Assembly: GCF_027533845.1 (NCBI RefSeq)
Contig: NZ_JAPZVN010000003.1
Coordinates: 558,001 to 622,000 of the forward strand
Direction: 5' to 3'
Length of the DNA: 64,000 nt
DNA from: Streptomyces sp. RPT161
Lineage (GTDB): Bacteria > Actinomycetota > Actinomycetes > Streptomycetales > Streptomycetaceae
Positions 1 to 64,000 of the stretch are shown in pieces. Every line of letters starts with the position of its first letter. Position 1 is the first letter of the stretch. Position numbers and translations under genes: made by a program. The notes beneath the pieces were generated by a model that worked only from the letters and a program-made list of their open reading frames with translations, made no database searches and was not told the origin of the DNA.

Positions 1-1163
1 AGTCCGCGGCGGGCACCGCGCAGGCCGCACCGGCGGTGAGTCTGCAGGCCGGTACGCAGACCGCGATCGCCCCAGGAGTGCGGTACCAGGAGTTCTCGGT
101 GCACGCCTCGCACGGCACGGTGTACGGGCATCTGCTCATCGCTGACCTGAGCAACCCTCATGTCTCGGTGGACCTGCTGACGCCCGGTGTGGTGGCGGCC
201 CGGGAGCCGGTCTCCCGGATGGCCGACGCGCGGGGCGCGGTGGCCGGGGTCAACGGGGACTTCTTCGACATCAGCGAGGCGCAGCACCCCGGTGTGGTCG
301 CGACCGGCGCGGCGGTCGGCCCAGCGGTCGAGGGCGGGGTGCCGGTCAAGGCGGCGGTGCCGAACGGTCAGCGCTTCGGTCCTCCGTTGCCGCCGGGCAC
401 CTCGACCCGGGATGTGATCGCGGTGGGCGAGGACGGGGTGGCGCGGCTGGCCCAACTGTCGTTCACCGGTTCGGCGTCGACCGCTGGTGGGACGATTCCC
501 CTGCGCGGGTTCAACCAGTACGCCCTGCCGGTGGGCGGGGTCGGCGTCTACACCTCGCGCTGGGGAAGCGTGTCCCGGGAGCGCGCGGTGTGCGGTACCG
601 ATCGGCTGCGGGCGGCGGGATGCAGCCGGGACACCTATGAGGTGACGGTGCGCGGCGGCCGGGTGACCGCGGTGGCCGGCAGGCCCGGTGCCGGGGCGGT
701 GCCGCGCGACGGCTTCGCGCTGGTGGGCCGGGACGGTGGGGCGCGGGCGCTGCGGCGGCTGCGGCCGGGTGCCCGGGTGCGGTTGAGTGACGGGCTGTCG
801 GGCGCGGCTGGGCTGCGGTTCGCGGTGGGTGGCTTTCCGGTGCTGCGCGGGGGTAGCCCACTGTCCGGTCTGGACAGGGCGGTCGCCGCGACCCGCACGG
901 CGGCCGGATTCGGGTCGGGCGGCCGCCGGTTGTATCTGCTGGCGCTGGACGGCAACGCGGAGCGAGATGCCGGGTTGACCATCGCGGAGTTGGCGAGTTT
1001 GATGCGGCAGCTCGGCGCCGAGTCGGCGGTGGACCTGGACGGCGGCGGTTCCTCCACGCTGGTCGCCCGCTCCCCGGGCAGCCACCGGGTGACGGTGCGC
1101 AACCATCCGTCAGGTGGGTCCGAGCGTCCGGTGCCGGAGGGCATCGGACTCTTCTCCCGCTAG
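1..1163 (+). CDS. Phosphodiester glycosidase family protein (NAGPA-like), 5' end outside window
   Basis: The reading frame is open from base 3, before the first in-frame GTG at 36. The residues encoded there (Ala, Gly and Gln rich, ending AQAAPA) look like the end of a signal peptide, so the true start lies upstream and this is a secreted protein. The C-terminal half has the phosphodiester glycosidase (NAGPA/DUF2233) features: a GVNGDFFD segment early on and VDLDGGGSSTLV near the end. Members of this family cleave sugar-phosphodiester bonds, as in the uncovering enzyme of lysosomal targeting. The bacterial substrate is unknown and may be a cell-wall or teichoic glycan. The 3' end overlaps the convergent psuK by 54 bp. 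Confidence 0.8.
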   Translation, partial: SAAGTAQAAPAVSLQAGTQTAIAPGVRYQEFSVHASHGTVYGHLLIADLSNPHVSVDLLTPGVVAAREPVSRMADARGAVAGVNGDFFDISEAQHPGVVATGAAVGPAVEGGVPVKAAVPNGQRFGPPLPPGTSTRDVIAVGEDGVARLAQLSFTGSASTAGGTIPLRGFNQYALPVGGVGVYTSRWGSVSRERAVCGTDRLRAAGCSRDTYEVTVRGGRVTAVAGRPGAGAVPRDGFALVGRDGGARALRRLRPGARVRLSDGLSGAAGLRFAVGGFPVLRGGSPLSGLDRAVAATRTAAGFGSGGRRLYLLALDGNAERDAGLTIAELASLMRQLGAESAVDLDGGGSSTLVARSPGSHRVTVRNHPSGGSERPVPEGIGLFSR

Positions 1164-2057
1164 CCGACCGGGCGGACGCGCGCCCACCGTGGCCACGGCC
1201 CGTGCGCCGGTACGGCATCCGGCGGCAGCCGCCTCGGCCGGGTCCGCGCCGTGCAGCAGTGCCGCCAGGAAGCCACCGGTGAAGGCGTCGCCCGCGCCGG
1301 TGGTGTCCACAGGGGTGCTCGGTACCGGGGGTATGCGGAGGGTGGGCGCGCCGCGTCGTACGACCAGCGCGCCCTGGGCGCCGAGGGTCACCACCACCGT
1401 ATGGTGGTCCTCGGCCAACTCCCGTGCAGCGTCGGCCGGTTCACGTCGGCCGGTGAGCAGTCGGGCCTCGGCCGCGTTGGGCAGCAGCAGATCGGCGCCG
1501 CGTATGGTGTCGCGCAGCACGGCCACTCCGGTGCGGGCCATGAAGCCGGTGGAGGCGGGATCCACGCTGACCGTCGCGCCCCGCTGCCGCGCCCGGGTGA
1601 TGGCGAGCGCGGCCAGCCGCCGACCGGGCTCGGTGAACAGCGGGTAGCCGGAGAGGTGGAGGTGCCGGACACCGTCGAGCAGTCGGTCGTCCCAGTCGTC
1701 CGGGCCGAGGTGGACGGCGGCTCCGCTGTCAGTGACCAGGGTGCGCTCGGCGCGGCTGTCCACCAGTGCGATCACCACCGCGGTGGGTCGCTGGTGGTCG
1801 GTGCGCAGCACCGGCCGCACTCCCTCGGCGAGCAGCGCGTCCCGGTGCCATGCGGCGTCCGCTGCGCCCACCCGGGCCAGCAGCCGGACGTCGGTGCCGC
1901 AACGCGCCGCCCACGCCGCCGCGTTGGCCCCGGCGCCGCCCGGCCGTACCGCGATCCGGGCGGGGGTGTCGGTGTCCGGGGCGAGCGCTCCGGTGTGCCG
2001 GGCCACGATGTCGGTGACCGCCTCGCCGATGACCAGCAGTGCCCGGTCGCCGGTCAT
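1110..2057 (-). CDS. psuK: Pseudouridine kinase-type PfkB carbohydrate kinase
   Basis: This 315-residue PfkB/ribokinase-family sugar kinase has the N-terminal Gly-rich signature GGAGANAAAW and the C-terminal signature DTTGAGDAFTGGF, whose Asp is the catalytic base. The chosen ATG (2055-2057) overlaps the psuG stop as ATGA and lacks its own clear ribosome site, which points to translational coupling. A longer open frame upstream runs inside psuG and was not used. PfkB proteins are indistinct by sequence alone. The pseudouridine assignment comes from the fused-operon position after psuG: PsuK phosphorylates pseudouridine and PsuG then splits the product. The C-terminus is encoded across the end of the convergent glycosidase gene. 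Confidence 0.82.
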   Translation of the reverse strand: MTGDRALLVIGEAVTDIVARHTGALAPDTDTPARIAVRPGGAGANAAAWAARCGTDVRLLARVGAADAAWHRDALLAEGVRPVLRTDHQRPTAVVIALVDSRAERTLVTDSGAAVHLGPDDWDDRLLDGVRHLHLSGYPLFTEPGRRLAALAITRARQRGATVSVDPASTGFMARTGVAVLRDTIRGADLLLPNAAEARLLTGRREPADAARELAEDHHTVVVTLGAQGALVVRRGAPTLRIPPVPSTPVDTTGAGDAFTGGFLAALLHGADPAEAAAAGCRTGARAVATVGARPPGRLAGEESDALRHRTLGPT

Positions 2058-2968
2058 TCGGCGCGCGCCCAGGCGCCCGCGACCGCGGCGGCCAGCCGTA
2101 CGTTTCCGCGCACCGCGGCAAGGTTGGCCTCCAGTGAGGCGCCGCCGGTGTGCCGTACCAGGTGGTCCAGCAGATACGGGGTGATGGCCTGGCCGGTGAC
2201 GCCCTCGACGGCCGCGGCGTGCAGCGCCTCGGCGAGCACCCGGTCGTGCAGTTCGGGGTCGAGTTGCCGGTCCTCGGGTACCGGGTTGGCGACGATCAGG
2301 GCGGAGTCGGGGCCGCCGAGCGCGTCCTGGGCGTGCATCACGGCGGCGACATCGGCCGGTTCGCGCACCGTCCAGTCCACGGGCTCGCCGGAACTGTGCA
2401 GATAGAAGCCGGGGAAGGCGGCGGTGCGGTAGCCGACCACGGCCACCCCCAGGGTTTCGAGGCGTTGCAGGGTGGCGGGGATGTCGAGGATGGACTTCAC
2501 GCCGGCGCACACCATGGTGATGCGGGTGCGTGCGAGCAGCCGCAGGTCGGCCGACTCGTCCTGGGTGCTGGTCCAGTCGCGGTGTACGCCGCCGAGTCCG
2601 CCGGTGGCGAAGATCCGCAGGCCGGCTCGGGCGGCGAGGAACGCGGTGGCGGAGACGGTGGTCGCGCCGCTGGCCCCCGTGGCGATGGCGGGTGCCAGGT
2701 CGCGGTGGCCCAGCTTGCGCATCGAGGGGTCGCCCGCGACCCGCTCCAACTGGGCCGCGTCCAGGCCGACATGGGGTACGCCGTCGAGTACGGCGATGGT
2801 CGCCGGGACCGCCCCGCCCTCACGTACCAGTGCCTCCAGCTCGGTCGCGACCCGCAGGTTGCGCGGCCGGGGCAGGCCATGGGCGATGATCGTCGATTCC
2901 AGGGCCACCACCGGGGCCGCGCGCCGCACGGCGTCGCGGACCTCGGCGGACAGCTTGATGACGGGCAT
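2054..2968 (-). CDS. psuG: Pseudouridine-5'-phosphate glycosidase
   Basis: This 304-residue protein matches the PsuG/IndA family over its full length: VALESTIIAHGLPRP near the N-terminus, a central IFATGGLGGVHR, the catalytic-lysine region CAGVKSILDIP, and NPVPED. PsuG cleaves the C-C glycosidic bond of pseudouridine 5'-phosphate to give uracil and ribose 5-phosphate, salvaging the modified nucleoside from RNA turnover. The ATG at 2968 is preceded by AGGAGGT at ideal distance, which decides the start over the longer frame beginning at 3034. It is the first gene of a two-gene operon with psuK. The protein should be cytoplasmic, as no signal peptide is visible. Confidence 0.93.
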   Translation of the reverse strand: MPVIKLSAEVRDAVRRAAPVVALESTIIAHGLPRPRNLRVATELEALVREGGAVPATIAVLDGVPHVGLDAAQLERVAGDPSMRKLGHRDLAPAIATGASGATTVSATAFLAARAGLRIFATGGLGGVHRDWTSTQDESADLRLLARTRITMVCAGVKSILDIPATLQRLETLGVAVVGYRTAAFPGFYLHSSGEPVDWTVREPADVAAVMHAQDALGGPDSALIVANPVPEDRQLDPELHDRVLAEALHAAAVEGVTGQAITPYLLDHLVRHTGGASLEANLAAVRGNVRLAAAVAGAWARAE

Positions 2969-3056
2969 GTGCGACCTCCTGCGCTCGACTTCCCCATGTC
3001 TGGCACGCGGTCGGCCGCCGCAAACCCTCCGCATTGATCAAACCCGTCGCGGGTGA

Positions 3057-4664
3057 TCACATCGGATCGATTTCGGTCAGTTCACCATCCATCCTCAGCC
3101 AACGGGTGGCCCCGATACCGCGTAGGAACGGCACGTCATGACTGGCGATGATCAGCGCGCCCTGGTAGGACTCCAGCGCCCTGGTCAGTTGGCGGACGCT
3201 GGCCAGATCCAGGTTGTTGGTCGGCTCGTCCAGCATCAGCAGCTGCGGCGCGGGCTCGGCGAGCATCAGCGCCGCGAGCGTCGCCCGGAACCGTTCGCCG
3301 CCGGACAGTGTGCCGACCGGCTGGTCGGCGCGGGCTCCCCGGAACAGGAACCGGGCCAGCCGGGCCCGGATCACGTTGTTCTCCGCGGTGGGCGCGAACC
3401 GGGCGACGTTCTCCGCGACGGTGAGCGCGTCGTCCAGCACGTCGAGCCGCTGCGGCAGGAAGCGCACCGGGACGTGCGCCACCGACTCGCCCGCCACCGG
3501 CGTAAGGTGCCCGGCGATGGTGCGCAACAAGGTGGACTTGCCGGACCCGTTGCCGCCCACCAGTGCCACCCGTTCCGGGCCGCGCAGTTCCAGGTGGGCC
3601 AGCGCGCCGTGCACCAGCTCGGCCTCACGCAGGGTCAGTACGCCGCGGCCGGGCGGCACCGCGGTGTGCGGCAGGTCGACGCGGATCTCGTCGTCGTCCC
3701 GCACCGCCGATACCGCCTCGTCCAGGCGGGCCTTGGCCTCGGCCACCTTCTCGGTCTGCATGGTGCGGTACTTGCCCGCGGAGACCTGGGCCTCGCGCTT
3801 GCGTGCGTTCATCACGATGCGCGGTTCGCGCTTGTTGTCGTACTGCTTCTGCCCGAAGCGGACCCGTCGGGCCAACTTCACGTGGGTTTCCTCCAGTTCG
3901 CGCCGCTGCCTGCGCAGATCGGCCTCGGCGGCCCGGACCATGCGCTCGGCCGCCTCCTGTTCCACGGCGAGTGCCGTCTGGTAGGCGGTGAAGTTGCCGC
4001 CGTACCAGCGCACTTCGCCGCCGCGCAGTTCGGCGATCTGGTCGACCCGCTCCAGCAGCTCCCGGTCGTGGCTGACCACGACCAGCACCCCGCGCCAGGC
4101 GGCGACGGCGTCGTGGAGCCGTTGCCTGGCGGCCAGGTCCAGGTTGTTGGTCGGCTCGTCCAGCAGCAGGACGTCGGGGCGGCGCAGCAGCAGTGCCGCG
4201 AGCCGCAGCAGCACCGACTCGCCGCCGGACACCTCGCCGACCGTACGGTCGAGGCCGATCCGGCCGAGCCCCAACTGGTCGAGGGTGGCGCGGGCGCGCT
4301 CCTCGACGTCCCAGTCGTCGCCGACCGTGGTGAAGTGGTGTTCGCTGACTTCACCCCGCTCGATGGCGTGCAGGGCGGCCCGTACCCGGTGGATGCCGAG
4401 TGCCTCGTCCACCCGGACGGTGGTGTCGAGGGTGAGGCTCTGCGGCAGGTAGCCCACCTCACCGGTGACCCGCAAGGTGCCCTGTGTGGGCGTCAGTTCG
4501 CCCGCGAGGAGCCGCAACAGGGTTGACTTTCCGGAGCCGTTGAGGCCGATCAGGCCGGTGCGGCCGGGGCCGATGGCGATCTGGAAGCCGTCGAACACGG
4601 TCGTTCCGTCGGGCCAGGAGAATCCGAGGTCCGCGGTGGTGATGGAGGGGGACGCGACAGACAT
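3057..4664 (-). CDS. ABC-F family ATPase (ribosome-protection / antibiotic-resistance type)
   Basis: The protein has 535 residues with two ATPase domains and no membrane segments, as in ABC-F proteins, which bind the ribosomal E site. Domain 1 has Walker A GLNGSGKST (about residues 40-48), signature VSGGES and Walker B LLLDEPTNNLDLA. A charged helical linker rich in Lys and Arg follows. Domain 2 has GGNGSGKST, LSGGERF and LMLDEPTNNLDLA. The ATG at 4664 is preceded by CCGGAGACC. An in-frame ATG 105 bp further up lacks a ribosome site. Whether it confers drug resistance or is a housekeeping factor cannot be told from sequence. The 220-base leader with foldable elements favours drug-responsive regulation. 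Confidence 0.9.
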   Translation of the reverse strand: MSVASPSITTADLGFSWPDGTTVFDGFQIAIGPGRTGLIGLNGSGKSTLLRLLAGELTPTQGTLRVTGEVGYLPQSLTLDTTVRVDEALGIHRVRAALHAIERGEVSEHHFTTVGDDWDVEERARATLDQLGLGRIGLDRTVGEVSGGESVLLRLAALLLRRPDVLLLDEPTNNLDLAARQRLHDAVAAWRGVLVVVSHDRELLERVDQIAELRGGEVRWYGGNFTAYQTALAVEQEAAERMVRAAEADLRRQRRELEETHVKLARRVRFGQKQYDNKREPRIVMNARKREAQVSAGKYRTMQTEKVAEAKARLDEAVSAVRDDDEIRVDLPHTAVPPGRGVLTLREAELVHGALAHLELRGPERVALVGGNGSGKSTLLRTIAGHLTPVAGESVAHVPVRFLPQRLDVLDDALTVAENVARFAPTAENNVIRARLARFLFRGARADQPVGTLSGGERFRATLAALMLAEPAPQLLMLDEPTNNLDLASVRQLTRALESYQGALIIASHDVPFLRGIGATRWLRMDGELTEIDPM

Positions 4665-4885
4665 ATGTGGTCTCCGGTTGCTCAGTGGATCTGGGATCGG
4701 GCAACACGTGGAGACACCGCGGCAGGTGGCAACGCTCAAGCGGCAGATGGAACGAGGGCGCCCCGGCATGCGGAAGGCGGCTCATGGCTGAGGTCGCACA
4801 CGGCTTCGCGTGGTGTACGCGGTCGCGGTGTCTGCTGGGACCTCAGTAGAGCAACGGCCTTCTCCGATCGACGACAACAGGGCCG
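4665..4885 (-). promoter_or_regulatory. Long ABC-F mRNA leader with possible SD-sequestering stem
   Basis: This leader separates the ABC-F gene from the divergent nitroreductase. In RNA sense, GTGTCTCC (complement of 4710-4717) can pair with GGAGACCAC (complement of 4667-4675), with one bulged base, covering the ribosome site. A second inverted repeat, CTGAGGTC with GACCTCAG (plus-strand positions about 4788-4795 and 4839-4847), lies further upstream. The open leader frames are short, for example GTG at about 4798 running 21 codons and stopping before the ABC-F gene. Many actinomycete and firmicute ABC-F genes are controlled by leader attenuation. Here the function is inferred from foldability only. 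Confidence 0.4.
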
Positions 4886-4891
4886 ACAACA

Positions 4892-4920
4892 ACCGTAGGC
4901 AGGGGCGCGCCGGATGGCAA
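4892..4920 (-). promoter_or_regulatory. Candidate promoter of the ABC-F gene
   Basis: On the minus strand TTGCCA (-35, 4915-4920) is separated by 17 bases from TACGGT (-10, 4892-4897). This is a good fit to the principal actinomycete sigma factor. Transcription would begin near 4885, giving a 5' leader of about 220 bases before the ABC-F start. Confidence 0.5.
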
Positions 4921-4995
4921 TCGGATTTTCCGGCGCCGCCCAGATGGCCGTGCGCGGCCTTCCGTGGTGGCGGGTGGTGTGGTGTGCTGGCGACC

Positions 4996-5658
4996 ATGGT
5001 TGACGAATGCGCTCACCGCACGGTGCCGCTGCGCCCGATGGCCGTCCCCGGCGACGAGGCGGAAGCGCGTAGCAGGGCGTTCCACGAGGTGATGGCACGC
5101 CGCCGCACGGTGCGTGACTTCTCCCCCCGACCGGTCCCCGACGGGGTGGTGGAGTGGGCCGTACGCACCGCTGCCACCGCCCCCAGTGGCGCCAACGTGC
5201 AGCCGTGGCGCTTCGTGGTTCTCACCGACCCGGAGCGCAAGCGGCGGCTGCGTGAGGCGGCCGAGGCCGAGGAGCGGGAGTTCTACTCCCGGCGGGCCTC
5301 GCAGGAGTGGCTTGCGGCCCTGGAGCCGCTGGGCACCGACTGGCGCAAGCCGTTCCTTGAGCAGGCCCCCGTGGTGGTCGTGGTGTTCGAGGTGCACAAG
5401 GGACCGGAATCGCCGCGCCCGTACTACACCAAGGAGTCGGTGGGCATCGCGGTCGGCCTGCTGCTGGCCTCGCTGCACCAGGCGGGGCTCGCGACGCTCA
5501 CCCACACCCCGAGCCCGATGCGGTTCCTCAACGAGGTGTGCGACCGGCCGCCGGAGGAGCGCGCCTCGTATGTGATCCCGGTCGGCTACCCGGCCGAGGG
5601 CGCGCGGGTGCCGGACATCCACCGCAAGGACCTCGATCAGGTTCTGGTCCGGCTCTGA
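4996..5658 (+). CDS. Nitroreductase-fold flavoprotein of the iodotyrosine deiodinase (IYD) type
   Basis: This 220-residue FMN protein has the classic N-terminal nitroreductase motif TAPSGANVQPWRF (FMN site) and the C-terminal VIPVGYPAEGA. It follows the iodotyrosine deiodinase branch closely. Residues E93, Y97 and K118 have the same spacing (+4 and +21) as the Glu-Tyr-Lys triad that closes over the halotyrosine zwitterion in mammalian IYD, within a recognisable EREFY...DWRK lid segment. IYD reductively removes halide from halotyrosines, using flavin. The physiological substrate in bacteria is uncertain. ATG 4996 was chosen; a GTG at 4984 is possible and neither has a strong ribosome site. Confidence 0.8.
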   Translation: MVDECAHRTVPLRPMAVPGDEAEARSRAFHEVMARRRTVRDFSPRPVPDGVVEWAVRTAATAPSGANVQPWRFVVLTDPERKRRLREAAEAEEREFYSRRASQEWLAALEPLGTDWRKPFLEQAPVVVVVFEVHKGPESPRPYYTKESVGIAVGLLLASLHQAGLATLTHTPSPMRFLNEVCDRPPEERASYVIPVGYPAEGARVPDIHRKDLDQVLVRL

Positions 5659-5674
5659 GCGGCGCGGGTGGCAG

Positions 5675-6067
5675 TCACGGCGTGATGCGTCCCGTGTGCG
5701 AGCTCCGGCCGTCCGGGGCGCGTGTCTCGCTGCGGCAGGTCTCCACCCAGCCACCGAGCGAGAGGACGCGCCGCGTCAACTCCCCACGCACTGCCAGGTC
5801 GTAAGCGAACCGCTCCCAGTCGAACACGAGGCAGACGCGGCGCTTGTCGGTCCCTGCCGCGCGCATGGTGTTGCACAGGTGATCGAGCGCCGGGCGGCGG
5901 TTGAGGGACAGCGCGTCCTCACCCCGGTCAACGAACCATCCGCCGTAACCCCAGCCCTGCTTCTGCACGTACGCCGCGCAGGCTTTCAGGCGTACGTCGA
6001 GGGTGATGATGTTCTTGGTGACGTGGCGGTCGTAGATGAACGCGAGGGTTGGCTGAGTGGCTGTCAT
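5675..6067 (-). CDS. Degenerate resolvase-like small protein
   Basis: The 130-residue product resembles the N-terminal catalytic fold of serine recombinases: a YDRHVTKN segment where resolvases have YxRVSTxxQ, then LDVRLKACAAYVQKQGW, a RPALDHLCNTMRA helix and VCLVFDWERFAYD. The nucleophilic serine of the first motif is replaced (HVTKN), and no DNA-binding or zinc-ribbon extension follows, so active recombination is unlikely. It starts at ATG 6067 and lies downstream of, and in the same direction as, the XRE regulator, 107 bp away. Similar small proteins occur beside helix-turn-helix regulators in streptomycetes. The role is unknown, possibly a remnant of an integrated element. Confidence 0.6.
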   Translation of the reverse strand: MTATQPTLAFIYDRHVTKNIITLDVRLKACAAYVQKQGWGYGGWFVDRGEDALSLNRRPALDHLCNTMRAAGTDKRRVCLVFDWERFAYDLAVRGELTRRVLSLGGWVETCRSETRAPDGRSSHTGRITP

Positions 6068-6174
6068 GGTCGGCTCCGAACGGCACATCGACGGTGGGTA
6101 ACCGACCGTAGGTCCCCGGTGACGGGGGCTCAATGGCACTTTTCCAGCGGCCTGCCGCGAAGTGCCACGCAGTG

Positions 6175-7362
6175 CTAAATCGGCAGGCCGACCGTGTCCG
6201 CCAACTCTCGTATCTCGCCCGTCAACGTTCGCCGCCTGGTGACGATGCGCTCCACGATGTCCCGTGCGTACCGCTGGTGCGCCAGCCACTGGGGTGCAGC
6301 TTGGCGGACCGCGTTCAGCACCTCTACCGCCTCGGCGTACTGGCGTTGCCGGACACGGGCGTTCGCCACGTCAAGCCGGTGCCGGTTCAGGTTGTTCGAT
6401 GATGGCCGCAATCCCTGCGTTGGGATGCTGGCCGCGAGTCTGAGCACTTGGTCGGGTCGATCTGCGATCATCGCCGTCTCTGCCTGCTTCAACGCCACCG
6501 TAACGGGGCCGAAGGTGCGCAGGAAATCACCGGCGGGTGTCCACTCCTGACCGGTGGCGACCGCCGCCGACTTGGCGAGCCTGAGCGTATCGTCGGCTTC
6601 ACCTGGACGGTTGTCGCGGATCGACGCGGCCGAGGCGCGTAGCAGGAGCCAACCCCACGCGCTGAGGTCCTCCGGCGTGGCCCGCGACATTCGCGGCTCC
6701 ACCTCGTCCGCCCACTGGATTGCCAACTCCCTTGCGTCCGCGACACTGCCGCGGCGCAGTAGCAGCCAGCACTGGGTGCTGACCGTCGCGGCGGCGTCAA
6801 GCCGGTCGGCGGCGTCGTCCATGGCTCGCTCCATCACGGCCTCGGCGGCGTCGAACTGCCGTGTCTGGGTGAGCAGCCACCCGGTCAACTGCAAGAGTTT
6901 GCCGCGCACCCGGCGTGCGGCCGGGGAAACCTCGACGAGGGCATCGGCATCGCGCAACAGGGCGGGCAGAATGGTGCTCAACTCGGCGAACTGGTCGGAG
7001 GCGAACAGCGGTACAGCTGCCTTGATGGCATCACGTACCCCGTCGAGGGTGGGGGGCTCGTCCGGCCCGGACGGTGCCGGGGTGAGGAGCGCTTCACGCA
7101 CTGCCGCCCAGCGATCAACGGTCTGGGGATCGGCACCCTCTTCATGACGGTCGGCGATGAGCCGGGACGTGGGGACGCGTAGGGCGACGGCAAGCCGCCG
7201 TGCGGTCTCCAGACGGGTGTCGGGCCGCTCGCCTTGTTCCAGCTTCCGGACGAGCGACAGAGAGACACCGGACGCGGACGCGAGACCCTGCTGGGTGAGC
7301 CCTCGTCGCTTGCGAATTTCCCGCAGCCGCCCCCCGATGTGAGACGAGGTCTCCTCAGTCAT
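6175..7362 (-). CDS. XRE-family transcriptional regulator with C-terminal helical repeat region
   Basis: The 395-residue protein has an N-terminal helix-turn-helix at about residues 10-65 (GRLREIRKRRGLTQQGLA, then SGVSLSLVRKLEQGERPD). About 300 residues of Ala/Leu/Arg-rich helices follow, resembling tetratricopeptide-type repeats, as in many streptomycete XRE regulators that sense peptides or small ligands. The start ATG at 7362 is preceded by CGGAGACC. The downstream resolvase-like gene may share its transcript. Target genes are unknown. The divergent desaturase begins 236 bp away and is a possible target. Confidence 0.8.
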   Translation of the reverse strand: MTEETSSHIGGRLREIRKRRGLTQQGLASASGVSLSLVRKLEQGERPDTRLETARRLAVALRVPTSRLIADRHEEGADPQTVDRWAAVREALLTPAPSGPDEPPTLDGVRDAIKAAVPLFASDQFAELSTILPALLRDADALVEVSPAARRVRGKLLQLTGWLLTQTRQFDAAEAVMERAMDDAADRLDAAATVSTQCWLLLRRGSVADARELAIQWADEVEPRMSRATPEDLSAWGWLLLRASAASIRDNRPGEADDTLRLAKSAAVATGQEWTPAGDFLRTFGPVTVALKQAETAMIADRPDQVLRLAASIPTQGLRPSSNNLNRHRLDVANARVRQRQYAEAVEVLNAVRQAAPQWLAHQRYARDIVERIVTRRRTLTGEIRELADTVGLPI

Positions 7363-7598
7363 GCTGGTCTCCGTTCTGGCGACAACGGAACCGTACCCCC
7401 AGTCGGCACCCGTGGAACGGTCGTTGGCCCGTGCTTCTGCCGGTGCGGGCGCTACCTCTGGCGGCGTACGGGGGTTGTCCCCCGGGTGCGTGGCGGTGGA
7501 CTCCCCCGGTCAGCCCGGGTGGTGACTCCATGGTTCGGGCGGCGGCGGGTTCCTAGGTTCTAGGGGTCAGCTTCCCGCCCCGTCACCAGGAGTTCCGC

Positions 7599-8633
7599 AT
7601 GCCGCCGACCAGCACGCTCGCCGCGCCGCCCAGCACCAGGGGAAGCGAGTTCGCGCCGCTGCTGCGGCTGGCCAAGGAACGCGGTCTACTGGGCCGACGC
7701 GCCGGATACTACATACGGACGATCACGTTCAACGCCCTGGCCCTGGCGGCCACTTGGGCGGGTGTGCTGATGCTGGGCGGCTCCTGGTGGGTGCTGCTGC
7801 TCGCCGTCCCGTTGGCGGTGCTGTGCGGCCGTACCGCCTTCATCGGGCATGACGCGGGCCATCAGCAGATCGCCCGCAGCCGCGGGGTGAACCGGGTGCT
7901 GGGGCTGGTGCACGGCGACCTGCTGCTGGGGATGGGCTACGGCTGGTGGAACGACAAGCACAACCGGCACCACGCCAACCCCAACCATGTGGGCAAGGAC
8001 CCTGATGTGGAGGTCGGCGCGCTGGTGTGGAGCCGGGCGCAGGCGGTCCAGCGGGAGGGCTTCGCCCGCTTCCTGGCGAAGCATCAGGCCCGCCTGTTCT
8101 TCCCGATGCTGCTGCTGGAGGGCTTCGCGCTGAAGGTGGCCACCGTGCAGGACCTCAGGCGACGGCCCCCGCGAGACCGGGCCGTCGAGGCCGTGCTGCT
8201 CGCGGCACACCTCGCCGGGTACGTGGCGCTGCTGCTCACCGCGATGCCGGTGGGAACCGCGGTGGTCTTCGCCGTGCTGCACCACGCCCTGTTCGGACTG
8301 CACCTGGGATGCTCGTTCGCGCCGAACCACAAGGGGATGGCGATGCCGGAGGACGACGGGCAGCGCTGGGGTCATCTGCGCCGCCAGGTGCTGACCTCGC
8401 GTGACGTCCGCGGCGGCCGCGCCACGGACTGGTTCCTCGGCGGGCTCAACTACCAGATCGAACACCATCTGTTCCCCAGCATGCCGCGCCCGCACCTGCG
8501 GCTGGTGCAGCCGCTGGTGCGCGAGCACTGCCAGCGGCTCGGCGTCCCGTACGCGGAGGCCGGGCTCATGGAGTCGTACGCACAGGCGCTGCGCCATATG
8601 CACGCCGTCGGTGCTCCTTTGCGCGGCGCGTGA
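7599..8633 (+). CDS. Membrane-bound fatty acid desaturase
   Basis: This 344-residue acyl-lipid or acyl-CoA desaturase has the three histidine boxes of the di-iron family: HDAGHQQ (about residue 84), HNRHHANPN (about 124) and a terminal QIEHHLFPSMPRPHL. Hydrophobic segments near residues 45-75 and 200-230 supply the membrane hairpins. It introduces a double bond into fatty acyl chains using oxygen and reduced ferredoxin or a rubredoxin-type donor, and so tunes membrane fluidity. Ribosome site CAGGAG precedes the ATG. No electron-donor gene is adjacent. Positional specificity cannot be deduced, though the QIEHH third box is typical of delta-6-like front-end desaturases. Confidence 0.9.
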   Translation: MPPTSTLAAPPSTRGSEFAPLLRLAKERGLLGRRAGYYIRTITFNALALAATWAGVLMLGGSWWVLLLAVPLAVLCGRTAFIGHDAGHQQIARSRGVNRVLGLVHGDLLLGMGYGWWNDKHNRHHANPNHVGKDPDVEVGALVWSRAQAVQREGFARFLAKHQARLFFPMLLLEGFALKVATVQDLRRRPPRDRAVEAVLLAAHLAGYVALLLTAMPVGTAVVFAVLHHALFGLHLGCSFAPNHKGMAMPEDDGQRWGHLRRQVLTSRDVRGGRATDWFLGGLNYQIEHHLFPSMPRPHLRLVQPLVREHCQRLGVPYAEAGLMESYAQALRHMHAVGAPLRGA

Positions 8634-8721
8634 ACGGGTGGCTCCTCGCGTCCCTGCTCACGCGGCCCCCGGCCAGCCGCTAGCGTCGGGAACAGGAACG
8701 CCCTGCCGCAGGAGGACCGGG

Positions 8722-10296
8722 ATGAACGGTGCGCAGTCCCTGATCCGCAGCCTCGCCGACGCCGGTGTGGAGGTCTGCTTCGGGAACCCCGGTACGTCCG
8801 AGATGCACCTGGTGGCGGCGTTGGACGAGGTTCCCGCGCCGCGTGCGGTGCTGTGCCTGTTCGAGGGCGTGGCCACGGGGGCGGCGGACGGGTACGGGCG
8901 GATGGCGGACCGGCCCGCGGCCACCCTGCTGCACCTCGGTCCAGGTCTGGGCAACGGTCTGGCCAATCTGCACAACGCCCGCCGCGCCTGCACCCCGCTG
9001 GTGAACGTGGTGGGCGACCACGCCACGTACCACAAGCGGCTGGATCCGCCGCTGGAGTCGGACATCGACGCGGTGGCGGCGACGGTGTCCGGCTGGTTGC
9101 GCCGGGCGGGCGCGGCGGACGATCTGGCCGCCGACGCGGCGGACGCGGTCGCCGCGGCACTGACCCCGCCGGGCCGGATCGCCACCCTGATCCTGCCCGC
9201 GGATCTGGCGTGGACCGATGTGTCGTGGAGCGCTGCCCCGGCAACCGGTGGTCCCGGCACGGTCGATGTGGTCGGGCCGATCCCGGTGGCGGACGAGGTG
9301 GTGGCGCGCACCGCCGGCATCCTGCGGTCCGGTGAACCGGGGGCGCTGCTGATCGGGGGCGCGGCCGCCCGGGGCGAGGGGCTGCGGGCAGCGGGCCGGA
9401 TCGCGGCGGCGACCGGCGCCAGGCTGCTGTGCGAGACGTTCCCGGCCCGGCTGGAGCGCGGGGCCGGGGTGCCCGTGGCGGAGCGGCTGGCCTATCGGGC
9501 GGAGGCGGTCGCCGGTCAACTGGCGGGCGTACGGCACCTGGTGCTGGCCGGCGCGGTCTCACCGGTGTCGTTCTTCGCGTATCCCGGAGCGGTGGGCGAT
9601 CTGGTCCCGGAGGACTGCCAGGTGCACGTCCTGGCGCACGGCCAGGAGGACCTGACCGGGGCACTGACCGCGCTGGCGGACGCCACTGCCGGGGGCGCCG
9701 CCGCCCAACTGGCCGCGCCCGAGCGGCCGTCGCCGCCGGGCGGCGCGCTGACCGCCGAGACCATGGCGTACGTGGTCGGCGCGCTGCTGCCGGAGCGGGC
9801 GATCGTGGTGGACGAGGCCAACACCTCGGGCCCCTGGCTACCAGGCGCCACCGCGGGCGCTCCGCCGCACGACTGGCTGACGCTGACCGGTGGGGCGATC
9901 GGCCAGGGGCTGCCGGTGGCCACCGGTGCGGCGGTGGCCTGCCCGGACCGGCCGGTGCTCTGCCTGGAGTCGGACGGCAGCGCCATGTACACCATCTCGG
10001 CCCTGTGGACCCAGGCGCACGAGGGCCTCGATGTGACGACGGTCGTACTGAACAACAGCGCGTACGCGATCCTGGACATGGAGCTGCGGCGGGCGGCCGC
10101 CGCCGAGCCCGGGCCGAAGGCCCGCGAACTGCTGGACCTGTCCCGGCCCGGGCTGGACTTCGTGAGCATCGCGCGCGGCATGGGCGTTCCGGCCGAACGC
10201 TCCGTCACCGCCGAGGAGTTCACGGGGGCGCTGGGCCGCGCGCTCGCCGAACCGGGACCGCATCTGGTCGAGGCCGTGGTGCCACCGCTGGTGTGA
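8722..10296 (+). CDS. ilvX: IlvX-like thiamine-diphosphate enzyme (acetolactate synthase large-subunit homologue)
   Basis: The 524-residue ThDP enzyme has N-terminal pyrimidine domain FGNPGTSEMHLVAALDEVP with the activating Glu in LCLFEGVATGAADGYGRM. The central domain is shortened. The C-terminal pyrophosphate domain has LESDGSAMYTIS, with a downstream Asn-Asn pair (VLNNSAYAIL) binding Mg-ThDP. The whole sequence parallels mycobacterial IlvX, a paralogue of acetohydroxyacid synthase that has been reported not to complement the true synthase. The reaction is therefore unsettled: a decarboxylase/carboligase of a 2-oxo acid. GGAGG sits ahead of ATG 8722. A longer open frame overlapping the desaturase end was rejected. 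No small regulatory subunit (IlvN) is adjacent. Confidence 0.85.
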   Translation: MNGAQSLIRSLADAGVEVCFGNPGTSEMHLVAALDEVPAPRAVLCLFEGVATGAADGYGRMADRPAATLLHLGPGLGNGLANLHNARRACTPLVNVVGDHATYHKRLDPPLESDIDAVAATVSGWLRRAGAADDLAADAADAVAAALTPPGRIATLILPADLAWTDVSWSAAPATGGPGTVDVVGPIPVADEVVARTAGILRSGEPGALLIGGAAARGEGLRAAGRIAAATGARLLCETFPARLERGAGVPVAERLAYRAEAVAGQLAGVRHLVLAGAVSPVSFFAYPGAVGDLVPEDCQVHVLAHGQEDLTGALTALADATAGGAAAQLAAPERPSPPGGALTAETMAYVVGALLPERAIVVDEANTSGPWLPGATAGAPPHDWLTLTGGAIGQGLPVATGAAVACPDRPVLCLESDGSAMYTISALWTQAHEGLDVTTVVLNNSAYAILDMELRRAAAAEPGPKARELLDLSRPGLDFVSIARGMGVPAERSVTAEEFTGALGRALAEPGPHLVEAVVPPLV

Positions 10297-10314
10297 GCGG
10301 TTTCGCAACCTCGC

Positions 10315-10335
10315 TGAGACAGCAATACTGTCTCA
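10315..10335. promoter_or_regulatory. Perfect operator-like palindrome upstream of the merR gene
   Basis: TGAGACAG (10315-10322) and CTGTCTCA (10328-10335) form perfect 8-bp arms around a 5-bp spacer, 42 bp before the MerR start. A possible -10 (TACTGT, 10326-10331) lies inside it, 19 bp after TTTCGC (10301-10306). Stretched 19-bp spacing is typical of MerR-controlled promoters. Autoregulation is inferred. Confidence 0.55.
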
Positions 10336-10377
10336 CCAGACCGCCGCGGTCGCCGACCAGAAAGCGAGGGCCAGTCG

Positions 10378-11082
10378 ATGACTCCGCCGCCGAGCCTCAC
10401 CGTGGACGAGTTGGCCGCGCGGGCCGGGGTGACGGTGCGGACCGTCCGCTTCTACGGCACCAAGGGCCTGCTGCCGCCTCCGGTGCTCGGCCCGCGCCGG
10501 GTGGGGCACTACGGTCCCGAGCACCTGGCCCGGCTGGCGCTGATCGAGGAGTTGCAGCACCAGGGGCTGACGCTGGCCGCCATCGAACGGTATCTGGAGC
10601 AGCTCCCGGCCGACATCACCGCACACGACCTCGCCATCCACCGCGCGCTCGTCGCCTCCTGGCTGCCGGAGGACGCGCAGGAGGCGACCCGTGAGGAGTT
10701 GGAACGGCGGGCGGGCCGGGCGCTCAGCGAGCAGGACGTGGACCGGCTGGCGGCGATGAACGTACTGCGGCGCGGTGACGACCCGAACGTGTTCGAGGTG
10801 GACCCGGGCATCCTGCACCTGGGCGTGCGGCTGCTGGACGTGCCCGTGGCGCTGGAGACGATCCTGGCGGCGCGCGAGGTCATGCTCCAGCACTCCCGCG
10901 CGGCGGCACGGGAGTTGAGCCGGATGTTCCGGGACGAGATGTGGGAGGAAGGCAGCCTGCGCGAGGTGAAGTCGCTTTCGGCGCATATGCAACCGCTGGT
11001 CGTGCAGGCACTGGTCACGGCGTTCCAGCGGTCCCTGCGCGAGGAGCTGCGGGCGCTGTACGCGCAGCGTTCTGTTGAGTGA
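10378..11082 (+). CDS. MerR-family transcriptional regulator
   Basis: The 234-residue protein has an N-terminal MerR winged helix (LTVDELAARAGVTVRTVRFY, then GHYGPEHLARLALIEELQHQG at about residues 8-70), a helical linker and a C-terminal effector region of about 130 residues. The effector region has no cysteine cluster, so metal sensing is unlikely and an organic ligand is more probable. It follows the IlvX-like gene by 81 bp in the same direction, with a perfect palindrome in between, so it probably has its own autoregulated promoter. It may control the desaturase/IlvX neighbourhood, but that link is positional only. Confidence 0.85.
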   Translation: MTPPPSLTVDELAARAGVTVRTVRFYGTKGLLPPPVLGPRRVGHYGPEHLARLALIEELQHQGLTLAAIERYLEQLPADITAHDLAIHRALVASWLPEDAQEATREELERRAGRALSEQDVDRLAAMNVLRRGDDPNVFEVDPGILHLGVRLLDVPVALETILAAREVMLQHSRAAARELSRMFRDEMWEEGSLREVKSLSAHMQPLVVQALVTAFQRSLREELRALYAQRSVE

Positions 11083-11227
11083 TGCCCTGCCGCGAGGGCG
11101 GGACCGGGCAGGCATCCGGAAACGGTCGGCGGCTCATGGGCAGCGCTGGCGGCCTGGACCGCCGTCCCGATGATCGTCGCCGTGGCCGTCGTACGGCGAC
11201 GGGACGTGTGAAGTCCCGTTACACGGG

Positions 11228-11255
11228 CGGTGTTGGGGGCGAGCCCCCAACACCG
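11228..11255. terminator. Bidirectional terminator between merR and fadB genes
   Basis: CGGTGTTGGGGG (11228-11239) pairs perfectly with CCCCCAACACCG (11244-11255) over a CGAG loop. It lies 145 bp after the merR stop and 12 bp after the convergent fadB stop. There is no T-tract, as usual in this GC-rich group. Confidence 0.85.
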
Positions 11256-11267
11256 TCCGGCGCCACG

Positions 11268-13439
11268 CTACGCGTCCGTGAAGACCTCGCCGCGTTCTGC
11301 CTTGTCCAGCAGCAGCCGCGGCGGGGCGAAGCGTTCGCCGTACGCGGCCCGCAACTCGCGGGCCCGGGCCACGAATCCGGGTAGTCCGCCCTCGTAGCCG
11401 TTGATGTACTGGAGTACACCGCCCGTCCACGCGGGGAAGCCGATGCCGAGCAGGGAGCCGACGTTGGCGTCGGCGACCGAGGTCAGGACGTTCTCCTCAA
11501 GGCAGCGCACCGAGTCCAGCGCCTCGGAGAACAGCATCCGCTCCTTGATGTCCTCGAACGGAACCGCCACCTCCGGCTTGCCGAAGTGCTCGCGCAGCCC
11601 CGGCCACAGACCGGCACGCTGGCCGTTGTCGTACTCGTAGAAGCCCGCTCCCCCGCTGCGGCCGGGTCGGCCGAACTCGTCCACCATGCGGTCGATGACC
11701 GCCTCCGCGGGATGCGGCTGGTAGCTGCCGCCGGCCTCCTCGACCGCCCGGCGGGACTCGTCGCGGATCTTGCGCGGCAGGGTGAGCGTCAACTCGTCCA
11801 TCAGCGACAGCACCTTGGCCGGGTAACCGGCCTGCGCCGCCGCCTGCTCCACCGAGGAGGGGTCGACGCCCTCGCCGACCATCGCCACGCCCTCGTTGAT
11901 GAACTGCCCGATGACCCGGGAGGTGAAGAAGCCGCGCGAGTCGTTGACCACGATCGGGGTCTTGTGGATCTGCCGGACCAGGTCGAAGGCGCGGGCCAGC
12001 GCCTCGTCACCGGTCCGCTCGCCCTTGATGATCTCCACCAGCGGCATCTTGTCGACCGGCGAGAAGAAGTGCAGTCCGACGAAGTCCTGGGGCCGGGCGA
12101 CTCCGTCGGCGAGCATGGTGATCGGCAGGGTGGAGGTGTTGGAGCACAGCAGCGCGTCGGGTGCGACGACCTCCTGGATCTCCTGGAAGACCTTGTGTTT
12201 GACCGCCGGGTCCTCGAAGACCGCCTCGATCACCGCGTCGCAGCCCGCCGCGTCCGCGGCGTCGCCGGTCGGGGTGATCCGGGCCAGCACCTCGTCACGC
12301 TGCTCGGGCGTCGTCCGGCCCTTGGCCACCGCCTTGTCCAGCAGCCCGACCGAGTACGACCTTCCGCGCTCGGCGGCCTCCAGCGAGACGTCCTTGAGCA
12401 CCACGTCGATGCCGGAGCGCGCACAGGCGTAGGCGATGCCCGCGCCCATCATTCCAGCACCGAGTACCACGACCCTGCGGACGGTGTGCGGTGCGATGCC
12501 GTCCGGGCGGGACGCACCGGAGTTGACCGTCTGCATGTCGAAGAAGAAGCCCTGGATCATGTTCTTGGAGATCCGGCCGCAGGCCAACTCGGTGAAGTAG
12601 CGGGCCTCGATGACCTGCGCGGTCTCGAAGTCCACCTGGGCGCCCTCGACCGCGGCGGCCAGGATGTTGCGCGGTGCGGGGTAGGGGGCGCCACCGAGCT
12701 GCTTCTTGAGGTTGGCGGGGAACGCCGGGAGGTTGGCGGCGAACTTCGGGTTGGCTGGCGTGCCGCCGGGGATCCTGTAGCCGTCGGCGTCCCAGGGCTG
12801 CCGGGCGTCGGGATTGGCGTCGACGAAGGCACGGGCGCGGGCCAGCAGGTCCTCGCGGCTGTCGGCGACCTCGTGGATCAGCCCGGCCGCCAGGGCGCGC
12901 CGCGGGGTGTACTGGGTGCCCTGCACCAGCACCTTCAGCAGGGCGTCGGCGACGCCCAGCAGCCGTACCGTGCGGACCACGCCACCCGCCCCGGGCAGCA
13001 GGCCGAGGGTGACCTCGGGCAGCCCGATCTTCGTGCCGGGCGCGTCCAGCACCACCCGGTGGTGGCAGGCCAGCGCGATCTCGTAACCGCCGCCCAGCGC
13101 CGCGCCGTTGACCGCCGCGACCACCGGCCTGCCGAGCGTCTCCAGTCGGCGCAGCAGCCGCTTGACGCGCATGCCCCCCGCGAAGACGTCCGCCGCCCGG
13201 TCGGGGGTGGCGCGGATCAGGTCGCGTAGGTCGCCTCCGGCGAAGAAGGTCTTCTTGGCGGAGGTGACGATGACGCCGCGCAGCTGCTCGCGTTCGGCCT
13301 CCAGGCGTGCCACGACGGCTTCGAACGAGTCGGCGAAGGCGTCGTTCATGGTGTTGGCGGACTGGGCGGGGTCGTCCAGCACGAGGGTGACGACGCCGTC
13401 GGCGTCCTGTTCCCACCGGATGGTGGTGCGCGTGGTCAT
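11268..13439 (-). CDS. fadB: Multifunctional fatty-acid oxidation alpha subunit (enoyl-CoA hydratase / 3-hydroxyacyl-CoA dehydrogenase)
   Basis: The 723-residue fusion performs two successive beta-oxidation steps. The N-terminal crotonase domain (about 1-190) has AALGGGYEIALACHHRV and IGLPEVTLGLLPGAGG, carrying the two catalytic Glu. The dehydrogenase domain begins at about 310 with the NAD-binding VVLGAGMMGAGIAYACA, then NTSTLPITMLAD and HFFSPVDKMPLVEII with its catalytic His. A C-terminal dimerisation domain follows. ATG 13439 has GGAG seven bases upstream. It is the last gene of the caiB-acd-fadA-fadB operon, 71 bp after the thiolase. With FadA it forms the trifunctional-type complex. Confidence 0.93.
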   Translation of the reverse strand: MTTRTTIRWEQDADGVVTLVLDDPAQSANTMNDAFADSFEAVVARLEAEREQLRGVIVTSAKKTFFAGGDLRDLIRATPDRAADVFAGGMRVKRLLRRLETLGRPVVAAVNGAALGGGYEIALACHHRVVLDAPGTKIGLPEVTLGLLPGAGGVVRTVRLLGVADALLKVLVQGTQYTPRRALAAGLIHEVADSREDLLARARAFVDANPDARQPWDADGYRIPGGTPANPKFAANLPAFPANLKKQLGGAPYPAPRNILAAAVEGAQVDFETAQVIEARYFTELACGRISKNMIQGFFFDMQTVNSGASRPDGIAPHTVRRVVVLGAGMMGAGIAYACARSGIDVVLKDVSLEAAERGRSYSVGLLDKAVAKGRTTPEQRDEVLARITPTGDAADAAGCDAVIEAVFEDPAVKHKVFQEIQEVVAPDALLCSNTSTLPITMLADGVARPQDFVGLHFFSPVDKMPLVEIIKGERTGDEALARAFDLVRQIHKTPIVVNDSRGFFTSRVIGQFINEGVAMVGEGVDPSSVEQAAAQAGYPAKVLSLMDELTLTLPRKIRDESRRAVEEAGGSYQPHPAEAVIDRMVDEFGRPGRSGGAGFYEYDNGQRAGLWPGLREHFGKPEVAVPFEDIKERMLFSEALDSVRCLEENVLTSVADANVGSLLGIGFPAWTGGVLQYINGYEGGLPGFVARARELRAAYGERFAPPRLLLDKAERGEVFTDA

Positions 13440-13463
13440 TCCTGGGGCTCCAAGTTTCGGGGT

Positions 13464-13482
13464 CCAGGGGCAGCACCCCTGG
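13464..13482. other. Intercistronic stem-loop in the beta-oxidation operon
   Basis: CCAGGGG (13464-13470) and CCCCTGG (13476-13482) form a perfect 7-bp stem with a CAGCA loop between the thiolase stop and the fadB start. It could act in mRNA processing or partial termination within the operon. No function is demonstrated. Confidence 0.45.
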
Positions 13483-13510
13483 TGAAGGGAATCAGCAACG
13501 GCGAACGTGT

Positions 13511-14725
<1,215 letters not shown>

Positions 14726-14767
14726 CGTTCTTCTTCTCCGTGGTTGATGGGATGTCTGAAGGTCTTC

Positions 14768-15910
14768 TCAGGACAGCAGCGCGCGGCCGATGATCTCCTT
14801 CATGATCTCGGTGGTGCCGCCGTAGATCGTCTGGATGCGGCCGTCGGTGAAGGCCTTGGCGACCGGGTACTCGGTCATGTAGCCGTAGCCGCCGTGCAGT
14901 TGCAGACAGCGGTCGGCGACCCGCTTCTGCAGTTCGGTGGCCCACCACTTGGCCATCGAGGCGTGCACCGCGTCCAGTCCGCCGCGGTTGTGCTCGGTGA
15001 CGCAGCGGTCCACGAAGGTCCGGGTGACCGCGCACTCGGTGGCCATCTCGGCGATCTCGAAGCGGACGTGCTGGAGTTTGGCCAGCGGTCGGCCGAACGC
15101 CTCGCGCTCCTTGACGTAGGTACGGGTCAGTTCCAGCAGGTGCTCGGCCGCGGCGATGGCGGCGACCGCGATGGCCAGCCGCTCCTGCGGCAGATTGGCC
15201 ATCAGGTGGCCGAAGGCGCCGTTCTCGGTGCCCAGCAGGTTCTCCTTGGGCACAGGTACGTCGGAGAAGAACAACTCGGCGGTGTCCTGGGCCTTCTGGC
15301 CGATCTTGTCGAGGTTGCGGCCCCGTTCGAAACCGGGCGTGCCGCGCTCCACGACCAGCAGGCTCAGTCCCCTGGCGCCGCCCTCCGGTGTGGTTCTGGC
15401 CACCACGACGACCAGGTCGGCCAGGATCCCGTTGGAGATGAAGGTCTTGGTACCGTTCAGCAGCCAGTGGTCGCCCTGGTCGGTGGCGGTGGTACGGATC
15501 CCCTGGAGGTCGGAGCCGGCGCCCGGTTCGGTCATGGCGATGGCACCGATGCTCTCGCCGCCGCAGAACCCGGGCAGCCAGCGGCGCTTCTGCTCCTCGC
15601 TGCCGAGCGAGGTGAGGTACGGGCCGACGATGTCGTTGTGCAGGCCGATGGCGAGCCCGGAGGCACCGGCCCTGGTGAACTCCTCCGCGAGCACGACCGC
15701 GTAGCGGAAGTCGTCGGTGCCGCCGCCTCCGTACTCCTCGGGTACGGCGAGGCCCAGCAGCCCCTGCCGTCCCGCGGCCAGCCAGGCGTCCCGGTCGACC
15801 ACGCCCGCCCGCTCCCAGCGGGCGTGGTGCGGTAGCACCTCCTTGGCCAGGAAGGTGCGCACCGTCTCACGGAACGCCTCATGTTCCGCGGTGAACAGGT
15901 CCCGCCGCAT
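14768..15910 (-). CDS. Acyl-CoA dehydrogenase
   Basis: The 380-residue FAD enzyme has full acyl-CoA dehydrogenase architecture: an N-terminal helical domain, a central beta domain with GAIAMTEPGAGSDLQG, and a C-terminal helical domain with RVADRCLQLHGGYGYM. The catalytic base Glu is placed in the IYGGTTEIMKEII segment near the C-terminus, as in medium- and long-chain enzymes. It oxidises acyl-CoA to trans-2-enoyl-CoA and passes electrons to ETF. ATG 15910 has GGGAG at 8 bases. It is second in the operon after the CaiB-family gene, so the substrate may be a methyl-branched acyl-CoA after epimerisation. That specificity is an inference. Confidence 0.92.
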   Translation of the reverse strand: MRRDLFTAEHEAFRETVRTFLAKEVLPHHARWERAGVVDRDAWLAAGRQGLLGLAVPEEYGGGGTDDFRYAVVLAEEFTRAGASGLAIGLHNDIVGPYLTSLGSEEQKRRWLPGFCGGESIGAIAMTEPGAGSDLQGIRTTATDQGDHWLLNGTKTFISNGILADLVVVVARTTPEGGARGLSLLVVERGTPGFERGRNLDKIGQKAQDTAELFFSDVPVPKENLLGTENGAFGHLMANLPQERLAIAVAAIAAAEHLLELTRTYVKEREAFGRPLAKLQHVRFEIAEMATECAVTRTFVDRCVTEHNRGGLDAVHASMAKWWATELQKRVADRCLQLHGGYGYMTEYPVAKAFTDGRIQTIYGGTTEIMKEIIGRALLS

Positions 15911-15979
15911 GCTGCTGGCTCCCTCTTGTCGTGTTCGCTGGCCGGAGGCGGGGGCACCCGGTGCGTGCCACCACGGGTT

Positions 15980-15999
15980 CGCTCAACGCCCGTTGAGCG
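15980..15999. other. Perfect palindrome spanning the caiB-type gene stop codon
   Basis: CGCTCAACG (15980-15988) and CGTTGAGCG (15991-15999) form perfect 9-bp arms around a 2-base centre. It includes the last codons and stop of the CaiB-family gene. It could form an intra-operon RNA hairpin affecting mRNA stability. Confidence 0.5.
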
Positions 16000-17110
16000 C
16001 CGGCAGGTTCCAGTCACGGGCCACTTCCCCGGTGTGGGCTCCCGGCACCGCGGGCGGACGGCGCAGCCCGCCCGGGGTGGCCGAGAACCGTGGCGCGGGC
16101 GCGGGCTGGGTGCGTCCCTCGGCGTCCGCGGTGAAGGTGCCGCGGGCCGCCAGATGCGGATGGCGGGCCGCCTCGCGCAGCGAGAGCACCGGTGCCACAC
16201 AGGCGTCCCGCCCCTCGAAGACCTCGGTCCACTCCTGCCGGGTACGGGACCTGAAACGCTCGGCGACGCGCTGTCGCAACTCGCCCCAGCGGGACGGGTC
16301 GTCGCGGTCCGGAGCATCCTCGCCGAGTTCCAACAGCGCGGCGAACTCCGCGTAGAACGGCCGCTCCAGGGCGCCGACGGCCATGTGGCCGCCGTCAGAT
16401 GTCTGGTAGACGCCGTAGTAAGGGCAGCCGCCGTCCAGCAGGTTGACACCGCGCCGGTCCTGCCACGCGCCCGCGCCGAGCATCCCCCAGATCATCGCGC
16501 CCAGATGCGCGGTGCCGTCCACGATGGCGGCGTCCACCACCTGTCCGGCGCCGGTGGACCGGGCGTGGTGCAGGGCGGCGAGCACTCCGACGGCGAGGTA
16601 GAGGGAGCCGCCCGCGTAGTCGCCGAGGAGGTTGGCGGGTACGGAGGGTGGGCCCTCGGCGGGGCCGATCATGCCGAGGGTCCCGGCGGTGGCGATGTAG
16701 CCGATGTCGTGTCCGGCGCTGTGGGCGAGCGGTCCTTCCTGGCCCCAGCCGGTCATCCGCCCGTAGACCAGGCGGGGGTTCGCGGCCAGGCACTCGTCGG
16801 GTCCCACGCCCAACCGCTCGGCGACGCCCGGCCGGTAGCCCTCGATCAGGATGTCGGCACGCCGCGCCAGCTCGACCACGAGTCCTGGTCCGGCCTCGGA
16901 CTTGAGGTCCACGACGACGGAGCGCTTGTTGCGGTTGGTGACGTCGTGCGCGGGGTCGATGCCCAGCGGCGCGCCGCCCGGCCGGTCGACGCGGACCACA
17001 TCGGCGCCGAGGTCCGCCAGCAGCATCGCGGCGAACGGTCCCGGGCCGATGCCGGCCAACTCCACGACCCTGACTCCCACCAGCGGACCGGGACTTCTCG
17101 GCTCGTCCAT
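15983..17110 (-). CDS. CaiB/BaiF family protein, alpha-methylacyl-CoA racemase type
   Basis: The 375-residue class III CoA-transferase-fold protein has N-terminal GVRVVELAGIGPGPFAAMLLADLGADVV, NRNKRSVVVDLK, and the two catalytic regions of alpha-methylacyl-CoA racemases: His in AGHDIGYIATAG and Asp in LLGDYAGG. True CoA transferases of this fold use one Asp, whereas the His/Asp pair favours racemisation of 2-methylacyl-CoA. That step converts the (R)-isomer to the (S)-isomer required by acyl-CoA dehydrogenase in degrading branched lipids. ATG 17110 follows GGGGAG. It is the first gene of the operon, so the pathway probably handles methyl-branched or isoprenoid acyl-CoAs. Confidence 0.88.
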   Translation of the reverse strand: MDEPRSPGPLVGVRVVELAGIGPGPFAAMLLADLGADVVRVDRPGGAPLGIDPAHDVTNRNKRSVVVDLKSEAGPGLVVELARRADILIEGYRPGVAERLGVGPDECLAANPRLVYGRMTGWGQEGPLAHSAGHDIGYIATAGTLGMIGPAEGPPSVPANLLGDYAGGSLYLAVGVLAALHHARSTGAGQVVDAAIVDGTAHLGAMIWGMLGAGAWQDRRGVNLLDGGCPYYGVYQTSDGGHMAVGALERPFYAEFAALLELGEDAPDRDDPSRWGELRQRVAERFRSRTRQEWTEVFEGRDACVAPVLSLREAARHPHLAARGTFTADAEGRTQPAPAPRFSATPGGLRRPPAVPGAHTGEVARDWNLPALNGR

Positions 17111-17157
17111 GGACCGGCTCCCCTGCCACGACAGCCATCACTTTGACAGTACAGGTG

Positions 17158-17174
17158 TAACATCAGGGATGTTA
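17158..17174. promoter_or_regulatory. Operator-like palindrome upstream of the acyl-CoA operon
   Basis: TAACATC (17158-17164) and GATGTTA (17168-17174) are perfect 7-bp arms with an AGG spacer, 48 bp upstream of the first gene. This is the usual place for a TetR-type repressor of acyl-CoA catabolism. No regulator gene is adjacent. Confidence 0.55.
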
Positions 17175-17335
17175 GAAGTCCGCGGCACGCGGGGCAAGGG
17201 CCACCCCGGCCGGTGGCGGCGAATTCTTCGGGGGCTTCACCGCGCATTCCGGGTCTTCGGGGCTTCGCCGCCCGGCCCCAGGCCCTACGGTCCCGAACTT
17301 CCCCGCCCGTCATGCCCTTTGCGCCCCAAAGCCAA

Positions 17336-17389
17336 AAGGGCCGGGACGCTCGGCGATCCCTGGAATCCGCCTCTCGCGTCCCGGCCCTT
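17336..17389. terminator. Terminator downstream of tex
   Basis: AAGGGCCGGGACGC (17336-17349) pairs perfectly with GCGTCCCGGCCCTT (17376-17389) across a 26-base loop, beginning 9 bp past the tex stop on the minus strand. The rest of the 17175-17335 gap shows no gene. Confidence 0.75.
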
Positions 17390-17397
17390 CTCGTGGG

Positions 17398-19848
<2,451 letters not shown>

Positions 19849-19951
19849 TATCCGTTCCGCTTCCTCTGCCTCGCTGAGCTTTGCTCTGCATTGTGCCGGT
19901 GCGGTGGCGGGCTTGTCGCGCAGGGGCCGGGTGCGCGCCGCCCCTAACCTT

Positions 19952-19982
19952 CTTGAACTTTCAAGCTTCTGGGGCGTACGGT
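19952..19982 (+). promoter_or_regulatory. Promoter with overlapping palindrome for the VOC gene
   Basis: TTGAAC (-35, 19953-19958), an 18-base gap and TACGGT (-10, 19977-19982) form a good vegetative promoter. The palindrome CTTGAA-CT-TTCAAG (19952-19965) covers the -35, so a repressor bound there would block initiation. The VOC start codon is 48 bp downstream. Confidence 0.55.
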
Positions 19983-20029
19983 GGAGGCGACGGCCCCACC
20001 CGGCCGGTTCCTCACCCCAGGAGCACGCC

Positions 20030-20530
20030 ATGCCCGTACGACGCCTGAACCACGCGGTGCTCTACGTCCGCGACACCGCCGACGCGGTGGAGTTCTACAC
20101 GAATGTGCTCGGTTTCAAGGTCGACACCGAGATACCCGACCGGGCTGCCTTCCTCAGCGCGCAGGACACCCTCAACGACCATGATCTCGGACTGTTCGCC
20201 GTCGGCGCGCACGCCCCCGGCCCGGAGCAGGGCCGGGTCGGCCTGTACCACCTCGCCTGGGAGGTCGGCACGCTCGGTGAACTCGCCGAGATCGCGGACC
20301 GGTTGACCGAGCGCGACGCCCTGGTCGGTGCCACGGACCACCTGGTGTCCAAGTCGCTGTACGCCAAGGACCCGGACGGCAACGAGTTCGAGGTGATGTG
20401 GCGGGTGCCGCGCGAGGACTGGCCGGGCGCCGAGGAGCCGCACCGGCTGCGCCCGCTCGACCTGCGCGCGGCCCTGGAGCGCTGGGGTCCGGACCGGCTG
20501 ACCGGCGCGGCGGCGGGCTCCGCCACCTGA
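20030..20530 (+). CDS. VOC-family metalloenzyme (catechol 2,3-dioxygenase / glyoxalase fold)
   Basis: The 166-residue protein has paired beta-alpha-beta-beta-beta units. The metal ligands of the vicinal-oxygen-chelate fold can be placed: His8 (MPVRRLNH), a second His in GLYHLAWEV, and Glu in GNEFEVMW near residue 125. That His-His-Glu triad is the arrangement of extradiol dioxygenases. [18 protein letters not shown] is the typical opening. The substrate is unknown. ATG 20030 follows CCAGGAG. It stands alone between divergent tex and convergent neighbours, with its own promoter and an overlapping palindrome suggesting ligand-controlled expression. Confidence 0.85.
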
Positions 20531-20542
20531 TCCGGTGGCCGG

Positions 20543-21199
20543 TCAGTAGCCGACCGCGAACCGCTCGCCGATGTGCCGCGGGTTCTCGATCTCGTCGACC
20601 ACCGCGATCGCGAAGTCCTCGACGGAAATGCGGCTTTCACCCTGGTCGTCGACGACCAGGTCCTCCGACGCGGTGCGGTAGGAGCCGGTGCGCTCACCGG
20701 GTTCGATCGTCGCCGCGGGGCTGACGCTGGTCCACCGCACGTCCTTCACGGTGCGGAAGAAGTCCAGCGCCTCGCCGTGCGCGTGCATGATCTGCAGCAG
20801 GAACGCGGGCAGTCCCGGCGCGTCCCACACGCGTGTACCGTCCGCCCTGCGCAGCGATCCGGCGCCGCCGACCGTGATCAGTCGCGGCGCCTGCGGGCCG
20901 AGCGTGCGCAGGCCGCCGATCAGCGACTCGGCGGCCGGCCTGATGGTGGCGATGTGCCCGGGACCGTTGCCGCTGCCTCCTCCGACCGCGCTCACCACCG
21001 CGTCCTTGCCCTGGGCGGCGGCGGCCACCGTCGTCGGGTCGAGCACATCGCCCTTGGTGACCGACAGCCGGGTGTGCTCGGTGGTGAGTTTGGCCGGGTC
21101 ACGGACCACCGCGGTGACCTCGTGCCCGCGGCTGAGCGCCTCGCGCAGTATGCGGCCACCGAGGGTGCCGGTGGCTCCGAACAGGGCGATGGTCGACAT
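20543..21199 (-). CDS. NAD(P)H-binding atypical short-chain dehydrogenase (NmrA-like)
   Basis: The 218-residue protein has N-terminal Rossmann motif IALFGATGTLGGRILREAL, then AVVRDPAKL, KGDVLDPTTV and VSAVGGG, and an ITVGGAG segment. This is the extended or atypical SDR group of NAD(P)-binding proteins related to NmrA and biliverdin reductase-like YwnB. Catalytic Tyr-Lys of classical SDRs is not evident, so it may be a redox sensor or reductase of unknown substrate. ATG 21199 is preceded by GGAGGAGA. It runs convergent to the VOC gene (12 bp apart) and lies downstream of the oxygenase gene in the same direction. Confidence 0.78.
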   Translation of the reverse strand: MSTIALFGATGTLGGRILREALSRGHEVTAVVRDPAKLTTEHTRLSVTKGDVLDPTTVAAAAQGKDAVVSAVGGGSGNGPGHIATIRPAAESLIGGLRTLGPQAPRLITVGGAGSLRRADGTRVWDAPGLPAFLLQIMHAHGEALDFFRTVKDVRWTSVSPAATIEPGERTGSYRTASEDLVVDDQGESRISVEDFAIAVVDEIENPRHIGERFAVGY

Positions 21200-21296
21200 C
21201 TCGGTTCTCCTCCGCTGTCCCGCCACTGCGCGGGCGCTGTCCGCGTTCGGTCCGGTTCCCAAGGTCCCCCACTTCCGGGCCGGGTGCGAACCGGGG

Positions 21297-22307
21297 TTAC
21301 GCCGTCGCGGGGGCGGCCAGTGCGGCGTGGTGGCGGCGGGCCACACCGGGGTGCGCGCGCAGCCAGCCCTTCAGCTCGTTGCGGCCGTACTCGGCGAACA
21401 GCGGATTGGCCGGGTCCTGGGTGGTGCCCGGTGCCCGCTCGGCGTGCGGGAACGGCAGCGGTTCGATGCGGGCGTCCAGCCGCGGGTTGTAGAAGAACGG
21501 CACGGAGAATCGTTCCTGCGCGGCGGCCGGGCTGACCACCCGGTGGTTGGTGGCCTTCAGATAGCCATTGGTGGCCACCTCCAGCAGCTCGCCGAGGTTC
21601 ACCACGAACGCGCCGGGCAGCGGCGGTACGTCGTGGAAGACTCCGTCCTCCCGCTCGACCTGGAGGCCGCCGATGTCGTCCTGGAGCAGCAGGGTGAGGA
21701 ACCCGTAGTCCTTGTGCGCGCCCACACCCTGGTCGGCGCCGTCGGGCGCGCGGCCCGGGTAGCGGACGATCTTCAGATGCAGATGGGGGTGGTCGGCGAA
21801 GGCGTCGTCGTAGAAGTCTGCGGGGGCGCCGATGGCGGTGAGCAACTCCCTCAGCAGCCGGCCCGCGACCGCGCTCAGCCGGTCGATCCAGGCCAGGGCC
21901 GTATCGCGCAGTTCGGGCAGGGCGGCGGGCCACTGGTTGGGGCCCTCCAGCCACCAGTAGGCGGGCTCGCGGGGGCCGGGGACGCGCGCGGCGCGTTCGG
22001 CGCCGATGTCGAGCTGGTCGCGCCAGTCGGGGCTGCCGCCGGTGCGCTCGTCGCCGATGCGGGTGTAGCCGCGAAAGTGCGGGGAGTTGAGGTTGGAGAT
22101 GGCGAACCGCTCGCTCTCCGGCAGCGCGAAGAACGCCCGTACCACGGAGTTGAGCGCGGCGGTCTCGGCGGACGTGATGCCGTGGCCGACGAGTTGGAAG
22201 AAGCCGACGTCGTGCGCGGCCGAGTGGAGTTCGGCGTGCAGTCGGGCACGCGCGGCGGGGCCGCCGGAGGCGGCGGACAGGTCGATGACCGGAAGCTGAT
22301 GCGACAT
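21297..22307 (-). CDS. 2-oxoglutarate/Fe(II)-type oxygenase of the isopenicillin N synthase family
   Basis: The 336-residue protein has the N-terminal DIOX_N segment (LPVIDLSAA, AAHDVGFFQLVGHGI). The C-terminal Fe(II) facial triad is His and Asp in GAHKDYGFLTLLLQD with the distal His in KATNHRVVSP, and an RFSVPFFYNP segment gives the Arg/Ser pair that binds the co-substrate carboxylate. Family members oxidise diverse small molecules, and many need 2-oxoglutarate. A cysteine-type leader peptide lies 122 bp upstream on the same strand. That hints that expression responds to cysteine or sulfur status, an unusual context for this family. The true substrate is unknown. Confidence 0.85.
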   Translation of the reverse strand: MSHQLPVIDLSAASGGPAARARLHAELHSAAHDVGFFQLVGHGITSAETAALNSVVRAFFALPESERFAISNLNSPHFRGYTRIGDERTGGSPDWRDQLDIGAERAARVPGPREPAYWWLEGPNQWPAALPELRDTALAWIDRLSAVAGRLLRELLTAIGAPADFYDDAFADHPHLHLKIVRYPGRAPDGADQGVGAHKDYGFLTLLLQDDIGGLQVEREDGVFHDVPPLPGAFVVNLGELLEVATNGYLKATNHRVVSPAAAQERFSVPFFYNPRLDARIEPLPFPHAERAPGTTQDPANPLFAEYGRNELKGWLRAHPGVARRHHAALAAPATA

Positions 22308-22429
22308 GGGTGTGGTCCGCAGGGTGAGGTCCGGACACGCCCCGGCGGTGGCCGGGCACGCCGCGAGCGGGCCGGGGTACGGCGGGATCGCGGAGCCGGA
22401 GAGGCGACTGGAGAGGGGAAGCCGTGGGA

Positions 22430-22504
22430 TCAGCCGCTGCGGCGACAGGACATGCTCGTGACGCGGACGAAGTCCACGTGGCGACGGCGTACGAGCGCGA
22501 GCAT
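22430..22504 (-). CDS. Cysteine-type leader peptide (putative attenuator ORF)
   Basis: The 24-codon ORF ATG 22504 to TGA 22430 encodes a peptide with the core LVRRRHVDFVRVTS followed by MSCRRSG. The RRHVD...R..S..C pattern is the recurrent actinomycete leader peptide found before sulfur and cysteine metabolism genes. The single Cys codon lies near the end, where ribosome stalling could signal low charged Cys-tRNA. TATGCT stands six bases before the ATG with no ribosome site at useful distance, so the message is probably leaderless. The gene it would control is the isopenicillin-N-synthase-like oxygenase. A small stem (22341-22356) lies in the gap. Confidence 0.75.
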   Translation of the reverse strand: MLALVRRRHVDFVRVTSMSCRRSG

Positions 22505-22656
22505 GCGGGCAGCATACCTCGCTGATCCGCAGGCCGGGTCACGGTGGTTCGGACCGCCGGACGCCGCCGCGGCGCAGGGTTGCCACCGCCGCGACGGCGA
22601 GTACCCCGCGGCGGAGCCCGGCGGTGCCGAACCGGTCCGCTCCCCGGCGAAGTGGA

Positions 22657-24648
22657 CTACGGCAGGCGCGACATCCGGGGCGCTCCCCGGACCCCGGACA
22701 GGGTCCGCCCCACCGGATGCGTCACCGGGCCGGGGCCGACCGCCCGTATCAGCGCCGGGTAGCCGCCGACCAGCGGAAGGTCGGCCGAGGAGTGCGCGAG
22801 GTCGACGCTGACGGTCGGAGTGGTGTCGGGCGCGACGATGAGCCCGTTGTCGGTACCGGCGACGATCAGGGCCAGCCGGTGCCCGGCCGGGACGACGTGG
22901 TCGCTGGCGGCCAGCCGCAGTGTGATGGTGTACGGCTGGCCCGGGGTGAGCGGCACGCCGTGCAGCGACGGGGCGTAGTGGCCGAGGTCGGCCCAACCGC
23001 GGCTGAACACCGTGAAGTTGACGTTGGTGGTGTCCGCGGCGGTGTCGTAGAAGCAGGCACTGTCACCGGAAGTGCTCTCGCCCCAGCACGACTTGGTGTT
23101 CAGGGTGGTGATGCCCTCGCCGTCGCCGCCGTAGTTGCGGATGGTGGCGGGCCCCAGGTCGACCAGTACAGCGGACAGATGGGCGCTGGTGGTGGAGGAG
23201 GTCGCGGTGAGCGTCACCGTACCGCTGCCGGACAGCCGCAGGTCCCGCTTGAGCACCCCGGTGGTGAAGGCGACCTTGTCGTTGTTGGCCTGGTCGACCT
23301 GCGCCGACCAGTCGGTCTCGCTCTGCGACGGGTCGTCGGTGTACGTCTCGGTGCTGCCCGCCGCGGGGGGCGCGACTCCGAGCGTGCCCAGTCCGTTGCC
23401 GCTGCCCGGGTCCAGCTGGACCTCGGTGGCCGCGGTGCCGGGGGCGGGCCATACGGCGTCGGTGGTCCAGTGGTCGGGGGTGCGCTCGATGTCGGCCATG
23501 GGGGCGCGGTCGATGCCGTTGTCGACGCCCATCAGGTAGTGGTCGAACCACTGGTGCAGGGTGTCCACCCAGGCCGAGCGGCGGTAGTCGAACGGATCGA
23601 CATGGCCGGTCTGGGAGAGCCAGACCTTGCGCTGTACGCCGTGCGCGGCGAGCGCGTCCCACCACTGGCCGAAGTTCTTGGTGCGGACGTTGAGGTCCTC
23701 CATGCCGTGCACCAGGAAGACGCTGGCCTTGACCTTGGCGGCGTCCGCCGCGTAGTCGCGCTGCTGCCAGGCGCTCGTCCAGTCGCCGTCGCGCGGGGCG
23801 CCGTCGCGCAGCCGCTGCTGCTCGGCGGAGCAGTTGGCCTGCGCGTTCCGGCTCTCCACGTCACCGGCGAGGGCGTCGGGGCCACCGTCGTAGAGGGCGG
23901 CGCCCTGGGCGAAGTAGTAGTCGTACCAGGAGCTGATGGCGCTGATCGGCACCACGGTCTTCAGGCCCGCGACGCCGGTGGCCGCCACCCCGTTGGCGAT
24001 GGTGCCGTCCCAGCTCTTGCCGATCATGCCGACCGAGCCGTTGGCCCAGCTCGCCGTGGCGGCCTGGCCTCCGGTGCGCGAGCTGTAGCCCTTCGCGCGG
24101 CCGTTGAGCCAGTCGATGACCGCCTTGGCGGAGGTGATGTCGGACGGTCCGCCGACGTCCACACAGCCGTCGGAGCGGTTGGTGCCCGCGAGGTCGACCA
24201 GGACGACGGCATAGCCGCGTGGTACGAAGTAGTTGTCGTAGTAGAGCGGGAACTGGACCGGTTTCCCGTTCTTGTCGTAGGTCTTGACCTGGTTCTCGTT
24301 GCCGCGCCCGCAGCAGGAGTAGTACGGGCTGGCGTCCATGATGACCGGGACCTTCTGCCCGGCCGCCGCCGGTTCACGGGGCCGGATGATGTCGGCGGCC
24401 ACCCGGTCGCGCTTGCCGTTGCCCTCGCCGTCCAGGCCGGTGTCGACCCAGACGGACTCCCGGATGGCGTTGGCGTACGAGTAGACGGGTTGCGTCGGTC
24501 CGGTTCTGGGTCGGCCGTGCGCCATGGCCGGCGCGGTGAACGCGGCGACCAGGGCGGTGACGACGACCGCCACGACCGCTATGGATGGGATGCGGAATCT
24601 CCGCGCAAGTGACAGCACGGGCCGCACGGTACCGCCTGTCATTGCCAT
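22657..24648 (-). CDS. Secreted Xaa-Pro dipeptidyl-peptidase (family S15)
   Basis: The product of about 663 residues has an N-terminal basic segment (VLSLARRFRIPS), a hydrophobic stretch and an APAMAHG cleavage-like site, so it is exported. The alpha/beta-hydrolase catalytic residues are visible: Ser in GMIGKSWDGTIANG, Asp in HGMEDLNV and His in QTGHVDP, followed by a C-terminal beta-jelly-roll of the X-Pro/cocaine-esterase family. It removes X-Pro dipeptides from peptides. The start is uncertain: ATG 24648 or 24642 has no ribosome site, while GTG 24627 follows AGGCGG. The 3' end is followed by the leader-peptide region. Confidence 0.88.
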   Translation of the reverse strand: MAMTGGTVRPVLSLARRFRIPSIAVVAVVVTALVAAFTAPAMAHGRPRTGPTQPVYSYANAIRESVWVDTGLDGEGNGKRDRVAADIIRPREPAAAGQKVPVIMDASPYYSCCGRGNENQVKTYDKNGKPVQFPLYYDNYFVPRGYAVVLVDLAGTNRSDGCVDVGGPSDITSAKAVIDWLNGRAKGYSSRTGGQAATASWANGSVGMIGKSWDGTIANGVAATGVAGLKTVVPISAISSWYDYYFAQGAALYDGGPDALAGDVESRNAQANCSAEQQRLRDGAPRDGDWTSAWQQRDYAADAAKVKASVFLVHGMEDLNVRTKNFGQWWDALAAHGVQRKVWLSQTGHVDPFDYRRSAWVDTLHQWFDHYLMGVDNGIDRAPMADIERTPDHWTTDAVWPAPGTAATEVQLDPGSGNGLGTLGVAPPAAGSTETYTDDPSQSETDWSAQVDQANNDKVAFTTGVLKRDLRLSGSGTVTLTATSSTTSAHLSAVLVDLGPATIRNYGGDGEGITTLNTKSCWGESTSGDSACFYDTAADTTNVNFTVFSRGWADLGHYAPSLHGVPLTPGQPYTITLRLAASDHVVPAGHRLALIVAGTDNGLIVAPDTTPTVSVDLAHSSADLPLVGGYPALIRAVGPGPVTHPVGRTLSGVRGAPRMSRLP

Positions 24649-24755
24649 GACAAATAGCATTTGCGAAAACTTATTCGGGAGACACCGGACCTGCCCCCCG
24701 AAAGGCGGTATTGAGCGGTGTCCGGAAGGCGAAGGCTGTACACAATGTTTCAGTG

Positions 24756-25508
24756 ATGTCCATTGATCGCCGCAGCGTTCTGGCCGCGGCCGCCGCCGCG
24801 CTGACCGCCGGATGCGCGGGCGGCCGGCCGCCCGCCTCATCACCCCGGGCGGCGGCCCCGTCCAGCGCCGCCCCGTCACGCACCCCCGGCGCGCCGCTGC
24901 CCGCCGGGCTGCCGGACCAGATCAGCCACGGCCCGCGGGACCGCCAGATGGTGGCGCTCACCTTCCACGGCCAGGGTGAACCCCGGCTCGTCGAGGGGCT
25001 GTTGGGCGAGGTGGAGCGGGCCGGGGCACGGATCACCGTGCTGGCGGTGGGCAGTTGGCTGGACGTCTATCCGCGAATGGCCCGCCGGGTACTGGACGGC
25101 GGCCACGAACTCGGCAACCACACCCAGAACCACCGCGGCATCTCGGCCATGCCCGCGGACCGGGCGTCGGCCGAGATCACCCAGTGCGCCGAGCGGCTGC
25201 GCAGGTTGACCGGTGACATCGGCCGCTGGTTCCGGCCCTCACAGGCCCAGTACGCCACGCCACTGGTCCAGCGATTGGCCCGCGCCGCGGGGTACCGCCA
25301 TGTCCTGTCGTACGACGTGGACTCCCTTGACTACACCGACCCCGGCGCCGAGGCGGTGCGCCGTACCGTACTCGCCCAGGCGCGGCCCGGGTCGGTGGTG
25401 AGCTTGCACTTCGGGCACGCGGGCACGGTCGAAGCGCTGCCCGCTCTCCTCGACGGCCTCAAGCAGCGCGGTCTGCGCGCGGTGACCACCTCGGAGTTGC
25501 TGACCTGA
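24756..25508 (+). CDS. NodB-like polysaccharide deacetylase lipoprotein with altered catalytic motif
   Basis: The 250-residue protein has a twin-arginine lipoprotein signal (DRRSVLAAAAAALTAGC, Cys20 as lipid anchor), then a Ser/Ala/Pro linker and the deacetylase fold. Motif 2 (GNHTQNH, His122 and His126) and later motifs (RPSQAQY, SLHFGH) are present. Motif 1, normally TFDDG with catalytic base and metal-ligand Asp, reads TFHGQG (residues 69-74). So either metal binding differs or it is a non-catalytic glycan binder. The start lacks a ribosome site and may be leaderless. The stop overlaps the next gene (TGATG), so the two lipoproteins are translationally coupled. Confidence 0.82.
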   Translation: MSIDRRSVLAAAAAALTAGCAGGRPPASSPRAAAPSSAAPSRTPGAPLPAGLPDQISHGPRDRQMVALTFHGQGEPRLVEGLLGEVERAGARITVLAVGSWLDVYPRMARRVLDGGHELGNHTQNHRGISAMPADRASAEITQCAERLRRLTGDIGRWFRPSQAQYATPLVQRLARAAGYRHVLSYDVDSLDYTDPGAEAVRRTVLAQARPGSVVSLHFGHAGTVEALPALLDGLKQRGLRAVTTSELLT

Positions 25509-26698
25509 TGCGTGCCATACCCCGTACCCCGCTGCACACGGCGCTGCTGGCCGTCGTGTGCGTACTCGTCGCCGTCGGCTGCTCGTCGCTGAGCAGCCGC
25601 CACAACACCCCGTCCCGCCCGAGGAGTTCGACCTCGCCGGGGGCGGGCACCATGGGCGTGGCGTTCGACGGACTGCCGGGCATGCCGCCCCCACTCGATC
25701 CGCACGACCTCTACGCGGCCGACCGGCCGGGCGCGCTCTCCGCCGCCGTGCGGAACTTCCCGAACCTCATATACGTGCCGAACACGATATCCAACACGGT
25801 GTCGATCATAGATCCGGCGACCGACAAGGTGATCCGGACGATACGGGTGGGCCGCCAGCCGCAGCACGTCGTCCCGTCCTGGGACCTCAAGACGCTGTGG
25901 GTCAACAACGACCTGGGCAACTCGCTCACCCCGATCGACCCGGCGACCGGCAAGGTGGGCAAGCCGGTCGACGTGCACGACCCGTACAACCTCTACTTCA
26001 CGCCGGACGGCAAGCACGCGGTGGTGATGGCCTCCCAGGACCGGCAGCTGGTCTTCCGGGACGCCCACACCATGGCCGTCGACAAGGCGGTGCCGGTCTC
26101 CTGCGGCGGGGTCAACCACGCCGACTTCTCGCCGGACGGCAAGTACTTCATCGTCTCGTGTGAGTTCTCCGGTGAACTCCTGAAGGTCGACACCGCCGCG
26201 ATGAAGGTGGTGGGCCAGCAACGTCTGGCGTACCAGGGCTCGATGCCGCAGGACGTGAAGCTCTCGCCGGACGGAAGGACCTTCTACATAGCGGACATGT
26301 CCGCGGACGGGGTGTGGGTGCTCAACGGCGACACCTTCGCCGCGCCCACCCTGCTGAAGACCGGCAGGGGCGCGCACGGCACCTACGTCAGCCGGGACTC
26401 CAGGTATCTCTACGTCTCCAACCGGGGTGAAGGCTCCATCTCCGTGCTGGAGTTCGCCACCGGCAAGCTGGTGAACAAGTGGTGGCTGCCCGGCGGCGGC
26501 AGCCCCGACATGGGCGGCGTCTCCACGGACGGCAACATCCTGTGGCTGTCCGGGCGTTACAACTCCGAGGTGTACAAGATCGACACCCGCTCCGGGAAGC
26601 TGATCGACCGGATCCCGGTCGGCGCCGGCCCGCACGGCCTGTGTGTGTATCCGCAGCCCGGCCGGTACTCGCTCGGCCACACCGGGATCTTCCGCTGA
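25508..26698 (+). CDS. YncE-like beta-propeller lipoprotein
   Basis: The 396-residue protein has lipoprotein signal LLAVVCVLVAVGCSS, a Ser/Pro linker, then seven repeating beta-propeller blades. These are recognisable by recurring LSPDGRTFYIAD, FTPDGKHAVVM, SRDSRYLYVSN and STDGNILWLSG motifs. The family (YncE/YVTN repeats) forms extracellular seven-bladed propellers, often without known activity. It overlaps the deacetylase stop by one base, so the two are an operon and probably form a surface complex, the propeller perhaps binding polymer or protein. A strong stem-loop terminates the transcript 15 bp downstream. Confidence 0.85.
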   Translation: MRAIPRTPLHTALLAVVCVLVAVGCSSLSSRHNTPSRPRSSTSPGAGTMGVAFDGLPGMPPPLDPHDLYAADRPGALSAAVRNFPNLIYVPNTISNTVSIIDPATDKVIRTIRVGRQPQHVVPSWDLKTLWVNNDLGNSLTPIDPATGKVGKPVDVHDPYNLYFTPDGKHAVVMASQDRQLVFRDAHTMAVDKAVPVSCGGVNHADFSPDGKYFIVSCEFSGELLKVDTAAMKVVGQQRLAYQGSMPQDVKLSPDGRTFYIADMSADGVWVLNGDTFAAPTLLKTGRGAHGTYVSRDSRYLYVSNRGEGSISVLEFATGKLVNKWWLPGGGSPDMGGVSTDGNILWLSGRYNSEVYKIDTRSGKLIDRIPVGAGPHGLCVYPQPGRYSLGHTGIFR

Positions 26699-26712
26699 GG
26701 GATGACACAGGA

Positions 26713-26744
26713 AGCCGCGCGGTGCCCGCTGGCGCCGCGCGGCT
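26713..26744. terminator. Terminator between propeller and His-rich genes
   Basis: AGCCGCGCGG (26713-26722) pairs perfectly with CCGCGCGGCT (26735-26744) over a 12-base loop. It lies between convergent stops at 26698 and 26770 and can serve both strands. Confidence 0.8.
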
Positions 26745-26769
26745 CGGGTGTACCGTATCCGACCGGGTG

Positions 26770-27060
26770 TCATCGCTTGAAGTGCATGTCGCGGTGCGTG
26801 TCCATCCGCTCGTGACGCATCACACCGGTGTGGTACGAGGTGTGACGACGCAGGTGCGTGTGACGGTAGTGGCTGTGGTGGCGGTGGTGACGCGAAAGCC
26901 TGGCCTCATGCCCCTTGGTGAGGTGCTTTCCGTGGTGGTGCTGGGCGCTGCCGACCGAGGGAGCGGCGGAGGCGCCGCCCGCCGCGAGCAGCAGAGCGGC
27001 GGCGCCGCCAACCAGTACCCAGGCGCCGCGAACGGCCGACGACGTCGTAAGGGACTTCAT
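26770..27060 (-). CDS. Small secreted histidine-rich protein
   Basis: The 96-residue protein has a clear Sec signal (MKSLTTSSAVRG, hydrophobic core, AAGGASAAP cleavage site). The mature part of about 60 residues has 17 His, in clusters such as QHHHGKH and RHHRHHSHYRH, with many Arg and no Cys. ATG 27060 has TTGGAGGC eight bases upstream, so it is a genuine gene. His clusters of this kind bind Zn, Ni or Cu, so it could be an extracellular metal buffer. Function is inferred from composition. It is transcribed alone, convergent to the propeller gene. I do not recognise a named family. Confidence 0.8.
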   Translation of the reverse strand: MKSLTTSSAVRGAWVLVGGAAALLLAAGGASAAPSVGSAQHHHGKHLTKGHEARLSRHHRHHSHYRHTHLRRHTSYHTGVMRHERMDTHRDMHFKR

Positions 27061-27347
27061 GGTGTGTTGCCTCCAAGAGCGTTGAGAACGGGCCCCGACA
27101 ACGAGCTGTGACACATCGGGCTCGGGCTCTGCCCAACGACCCAGGTAGCAAAGGGTATGGAGACGGTTACCGAATTTTGCCATTTATTGGGGAATTCCGG
27201 TCATCTGTGTCAGATGCTGCTAGATGCCGCCTTACGCCGACAGCAGGAGGGACCTTCGTCCCGGTTGGCGATCGGACGAACTGGGAGAATCGACCAGAGC
27301 GGCCATCTCGGGACGCCGCCCGCCAGGATCGTACGAAGGAGAGCCGG
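27061..27347. other. Divergent intergenic region with palindromes, locally AT-richer
   Basis: This 287-bp stretch holds no convincing gene. Bases 27165-27200 are markedly AT-richer than the surroundings and include GGAATTCC (27191-27198). The perfect palindrome CATCTG-TGT-CAGATG spans 27202-27216. These are probably the promoters and operators of the His-rich gene (minus strand) and the membrane-protein gene (plus strand). Confidence 0.4.
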
Positions 27348-27791
27348 ATGACCGCCCGCCCGCCGCGCCGCAGCCCGTGGCACGCGCCGGCCCGCTGCTG
27401 GCCCGCCCGGCTCCGGGCGCGCCGCGCCGCGTGGCTGGCGCTCGCCGTGGTGCCCGCGTTCGGCATGCTGCCGGTGACCTGCTGGCTGGGGATGCACGGG
27501 CCGGTCGGGCGGGCGTGCAAGGTGGGCGTGGTCTGCCTGTTGTACCTGGCGGGCGTGGTGCTCCACGCGCGGACGCTGAGCGGGCAACGGGGACGCGTGG
27601 CGTCGGCCGGGTTCCACGGTGCGGCGTATGTGGGCGCCACGCTGCTGGAGCCGTGGCTGGTCATTCCGTTCGGCCTGTACCTGGCCCGGGCGATGGTGCT
27701 GCCGACCCGGGCGCTGTCGCTTCGGGCGGTCGGCGGGATCGAGGCGACGGGTGCGGCGGTGCTGGGGGCGACGCTGCTGCTGGCGGTGTAG
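27348..27791 (+). CDS. Hypothetical integral membrane protein
   Basis: The 147-residue protein has a strongly basic N-terminus (about 30 residues, many Arg and Pro) followed by three or four hydrophobic segments, beginning AAWLALAVVPAFGMLPV, VGVVCLLYLAGVVL and PWLVIPFGLYLARAMVL. The start ATG 27348 follows GAAGGAGAGCC. I recognise no functional motif. It lies 151 bp ahead of the histidine kinase in the same direction and might share regulation with it. The Arg-rich cytoplasmic tail suggests an inner-membrane topology with the N-terminus inside. Confidence 0.65.
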   Translation: MTARPPRRSPWHAPARCWPARLRARRAAWLALAVVPAFGMLPVTCWLGMHGPVGRACKVGVVCLLYLAGVVLHARTLSGQRGRVASAGFHGAAYVGATLLEPWLVIPFGLYLARAMVLPTRALSLRAVGGIEATGAAVLGATLLLAV

Positions 27792-27942
27792 GGGCCGGGC
27801 ACGCCCGGGAAATAGTTGAACGGTCTCATACTTTCGGCCAACGCCAAGTGGCCGGACAGCCGAGGCGCGCGGGCTGATCCACTTCCTACCGTGAGGTGGT
27901 CGCAGGAGTCGTCCCCCCACCGCACCACGAGGCGATCGGTAG

Positions 27943-29106
27943 ATGAGGCAGATGTCGTCCCCCCGGATCATCCAGCGTTGGCTGCACTGGCCGATCATGG
28001 TCCGCGGTGCCATGGCGGGCACCCTGCTGGCGATCCTGCTGTGGGAGGAGGGGGGACTGCTCAGCGGCCACCCCTCGGGCGCGCACCTCGCGGTGTGGAT
28101 CGCCGGGGTACTGGTGAGCCTGTGCCTGTTGCCGTGGGGTCCGCTGGCGGTGCGGGCCGGGGTCGCGGCCGGGGTCTCCTGGACCGCGACCGTGGTGCTG
28201 CTGTGGTACGGCAGCCATGTGGTGGTCTGGGGGCTGACCGAGACACTGGTGCTGCTCGTGCTGCTGGTGCAGGTGCTGCGCCGGGTTCCGGTACGGGCCG
28301 CGGTCCTGGTGGGGGCGGCGCTGGCGGCAGGGGCGGTGGCGGCGCCGGTGCGCGACGCGCAGTCGAACAACGTGGCCGCCATCTCGTACGCGGTCATCGT
28401 GGCCGGGGCCGCCGCACTCGGGCTGTACCTACGCGCGTGGGACGTGGAGCTGGAGCGGTCGCAGACCGCGGCGCGGAACGCGGAACGGCTCGAACTGGCC
28501 GGGGAACTCCACGACTTCGTGGCACACAACGTCACCGCGATCACGGTGCTGGCTCGCGCCAGCGAGCAACTCGCCGTCGACAACCCGTCGATCGCGGCAT
28601 CGCTGCGGGACATCGAACTCGCGGGAGGAGAGGCGATGACCTCGTCCCGTCGGATGCTGAGGGTGCTGCGGGCCGAGCGCCCGCAACGCCAGCCGCTGGC
28701 CGATCTGGAGAAGATCGAGGACCTGGCGCACGCGTTCCGGCTGCCCTCGGCCGAGCCCGGCGCGGTGCGGCCCGCGGTGAGCCTCACCGTCGACCCGCGG
28801 TTCTACTCGGGACTCGCCCCGGACCTGGCCACCACGGTGCACCGGATCGTGCAGGAGGCGCTGGCCAACGTGGCCAAGCACAGCCCGCGGGCCACCACGG
28901 TACGGATCGCGCTGCGCTGCGACGGGGGCCGGTTGCACGTTTCCGTCCGCAACGACGGTCACCGCCCGCGCAGGGCGGCCGAGGACACCGGTGGCCTCGG
29001 CCTGGTCAGCCTCTCCGAACGGGCCGACGCGATCGGGGGCTCGCTCATCGCCGGACCGCTGCCCGACGGAGGGTGGGAGGTCCTGGCAGTGCTTCCGGCG
29101 GAATGA
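27943..29106 (+). CDS. Orphan sensor histidine kinase (HisKA_3 / NarL-type)
   Basis: The 387-residue kinase has four to five membrane segments in the first 165 residues and little extracellular domain. The HisKA_3 phosphoacceptor region is LELAGELHDFVAHNVTAI. The ATPase domain has the N-box HRIVQEALANVAKHSP, a G-box GGLGLVSLSERA and ends DGGWEVLAVLPAE. Such kinases pair with NarL/LuxR-type response regulators, but neither neighbour encodes one (a membrane protein lies upstream, a convergent LacI gene downstream). The partner must be elsewhere. The membrane-embedded sensor suggests it reads a membrane or antibiotic stress signal. ATG 27943 was chosen; ATG 27952 is possible. Confidence 0.85.
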   Translation: MRQMSSPRIIQRWLHWPIMVRGAMAGTLLAILLWEEGGLLSGHPSGAHLAVWIAGVLVSLCLLPWGPLAVRAGVAAGVSWTATVVLLWYGSHVVVWGLTETLVLLVLLVQVLRRVPVRAAVLVGAALAAGAVAAPVRDAQSNNVAAISYAVIVAGAAALGLYLRAWDVELERSQTAARNAERLELAGELHDFVAHNVTAITVLARASEQLAVDNPSIAASLRDIELAGGEAMTSSRRMLRVLRAERPQRQPLADLEKIEDLAHAFRLPSAEPGAVRPAVSLTVDPRFYSGLAPDLATTVHRIVQEALANVAKHSPRATTVRIALRCDGGRLHVSVRNDGHRPRRAAEDTGGLGLVSLSERADAIGGSLIAGPLPDGGWEVLAVLPAE

Positions 29107-29173
29107 GGCAGGGCCCGGGGGCGATGGGGGCTTGCCCCAAAAAGGCTGGAGCGCCGCATCGGTGGGCCACCAC

Positions 29174-29223
29174 GGCGGTGGGGTCCGCCGGTGCCGAAAC
29201 CACCGCGACCCGGACCCACCGCC
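29174..29223. terminator. Convergent terminator
   Basis: GGCGGTGGGGTCCG (29174-29187) pairs with CGGACCCACCGCC (29211-29223), leaving one bulged G. It lies between the histidine kinase stop and the LacI gene stop and can serve both strands. A smaller TGGGG/CCCCA hairpin is at 29125-29139. Confidence 0.65.
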
Positions 29224-29225
29224 CG

Positions 29226-30278
29226 CTAGCGCGCGTCCCGCACCGTGCTGCCCCGCGGCGTCAACCGCGGCCGCTCGTCCAGGACGTGGACCGCGGACCC
29301 ACCGTCGAGCAGCGCGAGCAGCGCCGTGGCCGCGCGGCGGCCGAACGCGCTGGTGTCCCGGACCAGGGCGGTCAGCCCTGGATGCGTACTGCGGCACAGT
29401 ACGGAGTCGTCCCACGCCACGATCGCCAGATCGCCCGGTACCGCGAGCCCTCGCTCGGCGGCGACCGCCAGACCGGCCACCGCCATCACGTCGTTGTCGT
29501 AGACGATCGCGGTCGGCGGGCGCTCCCCCGCCAGTACCGCACGGGTCGCCGCCGCGCCCTCGGTGTCCGAGTAGTCGGTGCTCACCGAGCGGACCTCGGT
29601 CAGCCCGCGAGCGTTCGCCGCCGCGCGCAGCGAGTGCGTTCGCCGCTGGGTGTGGGCGAGTTCGGGCAGCCCCGCGATGTGCACGATACGGCGGTGCCCG
29701 AGCTGGAAGAGGTGGTCCACGATGGACGCCATCGCCCCGGCGTCGTCCGTGCGCAGCTGGGAGATGGCCGGGTACTCCACCGCGCCGTCCGACAGCGCCG
29801 GCTCCAGGCCGCCGATGATGACCGCGGGCAGCCCCAGCGAGTCCAGCAGCCCCGGCCGTGGGTCGTCATGGCGTGGGTCCACCACCAGCAGTCCGTCCAC
29901 CCGGTGCTCGGCCCACCAGCGCCGGTACACCTCGCACTCCGCCGCCACGTCCTCCACCACCTGGAACAACAGGCCCAACCGCCGTTCCGCCAGCACCTCC
30001 TGAACGCCGGAGACCAGCCGCAGGAAGAACGATTCCACCCCGAGGGTGCGCGCCGGCCGGGCCAGCACCAGCCCCACGGTGGCCGCGCCCTCCCCGGACA
30101 GCGCCCGCGCCGCCGTACTGGGTTGCCAGCCCAGTTGCTCGGCCACCCGCCGCACCCGCTCCCGGGTGGCCGGTGAGACGCCGGGCCGGTCGTTGAGCGC
30201 GAACGAGACGGCGCTCTCGGAGACACCGGCCCGGCGCGCTATGTCCTTCATCGTGGGTCGGCGGGCGGGTCGGCGCAC
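29226..30278 (-). CDS. LacI-family repressor of the glycan operon
   Basis: The 350-residue regulator has an N-terminal helix-turn-helix (TMKDIARRAGVSESAVSFAL, hinge YQPS-equivalent GWQPSTAARALSG) and a periplasmic-binding-like effector domain ending with SAFGRRAATALLALLDGG. GTG 30278 has GAGAGG upstream. It is divergent from a sugar-ABC operon, with two near-identical LacI palindromes in the gap, so autorepression and repression of the operon are likely. The effector would be an imported mannose- or GlcNAc-containing oligosaccharide. That inference comes from the operon's glycosidases, not from the effector domain. Confidence 0.92.
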   Translation of the reverse strand: MRRPARRPTMKDIARRAGVSESAVSFALNDRPGVSPATRERVRRVAEQLGWQPSTAARALSGEGAATVGLVLARPARTLGVESFFLRLVSGVQEVLAERRLGLLFQVVEDVAAECEVYRRWWAEHRVDGLLVVDPRHDDPRPGLLDSLGLPAVIIGGLEPALSDGAVEYPAISQLRTDDAGAMASIVDHLFQLGHRRIVHIAGLPELAHTQRRTHSLRAAANARGLTEVRSVSTDYSDTEGAAATRAVLAGERPPTAIVYDNDVMAVAGLAVAAERGLAVPGDLAIVAWDDSVLCRSTHPGLTALVRDTSAFGRRAATALLALLDGGSAVHVLDERPRLTPRGSTVRDAR

Positions 30279-30343
30279 GGTCAGGCCTCTCAGGATCGTT
30301 GAACGCTGCGCACCGCGACCGGCCGATCAGTCCGCCCGTAGGG

Positions 30344-30381
30344 CTAAAGCGCTTGAGCAACTCCATGCTAAAGCGCATTAG
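30344..30381. promoter_or_regulatory. Tandem LacI operators
   Basis: CTAAAGCGCTTGAG (30344-30357) and CTAAAGCGCATTAG (30368-30381) each match the symmetric form CTAAAGCGCTTTAG with one mismatch. Their centres are 24 bp apart. They lie in the divergent gap between the LacI gene and the ABC operon, just before a possible -35 (TTGACT). Confidence 0.8.
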
Positions 30382-30468
30382 TTCATGACGGAAGTATTGA
30401 CTGCGCCCGCTCGCCGGGTGCACCTTCGTGACCGCCACTCCCGGCCCGACCGAAGGAGTTCACCGGCC

Positions 30469-31773
30469 ATGCCCATATCCCGTGGAACCCTGCCCCGTAA
30501 GGCGGTTGGCGCCGCCGTGCCAGTGGTCCTGGCCGCCCTCACGCTCACCGCCTGCGGGGGAGGCGGCGGCGGAACAAGCGCGGACGGGAAGGTCGCGGGC
30601 GACATCAGCTTCCAGACCTGGAATCTGCGGGCCAACTACAAGGACTACTTCAACGGCCTCATCGCGCAGTTCGAGAAGGAGTACCCGGACGTACGGGTGA
30701 AGTGGATCGACCAGCCCGCCGACCACTACGCGGACAAACTCAGCGCCGACGCGGCGGGCGGCACCATGCCGGACGTCGTCAACGTCTCCCCCGACCTGGC
30801 CTATCCGCTGGCGAGGGCCGGGGTGTTGACGAACCTGGACAAGGAACCGGCGAGCGCCAAGTACCGGGGCGAGTACACCCCGGAAGCCTGGCAGGCCAAC
30901 GAGATGCCGGGGCTGAACGGCGGTTACGCCTTCCCCTGGTACCTCAACACCGGGCCGCTGTTCTACAACAAGGCGTTGTTCGCGCAGGCCGGTCTCGACC
31001 CCGACAGACCCCCGAAGACCTATGACGAGTTGTTCGCCGACGCCGACGCGATGGCCAGGCACTCCGGCGGGAAGGTCGCCACCCTCGCCGCCACTCCGGC
31101 CATCGAGGACTTCGGACGCTACGGCGTGCGCCTGATGAACGCGGACGCCTCCGAGTTCACCTACAACGAGCCCAAGGGCGTGGAACTGCTCAACAGATAC
31201 AAGCAGCTCTACACCAGCGGAGGACTCGACTCGACGGCGCTCACCAACGGCCCGGAGGAGTCCGGTCAGAAGTTCCTGGAGCAGAAGGTCGCGATGAATC
31301 CCGGCAGCGCGCACGACCTGAGCAATTTCAAGGAGAACGCGCCCACCCTCTACAAGAACCTGGGAATCACCGACGCGCCCAACAACACCGGCCACCCGAA
31401 CATGTACGTAATGGGCCTGGGAATAAGCAGCACCAGTCGGCACAAGGCCGCCGCCATCGCGTTCGCCCATTTCGTCACCGACAAGCGGAACCAGGAGTCC
31501 TTCGCCCACAAGGTGGCGATATTCCCGTCGACGAAGGGCTCGTTGGACGAGCCGTACTGGACCAGGGACGACGGCACCGACGAGGGCCGGGTGCGGGTGG
31601 CGGCCGCGAGGATGCTCAAGGGCGCGGTCAACTACACCCCGGTGGTGATGAGCGACGAGATGAAGACCGTCCTGCAGAACCAGGTGGCCCTCGCGCTACA
31701 GGGCAAGAAGTCGCCGAAGCAGGCGCTGGACGACGCCGTCGCGCAGAGCGACAGACTGCTCAAGCAGAGCTGA
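30469..31773 (+). CDS. Sugar ABC transporter substrate-binding lipoprotein
   Basis: The 434-residue extracellular solute-binding protein (family 1) has lipoprotein signal ending ALTLTACGGG, so it is tethered outside the membrane. A typical early segment is VRVKWIDQPADHYADKL, with GGTMPDVVNVSPDLAYPLA and FPWYLNTGPLFYNKALF. ATG 30469 has GAAGGAG upstream. An upstream in-frame start at 30385 was rejected because it would bury the signal. It is the first gene of the ABC-glycosidase operon. The substrate is probably an oligosaccharide released from N-glycans. No ATPase is encoded nearby, so a shared MsiK-type ATPase is likely. Confidence 0.92.
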   Translation: MPISRGTLPRKAVGAAVPVVLAALTLTACGGGGGGTSADGKVAGDISFQTWNLRANYKDYFNGLIAQFEKEYPDVRVKWIDQPADHYADKLSADAAGGTMPDVVNVSPDLAYPLARAGVLTNLDKEPASAKYRGEYTPEAWQANEMPGLNGGYAFPWYLNTGPLFYNKALFAQAGLDPDRPPKTYDELFADADAMARHSGGKVATLAATPAIEDFGRYGVRLMNADASEFTYNEPKGVELLNRYKQLYTSGGLDSTALTNGPEESGQKFLEQKVAMNPGSAHDLSNFKENAPTLYKNLGITDAPNNTGHPNMYVMGLGISSTSRHKAAAIAFAHFVTDKRNQESFAHKVAIFPSTKGSLDEPYWTRDDGTDEGRVRVAAARMLKGAVNYTPVVMSDEMKTVLQNQVALALQGKKSPKQALDDAVAQSDRLLKQS

Positions 31774-31783
31774 GGCGCCCGAC

Positions 31784-32674
31784 ATGCGCCAGTCACGAGG
31801 GGCCGCCACCCATTGGGCCGCCAGCCCCTGGCTCTTCCTGCTGCCCGGCCTGGCCGTCATCGCGGTGTTCAACCTGTACCCGTTCCTGGCCACCGTCTGG
31901 CAGTCCTTCACCGACGCGCGAACCCTGCTGCCGGGCCACTGGGTCGGGCTGCGCAACTTCCAGGACATGCTGCACGACGACCAGTTCTGGACCGCGCTGC
32001 GCAACAGCGCCCTGTACGTGGCGCTCGTGGTGCCCTGCACGGTGCTGCTGCCGCTGCTGCTCGCCCTGCTGGTCCAGCCGCGCGTGCGCTTCGTCGGCTT
32101 CTTCCGCGCCGCGTTCTACACCCCGGTGGTGGCCTCGGTCGTGGTGGTGGCGCTGATCTGGAACTGGATGCTCGACGACCGGGGGCTGATCAACGGCATC
32201 CTGCACGCCCTCGGCGCCGGGCCGGTCCCGTTCCTGGGCAACGGTTGGCTGCTGCTGTTCAGCGCCATGGCGCTGACGGTGTGGAAGGGCCTCGGCTACT
32301 ACATGATCATTTATCTCGCGGCGCTCGCCAACGTGCCCCGGGAGCTGCACGAGGCGGCCTCGGTCGACGGCGCCGGAGCGGTGCGCCGGTTCCTCAGCAT
32401 CACGGTGCCGTCGGTGCGCTCCACCATGGTGCTGGTCGGCGCGCTGTCATCGGTGGCCGCCTTCAAGGTGTTCTCCGAGGTCTTCTTGATGGCCGGTCCC
32501 ACCGGTGGCCCGGCCGGGCAGGACACCACGCTGGTGATGCTGGTGGAGCGCACCGGCACCGGGCTGTCCGGACGGGTCGGCTACGCCTCGGCGCTCTCCC
32601 TGGTGGTGTTCGTCATCACCCTGGTCCTGATGCTGCTGGTGCTGCGCGCCGGTCGAGGGGAGGGCGAGCGGTGA
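31784..32674 (+). CDS. Sugar ABC transporter permease (MalF type)
   Basis: The 296-residue protein has six hydrophobic segments. The family EAA loop is seen as NVPRELHEAASVDGAGAVRR near residue 190, which contacts the ATPase. The first segment is WLFLLPGLAVIAVFNLYPFL. It starts 10 bp after the binding-protein stop and its own stop overlaps the next gene (GTGA), so the two permeases are coupled and form the membrane heterodimer. Confidence 0.92.
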   Translation: MRQSRGAATHWAASPWLFLLPGLAVIAVFNLYPFLATVWQSFTDARTLLPGHWVGLRNFQDMLHDDQFWTALRNSALYVALVVPCTVLLPLLLALLVQPRVRFVGFFRAAFYTPVVASVVVVALIWNWMLDDRGLINGILHALGAGPVPFLGNGWLLLFSAMALTVWKGLGYYMIIYLAALANVPRELHEAASVDGAGAVRRFLSITVPSVRSTMVLVGALSSVAAFKVFSEVFLMAGPTGGPAGQDTTLVMLVERTGTGLSGRVGYASALSLVVFVITLVLMLLVLRAGRGEGER

Positions 32675-33501
32675 GGGCTTCCCGGATCTGGGGCCGCGCC
32701 CTGCGCTACGCGGTGCTGCTGGCGGTACTGGTGATCACCGTCGGACCGTTTCTTTGGCAGCTGTCCACATCGCTCAAAGGGCGCACCGAGGACATCTACA
32801 CCTTTCCGCCGCGGCTGCTGCCACGGCAGCCGACTCTGGGGAACTACAAGGGTGTCGCGGACATCATCCCGGTCTGGGACTACGCGCTCAACTCGCTGAC
32901 GGTCGCCGTGACGAACGTGGTGACCAATCTGGTCGGCGCCTCGCTCGCCGGATACGCGCTGGCCCGCCTGCGCTTCCGGGGCCGCAGGGCCGCCGCGCTG
33001 GCCTTCGTGCTGGCGCTGCTGGTGCCGTTGGAGAGCGTCGTCGTCGCCCAGTTCACGCTGATGCGCCAACTCGACCTGAACAACACGCTAATAGCGGTGG
33101 TGCTCCCCGGCTGTGTCGGCGCGATGAACGTGCTGCTGATGCGCAACGCGTTCGGTCAGCTGCCGTACGAGACCGAGGAGGCGGCGGTCATCGACGGCGC
33201 CAACGTCTGGCAGCGGTTCGTCCGGATCGCGCTGCCCTCGGTCAAGGGCACGCTGGCGGTGGTCGCGATCTTCTCCTTCATGGGTTCGTGGGACGACTTC
33301 CTGTGGCCGTTGATCGTGCTCTCCGACTCCTCGAAGTTCACGCTCACGGTCGGACTGAACTATCTGCATGGCACGTTCTCCAACAACCAACGGCTGGTCG
33401 CGGCCGGGACGATCATCGCCGTCGCGCCGCTGATCGCGATGTTCGCCTGCCTCCAGCGGTACTTCTTCCGCGGTGTCGGCGAGGGCGCCGTCAAGGGCTG
33501 A
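32671..33501 (+). CDS. Sugar ABC transporter permease (MalG type)
   Basis: The 276-residue protein has six membrane segments and the EAA motif LPYETEEAAVIDGANVWQRF. The GTG start at 32671 overlaps the previous stop by four bases and follows GAGGGGAGGG. A longer open frame upstream is a shadow of the first permease. It pairs with the MalF-type permease for import and is followed after 41 bp by the cytoplasmic glycosidase. Confidence 0.92.
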   Translation: MRASRIWGRALRYAVLLAVLVITVGPFLWQLSTSLKGRTEDIYTFPPRLLPRQPTLGNYKGVADIIPVWDYALNSLTVAVTNVVTNLVGASLAGYALARLRFRGRRAAALAFVLALLVPLESVVVAQFTLMRQLDLNNTLIAVVLPGCVGAMNVLLMRNAFGQLPYETEEAAVIDGANVWQRFVRIALPSVKGTLAVVAIFSFMGSWDDFLWPLIVLSDSSKFTLTVGLNYLHGTFSNNQRLVAAGTIIAVAPLIAMFACLQRYFFRGVGEGAVKG

Positions 33502-33542
33502 CCCGCACCGCCACCTGGCCTCGAACCGAGGAGGACCCCGCT

Positions 33543-34805
33543 ATGAGCTCTGTGCGCTTCGGTGTCAACTACACGCCAACGCACGGCTGGTTCCACCACT
33601 GGCTGGACTTCGATCTGGACGAGGTCCACGCCGATCTCGACTCCATCGGACGGCTCGGCCTGGACCACATCCGGGTCTTCCCGGTGTGGCCGGTCTTCCA
33701 GCCCAACCGCGCGCTGATCAGGCCGCGCGCCGTGGAGCAGTTGGTGCGGCTGGTCGACACGGCGGCGGAACACGGCCTCGACGTCAACGTCGACGGGCTG
33801 CAAGGGCATCTGTCCAGCTTCGACTTCGTCCCGTCGTGGACCACCACCTGGCACCGCCGCAACCTGTTCACCGACCCCGCGGTGGCTGAGGGCCAGGCCG
33901 AGTACCTGCGCACGCTGGCCGAGGCGCTCGCCGACCGGCCCAACTTCCTCGGCATGACCGTCGGAAACGAGATCAACCAGTTCTCCGCCGCGCCCCACCC
34001 GGACCCCGATCCGGTCACCCATGAGCAGGCTGCCGACTGGCTGCGCCGGATGCTCGACGCCTGCGAGCGGGGCGCGCCGGGCCGCTGCCATCTGCACGCC
34101 AGCTACGACGCCGCCTGGTACCACGACGGCCATCCGTTCACCCCCGCCCACTCGGCCCGGCTGGGCGCCATGACCGCCGTGCACTCCTGGGTGTTCAACG
34201 GCACCGCGCAGCGGCACGGCGCCACCGGCGCCGCCACCGAGCAGCACGCGGCCTATCTCGTCGAGCTGTCCAAGGCCTGGGCCGACCGCCCGGACCGCCC
34301 GGTGTGGCTCCAGGAGGTCGGTGCGCCCGCCCCGCACATCCCGCCCGAGCGCGCCGCCGCCTTCACCGAGGCCACGGTCGCCAACGCGCTGGACTGCTCG
34401 GGCGTTTGGGGCGTGACGTGGTGGTGCTCGCACGACGTGGACCGGGCCCTGGCCGACTTCCCGGAGCTGGAGTACGGGCTCGGGCTGCTCACCAACGACC
34501 GCGAGGTCAAGCCCGCGGGTCGGGCGATCGCCCGGATCGTACGGGAGCAGCGGGGCCGCGAGCACCAACCGCCGCCGCGGCACATCGCGTTGGTGCTCGA
34601 CGTGGACGACGCGTACGGCGCGCCCGACCGGTCCGGGTGCGCGCCGGGCGGCGAGTACTTCGAGGCGTGGATGCGACTGGCCGCACAGGGCCTGCGCCCG
34701 GCCGTCGTACTGGCCGAACGGGCCGCGGACGCCCGGCACTTGGCGGACCGCGGCATCACCGAGGTCGTCACCGTATCGCAGACCCTCAAGGGGGCAGGCC
34801 GATGA
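33543..34805 (+). CDS. GH5-type glycosidase, probable GH5_18 beta-mannosidase
   Basis: The 420-residue TIM-barrel hydrolase lacks a signal peptide and so is cytoplasmic. The clan GH-A catalytic pair is visible: acid/base E143 in VGNEINQF and nucleophile E258 in WLQEVGAP, preceded by NYTPTHGWFHHW. Gene context (ABC importer, GH85, GH38) matches bifidobacterial N-glycan loci, where a GH5_18 beta-mannosidase cleaves Man-beta-1,4-GlcNAc, the core left after alpha-mannosidase trimming. GH5_18 membership is inferred from length, motif pattern and context. GAGGAGG precedes ATG 33543. The stop overlaps the GH85 start (ATGA). Confidence 0.82.
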   Translation: MSSVRFGVNYTPTHGWFHHWLDFDLDEVHADLDSIGRLGLDHIRVFPVWPVFQPNRALIRPRAVEQLVRLVDTAAEHGLDVNVDGLQGHLSSFDFVPSWTTTWHRRNLFTDPAVAEGQAEYLRTLAEALADRPNFLGMTVGNEINQFSAAPHPDPDPVTHEQAADWLRRMLDACERGAPGRCHLHASYDAAWYHDGHPFTPAHSARLGAMTAVHSWVFNGTAQRHGATGAATEQHAAYLVELSKAWADRPDRPVWLQEVGAPAPHIPPERAAAFTEATVANALDCSGVWGVTWWCSHDVDRALADFPELEYGLGLLTNDREVKPAGRAIARIVREQRGREHQPPPRHIALVLDVDDAYGAPDRSGCAPGGEYFEAWMRLAAQGLRPAVVLAERAADARHLADRGITEVVTVSQTLKGAGR

Positions 34806-36838
34806 ACCGGTATCCGATACCCCGCCGCGCCGTCCTGCTGGCCGGGGCCGCGCTCGCCGTGCCCCGGGCCTCGGCTTCCGCGGCCACCGCGGGCGCCACG
34901 CTCCAGCAGCCGTACGCCTCCTACTGGTTCCCCGACTCGCTGCCGTCCGGCACCCCGCAGCCCGGGGTGGTGTGGCGCAGCCTGAAGGAGTGGGATCCGC
35001 GCACCGACCCCGATGTGCCGTTCAACACGTCGTCGGTGCCGCTCGCCCCGCGGTTCGCTCCCCCGCCGCCGAACTCCACGGCGCACACCGGCCAGGCCCG
35101 GATCAGCGCACTGGCCGCGTTCGACCACACCTCGGGCAATCCCGCACAGGGCTCGCCCACCGCCGACTACTACGCGCTGACCCAGTGGGCCTACCTGGAC
35201 GAGCTGGTGTTCTGGGGCGGCTCCTCCGGCGAGGGCCTGATCCTGGCCCCCAACGCTCCGGTGATCGACGCCGCGCACCGAAACGGCGTCCCGGTACTGG
35301 GCACGGTCTTCCTGCCGCCGGTGGCGTACGGCGGCGATCTGCGCTGGACCCGCGACCTGGTGCGCCGCGACGCCTCGGGGGCGTTCCCGCTGGCCGACCA
35401 GATGGCGCTGGTCTGCGCGACGTACGGGTTCGACGGCTGGTTCGTCAACGCGGAGACCGACGGGGGCGATGCGGCGCTCGCCGCCGACATGCGGGACTTC
35501 GTCGCCCGGCTGCGGTCCAGGGGCCTTCGGGTGACCTGGTACGACGCGATGACCGACACCGGGCAGGTCAACTGGCAGAACCAACTGGACGCCGCCAACC
35601 AGGAGTTCTTCACCGCCGCGGACACGATCTTCCTCAACTTCGACTGGGACCGCGCGGGCCTCGCCTCCTCGGCCCACGCCGCGGAGCGCCTCGGCCGCGA
35701 GCGCTACGCGGTGCGGGCTGGGGTGGACGTGGAGTCGGACGGCTGGGACACCCAGGTGGACTGGGAGGCGGTGGTGCCCACGACGGGTCCCGCCGTGCTG
35801 TCCTACGGGTTCTACCGGCCGGAGTGGACGTGGACCAGCCTGCCGCAGGACCAGCGCAGCCCCGCCGCCTTCCATGACCGCGACGACCGCTTCTGGTCCG
35901 GCCAGCGCCTGGACCCCACGGCACCGGGCGGCACCAGCGGCTGGCGGCCACCCGCCTCGGCCGTCGGCGACCGCTCCACGGTGACCGGGCTGCCGTTCGC
36001 CACCAGCTTCAACACCGGCCACGGCCTTGGCTGGTACGAGAACGGCATCCGGCTGTCGGACGCCCCGTGGAACCATCTGGGCCTACAGGACCGGCTGCCC
36101 GCCCGCCGCTGGGTGGTCCGCAGCGCCGCCGCCCGCCCGGCGGTCGGCTTCGACTTCGCCACCGCATGGCGCGGTGGCAGCAGCCTGCTGGTCGGCGGTG
36201 CGCTGGGGGCGGCCAGTACGGTGGAGCTCTACTCGGTGCGGCTGCCGGTGTCCAAGGACACCGTGGTCGACCTCGTGCACCGCTCGGAAGCCCAATCCGG
36301 CGGCGTGGTCGTGGAGTTGGCGGTCGCGCTGGCCGATCCGGCGGCCGGTGCGCCGTATCCGTTCCGGTACCTGCCGGTGGGCACGCTGCGCGCGGGCGGC
36401 CAGGGCTGGACCAGCACCACGCTGCGCCTCGGCCGGGTGCTCGGCGCCGGGCACACCGTGCACGCGCTGGGCGTCCGGCTCACCGGCCAGGGCGGCGCGG
36501 TGCGCTGGCGGCTGGGGTCGCTCGCCGTACACGACGCGGCGGCCGGCGCGCCGTCCCGACCGGGGACGCCGCAGATCACCGCCGCGCTGCGGGGCATCGA
36601 CGGGACGGCCGCGCTACGGCTGGCCTGGGGGCGGTCGGCCGGGCCGGTCCGGCACTACGAGGTGCACCAGGCGCTGCCCGGCGGCGGCCGGAGGTTCCTC
36701 GGCGGTACCTGCCAACTCGCCACCTACCTGCTGGAACTGCGCCGGGAGGGGGGAGAGCCGGCGACCCGGATCGAAGTGCGGGCGGTCGGCGAGCTGTTCG
36801 ACGCCTCCGCACCCGCCAGCACCCAGTTCACCTGGTAA
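34802..36838 (+). CDS. Secreted GH85 endo-beta-N-acetylglucosaminidase
   Basis: The 678-residue protein has a twin-arginine signal (IPRRAVLLAGAALAVPRASASA) and a GH85 catalytic barrel. The family active site is FDGWFVNAETDG, with N216 and E218 corresponding to the Asn that orients the oxazoline intermediate and the acid/base Glu. The later part (about 400-678) resembles beta-sandwich and fibronectin-like domains. GH85 enzymes cut the chitobiose core of N-glycans between the two GlcNAc residues. This extracellular step releases Man(n)GlcNAc for the ABC importer. The start overlaps the upstream glycosidase stop by four bases. Confidence 0.9.
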   Translation: MNRYPIPRRAVLLAGAALAVPRASASAATAGATLQQPYASYWFPDSLPSGTPQPGVVWRSLKEWDPRTDPDVPFNTSSVPLAPRFAPPPPNSTAHTGQARISALAAFDHTSGNPAQGSPTADYYALTQWAYLDELVFWGGSSGEGLILAPNAPVIDAAHRNGVPVLGTVFLPPVAYGGDLRWTRDLVRRDASGAFPLADQMALVCATYGFDGWFVNAETDGGDAALAADMRDFVARLRSRGLRVTWYDAMTDTGQVNWQNQLDAANQEFFTAADTIFLNFDWDRAGLASSAHAAERLGRERYAVRAGVDVESDGWDTQVDWEAVVPTTGPAVLSYGFYRPEWTWTSLPQDQRSPAAFHDRDDRFWSGQRLDPTAPGGTSGWRPPASAVGDRSTVTGLPFATSFNTGHGLGWYENGIRLSDAPWNHLGLQDRLPARRWVVRSAAARPAVGFDFATAWRGGSSLLVGGALGAASTVELYSVRLPVSKDTVVDLVHRSEAQSGGVVVELAVALADPAAGAPYPFRYLPVGTLRAGGQGWTSTTLRLGRVLGAGHTVHALGVRLTGQGGAVRWRLGSLAVHDAAAGAPSRPGTPQITAALRGIDGTAALRLAWGRSAGPVRHYEVHQALPGGGRRFLGGTCQLATYLLELRREGGEPATRIEVRAVGELFDASAPASTQFTW

Positions 36839-36863
36839 CCCGAACCCGTAGGGAGCCCCCGGT

Positions 36864-39800
36864 ATGCACAACGACCCCGCCGTGACCGAGGCGCGCCTCA
36901 AGCGCGTCCTGGACGAACGCATCCGCCCGGCCGTCCATCCGGCCTCGGTGCCGCTGGAGGTGGGCGTCTGGACCGCGCCCGGCGAACCGGTGCCGGTCAG
37001 TGAGGGCCTGGCCGCGCCCCGCACCCCGATCGCGGTGGGCGAACCGTGGGGCCCACCGTGGGGCACCAGTTGGCTGACGGTGCGCGGAACCGTACCGCGG
37101 GAGTGGGCGGGGCGCACCGTGGAGGCACTGCTCGACCTGGGCTTCGACGAGAACATGCCCGGCTTCCAGTGCGAGGGCCTGGTCTACCGGCCGGACGGCT
37201 CACCGGTGAAGGGCCTCAACCCGCGCAACCAGTGGGTGCGTGTCGGCTCGCCGGTGGTGGGCGGCGAGCAGGTCACCCTGCACATCGAGGCGGCGGCGAA
37301 CCCGGTGATCCTCGACTACCACCCCTTCCTGCCGACGGAGTTGGGCGACAGGGACACGGCGGGCGACACACCCCAGTACAAGATCGCCAGGATGGATCTG
37401 GCGGTCTTCGACGCCACGGTGTGGGAGCTGGTCCAGGACCTCGAGGTGCTGGGCCAGTTGGCGGCCGAGCTACCGAAGGACACACCGCGCCGCTGGGAGA
37501 TACTGCGGGCGGTGGACCGGGCGCTGGACGCCGTCGACCTCCAGGACGTCGGCGGCAGCGCGGCCCGCGCCCGGCAGCGGCTCGCCGGGGTGCTCTCGTC
37601 GCCCGCGCACGCCTCCGCGCACCGGATCAGCGCCGTCGGCCACGCCCACATCGACTCGGCCTGGCTGTGGCCGCTGCGCGAGACGGTGCGCAAGGTGGCC
37701 CGTACCACGGCCAACATGACGGCGCTGCTGGACGACGAACCGGACTTCGTCTACGCGATGTCTCAGGCGCAGCAGTACGCCTGGCTCAAGGAGCACCGGC
37801 CTGAGGTGTACGCGCGGGTCAAGAAGGCGGTGGCGGAGGGCCGTTTCGTGCCCGTGGGCGGCATGTGGGTGGAGTCGGACACCAACATGCCGGGCGGGGA
37901 GGCGCTGGTACGGCAGTTCACGCACGGCAAGCGGTTCTTCCTGGAGGAGTTCGGCGTCGAGACCGAGGAGGTATGGCTGCCCGACACCTTCGGCTACTCG
38001 GCGGCGCTGCCGCAGATCGTGCGGCAGGCGGGCGCCAGGTGGTTCCTCACGCAGAAGATCTCCTGGAGCCGGACCAACAAGTTTCCGCACCACACGTTCT
38101 GGTGGGAGGGGCTGGACGGCACGCGGGTGTTCACGCACTTCCCGCCCATCGACACCTACAACGCGCAGCTGTCCGGCGAGGAGATCGCCCACGCGGTGCG
38201 CAACTTCCAGGACAAGGGCGCGGCCAACCGCTCGCTGGCGCCCACGGGTTGGGGCGACGGTGGTGGCGGCACCACCCGCGAGATGCTGGCCAGGGCCAGG
38301 CGGCTGGCGAACCTGGAGGGGTCGGCGCGAGTGGCCTTCGAGAAACCGGCCGACTTCTTCGCCGAGGCGCACGCCGAGTACCCGGACGCACCGGTGTGGG
38401 TCGGCGAGCTGTACCTGGAGTTGCACCGCGGGACACTCACCAGTCAGGCCCGCACCAAGCAGGGCAACCGGCGCAGTGAGCACCTGCTGCGCGAGGCGGA
38501 GTTGTGGGCGGCCACCGCGGCGGTCAGGACCGGATTCCGGTATCCCCAGGCCGAGTTGGACCGGATCTGGAAGACCGTGCTGCTGCACCAGTTCCATGAC
38601 ATCCTGCCCGGGTCCTCGATCGCCTGGGTGCACCGTGAGGCCGAGACCACGTACGCCGCGCTGGCCGAGGAACTGGAGGGCATCATTCAGGACGCGCAAC
38701 GGGCGCTCGCCGGGTCCGGCGGCTCGACCCTGGTGTTCAACGCCGCCCCGCACACCCGGTCCGGCGTTCCAGCGGGCGGCGCGGCGGTCGAGGCGGCGGG
38801 GCATGCCCGGGTCGACGTACGGGAGCGGGCGGACGGCGGGTTCACGCTGGACAACGGACTGCTGCGAGTGGCGATCGACGCGCGCGGGCTGGTGGTGTCG
38901 GCGTACGACATCGAAGCGGACCGCGAGACGGTGGCGCCGGGCCAGGCGGCCAACCTGCTCCAACTGCACCCCGATTTCCCGAACATGTGGGACGCGTGGG
39001 ACGTGGAGGAGTTCTACCGCAACACGGTGACGGACCTGACCGGTGTCGAGACGCTGGAACTGGACGAGCGGACCGCGACGGTACGGGTGGTGCGGACGTT
39101 CGGAGCGTCACGGGTGGAGCAGCGGCTGGCGCTGCCGGCCGGGCACAGGCGGCTGGACATCGACACCGAGGTCGACTGGCGGGAGACGGAGAAGTTCCTC
39201 AAGGCCGCCTTCCCGCTCGACGTCCACGCCGAACGGATCGCCGCGGAAACCCAGTTCGGCCATCTGTACCGGCCCACCCACACCAACACCAGTTGGGACG
39301 CCGCCAAGTTCGAGGCCTGCGCGCACCGCTTCGTCCACCTGGCCGAGCCCGGCTGGGGTGTGGCGCTGGTCAACGACTCCACGTACGGCTACGACGTGAC
39401 TCGCGCCGTACGCCAGGGGCCGGGTTCGCGGGCGGCGGGCACCACGACGACGGTGCGACTGTCCCTGCTGCGCGCGCCGCGCTTCCCCGATCCGCGCACC
39501 GACCAGGGCGTCCACCGCTTCCGCCACGCCCTGGTGCCGGGCGCCGAGATCGGCGACGCGGTGCGCGAGGGGTACCGGATCAACCTGCCGGAGCGCCGGG
39601 TGCCGGGCGGTGCCGCGGTACCGCCGCTGGTGGCGGTGGACGACGACGCGGTGGTCGTCACGGCGGTCAAGCTGGCCGACGACGGCAGCGGTGACGTGGT
39701 GGTCCGGTTGTACGAGTCACGGGGCGGCCGGGCCCGCACCCGGCTGCGCGCCGGGTTCGACGCGTCGGCGGCGTACGTCTGCGACCTGCACGAGCGGCCG

Positions 39801-39893
39801 ACCGCTCCGGCCGAGTTGACCGACGGCCAACTGCCGCTCGTCCTCGCCCCGTTCGAGATCGTCACGCTGCGCGTGGCGCGCGCCGGGGCGTGA
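36864..39893 (+). CDS. GH38 alpha-mannosidase
   Basis: The 1009-residue cytoplasmic enzyme has an N-terminal jelly-roll-like region and the zinc site GHAHIDSAWLWPL (H260, H262 region, D264). The nucleophile is D374 in WLPDTFGYSAALP, a further zinc His is in LHQFHDILPGSS, and a large C-terminal beta domain follows. Family GH38 removes alpha-linked mannose with retention, using zinc and an Asp nucleophile. In this operon it would trim imported high-mannose oligosaccharides before the GH5-type enzyme opens the Man-GlcNAc core. Ribosome site AGGGAG precedes ATG 36864, 25 bp after the GH85 gene. Confidence 0.93.
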   Translation: MHNDPAVTEARLKRVLDERIRPAVHPASVPLEVGVWTAPGEPVPVSEGLAAPRTPIAVGEPWGPPWGTSWLTVRGTVPREWAGRTVEALLDLGFDENMPGFQCEGLVYRPDGSPVKGLNPRNQWVRVGSPVVGGEQVTLHIEAAANPVILDYHPFLPTELGDRDTAGDTPQYKIARMDLAVFDATVWELVQDLEVLGQLAAELPKDTPRRWEILRAVDRALDAVDLQDVGGSAARARQRLAGVLSSPAHASAHRISAVGHAHIDSAWLWPLRETVRKVARTTANMTALLDDEPDFVYAMSQAQQYAWLKEHRPEVYARVKKAVAEGRFVPVGGMWVESDTNMPGGEALVRQFTHGKRFFLEEFGVETEEVWLPDTFGYSAALPQIVRQAGARWFLTQKISWSRTNKFPHHTFWWEGLDGTRVFTHFPPIDTYNAQLSGEEIAHAVRNFQDKGAANRSLAPTGWGDGGGGTTREMLARARRLANLEGSARVAFEKPADFFAEAHAEYPDAPVWVGELYLELHRGTLTSQARTKQGNRRSEHLLREAELWAATAAVRTGFRYPQAELDRIWKTVLLHQFHDILPGSSIAWVHREAETTYAALAEELEGIIQDAQRALAGSGGSTLVFNAAPHTRSGVPAGGAAVEAAGHARVDVRERADGGFTLDNGLLRVAIDARGLVVSAYDIEADRETVAPGQAANLLQLHPDFPNMWDAWDVEEFYRNTVTDLTGVETLELDERTATVRVVRTFGASRVEQRLALPAGHRRLDIDTEVDWRETEKFLKAAFPLDVHAERIAAETQFGHLYRPTHTNTSWDAAKFEACAHRFVHLAEPGWGVALVNDSTYGYDVTRAVRQGPGSRAAGTTTTVRLSLLRAPRFPDPRTDQGVHRFRHALVPGAEIGDAVREGYRINLPERRVPGGAAVPPLVAVDDDAVVVTAVKLADDGSGDVVVRLYESRGGRARTRLRAGFDASAAYVCDLHERPTAPAELTDGQLPLVLAPFEIVTLRVARAGA

Positions 39894-39989
39894 CGTCGGG
39901 GCTGCGGTGCCCGTGGCCGAAGGCCGCTGACGGACGCCGCGGCGCCGCCGGATCGCCCCATGTCGCTGACCGCCCCGGCGGGTTCCCGG

Positions 39990-40883
39990 TCAGGCCAGCG
40001 ACCGCCCCGCTGGGATGAGTTTGCCCACACGGGCGACCAGTTCCGCGAGGCGGTCCATCGAACGCGGGTCATGGACATCGGGAATGCTGAGGATGATGTG
40101 TTCGACGCCGTGGGCGGCCAACTCCTCGCAGCGGTCGGCGCACTGGTCGACCGAACCGCCGGGGCCGGTGAGCGGCAGCCTCGCGGCGACGGTCTTCTCG
40201 ATCTCGTCGTAGGGCCGCCCCTCGCGTTCGCAGTGCTCGCGCAGCACGGTCAGCTTGTGCGGGACCTCCGGGGTGTCGAACAGGTTGCAGGCGTCCGCGT
40301 ACTTCGCCACCAGCCGCAGCGTCTTGCGCTCGCCCGAGCCGCCCACCAGGATCGGCGGACGCGGACCGGACAGCGGCGCGGGCGAGACCAGTGGACGCTG
40401 AAGCGAGTAGTGGCGGCCCTCGAACGGCCGGGTGTCCCCCGACCACGCGTGCCGCACGATCCGCAGCGTCTCCTCCAGCCGCTCGAACCGCTCGGCCACG
40501 GGCGGGAACGGAATGCCGAGGCCGGCCGCCTCCGCGTCGTACCACCCCGCGCCGATGCCCAGCCAGGCGCGGCCCCCGGAGAGGACGTCCAGCGTGGTCA
40601 CCGTCTTGAGCAGGACACCGGGGTGCCGGTAGATCACGCCGGTGACCAGTGTGCCCAGCCGCAGCCGCCGGGTGTGCGCGGCCGCGAACGCCAGCGCGGA
40701 GTACCCCTCAAGCATCGGCTCGTCCTCGGCGCCGTTCATCGGGATCTGCCAGAAGTGGTCCATCACCCACAGGCTCGCCAGCCCCGCCTCGTCGGCGTCG
40801 CGCGCGACGCGCCCCAGGGTCGGGCCGATCGCCTCCGGCCCACCTGGCCAGCTGAACGAGGTCACCGTCAAACCGATTCGCAC
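39990..40883 (-). CDS. LLM-class F420-dependent oxidoreductase
   Basis: The 297-residue luciferase-like protein has N-terminal IGLTVTSFSWPGG, a conserved LGTLVTGVIYRHPGVLLKTV, WLGIGAGWYDAEA and ILVGGSGERKTLRLVAKYADACN. These mark the F420-binding members of the luciferase-like family, which reduce or oxidise unknown cellular substrates with the deazaflavin cofactor. GTG 40883 follows GGGAGAA. It runs toward the mannosidase gene (96 bp gap) and away from the HIBCH gene, so it is probably a single-gene unit. Confidence 0.85.
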   Translation of the reverse strand: MRIGLTVTSFSWPGGPEAIGPTLGRVARDADEAGLASLWVMDHFWQIPMNGAEDEPMLEGYSALAFAAAHTRRLRLGTLVTGVIYRHPGVLLKTVTTLDVLSGGRAWLGIGAGWYDAEAAGLGIPFPPVAERFERLEETLRIVRHAWSGDTRPFEGRHYSLQRPLVSPAPLSGPRPPILVGGSGERKTLRLVAKYADACNLFDTPEVPHKLTVLREHCEREGRPYDEIEKTVAARLPLTGPGGSVDQCADRCEELAAHGVEHIILSIPDVHDPRSMDRLAELVARVGKLIPAGRSLA

Positions 40884-41051
40884 TGTTTCTCCCGTTATGT
40901 TCGACTTCCGGCTCACGGTCACGCTAGACGCACCGCACACCGTGCGCCGCGGGACCGCCAGCCCTGCCCACCGCGGTTAATCCGTTCGGCCGGGCGGGCC
41001 GTACAGTGATCCGCGTCCGCCTGCCCCGCGACGAACAGGAGCGGCCGCACC

Positions 41052-42068
41052 ATGCACGACCCCGTGGAGACCGTGAGGACGGCCGTCAGCGGCGGCATCG
41101 GCTCGCTGGTGCTGGACCGGCCCGGCGCGCTCAACGCCCTTGACCTGCGGATGGTCCGGGGGATGCGGGAGGCACTGGACGCGTGGCGCGCGGACGACGC
41201 GGTGCGTGCGGTGGTGGTGCGCAGCACCTCGCCCAAGGCGTTCTGCTCAGGCGGCGACATCAGGGCGGTGCGCGAGGCCGCGCTGCGCGGCGACCACGCG
41301 GCGGTGCGCGAGTACTTCGTATCCGAGTACGGGCTCAACGCCGCGATCGCCGCATACCCCAAGCCGTATGTGGCGCTGATCGACGGCTACGCGCTGGGCG
41401 GCGGGCTGGGGATCTCGGTGCACGGCGCGGTGCGTGTGGTGACCGAACGGTCGGGGTTGGCCATGCCGGAGACCGCGATCGGCTTCTTCCCGGACATCGG
41501 CGCCAGCTACTTCCTGCCCCGGCTGCGCGGCCGGACCGGCTGGTACCTGGGGCTGACCGGGCGCCGGATCTCGGGTGCGGCGGCGGTGGAGTGCGGGCTG
41601 GCCACGCACTATGTGCATTCCGTCGAGTTCGCCGCACTGGAGCGCGAGTTGACCGCCACCGGCGGCGAGCGGCTCACCGAGGTGCTGGGCCGCCATGCCA
41701 CGGTGCCGCCCGCGTCCGAACTCGCCGGCCACCGTGAGGCGATCGACCGCTGCTTCGCCGCCGACAGCCTGAACGGGGTCTTCGAGCGGCTGACCGCCGA
41801 GGGCGGCGACTGGGCCGAGGAGACGCTGGCGGAACTGCGCCGCGCCTCACCGTCCGCACTCCATGTGACGTTCGAGCTGCTACGGCGCGGCGCGCGTCCG
41901 GACGCCTCGCTGGCGGACTGCCTGGCCCTGGAGCTGCGTACGGCCTGCCGGACAGCGGCCACCCATGACTTCGCGGAGGGCGTGCGGGCGGCACTGGTCG
42001 ACAAGGACCGCAGGCCGACCTGGGACCTGGCCCAACTCGACACCGTACGCGGCTGGTTCGAACAGTAG
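41052..42068 (+). CDS. 3-hydroxyisobutyryl-CoA hydrolase
   Basis: The 338-residue crotonase-fold protein has features that separate HIBCH from plain enoyl-CoA hydratases: FCSGGDIRAV, YALGGGLGISVHG, the catalytic region MPETAIGFFPDIGASYFLPRL with its Glu and Asp, and a longer C-terminal part. It releases free 3-hydroxyisobutyrate from its CoA ester in valine catabolism, which also keeps methacrylyl-CoA low. CAGGAG lies ahead of the ATG at 41052. It is divergent from the F420-type gene and monocistronic by spacing. Confidence 0.9.
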   Translation: MHDPVETVRTAVSGGIGSLVLDRPGALNALDLRMVRGMREALDAWRADDAVRAVVVRSTSPKAFCSGGDIRAVREAALRGDHAAVREYFVSEYGLNAAIAAYPKPYVALIDGYALGGGLGISVHGAVRVVTERSGLAMPETAIGFFPDIGASYFLPRLRGRTGWYLGLTGRRISGAAAVECGLATHYVHSVEFAALERELTATGGERLTEVLGRHATVPPASELAGHREAIDRCFAADSLNGVFERLTAEGGDWAEETLAELRRASPSALHVTFELLRRGARPDASLADCLALELRTACRTAATHDFAEGVRAALVDKDRRPTWDLAQLDTVRGWFEQ

Positions 42069-42189
42069 CGGTCAGCACCCGTGCGGGACCGCTCCCATGG
42101 TGTGACCTGGCGTAACTCACCGGCGGGGTTCGGCAGTTATCGCTGGTGACGCCTCCGCGTGAGGTGAGCCGTACGGAGAGTAGGACCGC

Positions 42190-43032
42190 ATGCCGCCCAG
42201 GAGCAACCCCACGGCGCGCCAGGTACGACTGGGCGCCGAAATGCGCAGGATGCGCGAGCGCGCAGGCGTCACGGCACGGGACGCCGCCGCCTTCCTCAAT
42301 TCCAACCCGATCCAGATGAGCCATGTGGAGTCCGGCCGCAGCGGCATCAGCGAGGAACGCGTCCGGCGGCTCGCCGACTACTACTCGTGCGAGAACCCGC
42401 GCTACGTCGACGCACTGGTGGAAATGGCCAACGAGCGGGGCAAGGGGTGGTGGGAGGAGTTCCGCGGCCGGCTCTCCCCGGTATCACTGGACCTCGCCGA
42501 GATGGAACACCACGCGGTGTACATGCGCGCACTGGAGGTGCTCCATATCCCTGGCCTCCTGCAGACCGAGGACCACATGCGGGCCGCTTTCTCGTACGTG
42601 AATCCGGACCTCCCGCCGAAAAAGCTGGACACCTGGGTGGAATTCCGTTCCCGCCGCAAGGCCGCGCTGGCCGACTGCACGTTCGGCGCGGTGATCCACG
42701 AGGCGGCGTTGCGGCTGAAGGTGGGCGGGACGAAGGAGGCCCGTGCCCAGCTCACCTACCTCCTGGAGATGTCGGAGTGGGACAACGTCACGGTGCGGAT
42801 CATCCCGTTCGACGCCGAGGGCTTCGCGGGCGCCGGGTACTCCATGCTCTACGTCGGCGGCCGGGTCTCACAGCTGGACACTGTACAGATGGACACCATG
42901 GACGGTTCCAGTTTCGTTGACGGGGAATCCCGTTTGAGGAAGTACCGCACACTGCTCGACCGGATCGAGTGCTCGGCCCTGACACCCGCCGCCTCACGGG
43001 ACTTCATTCGCCGCGTCGAAGGAGAGTTGTAG
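42190..43032 (+). CDS. XRE regulator with DUF5753 ligand domain
   Basis: The 280-residue protein has an N-terminal helix-turn-helix (RLGAEMRRMRERAGVTARDA, then HVESGRSGISEERVRRLADYY) and the DUF5753 domain beginning YSCENPRY. The conserved ITVRIIPF-like strand (VTVRIIPFDAEGF) and a central QTEDHMRAAF are visible. This is the WhiJ-type class of streptomycete regulators, which come in pairs with a small DUF397 partner and influence development. Here the DUF397 gene starts 2 bp after the stop and a two-component system follows, so all four genes may share a transcript. Confidence 0.88.
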   Translation: MPPRSNPTARQVRLGAEMRRMRERAGVTARDAAAFLNSNPIQMSHVESGRSGISEERVRRLADYYSCENPRYVDALVEMANERGKGWWEEFRGRLSPVSLDLAEMEHHAVYMRALEVLHIPGLLQTEDHMRAAFSYVNPDLPPKKLDTWVEFRSRRKAALADCTFGAVIHEAALRLKVGGTKEARAQLTYLLEMSEWDNVTVRIIPFDAEGFAGAGYSMLYVGGRVSQLDTVQMDTMDGSSFVDGESRLRKYRTLLDRIECSALTPAASRDFIRRVEGEL

Positions 43033-43034
43033 CC

Positions 43035-43220
43035 TTGGCCACCTCGATCACCTGGCAGAGGTCCTCCTATTCCGCGGGCTCGGAGGGGAACACCTGTGTG
43101 GAGGTGGGCACCTCCGCGAACCGAATACACCTTCGGGAAAGCGACACGCCCAACGCGATCATCACTACCAATCGCACGCATCTCTCCGCCTTCATTCGCC
43201 GTATAAAGGCGGGGCGTTGA
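43035..43220 (+). CDS. DUF397 small protein
   Basis: The 61-residue product has the DUF397 pattern: ITWQRSSYSAGSEGNTCVEV at the N-terminus, then HLRESDTPNAIITTN and a terminal LSAFIRRIKAG. The start is TTG 43035, supported by GGAGAG 8 bases upstream and lying 2 bp after the XRE stop. Longer frames starting upstream inside the XRE gene were rejected. DUF397 proteins are the invariant partners of DUF5753-XRE regulators, possibly acting as antagonists. Confidence 0.88.
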   Translation: MATSITWQRSSYSAGSEGNTCVEVGTSANRIHLRESDTPNAIITTNRTHLSAFIRRIKAGR

Positions 43221-43223
43221 AGC

Positions 43224-43904
43224 ATGGGCCGGGTACTGATCGTCGATGACGACGCCGCGATCCTGCGCTCGCTCGGGCGCGGACTGCGACTGAACGGTTA
43301 CACCGTCACCCTCGCGGACAGCGGCGAAGCCGCCTTGGAGCAGCTGACCGCGGCCCCGGCCGACGTCATCGTGCTGGACGTCTCCATGCCGGGCATCAGC
43401 GGCACCGAGGTGTGCCGCCGGCTGCGTGCCGCCGGAGACGACACACCGGTGCTGATGCTCTCCGCGTTGGACGAGGTCAAGGACCGGGTGGCCGGGCTAC
43501 AGGCCGGGGCCGACGACTACCTCGTCAAGCCGTTCGCGCTCCAGGAGCTGCTGCTGCGGTTGCAGGCGCTGCTGCGCCGACGCCCGCCCTCACCCAGCGA
43601 GCCCGTCCGGGTCGGCGACCTGGTGCTCGATCCCTCCTCACGCGAGGTGCGCTACCAGGGCGAGCCGATCCGGCTCACCCGCCGCGAGTTCGAGCTGCTT
43701 GAGGTGCTGGCGCGCAACGCGGGCGTGGTGCTGAGCCGGGACCAGCTGCTGGAGCGGGTCTGGGGGTACGACTTCGACGTGCGCACCGACGCCGTCGACA
43801 CGTTCGTCAGCTACCTGCGGCGGAAGATGGAGGCGCGGGGACGCCCTCGGTTGCTGCACACGGTGCGCGGGGTGGGGTTCGTACTACGGCAGGAAGCGAA
43901 ATGA
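43224..43904 (+). CDS. OmpR-family response regulator
   Basis: The 226-residue protein has an N-terminal receiver (VLIVDDDAAILRSL, phosphoacceptor D52 in VIVLDVSMPG, Lys in DDYLVKPF) and a C-terminal winged helix of OmpR/PhoB type (IRLTRREFELLEVL, then YDFDVRTDAVDTFVSYLRRKM). It starts 3 bp after the DUF397 stop and overlaps its kinase by four bases. The likely target is the promoter at 45423-45455, with two CCACAAG half-sites 11 bp apart. Confidence 0.93.
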   Translation: MGRVLIVDDDAAILRSLGRGLRLNGYTVTLADSGEAALEQLTAAPADVIVLDVSMPGISGTEVCRRLRAAGDDTPVLMLSALDEVKDRVAGLQAGADDYLVKPFALQELLLRLQALLRRRPPSPSEPVRVGDLVLDPSSREVRYQGEPIRLTRREFELLEVLARNAGVVLSRDQLLERVWGYDFDVRTDAVDTFVSYLRRKMEARGRPRLLHTVRGVGFVLRQEAK

Positions 43905-45412
43905 GGGCGGAGCGCAGCTCCTCACTTGAGGGTGGTGGCGGGCGGCGGGCGGGAATGCGGCTGTCCACCCGGATCGCGATCGCGGTGGGCGTGACCGTGC
44001 CCCTGCTGGTGCTGGCGTCGGCGGCGCTGCTGCTGCGACTGGTGAGCGTTGACGCGCACGCCGCACAGGACTCGCATCTGCGGGACCGGGCGGCCGTGGT
44101 GCTGCCGATGGCCCGCAACCTGATCAACGTCAACCGTGCCGGACGCTACCAGCAGGAGCGCAACCGCGAACACCGGCTGTTCGCCAATGCGTTGGACGTG
44201 GGCGTACGGGTGGTGACCGGGCCGGACGCCACACCGATCGCGGCGGGCGGCCCGCAGCCCGGCCTCGGCGTCTCACTGCCCGCGGCGACGGCGAACCCGG
44301 TGACCGTACAGGCGAACGGCAGGGCGTGGCGGGCGTTCCGGCTACCGGTCACCGGGGAGCGGGCGGGGGACGCGCTGTGGGTGTTCTCGCCCGCGTCGGT
44401 GGTGCGCAGTGGGGTGGACGCGGTGCGCGGCCGGATCCTGCTGACCGCGCTGATCGCGGCACCGGTCTCGGCGCTGCTGGCGCTGCTGGTCGCGGAGCGG
44501 GCGACCCGCTCGCTGCGCAGGTTGCAGCGGCAGGCCAGCGGGCTCGACCCCCGGGTGAGCGAGGCCCGGCTGGAGCACCGGCCGTCCCGTGTCACCGAGG
44601 TCGACGACCTGGCGCGCACCCTGCAGACGCTGCTGGCGCGCTACGACGAGCAGGCGGCCCGCACCGGTGAGGCACTGGCCACCGCCCGGTCGTTCTCGGC
44701 GGCGGCCTCGCACGAGTTGCGCACCCCGCTGATGAGCATGCGGACCAACCTGGAGATCCTTTCCGGCCATCCGGATCTGGACCCGGCCGAGCGCACCGAG
44801 GTGCTGGCGGACCTACGGGACGAACACGCCCGGCTGGAGGGGCTGTTGGTGACGCTGCGGGCGCTGGCGCAGGGCGATCTGGTGGAGGCGGACGCGTTCA
44901 CCGCCGTGGATCTGGGCGAGCTGGTCGAGGCGTCGGTGGCCGACGCGGCCCGCCGTCATCCCGAGGCGCTGATCACGGTACGGGCGGACGCGGCCCCTCG
45001 GCTGCGCGGCTGGGAGCCGGGGTTGCGGATGATCGCCGACAACCTGCTGAACAACGCGGTGGTGCACGGCCGTCGCCCGGGCCGCGCGTCCGAGGTCCAG
45101 GTGACGCTGCGCCGTACGGACGAGCACGCGGTGCTGACGGTGGACGACGCCGGTCCGGGCATCCCGCCCGAGGCTCGGGACCGGGTCTTCCAGCGCTTCG
45201 AACGCGGCCCGCAGAGCCCCGGCACCGGGCTCGGGCTGACGCTCGTCGCCCAGCAGGTCGATCTGCACCGCGGCACCGTGCGCATCACCGAGCGGCCCGA
45301 CGGTGAGCCCGGCAGCAGCTTCGAGGTGCGGCTGCCGATGTCCGCAGCGGCGATGCCCGAACTACCGCCGCACCGCGACTGGTTGAGCGGTTCGGTGCGT
45401 TCCGCGCAATGA
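43901..45412 (+). CDS. Sensor histidine kinase, partner of the adjacent response regulator
   Basis: The 503-residue classical kinase has a first membrane helix (IAIAVGVTVPLLVLASAALL), an extracellular region of about 130 residues, a second helix (LLTALIAAPVSALLALLV), HAMP, the HisKA motif FSAAASHELRTPLMSM, and an ATPase domain with N-box NLLNNAVVHG, DDAGPGIPPEA and GTGLGLTLV. It shares ATGA with the response regulator gene, typical of a cognate pair. The extracellular domain has no recognised fold. A downstream secreted-protein and lipoprotein pair with a candidate regulator box suggests it monitors the envelope. Confidence 0.93.
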   Translation: MRAERSSSLEGGGGRRAGMRLSTRIAIAVGVTVPLLVLASAALLLRLVSVDAHAAQDSHLRDRAAVVLPMARNLINVNRAGRYQQERNREHRLFANALDVGVRVVTGPDATPIAAGGPQPGLGVSLPAATANPVTVQANGRAWRAFRLPVTGERAGDALWVFSPASVVRSGVDAVRGRILLTALIAAPVSALLALLVAERATRSLRRLQRQASGLDPRVSEARLEHRPSRVTEVDDLARTLQTLLARYDEQAARTGEALATARSFSAAASHELRTPLMSMRTNLEILSGHPDLDPAERTEVLADLRDEHARLEGLLVTLRALAQGDLVEADAFTAVDLGELVEASVADAARRHPEALITVRADAAPRLRGWEPGLRMIADNLLNNAVVHGRRPGRASEVQVTLRRTDEHAVLTVDDAGPGIPPEARDRVFQRFERGPQSPGTGLGLTLVAQQVDLHRGTVRITERPDGEPGSSFEVRLPMSAAAMPELPPHRDWLSGSVRSAQ

Positions 45413-45422
45413 CCGTCCGCCC

Positions 45423-45455
45423 CCACAAGGAAACCACAAGAACCACTTCTACGGT
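45423..45455 (+). promoter_or_regulatory. Candidate promoter with OmpR-type direct repeat
   Basis: CCACAAG occurs at 45423-45429 and again at 45434-45440, 11 bp apart. That is one helical turn, the usual spacing for tandem OmpR-family binding. A -10 TACGGT lies at 45450-45455, so the repeats cover the -35 area. The secreted-protein gene begins at 45537. Confidence 0.6.
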
Positions 45456-45536
45456 CTGCGTCGAGCGGCCCGCCCACCGTCTCCCAGCGGGGGCGGACCG
45501 CGCCCCAACCGTCACCACGAAGTGGAGAGAGTCATC

Positions 45537-45992
45537 ATGCAGCGTCGCAAGGCGACGGTGACCGCGACCGTCGCGGGACTCGTCCTCACCGGTTCACTGG
45601 CGGCCGTGGCCGCGCCCGCGTACGCGGACGGCAGCAGCCCGTCCCCCTCCGCCGGCACCGCCCCGCACGCCCACCCGAAGGGTCCGAAGACGGACGGTGC
45701 GCGGGCACTGTGCCGCCGGGTGCCGAAGCTGGACCGCCGGATCGCACGGGAGATCAAGCGACTGGATTCGGGCGTCGGCACGCCCGGCTCGATCGCGTTC
45801 CTGAGGCAGCGCGTCGAGAACGCCAAGAAGGAGAACCACGCGGCGATCGCCAAGTTCCTCGGCGACCGGCTCAGCGCGCGGCAGGCCCTGCTGGTCAACC
45901 TCAAGCAGCGGCAGAGCGATCTGAAGGATGTCGCCACCTGGTGCAAGGCGAACGGCAAGGGCAAGCCGGCCAACAGCACCACGAGCGCGTGA
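45537..45992 (+). CDS. Small secreted protein of unknown function
   Basis: The 151-residue protein has a Sec signal (RRKATVTATVAGLVL through AAPAYADG). The mature region opens with a Ser/Pro/His linker and continues as charged helices (RRIAREIKRLDSG, LRQRVENAKKENHAA). It contains two Cys, in RALCRRV and ATWCKAN, which could form a disulfide tying the helical bundle's ends. GGAGAG precedes ATG 45537; the GTG 15 bp further up was rejected. Its stop overlaps the next gene (GTGA), so the two envelope proteins are coupled. No known family was recognised. It follows the two-component genes and is their likely target. Confidence 0.8.
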   Translation: MQRRKATVTATVAGLVLTGSLAAVAAPAYADGSSPSPSAGTAPHAHPKGPKTDGARALCRRVPKLDRRIAREIKRLDSGVGTPGSIAFLRQRVENAKKENHAAIAKFLGDRLSARQALLVNLKQRQSDLKDVATWCKANGKGKPANSTTSA

Positions 45993-46210
45993 GCCGCCGC
46001 CGACGTCTCACCCTGCTGGCGACGGCGGCACTGGCGGTGCCGCTGCTGGCCGGGTGCGGGCACTCCGCCACCGGCTCGGCCAGCGGCACGCCGTCGGCCA
46101 CGTCGACACCGGGTTCGTCCTCCGCGAGCCAGCTCCAGCAGATGCAGCACAAGGTCGACGCCGCCCAGAGCGCGGCGGACGCGGCGGACCAGGACGCCCG
46201 CAGTAACTAG
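45989..46210 (+). CDS. Small lipoprotein with helical C-terminus
   Basis: The 73-residue protein has signal SRRRRLTLLATAALAVPLLAGC, whose lipobox Cys gives membrane anchoring, then a Ser/Thr/Gly spacer and a short Ala-rich coiled coil (QMQHKVDAAQSAADAADQD). The GTG start overlaps the preceding stop by four bases. The layout recalls Braun-type lipoproteins in miniature. A strong terminator follows 64 bp downstream. Confidence 0.72.
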   Translation: MSRRRRLTLLATAALAVPLLAGCGHSATGSASGTPSATSTPGSSSASQLQQMQHKVDAAQSAADAADQDARSN

Positions 46211-46273
46211 CCCTTCCGGCGGATTCCCGCCCGGTTGCCGTCGGTGCGCCGGAAGATGCCGTCTGACGTGCGC

Positions 46274-46302
46274 GAACGCCCCCGCTCCTGGCGGGGGCGT
46301 TC
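46274..46302. terminator. Strong terminator after the small-lipoprotein operon
   Basis: GAACGCCCCCGC (46274-46285) pairs perfectly with GCGGGGGCGTTC (46291-46302) across a TCCTG loop, 64 bp after the lipoprotein stop. Confidence 0.88.
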
Positions 46303-46429
46303 CAGCATTCGGGTGAGGCCCGGCGTTCGGTTCGCATCGCAAGCGGGGCCGAGAGGGGGTTGCATCCTGGTGAGCCGGTCGGGCCAACGCGGCCACGCAG
46401 ACCGCGCCGTCCGGCGCCGGGAGAGTGCC

Positions 46430-46888
46430 ATGTCCTCTGGTCGAATCACCGCGGTCGCCCTGGCCGCCGTTGCCACGCTCGGATTCACCGCCGCGGCCGC
46501 CGTGGCCAGTGTGCACCCCGATCCGGTGGGTCCGGGGCAGCAGTTGCGGCTGAGCGACGACAGGAAGTGCGACATGTCGATGGGCGCCCACGCTTCCTCA
46601 CCGCTGTTCGGTGAGACGGCGCTGGCCGCAGGGGCGGACCGGATGGTGGCCGGCGTCACCACTCCCGCGACCGCGCGGCCCGGCAGCTATCCGGTGACGA
46701 TCCGCTGCGGCGCGGGCGGTGTCCGGGTCACCGGCACGGTCACCGTCCAGGCCGCCCCCTCCAAGGGCGCCGAGGCGGGCACCGGCGCCCCCGGCGGGGG
46801 CGCGCCCCAACTCGCCTGCGGTACCGCGCTGTTGGCCTTGGCGGCCTGCGGCGCCGTACGCCGACGGCGCGGCCCCTCCCACCGCTAG
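46430..46888 (+). CDS. Secreted protein with C-terminal membrane anchor
   Basis: The 152-residue protein has an N-terminal signal (ITAVALAAVATLGFTAAAAVA) and a middle beta-rich region with two Cys (RKCDMS and TIRCGAG). The C-terminal tail is a Gly/Ala/Pro linker, hydrophobic LACGTALLALAACGAV and basic RRRRG, like a wall- or membrane-retention signal, but no LPXTG sortase motif is seen. GGGAGA precedes ATG 46430. It stands downstream of the two-component envelope cluster, beyond a terminator. No recognised domain. Confidence 0.75.
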   Translation: MSSGRITAVALAAVATLGFTAAAAVASVHPDPVGPGQQLRLSDDRKCDMSMGAHASSPLFGETALAAGADRMVAGVTTPATARPGSYPVTIRCGAGGVRVTGTVTVQAAPSKGAEAGTGAPGGGAPQLACGTALLALAACGAVRRRRGPSHR

Positions 46889-46929
46889 CACGGTTGCGCC
46901 GGGGCGGGTTCGGGCTCGCGGCGGGCCCG

Positions 46930-46968
46930 GCGTCCCGCATGCGAACCCCAGCGGGCGTCAGCCGTCCA
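46930..46968. repeat. 39-bp direct repeat, copy 1
   Basis: This stretch matches 47672-47710 at 38 of 39 bases (A at one position here, G in the other copy). It covers the stop codon of the GNAT gene and its downstream hairpin-prone sequence. See copy 2. Confidence 0.85.
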
Positions 46969-47548
46969 CGCGGGCGTGAAGGTGCATGTCGTGCCAGCCA
47001 TCGGCATGCAGTGTCGCGCTGCGCTTCGTACCCTCCAAGGCGAACCCCGCCTTCTCCGCCACACGGCAGGACGCCGTGTTCGCCACCCCGTGGGTGAGTT
47101 CGAGCCGATGCAGACCGAGGTCGCGGAAGGCCCATCGCGCGACCCTGTTGGTGGCGTGCAGGGCCACTCCCGCGCCGCGGGCGGCTGGCAGCACCCAGTA
47201 GATGTACTCCGCGGTGCCCTGCCGCAGGTCCATGCCGCCCAGGGCGACCGACCCCAGCACCGAGTCGTCGTCGGCACGGGTGATGCCCCAAGTGGCAGCC
47301 GCCTCCTCGTGCCACCGCCGCCCGTAGCGCGCGATCCGCTCCCGGGCCTGCTCGACGCCGCCGGTGGGCGGGCGGTTCCACTGCCGGATCGCCGGGTCCT
47401 GCCAGGCGGCGGCCAGCGCGGGGGCGTCCTCCTGCCGCCATGGCCGCAGGGTGAGCCCGGCGTCGGCTATGTGCAGTACGGGTTGCGCGGCACAGCCCAT
47501 CCGTCCGGCGGGGACGACATCGGGTATGCGCTCGTTGATCGGGTTCAT
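46958..47548 (-). CDS. GNAT-family N-acetyltransferase (RimJ/RimL-like)
   Basis: The 196-residue protein has the ribosomal-protein-type acetyltransferase pattern: LTLRPWRQEDAPALAAAWQD, GSVALGGMDLRQGTAEYIYW, the acetyl-CoA loop PAARGAGVALHATNRVARWAF, and HRLELTHGVANTASCRVAEKAGF. It uses acetyl-CoA to modify an amine. The substrate could be a ribosomal protein N-terminus or a small molecule. ATG 47548 was chosen. The gene lies between two copies of a 39-bp repeat, and its last codons and stop are inside copy 1. Confidence 0.88.
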   Translation of the reverse strand: MNPINERIPDVVPAGRMGCAAQPVLHIADAGLTLRPWRQEDAPALAAAWQDPAIRQWNRPPTGGVEQARERIARYGRRWHEEAAATWGITRADDDSVLGSVALGGMDLRQGTAEYIYWVLPAARGAGVALHATNRVARWAFRDLGLHRLELTHGVANTASCRVAEKAGFALEGTKRSATLHADGWHDMHLHARVDG

Positions 47549-47671
47549 CGCCGCATCCTGCCAGACGCGTTCACCCCGCCCCGGCCCAACCGGTCGGCCA
47601 GGAAGCCCTCAAGGCAAGCCCCGCGGCGGCGAGCGGCCACGACGGCGGAGACCGGCGGTGCCGAGCCGACC

Positions 47672-47710
47672 GCGTCCCGCATGCGAACCCCGGCGGGCGT
47701 CAGCCGTCCA
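47672..47710. repeat. 39-bp direct repeat, copy 2
   Basis: This is the second copy of the repeat at 46930-46968. It spans the stop codon of the LysR gene. Both copies make the upstream protein end in Asp-Gly, and the repeats bracket the GNAT gene as a segment of about 0.7 kb. The minus-strand RNA can form a small CCCGC/GCGGG hairpin. Confidence 0.85.
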
Positions 47711-48629
47711 GCAGCCAGGTACTGGACGGAAGTGTCTGCTCCCGCGCCGCCGAGCGCAGGTGCTCGCGCAGCACGCTGCGCAACTCCCGTGCGGCTCGCG
47801 GCGGTTCGACGTCCTTGCGGTGGGCGACCGCGATGGTGCGGTGCAGCCCGGGCGGGGCGAAGGGGGTGACCCGTAGCCCGGATCGGGCGGCGACCATGGA
47901 GGGGATCACGGCGAGGCCGAGGCCAGCTCGGACGAAGCCGAGTACCGCGTCCATCTCACCGCCCTCGACGGTGAAGACGGGGTCGAATCCGGCCGCCCGG
48001 CACGCCGAGGTGGTGAACTCACGTAGGTCGTAGCCGCGCCGGAACATCACCATTGGCTGGTCGCGCAGGTCCTCGATGCGGATCCGGCCGCTGCGGGCCG
48101 GGGCGGACGACGGCGCGGAGACCACGACGAGGTCCTCGCGCAGCAGCTCGGTCGCGGCCAGCGCCGGGGCCTGGCCGGGCAGCGGGGTGATGATCAGGGC
48201 GAGATCGAGTTCACCGGCCGCCAGCACCCGTACCAGGTCCTGCGAGCCGTCCTCGTGGACCACCAGGTCCACCCCGGGGAAGCGGTCGTGGAAGTCCCGC
48301 AGCACATCCGGCACCAGACTGGCGCACAGGCTGGGGGTGGCCCCGATGCGGACCCGGCCGCGGCGCAGCTGGGCGACCTCCTGCACCTCCCTGCGCGCCG
48401 TCTCGGCGTCGGCGAGGATCCGCTGGGCGAGCGGAAGCAGCGCCTCGCCCGCGTCGGTGAGCGTGATATGACCGCGGGCGCGGTGGAACAGCTCGGCGCC
48501 CAACTCCCGTTCCAGGGCCCGGATCTGCTGGGATAGCGAGGGCTGCGCGACATGCACCCGGGCGGCGGCCCGGGTGAAGTGGCGGGTCTCGGCGACGGCC
48601 GCGAAGTACTGGAGCTGGTGCAGCTGCAC
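47700..48629 (-). CDS. LysR-family regulator, divergent from sdh operon
   Basis: The 309-residue regulator has an N-terminal helix-turn-helix (LQYFAAVAETRHFTRAAARV, then QPSLSQQIRALERELG) and a LysR effector domain ending with IAVAHRKDVEPP. GTG 48629 fits the family's usual N-terminus. It faces the succinate dehydrogenase operon across a 97-bp gap holding a T-N11-A LysR box, so it probably controls sdh and itself. The effector is unknown. The box also fits ATAG-N7-CTAT, the OxyR skeleton, but only one candidate redox Cys (TSACRAAGF) is present, so a peroxide switch is not supported. Confidence 0.88.
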   Translation of the reverse strand: MQLHQLQYFAAVAETRHFTRAAARVHVAQPSLSQQIRALERELGAELFHRARGHITLTDAGEALLPLAQRILADAETARREVQEVAQLRRGRVRIGATPSLCASLVPDVLRDFHDRFPGVDLVVHEDGSQDLVRVLAAGELDLALIITPLPGQAPALAATELLREDLVVVSAPSSAPARSGRIRIEDLRDQPMVMFRRGYDLREFTTSACRAAGFDPVFTVEGGEMDAVLGFVRAGLGLAVIPSMVAARSGLRVTPFAPPGLHRTIAVAHRKDVEPPRAARELRSVLREHLRSAAREQTLPSSTWLLDG

Positions 48630-48650
48630 GGCTGCCACGATACCCCCACA

Positions 48651-48669
48651 CGATAGGGAACGCCTATCG
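48651..48669. promoter_or_regulatory. LysR-box palindrome
   Basis: CGATAGG (48651-48657) and CCTATCG (48663-48669) are perfect 7-bp arms with a GAACG spacer. The inner T54 and A66 give the T-N11-A signature of LysR binding. It sits between the divergent lysR and sdhC starts. Confidence 0.72.
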
Positions 48670-48726
48670 AAACCAGCCGCACCATGTCTTGGACCGATCC
48701 ACCCTGACCTGCCTACCGTCTGTGTC

Positions 48727-49431
48727 ATGGCACTGGCGACGCGGACGGTCCGACGGCCGTCCACCTTGGCAACCCTGTGGCGGTCGACCGTCGGCAAGAA
48801 GACCGTGATGGCCGTCACCGGCGTGATCATGCTGCTGTACCTCGTCGCGCACATGCTGGGAAACCTGAAGATCTTCTTCGGCTCGACGGAGTTCAACGGC
48901 TACGCGCACTGGTTGCGCACCATCGGTGAGCCCGCGCTGCACTACAGCTGGTTCCTGTGGATCGTGCGGGTGGTGCTGGCCGCCTCGGTGGTGCTGCACG
49001 CGGTGTCCGCGTACCAGCTCAGCCGCCGTGACCTGGCCGCCCGCCCCACGGCCTACGCGCACCGGCGGCCGCGGGCCGGCTACGCGACCCGCACCATGCG
49101 GTGGGGCGGGGTGATCCTCGGCCTGTTCATCGTCTGGCACCTGCTGGACCTGACCACCCTGACGGTGAACCCGCGCGGTGAGGCGGGCCACCCGTACCAG
49201 AACGTGGTGGCGGACTTCCACAACTGGTACGCCGACGTGGTCTACATCGTCGCGATGCTGGCCCTCGGGCTGCACATCCGGCACGGCTTCTGGAGCGCTG
49301 CGCAGACCCTCGGCGCCAACAACGCGCGCCGCGACAGGACGCTCAAGTTCACCGCCAACGCGCTGGCCCTCGTCCTGACCGCGGGATTCGTCGCGGTGCC
49401 CGTCTCGGTGATGACCGGAGTGGTGAGCTGA
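48727..49431 (+). CDS. sdhC: Succinate dehydrogenase cytochrome b subunit
   Basis: The 234-residue membrane anchor has five hydrophobic segments and His residues placed for two haems, for example [41 protein letters not shown] and [11 protein letters not shown]. It is one fused anchor subunit, as in the Bacteroidetes/mycobacterial Sdh1 type, unlike the SdhCD pair. TACCGT stands seven bases before the ATG with TTGGAC 19 bases further up, and no ribosome site is present, so the message is probably leaderless. It is the first of three genes, with sdhA starting one base after the stop. Confidence 0.9.
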
Positions 49432-49432
49432 C

Positions 49433-51375
<1,943 letters not shown>

Positions 51376-51379
<4 letters not shown>

Positions 51380-52137
51380 GGCTCACCCTGCGCGTCTGGC
51401 GCCAGCGCGGCCCGGAACAGCCCGGCGCCATGACCACGTACGAGGTCGACGGCATCAGCGAGGACATGTCGTTCCTGGAGATGCTCGACACGCTCAACGA
51501 GCGGCTGATCCTGGACGGCGACGAGCCGGTGGCCTTCGACCACGACTGCCGTGAGGGCATCTGCGGCGCGTGCGGGATGGTGATCAACGGCCAGGCGCAC
51601 GGCCCGGAGCGCACCACCACCTGCCAGTTGCACATGCGGCACTTCTCGGACGGCGACACCATCGACATCGAACCGTGGCGGGCGGCGGCCTTTCCGGTGG
51701 TGAAGGACCTGGTGGTGGACCGGTCGGCGTTCGACCGGATCATCGGCTCCGGCGGCTATGTCACCGCGCCGACCGGCAGCGCGCCGGAGGCGCATGCCAC
51801 GCCGGTGCCCAAGCCCGTCGCCGACACGGCGTTCGAGCACGCCGAGTGCATCGGGTGCGGGGCGTGTGTGGCGGCCTGCCCCAACGGGTCGGCGATGCTG
51901 TTCACTTCGGCGAAGGTGGTCCACCTCAACGTCCTGCCACAGGGCGCTCCCGAGCGGGAGAGCCGTGTCCTCGACATGGTCGACACCATGGACGCGGAGG
52001 GCTTCGGCGGCTGCACCAACACCGGCGAGTGCGCGCTGGCCTGCCCGAAGGGGATCCCCCTGCAGTCCATCGCCACCATGAACCGCGAGTTCCTGCGCGC
52101 CGCCCGCAAGGCGCCCCGCCAGGCACGGCCGATGTGA
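51376..52137 (+). CDS. sdhB: Succinate dehydrogenase iron-sulfur subunit
   Basis: The 253-residue protein has an N-terminal plant-ferredoxin fold carrying the [2Fe-2S] ligands ([17 protein letters not shown] and the later TTTCQLH). Its C-terminal domain has two Cys clusters, [15 protein letters not shown] and [14 protein letters not shown], for [4Fe-4S] and [3Fe-4S] centres. It hands electrons from SdhA to the quinone site in the anchor. The start overlaps the sdhA stop by four bases (ATGA). Confidence 0.95.
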
Positions 52138-52211
52138 TCATGGTGCGGGGTGGGGCGTCCTAGACTCCACCGGGACGTTCCGGATCATCCAGTCACCAGG
52201 AGGCGGCAAGA

Positions 52212-53147
52212 GTGCGGCACGACGCGAAAGGCGTGGGGCAGCGGGACGAGGCGGCGTTGGTCGAGTTGGCCGATGGTGTGTCGGCCTACGTACAGCCGCG
52301 GGGCGGGTGGTGCGTCAGCAACGCCGGGGTGCTGGTCGGCCGGGAAGCGGTCACGCTGATCGACTGCACGGCCACCGAGTCGAGCGCGCTGCGGCTGCGT
52401 TCGGCGATCGCCGAGCGCACTCCCGCGCCGGTCGGCACCATGGTGCTCACCCACCACCATGGCGACCACCACTACGGCGCCGGGGTGTTCGGCCCGGGCC
52501 TGACCGTCGTCGCGCATGAGCGGACCCGGGAGACGATGCTGCGGGAAGGCGTGAACCTGCCCTCGATCTGGCCCGATGTGCAGTGGGGCGACGTTCGGCT
52601 GGTGCCGCCGCAGCTGACGTTCACCGACCGGATGACGCTGTATGTCGACGAGCTGCGGGTCGAGTTGATCCATCTGGGCCCGGCGCACACCACGGGGGAC
52701 GTGGTGGCCTGGCTGCCGGAGCGGCGGGTGCTGTTCACCGGCGACCTCACGTTCTCCCAGAGCACGCCGTTCTGCCTGCAGGGGTCGCTGGACGGCACCC
52801 TGGAAGTGCTGGCGGCGCTGCGGGAGTTGGACGCGCAGGTGGTGGTCAGCGGGCACGGTCCGGTCGGCGGCCCGGAGGTCCTGGACGCCAACGCGGAGTA
52901 CCTGCGCTGGGTGCGCGAGCTGGCCGCCGAGGGCTTCGCCGCCGGGCGGGAGCCGTTGGAGGTGGCGCGGGGCGCCGATCTCGGGGCGTTCGCCGGGCTG
53001 TTGGAGCCGGAGCGGCTGGTGGCCAACCTCCACCGCGGGTACGCGGAGCTGCGCGGCGAGCCGCGCGGCGTCGAACTGCCGCTGCCCCCGATCCTGAAGG
53101 ACCTGGTCGCCTTCAACGGCGGTCGGCCGCTGTCCTGTTCGGCGTAG
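52212..53147 (+). CDS. MBL-fold metallo-hydrolase
   Basis: The 311-residue protein has the metallo-beta-lactamase core: THHHGDHHYG (His and Asp ligands), a His in HLGPAHTTGDVV, Asp in FTGDLTFSQ and the final His in VVSGHGPVGG. The pattern is shared by quinoprotein-relay or cyclase-type MBL proteins, with no sign of antibiotic hydrolysis specificity. GTG 52212 follows CAGGAGGC. The substrate is unknown. The last 35 bases overlap the convergent luciferase-like gene. Confidence 0.85.
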   Translation: MRHDAKGVGQRDEAALVELADGVSAYVQPRGGWCVSNAGVLVGREAVTLIDCTATESSALRLRSAIAERTPAPVGTMVLTHHHGDHHYGAGVFGPGLTVVAHERTRETMLREGVNLPSIWPDVQWGDVRLVPPQLTFTDRMTLYVDELRVELIHLGPAHTTGDVVAWLPERRVLFTGDLTFSQSTPFCLQGSLDGTLEVLAALRELDAQVVVSGHGPVGGPEVLDANAEYLRWVRELAAEGFAAGREPLEVARGADLGAFAGLLEPERLVANLHRGYAELRGEPRGVELPLPPILKDLVAFNGGRPLSCSA

Positions 53148-54135
53148 CGCTCGTCATGGCGGCCAGCCTGCGGTAGGAGCCGAACACGGCTTCCCGGTCG
53201 TAACCGCTCGTCGTCACCAGGAACTCGTCGGCCTCGGTGCGCCCGATCAACGCACCGAGGCCGTCGGCCACTTCCTCCTCCGTACCGAGGATGTGCCCGG
53301 TCATGGCGCGTTCGAACTCGGTGCGCTCGCGGCTCGTCATGTCCAGCGCCCGGATCTCCTCGGCGGGTGCCAGCGGCGGGAACTCGCCGTGGGTACGGGA
53401 GTACGCGGTGGACCAGGCCTCCGGGACCAGCAACTCGCGTGCGGCCTCGGCGGTGTCGGCGACCGCCACCGTGCCGGAGACGATCACATAGGGCCGGTCC
53501 GCCCACGCGGACGGCCGGAAGTGCTCGCGGTAGCCGTCGATGGCCTCCAGCATCCGCCGCTCACCGCGCGCGGCGGCGATCACCAGCGGCAGCCCCGCCT
53601 CCGCGGCCACCCGCGCCCCGGCGCCGGTGGCCAGTACGAACGCGGGAACGGTCAGTCCCTCGGCGGGGCGGGCGTGCACCGGGTGCTCACCGGTGAAGTA
53701 GCCGAGCAGCTCGGTCAGTTGGGCGGCGAAGTAGTCGGCCGCGTCCTTGTCCCGGCCCAGTGCCCGCCGCACCCCGTCGGTGAACGCCACCGAGCGGCCC
53801 AGGCCCATGTCGATCCGGCCGGGGAACAGTGCCGCGAGCACCCCGAACTGCTCGGCCACCACCATCGGTTGGTGGTTGGGCAGCATGACTCCGCCGGTGC
53901 CGACCCTGATCCGGCTGGTGGCGGCGGCCACGGCGGCGGCCAGAACGGTGGGCGCCGAGCCCGCGACACCGGGCACGCCGTGGTGCTCGGAGACCCAGAA
54001 GCGGTGGTAGCCCCAGGCCTCGGCCTGCCGGGCGAACGCCACGGTGTCGCGCAGCGCCCGCGACGGGTGCCGTCCGCGCCGGGTCCGGGAGCGGTCCAGC
54101 ACCGACAGCCGGACCGTGGGCGTCTTCAAGGTCAC
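53113..54135 (-). CDS. Luciferase-like monooxygenase (MsnO8-type)
   Basis: The 340-residue protein follows the LLM class: SVLDRSRTRRGRHPSRALRD, FWVSEHHGVPGVAGSAPTVL, VGTGGVMLPNHQPMVVAEQF and a central IDMGLGRSVAFTDGV. The WVSEHH segment and early VLDRSxxR-like string place it with the MsnO8-type members of uncertain reaction, probably flavin dependent. GTG 54135 has no clear ribosome site. It overlaps the convergent MBL gene by 35 bp and follows the TetR gene in the same direction (38 bp), so it may be cotranscribed with that regulator. Confidence 0.85.
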   Translation of the reverse strand: MTLKTPTVRLSVLDRSRTRRGRHPSRALRDTVAFARQAEAWGYHRFWVSEHHGVPGVAGSAPTVLAAAVAAATSRIRVGTGGVMLPNHQPMVVAEQFGVLAALFPGRIDMGLGRSVAFTDGVRRALGRDKDAADYFAAQLTELLGYFTGEHPVHARPAEGLTVPAFVLATGAGARVAAEAGLPLVIAAARGERRMLEAIDGYREHFRPSAWADRPYVIVSGTVAVADTAEAARELLVPEAWSTAYSRTHGEFPPLAPAEEIRALDMTSRERTEFERAMTGHILGTEEEVADGLGALIGRTEADEFLVTTSGYDREAVFGSYRRLAAMTSATPNRTAADRR

Positions 54136-54173
54136 TTACAGCACAACGCCCACGGCCGCCCGGAATTCCCGTC

Positions 54174-54821
54174 TCAGTCGTCCAGCCAGTGGCTGCGGCC
54201 CAGCCGGATCAGCCGCAACTGGCGGCGGGCGATGTTGGCGATGTCCTCCTCGGACTCGGGGTGCTCGGGTGGGACGTCCAGGAAGGCGATGGCGATCATC
54301 ACCATGTGGTCGACATAGAGGTCGGCGAGCATCCGGACGTCCTGCGGGCTCCAGCCCTCGGACTCCGGCTGTGCCGCGAGGTCGCTCGCCAGCTCCTCGG
54401 CGAACAGCCGTAGTTCGTCGGCGATCGCCTCACGCACCGGCTGTACACCGCCGTACCGTTCGCGGGCGATGAAGCGGAAGTGCGGGCGGTGTTCGCGCAC
54501 ATAGCGCGCGATCACCGCGACGGTGCCGTCTATCACCTCGTCGGCCTTGGCCTGCTCGCCGCGGATGGCCCGCACCATCTCGCGCAGCGACCCGAAGGAC
54601 TCCTCGACCAGTGCGACACCGAGGTCGCCCATGTCGCGGAAGTGCCGGTAGAACCCGGCGGGCGCGACCCCGACCTCACGGGTCAGTTCGCGCAGCCCGA
54701 GGCTGCTCAGACTCTGGTGTTCCAGCAGCCGCAGCCCCGCGTCCAACAGCGCCTGGCGGGTGCGCAGTTTCTGGGCCTGTCTGGCGCCCAGGGGTTTGTG
54801 GGCCTGGTCGGCCCCGAGCAT
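54174..54821 (-). CDS. TetR-family regulator, FabR/DesT-like
   Basis: The 215-residue TetR protein has an N-terminal helix-turn-helix (RTRQALLDAGLRLLEHQSLS, then LRELTREVGVAPAGFYRHF) and a ligand domain starting RDMGDLGVALVEESFG. The RELTREVGVAPAGFYRHFRD and GDLGVALVEESF segments resemble FabR and DesT, which sense unsaturated versus saturated acyl-CoA. Palindrome arms with AGTGAACA/TGTTCACT in the gap recall the DesT operator. ATG 54821 was chosen; GTG 54830 is close by. It may also regulate the downstream luciferase-like gene. Its link to the desaturase at 7.6 kb is untested. Confidence 0.85.
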   Translation of the reverse strand: MLGADQAHKPLGARQAQKLRTRQALLDAGLRLLEHQSLSSLGLRELTREVGVAPAGFYRHFRDMGDLGVALVEESFGSLREMVRAIRGEQAKADEVIDGTVAVIARYVREHRPHFRFIARERYGGVQPVREAIADELRLFAEELASDLAAQPESEGWSPQDVRMLADLYVDHMVMIAIAFLDVPPEHPESEEDIANIARRQLRLIRLGRSHWLDD

Positions 54822-54881
54822 GTGACTCACATCATCCAGTAAACAGTCGTTCGCTCGTTTTCGCCAGGCTAGAGTGGGCAT

Positions 54882-54917
54882 GTCAGTGAACAACTGTCAT
54901 CCCAACTGTTCACTGAC
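54882..54917. promoter_or_regulatory. Inverted-repeat operator between tetR and small membrane genes
   Basis: GTCAGTGAACA (54882-54892) and TGTTCACTGAC (54907-54917) are perfect 11-bp arms around a 14-bp spacer. A minus-strand promoter (TTGTTC, 16 bp, TAGCCT at 54866-54871) overlaps the left arm, so binding would repress tetR. Confidence 0.75.
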
Positions 54918-54961
54918 TGTTCGGTTCACCGAAGTCCCACGTCTTACGGAGAAGGCCCGTC

Positions 54962-55117
54962 ATGGCTCTCGCCCTGATCGTCATCGCCCTCGGAACCCTT
55001 TTCGGCGCGGCGGCCTACGCACCGGCCCCGGTGTTCATCGGCGCCGCAGCGTTGATCGGCGGCTGGCTGCTGGTGTTCTACGTCCGTGAGCGCCTCGCCC
55101 GCGCCCGCAACCACTGA
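54962..55117 (+). CDS. Small single-pass or two-pass membrane protein
   Basis: The 51-residue protein is almost entirely hydrophobic (LALIVIALGTLFGAAAYA, then FIGAAALIGGWLLVFYV) with a basic tail RERLARARNH. ACGGAGAAGG precedes ATG 54962. It is divergent from the tetR gene and followed by the DUF4190 gene 32 bp on, as one small operon. The function is unknown. Presence under a FabR/DesT-like operator suggests a membrane-lipid response. Confidence 0.72.
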   Translation: MALALIVIALGTLFGAAAYAPAPVFIGAAALIGGWLLVFYVRERLARARNH

Positions 55118-55149
55118 CCGCTCCCGCATCCGGAAGGGAATCCACCACC

Positions 55150-55428
55150 ATGGACACCGTCGTCCCGGCCCGGACCACGGCCACCGCCCGGCGTTCGGAC
55201 GCCGACGGCACGGCCGTCGCCTCGTTCATCCTGGGGCTGCTCGGCACCTTCGTGCTGAACATCGTCTTCGGACCGCTCGCCATCATCCTGGCCTCGGTCG
55301 CCCTGGTACGCGGCACCCGGCGGCGCGGCCGTGCGCTGCTCGGGCTGTTCCTCGGCATCGCCGACATCGCCATCCTGGTCGCCCTGATCACCGCCCACCA
55401 GGACATCGCCTGGACCCCAGGCTTCTGA
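55150..55428 (+). CDS. DUF4190-like small membrane protein
   Basis: The 92-residue protein has a Thr/Arg-rich N-terminus and two hydrophobic helices (VASFILGLLGTFVLNIVFG, and ALLGLFLGIADIAILVALI) with a RGTRRRGR loop. This is the DUF4190 layout common in actinomycetes. GGAAGGG lies upstream of ATG 55150. It is second in the TetR-divergent operon. Confidence 0.78.
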   Translation: MDTVVPARTTATARRSDADGTAVASFILGLLGTFVLNIVFGPLAIILASVALVRGTRRRGRALLGLFLGIADIAILVALITAHQDIAWTPGF

Positions 55429-55498
55429 AACGCCGCCGCTGGCCGAACAAGCGTTTAAGCTCGGCCGGTGACCAACTACCACCGCACGGCGCACCGCC

Positions 55499-57184
55499 AT
55501 GGCTGAGTTGATCGCCGTGGCCGCCGATCCGGTGGGGCCGGGCGGACGGCTGCAGGCGCTGGACGGGGACGGCACCCCCGTCTCGGCCGCCGAGCCGGTG
55601 CCCGACCTGGCGTCCGCGGTCGCCGGGCGGGAGGAGCGGCTGCGACCCCGCTGGGTGTGGGCGGCCACCGACGATCTGTATCCGCGGCTGCTGGACCGGA
55701 TCCCGGTGCGGCTGGGCCGCTGCCATGACCTCAAACTCGTCGAGGCCCTGCTGCTCGGCCACGAGAGCGGCCACGGGCAGCCTCGTTCACTGGGCGCGGC
55801 CTGGGCACGGCTGCACCGGCTGCCGGTGCCGGATGATCCGCGCGACGGCGGCGCCGACGGACAGCCGTCGTTGTTCGCCGCCGACCGTCATCAACTCCCG
55901 CCCGATGTGGACCAGTTGACCGCCGTGGTGGCGGTCCACGCCGAGCAGCGGCGGCGGATCGCGGCGGTGGAGCACCCGGAGCGGATGCGGCTGCTGTGCG
56001 CGGCGGAGTCGGCGGGCGCGCTGGCCGCGGTGGAGATGGCCAGGGACGGCCTGCCGTGGAGCGCCGCCGTCCATGACGCGCTGCTGACCGAGTTGCTGGG
56101 GCCGCGCCCGGCGGGTGGGGCCCGGCCCGAGCGGGTGGAGCGGTTGGCGGCGCGGTTCCAGGAGGCGGTCGGCCGCCCGGTCAACCCGGACTCCCCCGCG
56201 CAGGTGCTGGCGGCGTTCGCCCGGGTCGGGGTGAGCCTGCCGTCCACCCGCAGCCATGTGCTGAAGGCGGCCGACCATCCGGCCGCCGCGATCCTGCTGC
56301 GCTACAAGGAGCTGTCCCGCGTCCACTCGGCGCACGGCTGGGCGTGGCGCGAGCAGTGGGTGCGCGACGGCAGGTTCCGCCCGGAGTACGTGGTCGGCGG
56401 GGTGGTCTCCGGCCGGTGGGCGACGCGCGGCGGTGGCGCGTTGCAGATTCCGCGGCTGCTGCGCTCCGCGGTGGTCGCCGATCCCGGGCACCGTTTGGTG
56501 GTGGCCGACGCGGGCCAGTTGGAGCCCCGGGTGCTGGCGGCGATGTCCGGCGACCGCGGACTGTGCGCCGCGGCGGCGGGCGGCGACATGTACGCGGACC
56601 TGGCACGCACCGCGTTCGACGGCGACCGCGGGCGGGCCAAGATCGGGCTGCTGGCCGCGATGTACGGGCAGACCAGCGGCGAGGCCGGGCAACTGCTGGC
56701 GATACTGCGCCGCCGTTTCCCGGCCGCCATGGCACTGGTCGAGGAGGCGGCGCGCATCGGTGAGGCGGGCGGCGTGGTCCGCTCGCAGTTGGGCCGCACC
56801 TCGCCGCGACCGTCGGACCTGTGGGCGGGAAGCGACGAGGAGTCGGCGGACGGCGTGTCCCCGGCGCTGCGTGCGGCGCGAGCGTGGGGGCGGTTCACCC
56901 GTAACTTCACCATCCAGGCCAGCGCCGCCGACTGGGCGCTGGCGGTGCTGGCCGCGCTGCGCCGCAGGCTGGCCGCGCTGGACTGCGACGGCCGCACACC
57001 GCCTCGGCTGGTGTTCTTCCAGCACGACGAGGTGATGGTGCACACCCCGGTCGAGTTGTCCGAGGCGGTGGCGGCTGCGGTCGCCGAGTCGGCGCGGGAG
57101 GCGAGCCGGCTGGTGTTCGGGGACACGCCGGTGCGCTTCCCGCTGGAGACCAGCGTGGTGGAGTGCTACGCGGACGCCAAGTGA
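55499..57184 (+). CDS. Short DNA polymerase I-like protein (3'-5' exonuclease-like plus polymerase)
   Basis: The 561-residue family A polymerase has an N-terminal degenerate exonuclease region and the polymerase motifs: A VVADAGQLEPRVLAAM (Asp retained), B RAKIGLLAAMYGQTSG (Lys and Tyr-Gly kept) and C FFQHDEVMV (the second metal Asp). It lacks the N-terminal 5' nuclease of PolA, and its exonuclease catalytic Asp cluster is not obvious. It is a second, small family A enzyme, perhaps for lesion bypass or repair, besides a full PolA elsewhere. ATG 55499 has no ribosome site. A 12-codon GTG ORF (55468-55506) overlaps it, suggesting coupling. Confidence 0.82.
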   Translation: MAELIAVAADPVGPGGRLQALDGDGTPVSAAEPVPDLASAVAGREERLRPRWVWAATDDLYPRLLDRIPVRLGRCHDLKLVEALLLGHESGHGQPRSLGAAWARLHRLPVPDDPRDGGADGQPSLFAADRHQLPPDVDQLTAVVAVHAEQRRRIAAVEHPERMRLLCAAESAGALAAVEMARDGLPWSAAVHDALLTELLGPRPAGGARPERVERLAARFQEAVGRPVNPDSPAQVLAAFARVGVSLPSTRSHVLKAADHPAAAILLRYKELSRVHSAHGWAWREQWVRDGRFRPEYVVGGVVSGRWATRGGGALQIPRLLRSAVVADPGHRLVVADAGQLEPRVLAAMSGDRGLCAAAAGGDMYADLARTAFDGDRGRAKIGLLAAMYGQTSGEAGQLLAILRRRFPAAMALVEEAARIGEAGGVVRSQLGRTSPRPSDLWAGSDEESADGVSPALRAARAWGRFTRNFTIQASAADWALAVLAALRRRLAALDCDGRTPPRLVFFQHDEVMVHTPVELSEAVAAAVAESAREASRLVFGDTPVRFPLETSVVECYADAK

Positions 57185-57187
57185 GGC

Positions 57188-57574
57188 TCACACCTCGGGT
57201 GCGGCGGGCGGCTCTCCGTCGACGGCCACCGACGCCACCGTGTCGTAGAACGACAGATGGCCCTTGATCGCCTCGACGCTCGGCAGCGGGTCCTGGTACG
57301 ACCAGACCACGTCCGCGTGCGTGCCGCTGCCGTCGCCCACGTAACTCCAGTACGACGCCACGCCCTTGAACGGGCACGTGGTCCGCGTGTCCGTGGACTC
57401 GAACAGGGTGAGGTCGACATCCTCCGGCGGCAGGTAGTAACGGACCTTGTGGCCCGTCTCGTACACCAGGACCGGGCGGCGGCTGTCGGCCACCATCCGG
57501 CCGTCGATCTCCACCCTGACGTGCTGGGAACCGGGCACCGCGGTAACGCGGTGGCCGTGCTCACGCTCTGACAT
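57188..57574 (-). CDS. DUF427 domain protein
   Basis: The 128-residue protein has the DUF427 motifs: HVRVEIDGRMVADSRRPVLV, VRYYLPPEDVDLTLFE, TTCPFKGVASYWSY and VWSYQDPLPS. The fold is a small beta-barrel found across bacteria with no agreed activity. The Cys of CPFKG is family-conserved. GAGGAGG precedes the ATG at 57574. It is convergent to the polymerase gene with a 3-bp gap. Confidence 0.88.
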   Translation of the reverse strand: MSEREHGHRVTAVPGSQHVRVEIDGRMVADSRRPVLVYETGHKVRYYLPPEDVDLTLFESTDTRTTCPFKGVASYWSYVGDGSGTHADVVWSYQDPLPSVEAIKGHLSFYDTVASVAVDGEPPAAPEV

Positions 57575-57618
57575 CACGCCTCCTCATTCCCTCTTCGCAC
57601 CTTGGGGCAACACCGCTG

Positions 57619-58647
57619 TCAGGCGGAGTGTTCCACCTCGATCAGCACCTTGCCCACCGCGTTGTCGCGCACCGCGTCATGGGCGTCGGCGGTGCGCTCC
57701 AACGGGAACCGGTGCAGCGGCAGTCCCGCCCGCTCACCGACCCGGAACGCGCCGTCCGCCACCGCCGCCGAGACATCGGCGACCGCGTTCTTCTTGGCCT
57801 CGTTGGAGACGAAGTACAGCAGCACGCCCTGCCAGCGCAGATTGCCGGTCATCGCCGCCCGCACCGGGATCCGCAGTTCGTCATCGGGGTTGCCCGCGTA
57901 GTAGGCGATCACCGCGTTCTGCGCGGCCACCGCGTGGTCCAGCTCGGCGTTGGCCGCCGGAGCCACCTCCACGATGATGTCGACACCCGCGGGCGCAATC
58001 TCACCGATCGCCGAAGCGGCGTCCCGCGTACGGTAGTTGACCACATGGTGGGCACCGGCCGCCTTGGCCAGCTCCACCTTGTACGGACCGCTGACCGTGG
58101 TGATCACGGTGGCCCCGGCCCAACGCGCCAACTGGATCGCGGCGTTGCCCACCGCCCCCGCCCCGCCGGCGACCAGCACGGTGCGGCCCGCGAGGCTGCC
58201 CGGGGTCAGCCGAGTGGGTCCCCCGTCGGCGACGGTCAGACAGCGGTGCGCGGTGAGCGCCGGGACGCCCAGGCTCGCGCCCAGCTCGAAGGAGGCGTGC
58301 TCGGGCAGCGCCACGGCCTGCCGCTGGGGAATGACCAGGTACTGCTGCGCGGTGCCGTCGGCGCGCCGCCAGGCCGCCTCCCACAGCCACACCCGCTCGC
58401 CGATCCGGTCGGCGGGCACCCCCTCGCCGACGGCGTCGATGACCCCGGCACCATCCTGGTTGGGCACCTGCCCCCGCTCACCGAGCGGGCCGAACACCGG
58501 GGCGGTACGGGTCTTCCAGTCGGTGGGGTTGACACCGGAGACGTGCACCCTGACCCGGACCTCGCCCGGCCCAGGCTCCGGAATCGGCCGTTCCACAAGA
58601 GTGAGGACATCGGAACCGCCGTGTTGGGTGTAGACGATCGACTTCAT
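57619..58647 (-). CDS. MDR-family NADPH:quinone oxidoreductase-like protein
   Basis: The 342-residue zinc-free medium-chain reductase has [13 protein letters not shown] at the N-terminus and the NADP-binding [22 protein letters not shown]. The final quinone-reductase-like part is [21 protein letters not shown]. Members catalyse one- or two-electron reduction of quinones, enones or similar small molecules. It starts 13 bp after the UvrA-like gene on the same strand, so they are probably one operon. That is an odd pairing, consistent with a shared role in detoxifying a DNA-damaging metabolite. Confidence 0.88.
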
Positions 58648-58660
58648 GTCCCCGTACAAG

Positions 58661-61171
58661 TCACCCGGCGGCCGGATTCTTCCCGTCCGGCAGCCGGGCC
58701 GCGAGATACGGCGCGGTACGGCTGGCGGGCTGGGCGGCGACCTGGGCGGGGGTGCCCGCGGCCACGATCCGGCCGCCCTCGTCGCCACCGCCCGGGCCGA
58801 GGTCGATGACCCAGTCGGCGGCGGCCACCACATCCATGTCGTGCTCCACGACGACCACCGAGTTCCCCGCCGCCACCAGCTCGGACAACTGGCTCATCAG
58901 CACCTCGGTGTCGGCCGGATGCAGCCCGGTGGTCGGCTCGTCCAGCAGGTAGAGGGTGTGCCCGCGATCGCGGTGGGTGGCCCGCTGCAGCTCGGCCGCG
59001 AGCTTGACGCGCTGCGCCTCGCCGCCGGACAGCTCGGTGGCGGGCTGGCCCAGCCGCAGATAGCCGAGGCCCACCTGGCGCAGCGTGCGCAGGCTGCGAA
59101 CCGCGGCGGGCACGTCGGCGAGGAACTCGGCCGCCGCGTCGACCGTCAGCTCCAGGACGTCGGCGATGGAGGCACCCCGGTACGTCACCTCCAGGGTCTC
59201 CCGGTTGTAGCGGCTGCCGTGGCACTCCGTACAGGGCGCGTAGCCACCCGGCAGGAACAGCAGCTCCACGCTGATGAAGCCCTCGCCCTGGCAGGTCTCG
59301 CAGCGGCCACCCGCGACGTTGAACGAGAAGCGGCTGGCGGTGTAGCCGCGCGACTTCGCCTCCTCGGTCGCCGCGAACAGCTTCCGTACCGCGTCGAACA
59401 GCCCGGTGTAGGTGGCGAGGTTGGACCTCGGGGTACGGCCGATGGGCCTCTGGTCGACACGCACGAGCCGGTGGACGGCCGAAAGCCCCTCGACGGCGGC
59501 TACTTGTCGAGCCGTCAGGTCGGCTGTCGTCTCCTCGGCCTGGGCGGCGGTGCCCAGGTGCTCCGCCAGCACCTCGGCGAGGACCTGGCTGATCAGCGTC
59601 GACTTGCCGGACCCGGACACTCCGGTGACGGCGGTGAACACGCCGAGCGGTACGTCCGCGTCCAGGTCGCGCAGATTGTGCCGGGTGACACCGCGCAGCC
59701 GCAGCCACGCCGAGGGTCGGCGGGGCCTGCGGGCCGCCTCGGCGCCGGGCGGCGTACGGAACAGGAAGCGCCGGGTGGCCGACTCATCGACGTCCCGCAG
59801 CGCGGCGACCGGGCCGCTGTGCAGGATCCGCCCGCCCCGCTCCCCCGCGTGCGGCCCCACGTCGACCAGCCAGTCCGCGCGGCGCACCAGGTCCATGTCG
59901 TGCTCGACCACCAGCAGCGAGTTCCCCGCGGCGATCAGCCGTTCCAGCACGGTGAGCAGCGCGACGGTGTCCGCCGGATGCAGCCCGGCCGACGGCTCGT
60001 CCAGCACGTACACCACGCCGAACAGGCCGGACCTCAACTGCGTTGCCAGCCGCAGCCGTTGCAGCTCGCCCGCGGACAGCGTGGTGGTGGCCCGGTCCAT
60101 TCCCAGGTAGCCGAGGCCGAGTTCGGTCAGCACCTCGATGCGCGCGACCAGGTCGCGGGCGATGGTCCGGGCCACACCGTCGCCGGGGGCGTCGGCGGTC
60201 GGCCGCAGCACCTCGGCGAGCCGGGCCAGCGGCATCGCCGCCAACCGCGCGATGTCGTACCCGGCGAAGGTGACCGCCAGCGCCTCCGGCCGCAGCCTGC
60301 GCCCGTCGCACACCGGGCACCGCTCACTGACCAGGAACCGCTCGGCACGGGCGCGCAGCGCGGGGCTCTTGGAGTCGGCGAAGGTGTGCAGCACATACCG
60401 CCGTGCGCTCTGGTAGGTGCCCTGGTACGGGCGTTGGATGCGGTCCGCCTCCCGTACCGGGTGAACGGTGACCACCGGCTGCTCGTCGGTGAACAGGATC
60501 CAGTCGCGGTCCCGTTGCGGCAGTTCGCGCCAGGGGCGGTCGGTGTCGTAGCCGAGGGCGTCCAGGATGTCCCGCAGGTTCTTGCCCTGCCAGGCGCCCG
60601 GCCAGGCGGCGATCGCGCCCTCGCGGATGCTGAGCCCCGGGTCCGGCACCAGCGAGCGTTCGGTGACGCGATGCACCGTGCCCAGACCGTGGCACTCGGG
60701 ACAGGCGCCCGCCGCGGTGTTCGGCGAGAACGCGTCGGAGTCCAGCCGTTCGCCCGCGTCGTGCGGATACGTTCCGGCGCGCGAGAGCAGCATCCGCAGC
60801 GAGTTGGACAGCGTCGTCACGGTGCCCACCGAGGAGCGCGAGGTCGGCGCGGAACGGCGCTGCTCCAGCGCCACCGCGGGCGGCAGCCCGGTGATCTCGC
60901 CGACCTTGGGCACCCCCACCTGGTGGATCAGCCGCCGGGCGTACGGCGCGACGGACTCGAAGTAGCGGCGCTGCGCCTCCGCGTAGATCGTCCCGAAGGC
61001 GAGTGAGGACTTGCCGGAGCCGGACACTCCGGTGACCACGACCAGCGCGTCGCGCGGCAGGTCCACATCGACACCGCGCAGGTTGTGCTCACGCGCGCCG
61101 CGGACCCGCACGAACGGATCGTGCGGGTCGTGCGCCGGCGGTACGGAGGCGGCCGGGGCCGGGTCGGTCAT
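58661..61171 (-). CDS. UvrA2-type ATPase (UvrA paralogue without UvrB-binding domain)
   Basis: The 836-residue protein has two ABC ATPase domains, with Walker [14 protein letters not shown] and a second [11 protein letters not shown]. Signatures are [12 protein letters not shown] and [12 protein letters not shown], with Walker [13 protein letters not shown] and [12 protein letters not shown]. Zinc-module Cys pairs are [16 protein letters not shown] and CETCQGEG. After the first zinc-free portion the chain runs directly from [16 protein letters not shown] to the zinc module, so the UvrB-binding insertion of true UvrA is absent. This defines UvrA2/DrrC-like proteins, found in antibiotic self-resistance or DNA-damage tolerance. 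ATG 61171 has GGAGACG upstream. Confidence 0.92.
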
Positions 61172-61215
61172 CGGTGGTCGTCTCCGTGGCTCTGCGTCAG
61201 GGATACGCGGTGATT

Positions 61216-62148
61216 TTACGGTTTGATCCGCAAGTCCTCCGCGCCGCGCGGGTTACGCCGCGACACCAGACGGTAGCCGTCGCCGTCCCGCCGTACGCGA
61301 CCGCCGGTCGGTGGGGCGAAATGGGTGCCGAGCAGCAGCGTGTCGGTCTGCGCGACCTCGGCCAGCAGTGCCTGGCGGGTGCGCACGGCCTGCGCCGGGT
61401 CGGTGTCGAAGACGCTGCACACCTCGGTCCTGGCCAGCTGTACCGGATGGTGCATGCAGTCCGCGGTGATCAGCGCCGCGCCACCCGCCCCGGCCAGCCG
61501 CACCGTTACCTGCCCGGGAGTGTGGCCCGGCGCCGGTAGCAGGGTGAGCCCGGGAACGACCTCAAGACCGGTGGGCGGTACGTCCACCAGATCCAGCAGG
61601 CCGCTGTCGCGCACCGGGTCGACGGACTCGGTGAACATCCGCCGCCGCTCCGGCGGGAGATCGGCCGAATACCAGTACTCGTACTCGACACGGGTCGTCA
61701 GATAGCGGGCGTTGCGGAAGGTGGGCACCCAACGGCCGTTGTCCAGGCGGGTGTTCCAGCCGATGTGGTCGGCGTGCAGATGGGTGTTGACCACCAGGTC
61801 GACGCTCTCCGGCGGAAAGCCGATGGCGGCCAGCCGGTCGAGGAACGGGGTGTCCAGGCCGCTCCACCGCGGGTTCGGCAGCGTCTTTCCGTTGCCGATC
61901 CCGGTGTCGACCAGGACCTTGCGGCCCGCGACCTCCACCGCGAACGTCTGGACGGCGCCGACGAGTTCACCGGACGCGTCGACGTGGTCGGGGGCCAGCC
62001 ACGGGGTGAGCGGCACGAGATCGGACGGCAGGTCGGCGAAAACCCGGGGGCCCATGCCGGTGAGCGCCAGCTCGTCCACCCGGTGCACGGTGATGGCGCC
62101 GATCCGCCAGCTCGCCGCCGGGCCCTCGAAGTCCTGAGTCGCTGTCAT
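61216..62148 (-). CDS. MBL-fold hydrolase, AHL-lactonase-like
   Basis: The 310-residue protein has the lactonase-type site: NTHLHADHIGWN, His in PAPGHTPGQV, Asp in ITADCMHHPV and His in LLGTHFAPP. An Asp-based DTGIGNGKT strand lies earlier. The sequence resembles the AidC/AttM and phosphodiesterase-like metallo-beta-lactamase branch, in which some members open homoserine-lactone rings. Specificity is not decidable here. ATG 62148 follows AGGATC. Its gap to the UvrA2 gene is 44 bp, so cotranscription is possible. Confidence 0.82.
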   Translation of the reverse strand: MTATQDFEGPAASWRIGAITVHRVDELALTGMGPRVFADLPSDLVPLTPWLAPDHVDASGELVGAVQTFAVEVAGRKVLVDTGIGNGKTLPNPRWSGLDTPFLDRLAAIGFPPESVDLVVNTHLHADHIGWNTRLDNGRWVPTFRNARYLTTRVEYEYWYSADLPPERRRMFTESVDPVRDSGLLDLVDVPPTGLEVVPGLTLLPAPGHTPGQVTVRLAGAGGAALITADCMHHPVQLARTEVCSVFDTDPAQAVRTRQALLAEVAQTDTLLLGTHFAPPTGGRVRRDGDGYRLVSRRNPRGAEDLRIKP

Positions 62149-62280
62149 ACGCCGATCCTAGGAGGCGCGTGCGGGCGTGACGCGGACGCCGATGTCGGCC
62201 GGCGGCGCCCTGGCTCGGATTAGGCTCTTCGCCTGGGTTCCGGCCCTTCCCATCCCATACCGCCCGGAGGACAACCGACC

Positions 62281-62901
62281 GTGCGTGACGAGACGATCAG
62301 CGGATTCCTGGAGCGACTGGCCGCGCGGCAGCCGGCCCCCGGCGGCGGTGCGTCGGCCGCGCTGCACGCTGCGCAGGGGGCGGCCCTGCTGGGCATGGTG
62401 GCCCGCTACACCACCGGCGCCAAGTACGCGGAACACCACGAGGCCATCGAGCGGATCATCACCGCGACCGACGAGCTGCGGGCGGCGGCCCTGCAACTCG
62501 CGCAGGACGACGCGGCGGCGTTCGGGGCCGTGGCGGACGCGTACCGGTTGCCCAAGGGCACCGACGAGGAGAGGGCGGCGCGCTCGGCCGCCATCGCCGC
62601 GGCCCTCGTCGGCGCCGCCTGGCCGCCCTCGGAGGTCATCGGCGTCGCCGAGCAGGTGGTGACCGCGGCTGAAGGACTGCTCCCGGTGGGCAACCGCAAC
62701 GTCCTGTCCGACGTCGCCGCCGCGGTCGAGGCCGCCCGCGCGGCGGCCACCACCGCCCGGGTCAACATCGAGGTCAACCTGGGCGGCATCACCGACGAGC
62801 GGGCGCGCGCCGAACTGGCCGAGGTGGCCGGCGAGGTGGACGGCATCGCGACCCGCGCCGACCGGGTCACCGCCACGGTACGCGCGGAGATCGCCGAATG
62901 A
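62281..62901 (+). CDS. fchA: Methenyltetrahydrofolate cyclohydrolase / cyclodeaminase-type protein
   Basis: The 206-residue FTCD_C/FchA-family protein opens FLERLAARQPAPGGGASAAL, and has QDDAAAFGAVADAYRLPKGT, then NVLSDVAAAVEAARAA and NIEVNLGGI. The fold supplies 5,10-methenyl-THF cyclohydrolase (as in acetogens and methylotrophs) or formimino-THF cyclodeaminase. No histidine-degradation genes flank it, but folD overlaps its stop. Because that FolD has lost its cyclohydrolase Lys, the cyclohydrolase reading is favoured. GTG 62281 is preceded by CCGGAGGA. Confidence 0.88.
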   Translation: MRDETISGFLERLAARQPAPGGGASAALHAAQGAALLGMVARYTTGAKYAEHHEAIERIITATDELRAAALQLAQDDAAAFGAVADAYRLPKGTDEERAARSAAIAAALVGAAWPPSEVIGVAEQVVTAAEGLLPVGNRNVLSDVAAAVEAARAAATTARVNIEVNLGGITDERARAELAEVAGEVDGIATRADRVTATVRAEIAE

Positions 62902-63743
62902 CCGCCACCGCCCTGTACGGCAGGGAACTCGCCGCCGCCATCCGCGCCGAGACCACCGAGCGGGCGGCGGCCCTGACCGCCTCCGGCCGTCCGCCGAAGC
63001 TGGCGGTGGTGGTGGCGACGGCCGACGAGTCCAGTGCCTGGTACGTGCGGTCCATCGCCAAGGCGGCCGGGCAGAGCGGCATCGCCTGCGACATCGTCGA
63101 CCTCGGGCCCGACGCGGCGGCGGACACCATCGTGGCGGCTCTCGACCGCCTCAGCGCGGATGGCTCGGTGCACGGGGTGATGCTGCAGACGCCGCTGCCC
63201 GGCGGGGCCGCGTTGGAGGAGCTGGCCGGTGCCATCGCGTTCGGCAAGGACGTGGACGGCGCGAATCCGCTCAGCCTCGGCCGGTTGGCGGCCGGACTGC
63301 CCGCCCATCCTCCGGCCACCGCCGAGGCGGTGGTGGCGTTGCTCGACCACTACGGCGTCGAACTGGCCGGACGGCGGGTCGCGGTGGTCGGCCGCTCCAC
63401 GGTGGTGGGCAAGCCGCTCGCGCACCTGCTGCTGGACCGGAACGCCACGGTCACCGTCTGCCATTCGCGCACCGTCGACCTGCCGGGCGTCACCTCGACC
63501 GCGGACGTGGTCGTGGCGGCCGCAGGGCGGCCCGGACTGATCACCGCGGACCATGTCCGCCCCGGCGCGACCGTGATCGACGTCGGCACCAACCCGACGT
63601 CCGACGGCGGGCTGACCGGTGACGTGGCCGCCGAGGCGGTCGGCCATCGCGCGGCGGCGCTCACCCCGGTCCCGGGCGGCGTGGGACCGGTCACCACGGC
63701 GCTCCTGCTCCGCCACACGGTGAGGGCCGCGGCCGACCGCTGA
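62898..63743 (+). CDS. folD: FolD-like methylenetetrahydrofolate dehydrogenase lacking the cyclohydrolase lysine
   Basis: The 281-residue FolD homologue has substrate-site DVDGANPLSLGRL, NADP-binding VVGRSTVVGKPLAHLLL and C-terminal TPVPGGVGPVTTALLL. The YVxxK site reads YVRSIAK: Tyr49 is kept but Ile53 stands where E. coli has the catalytic Lys54. Loss of that Lys abolishes cyclohydrolase but spares dehydrogenase activity in studied FolD enzymes. Thus this copy probably oxidises 5,10-methylene- to methenyl-THF only, and the overlapping FchA (ATGA) would complete hydrolysis to 10-formyl-THF. A second, canonical FolD is expected elsewhere in the genome. The operon ends at a strong stem-loop. 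Confidence 0.88.
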   Translation: MTATALYGRELAAAIRAETTERAAALTASGRPPKLAVVVATADESSAWYVRSIAKAAGQSGIACDIVDLGPDAAADTIVAALDRLSADGSVHGVMLQTPLPGGAALEELAGAIAFGKDVDGANPLSLGRLAAGLPAHPPATAEAVVALLDHYGVELAGRRVAVVGRSTVVGKPLAHLLLDRNATVTVCHSRTVDLPGVTSTADVVVAAAGRPGLITADHVRPGATVIDVGTNPTSDGGLTGDVAAEAVGHRAAALTPVPGGVGPVTTALLLRHTVRAAADR

Positions 63744-63750
63744 GCTGGAT

Positions 63751-63785
63751 GGACGGACGCCAGACCCCCGCGTTGGCGCCCGTCC
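63751..63785. terminator. Terminator after fchA-folD
   Basis: GGACGGACGCCA (63751-63762) pairs with TGGCGCCCGTCC (63774-63785), with one mismatch and an 11-base loop. It begins 8 bp past the folD stop. Confidence 0.82.
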
Positions 63786-63810
63786 ACAGGTCTATGGATA
63801 CGCCCCGCGA

Positions 63811-63885
63811 CGTCAGCGGGCCGTAAAGGCGCCAGGAGGGGGCCGGTACCGCCTGGGGCGGCACCGTCCGTCAACGCGCCGTAAA
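63811..63885. repeat. Imperfect 17-bp direct repeat upstream of the last gene
   Basis: CGTCAGCGGGCCGTAAA (63811-63827) and CGTCAACGCGCCGTAAA (63869-63885) differ at two positions and are 58 bp apart. They lie 97 to 171 bp before the final start codon and may be tandem regulator-binding sites. Confidence 0.5.
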
Positions 63886-63981
63886 AATCGGCCGGTTGCC
63901 GGTATGGGTGGCGCTAACGTCCCGGCGCTTCGGGACGCCGTGCGCCTTCCGCTGGACAGGCTCAAGCGGGAGGTGAGCCCA

Positions 63982-64000
63982 ATGGCTTCGGTGCACTGGG
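63982..64000 (+). CDS. Start of an unidentified gene, cut by the window end
   Basis: ATG at 63982 follows GGGAGGTGAGCCC, a strong ribosome site. Only the first six codons (Met-Ala-Ser-Val-His-Trp) are visible, so no product can be named. Confidence 0.6.

Follow-up and report, generated by a model that had tools for sequence, protein, structure and literature searches.

The gene pair fchA-folD2 very probably encodes a split form of bifunctional FolD, in which a dehydrogenase-only FolD (FolD2) would be complemented by a separate cyclohydrolase (FchA), as judged from sequence comparison. With less confidence, although we consider it more likely than not, we propose that FolD2 belongs to a deep lysine-less FolD branch that is annotated as bifunctional and that, together with FchA, would replace bifunctional FolD; most Nocardia and several other Fhs-less actinomycete lineages would have no other FolD-type route to 10-formyl-THF, and this branch should naturally resist Lys54-anchored inhibitors, such as carolacton. 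FolD, a proposed drug target, is commonly treated as a single bifunctional step. If our reading is true, whole actinomycete lineages, including Nocardia, would divide the making of 10-formyl-THF between two proteins, each reaction could be regulated and inhibited on its own, and the common FolD annotation would be wrong, with two lysine-less FolDs in annotated records labelled bifunctional. Separate dehydrogenases and cyclohydrolases are already known from anaerobes. The Ile/Leu actinomycete clade and its sole-FolD status in most Nocardia are apparently new to the literature searched: in the full-text listings and passages covered, there was no report of an Ile/Leu FolD, or of replacement by FolD and FchA, in Nocardia or other actinomycetes.

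Gene organization and protein families

The window, which is the whole stretch of 64,000 nucleotides analyzed here, carries fchA and folD2 on the same strand (Table 1). The four-base overlap between the two genes claimed in a preliminary description of this DNA was indeed present, as an ATGA read directly from the sequence, and we infer that translation of fchA and folD2 is coupled through it. Divergent from fchA lies a metallo-beta-lactamase-fold-like ORF, beside an 836-aa ORF with the look of a UvrA-type ABC protein, both as judged by eye. Nothing reached the gathering threshold when six stretches were searched against Rfam.

Table 1. Features at and beside the fchA-folD2 locus, in window positions.
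Feature	Position	Strand	Description
fchA-like gene	62281..62901	+	206 aa, GTG start, FTCD_C family; predicted methenyl-THF cyclohydrolase
folD-like gene (folD2)	62898..63743	+	281 aa, ATG start; predicted dehydrogenase-only FolD
Codon 53 of folD2, ATC (Ile)	63054..63056	+	aligned to E. coli Lys54, the lysine of the cyclohydrolase step
ATGA overlap	62898..62901	+	4 bp, fchA stop and folD2 start
836-aa ORF	58661-61171	-
Metallo-beta-lactamase-fold-like ORF	61216-62148	-

The FchA-like protein matched PF04961 (FTCD_C; 176 bits, Pfam). Its sole NCBIfam match was the FchA model NF045657, at 147 bits against a curated cut-off of 275, and we therefore call the protein FchA-like and do not assign it to that equivalog. 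The solved structure nearest to it by sequence was the methenyl-THF cyclohydrolase 7vg4 (E 2.9e-32), with FTCD 1tt9 (E 1.1e-20) and 1o5h (2.1e-19) ranking behind. The 7vg4 entry, deposited as a methenyl-THF cyclohydrolase, is presumably the FchA of Methylobacterium, a protein of the same FTCD_C family, which works with MtdA and not with FolD. The cyclohydrolase type previously claimed for FchA agrees with the nearest structure; the equivalog score falls short of its cut-off.

FchA could alternatively be a 5-formimino-THF cyclodeaminase, in an operon that would process the formimino groups released when histidine or purines are degraded and feed methenyl-THF to FolD2; PF04961 includes cyclodeaminases, and in Peptoclostridium acidaminophilum a histidine-degradation cluster contains both ftcD and an FTCD_C gene. 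However, FTCD_N was found in none of the 15 genomes searched, the host genome included, which makes a formimino-folate role of FchA unlikely, the solved structure closest in sequence is that of a cyclohydrolase, and no third gene recurs widely beside the pair, so that we regard this alternative as very improbable. When neighboring ORFs were clustered over 36 stretches, using a simple GC filter for gene calling that missed some genes, including some fchA and folD copies, no cluster besides the fchA/folD pair occurred in more than 6 stretches. Shared neighbors were mostly found between close relatives, and no wider pathway could therefore be read from the neighborhood.

Both FolD domains were matched by FolD2 over its full length (PF00763, 89.7 bits; PF02882, 194.1 bits; Pfam). 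Against the NCBIfam bifunctional FolD models, it scored 270.3 bits at best for a cut-off of 421, and none of the 25 NCBIfam models listed, from 30 matches, reached its cut-off. The FolD fold is intact in an AlphaFold model of FolD2 (mean pLDDT 92.1), which has a TM of 0.95 to C. jejuni FolD 3p2o.

Residue 53 and the active site of FolD2

FolD2 carries the motif WYVRSIAK, with Ile53, and the counterpart in E. coli FolD is YVASKRK; in alignment to what we take to be the E. coli FolD reference sequence, Ile53 falls at Lys54. Independently of the E. coli sequence, Ile53 also aligns to Lys in the PDB FolDs of C. jejuni and T. thermophilus, and the position given to Ile53 in the preliminary description held in both comparisons. 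FolD2 is therefore without the cyclohydrolase lysine, a membership feature of bifunctional FolD. The dehydrogenase elements, also said earlier to remain, were kept, with Tyr49, Gln97, and Asp120 corresponding to catalytic residues 50, 98, and 121 of E. coli FolD.

In the scheme that we propose, FolD2 would oxidize 5,10-methylene-THF to 5,10-methenyl-THF, both this activity and the direction of flux being predictions, and FchA would hydrolyze methenyl-THF to 10-formyl-THF. Such uncoupling might, as the preliminary description suggested, allow the cell to halt at methenyl-THF or to adjust flux. The cofactor of FolD2 would probably be NADP+, given that its GRS and CHSRT motifs point to NADP use. 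FolD2 probably lost the methenyl-THF hydrolysis step along with the lysine. In a study on E. coli FolD, the K54N variant kept ∼19% of its dehydrogenase activity while its cyclohydrolase activity was undetectable, the residual activity was insensitive to carolacton, and spontaneous hydrolysis of methenyl-THF is possible (PMC5688156). On the other hand, a study on silkworm MTHFD describes a K53A variant with cyclohydrolase activity near that of the wild type (kcat/Km 0.097 vs. 0.13; PMC6443876), and loss of the lysine therefore need not abolish this activity. FolD2 might then still be bifunctional, either through a different residue or with a modest activity of its own, with FchA merely boosting hydrolysis, an alternative that the E. 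coli variant speaks against and on which the distribution of FchA also bears, as described below.

The lysine was missing well beyond the window. A similarity search with FchA yielded 58 loci (L006-L063), one of which is that of the window; 53 of the 58 had a FolD within ∼1.5 kb, and residue 53 was Ile in 48 and Leu in 5 of these FolDs (53/53, the window's own included). The five loci without a FolD were L058, at a contig end; L061 and L063, from a Nocardia-matched genus, where FolD sits on another contig; that of G026; and one of the two FchA loci of G133. The best 80 named FolD relatives had Ile (53) or Leu (27) at this position (80/80), although the search that ranked them first had Ile/Leu members as its seeds, so that they say nothing about the rarity of Lys in the clade. 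An FchA match was present in the fetched stretch of 70 of these relatives, and the other 10 were all Nocardia.

The residue table was reduced from 289 to 228 rows by dropping matches of <180 columns, non-best FolDs of a locus, L051 (in-frame stop), and duplicates. It held an Ile/Leu set of 195 rows (50% identity limit, >200 aa) and a Lys set of 29 rows (>200 aa), and since residue 53 was the criterion that separated the two sets, this column proves nothing within them. In the Ile/Leu rows, Tyr was kept in 192/195, Gln in 194/195, and Asp in 194/195. Close to the folate site, the clade has changes of its own relative to E. coli (Cys58 to Ala, Gly145 to Ala, and PCTP to PATA), and these, together with a drift of the Tyr motif (SFARVIE, STRPLERA) in some Ile/Leu FolDs from two genera of one family, could suggest that the substrate of FolD2 is another pterin or C1 adduct, or that FolD2 is a paralogue without catalytic function. 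We find this hardly credible, both for the near-complete retention of Tyr, Gln, and Asp and because proteins of this clade are the sole PF00763 FolD in ten genomes, where a core job is likely. We therefore retain the view of FolD2 as a predicted methylene-THF dehydrogenase; the Ile/Leu state is fixed in the clade, and Ile53 is thus not chance.

Distribution of FchA and Ile/Leu FolDs in actinomycete genomes

The 7.69 Mb host genome encodes exactly two PF00763 FolDs, which are FolD2 and a Lys-type FolD (WYVNGKHRD) at G000:C1:716352-716696, a second copy whose possible existence had been raised earlier. By eye, ORFs beside the latter resemble PurH, SucC/SucD, and the dehydrogenases of isocitrate and malate, with PurH confirmed by Pfam. 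FchA is single copy, and a search for Fhs in the host genome gave no match. Given that a Lys-type FolD is also present, fchA-folD2 does not replace the bifunctional route in this organism, where it is an extra route beside the Lys-type FolD. The division of the FolD reaction put forward in the preliminary description has strong support from comparative genomics, but not as a replacement in this host.

The Ile/Leu FolD clade was present in 31 of 150 family-sample and 56 of 296 class-sample genomes; the design is a minority one, as the earlier wording of an unusual actinomycete organization implied, but it is not exotic, given its presence in all 59 sampled genomes of the Nocardia-matched genus. 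FchA accompanied it in every clade-bearing genome of the family sample (31/31). Residue 53 was Ile or Leu in all 30 genomes in which it could be read, the remaining one being a fragment without that residue (G131). Outside the clade, 5 of 119 family-sample genomes had an FchA match, of which two were weak; the other three (G004, G031, and G026 of the window's genus) combined a strong FchA with a Lys-type FolD alone. In G026 (L065, L138), fchA is 87% identical and has kept its syntenic place, and a search of the genome gave a single FolD, of the Lys type; no folD2 was detectable in the syntenic fchA stretch of this close relative.

In the class sample, all 56 clade FolDs read as Ile or Leu, and FchA was found in 38 of the 56 genomes. 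Constant co-occurrence of the Ile53 form with fchA, an expectation of the preliminary description, thus held in the family sample and had 18 exceptions in the class sample. These exceptions are kin, from two genera of one family (f18), and so represent few independent events; more generally, the sampled genomes are related and hence not independent. A second FolD read as Lys-type in every one of them (18/18), so that, in the class sample, FchA was missing only where a Lys-type FolD was present. Outside the clade, 13 of 240 class-sample genomes had an FchA match, 12 of them remote and one (G234) at a contig end.

A single PF00763 FolD, of the Ile/Leu type, was found in ten genomes (G166, G179, G203, G218, G250, G282, G309, G377, G387, and G408), of which G179 belongs to the Nocardia-matched genus and G218 had two FolD matches by protein search, one of them confirmed by PF00763. 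FchA and PurH were each present in 10/10. No Fhs match in these ten genomes exceeded the cut-off; G309 had one of 52 residues and 19.7 bits, under the cut-off. Completeness was 87% for G387 and at least 92% for the others. In G133 and G146, by protein search alone, the sole FolD is seemingly of the Ile type, and each has two FchA genes. Whether FchA and a FolD with dehydrogenase activity alone suffice is put to a natural test in single-FolD genomes. They also bear on a still-bifunctional FolD2: the 18 clade genomes without an FchA match would suit it, but all of these hold a Lys-type FolD, and none of the ten single-FolD genomes is without FchA. Weighing these counts with the variants described above, we consider a FolD2 with its own cyclohydrolase activity unlikely, and prefer a division of labor between FolD2 and FchA.

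All 59 genomes sampled from the Nocardia-matched genus carry an Ile/Leu FolD. One PF00763 match was found in 54 of them, with Leu in 54/54, and the other five had two to four matches, each including the Leu form. FTCD_C was detected in 57 of the 59 genomes and in 52 of the 54 with a single FolD; the two without it were G431 (78% complete) and G470 (rated 99% complete, in 1340 contigs). In this genus, several kilobases often separate the FTCD_C gene from folD, or the two lie on different contigs. From gene content, the fchA-folD2 pair appears to be the sole FolD-type route to 10-formyl-THF in Nocardia and in some further lineages.

Two further arrangements were observed. One genome of the Nocardia-matched genus (G472; L243, L272, L273, and L274) has four FolDs, two with Lys, one with Leu, and one with Ile beside FchA. 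An Ile-type FolD, with an annotation as bifunctional, is encoded on the Paenarthrobacter plasmid pYJN5-2, which is typed as conjugative (L309:4001-4882), and the 8.8 kb read around it gave no match to FchA.

Known systems and lysine-less FolDs outside the clade

FolD2 shares its fold, full-length homology, and the active-site Tyr, Gln, and Asp with the bifunctional FolDs of E. coli (1b0a) and M. tuberculosis (2c2x), whereas its clade has Ile or Leu in place of Lys54 and a separate cyclohydrolase-type gene in the operon. Acetogens and clostridia, too, have a separate FchA beside FolD in their C1 metabolism, and C. perfringens reportedly has both; the genome of the window differs from these organisms in being without Fhs. 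FolD and FchA are described together for C. autoethanogenum (PMC9040625) and for Sporomusa, with folD labelled bifunctional in the latter (PMC12003927), and the likeness of these named acetogens to our pair is by description. FolD2 is likewise comparable, as a predicted dehydrogenase-only member of the FolD family, to two enzymes reported elsewhere, which are the monofunctional, NADP-dependent methylene-THF dehydrogenase of Peptostreptococcus productus (PMC6443876), again likened by description, and the monofunctional, NAD-dependent MTD1 of yeast (1edz; PMC11064299). The similarity of FolD2 to MTD1 is remote (E 3.2e-07), and MTD1 differs in using NAD.

The resemblance to anaerobes drawn in the preliminary description found some support. 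The lysine is also missing from the FolDs of two anaerobes, Collinsella aerofaciens and the clostridium Acetoanaerobium noterae, but it is replaced by Ala, compared with Ile/Leu in the FolD2 clade, and the active-site Gln is gone as well. In Collinsella aerofaciens (L346:2096-3585), an FTCD_C gene is directly followed by the FolD, which is annotated as bifunctional, whereas no FTCD_C was found among the ORFs neighboring the Acetoanaerobium noterae FolD, the record having FTCD_C-type matches elsewhere.

A tree of 70 rows gave the Ile/Leu clade (52 rows) a support of 100/98; a branch at 98/94 had every one of the 16 Lys rows on the same side. When Proteobacteria, Clostridia, an archaeon, and the two anaerobes were added, the 16 Lys rows again fell on one side (96/91), and the other side held the Ile/Leu clade, the two Ala-type FolDs, and the divergent pair L097 and L264. 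The grouping of the Ile/Leu and Ala types reached just 90/80, with long branches. With all Lys rows on one side of one branch in both trees, repeated independent losses of the lysine are not shown. At L097 (L097:6809-11874; G140), a FolD without the lysine, in which the active-site Gln and Asp are also missing, is overlapped by a divergent FTCD_C gene. Genes of the MTHFR and GCV_T families lie near this pair, and together they may form a cluster for THF-dependent demethylation and methyl oxidation.
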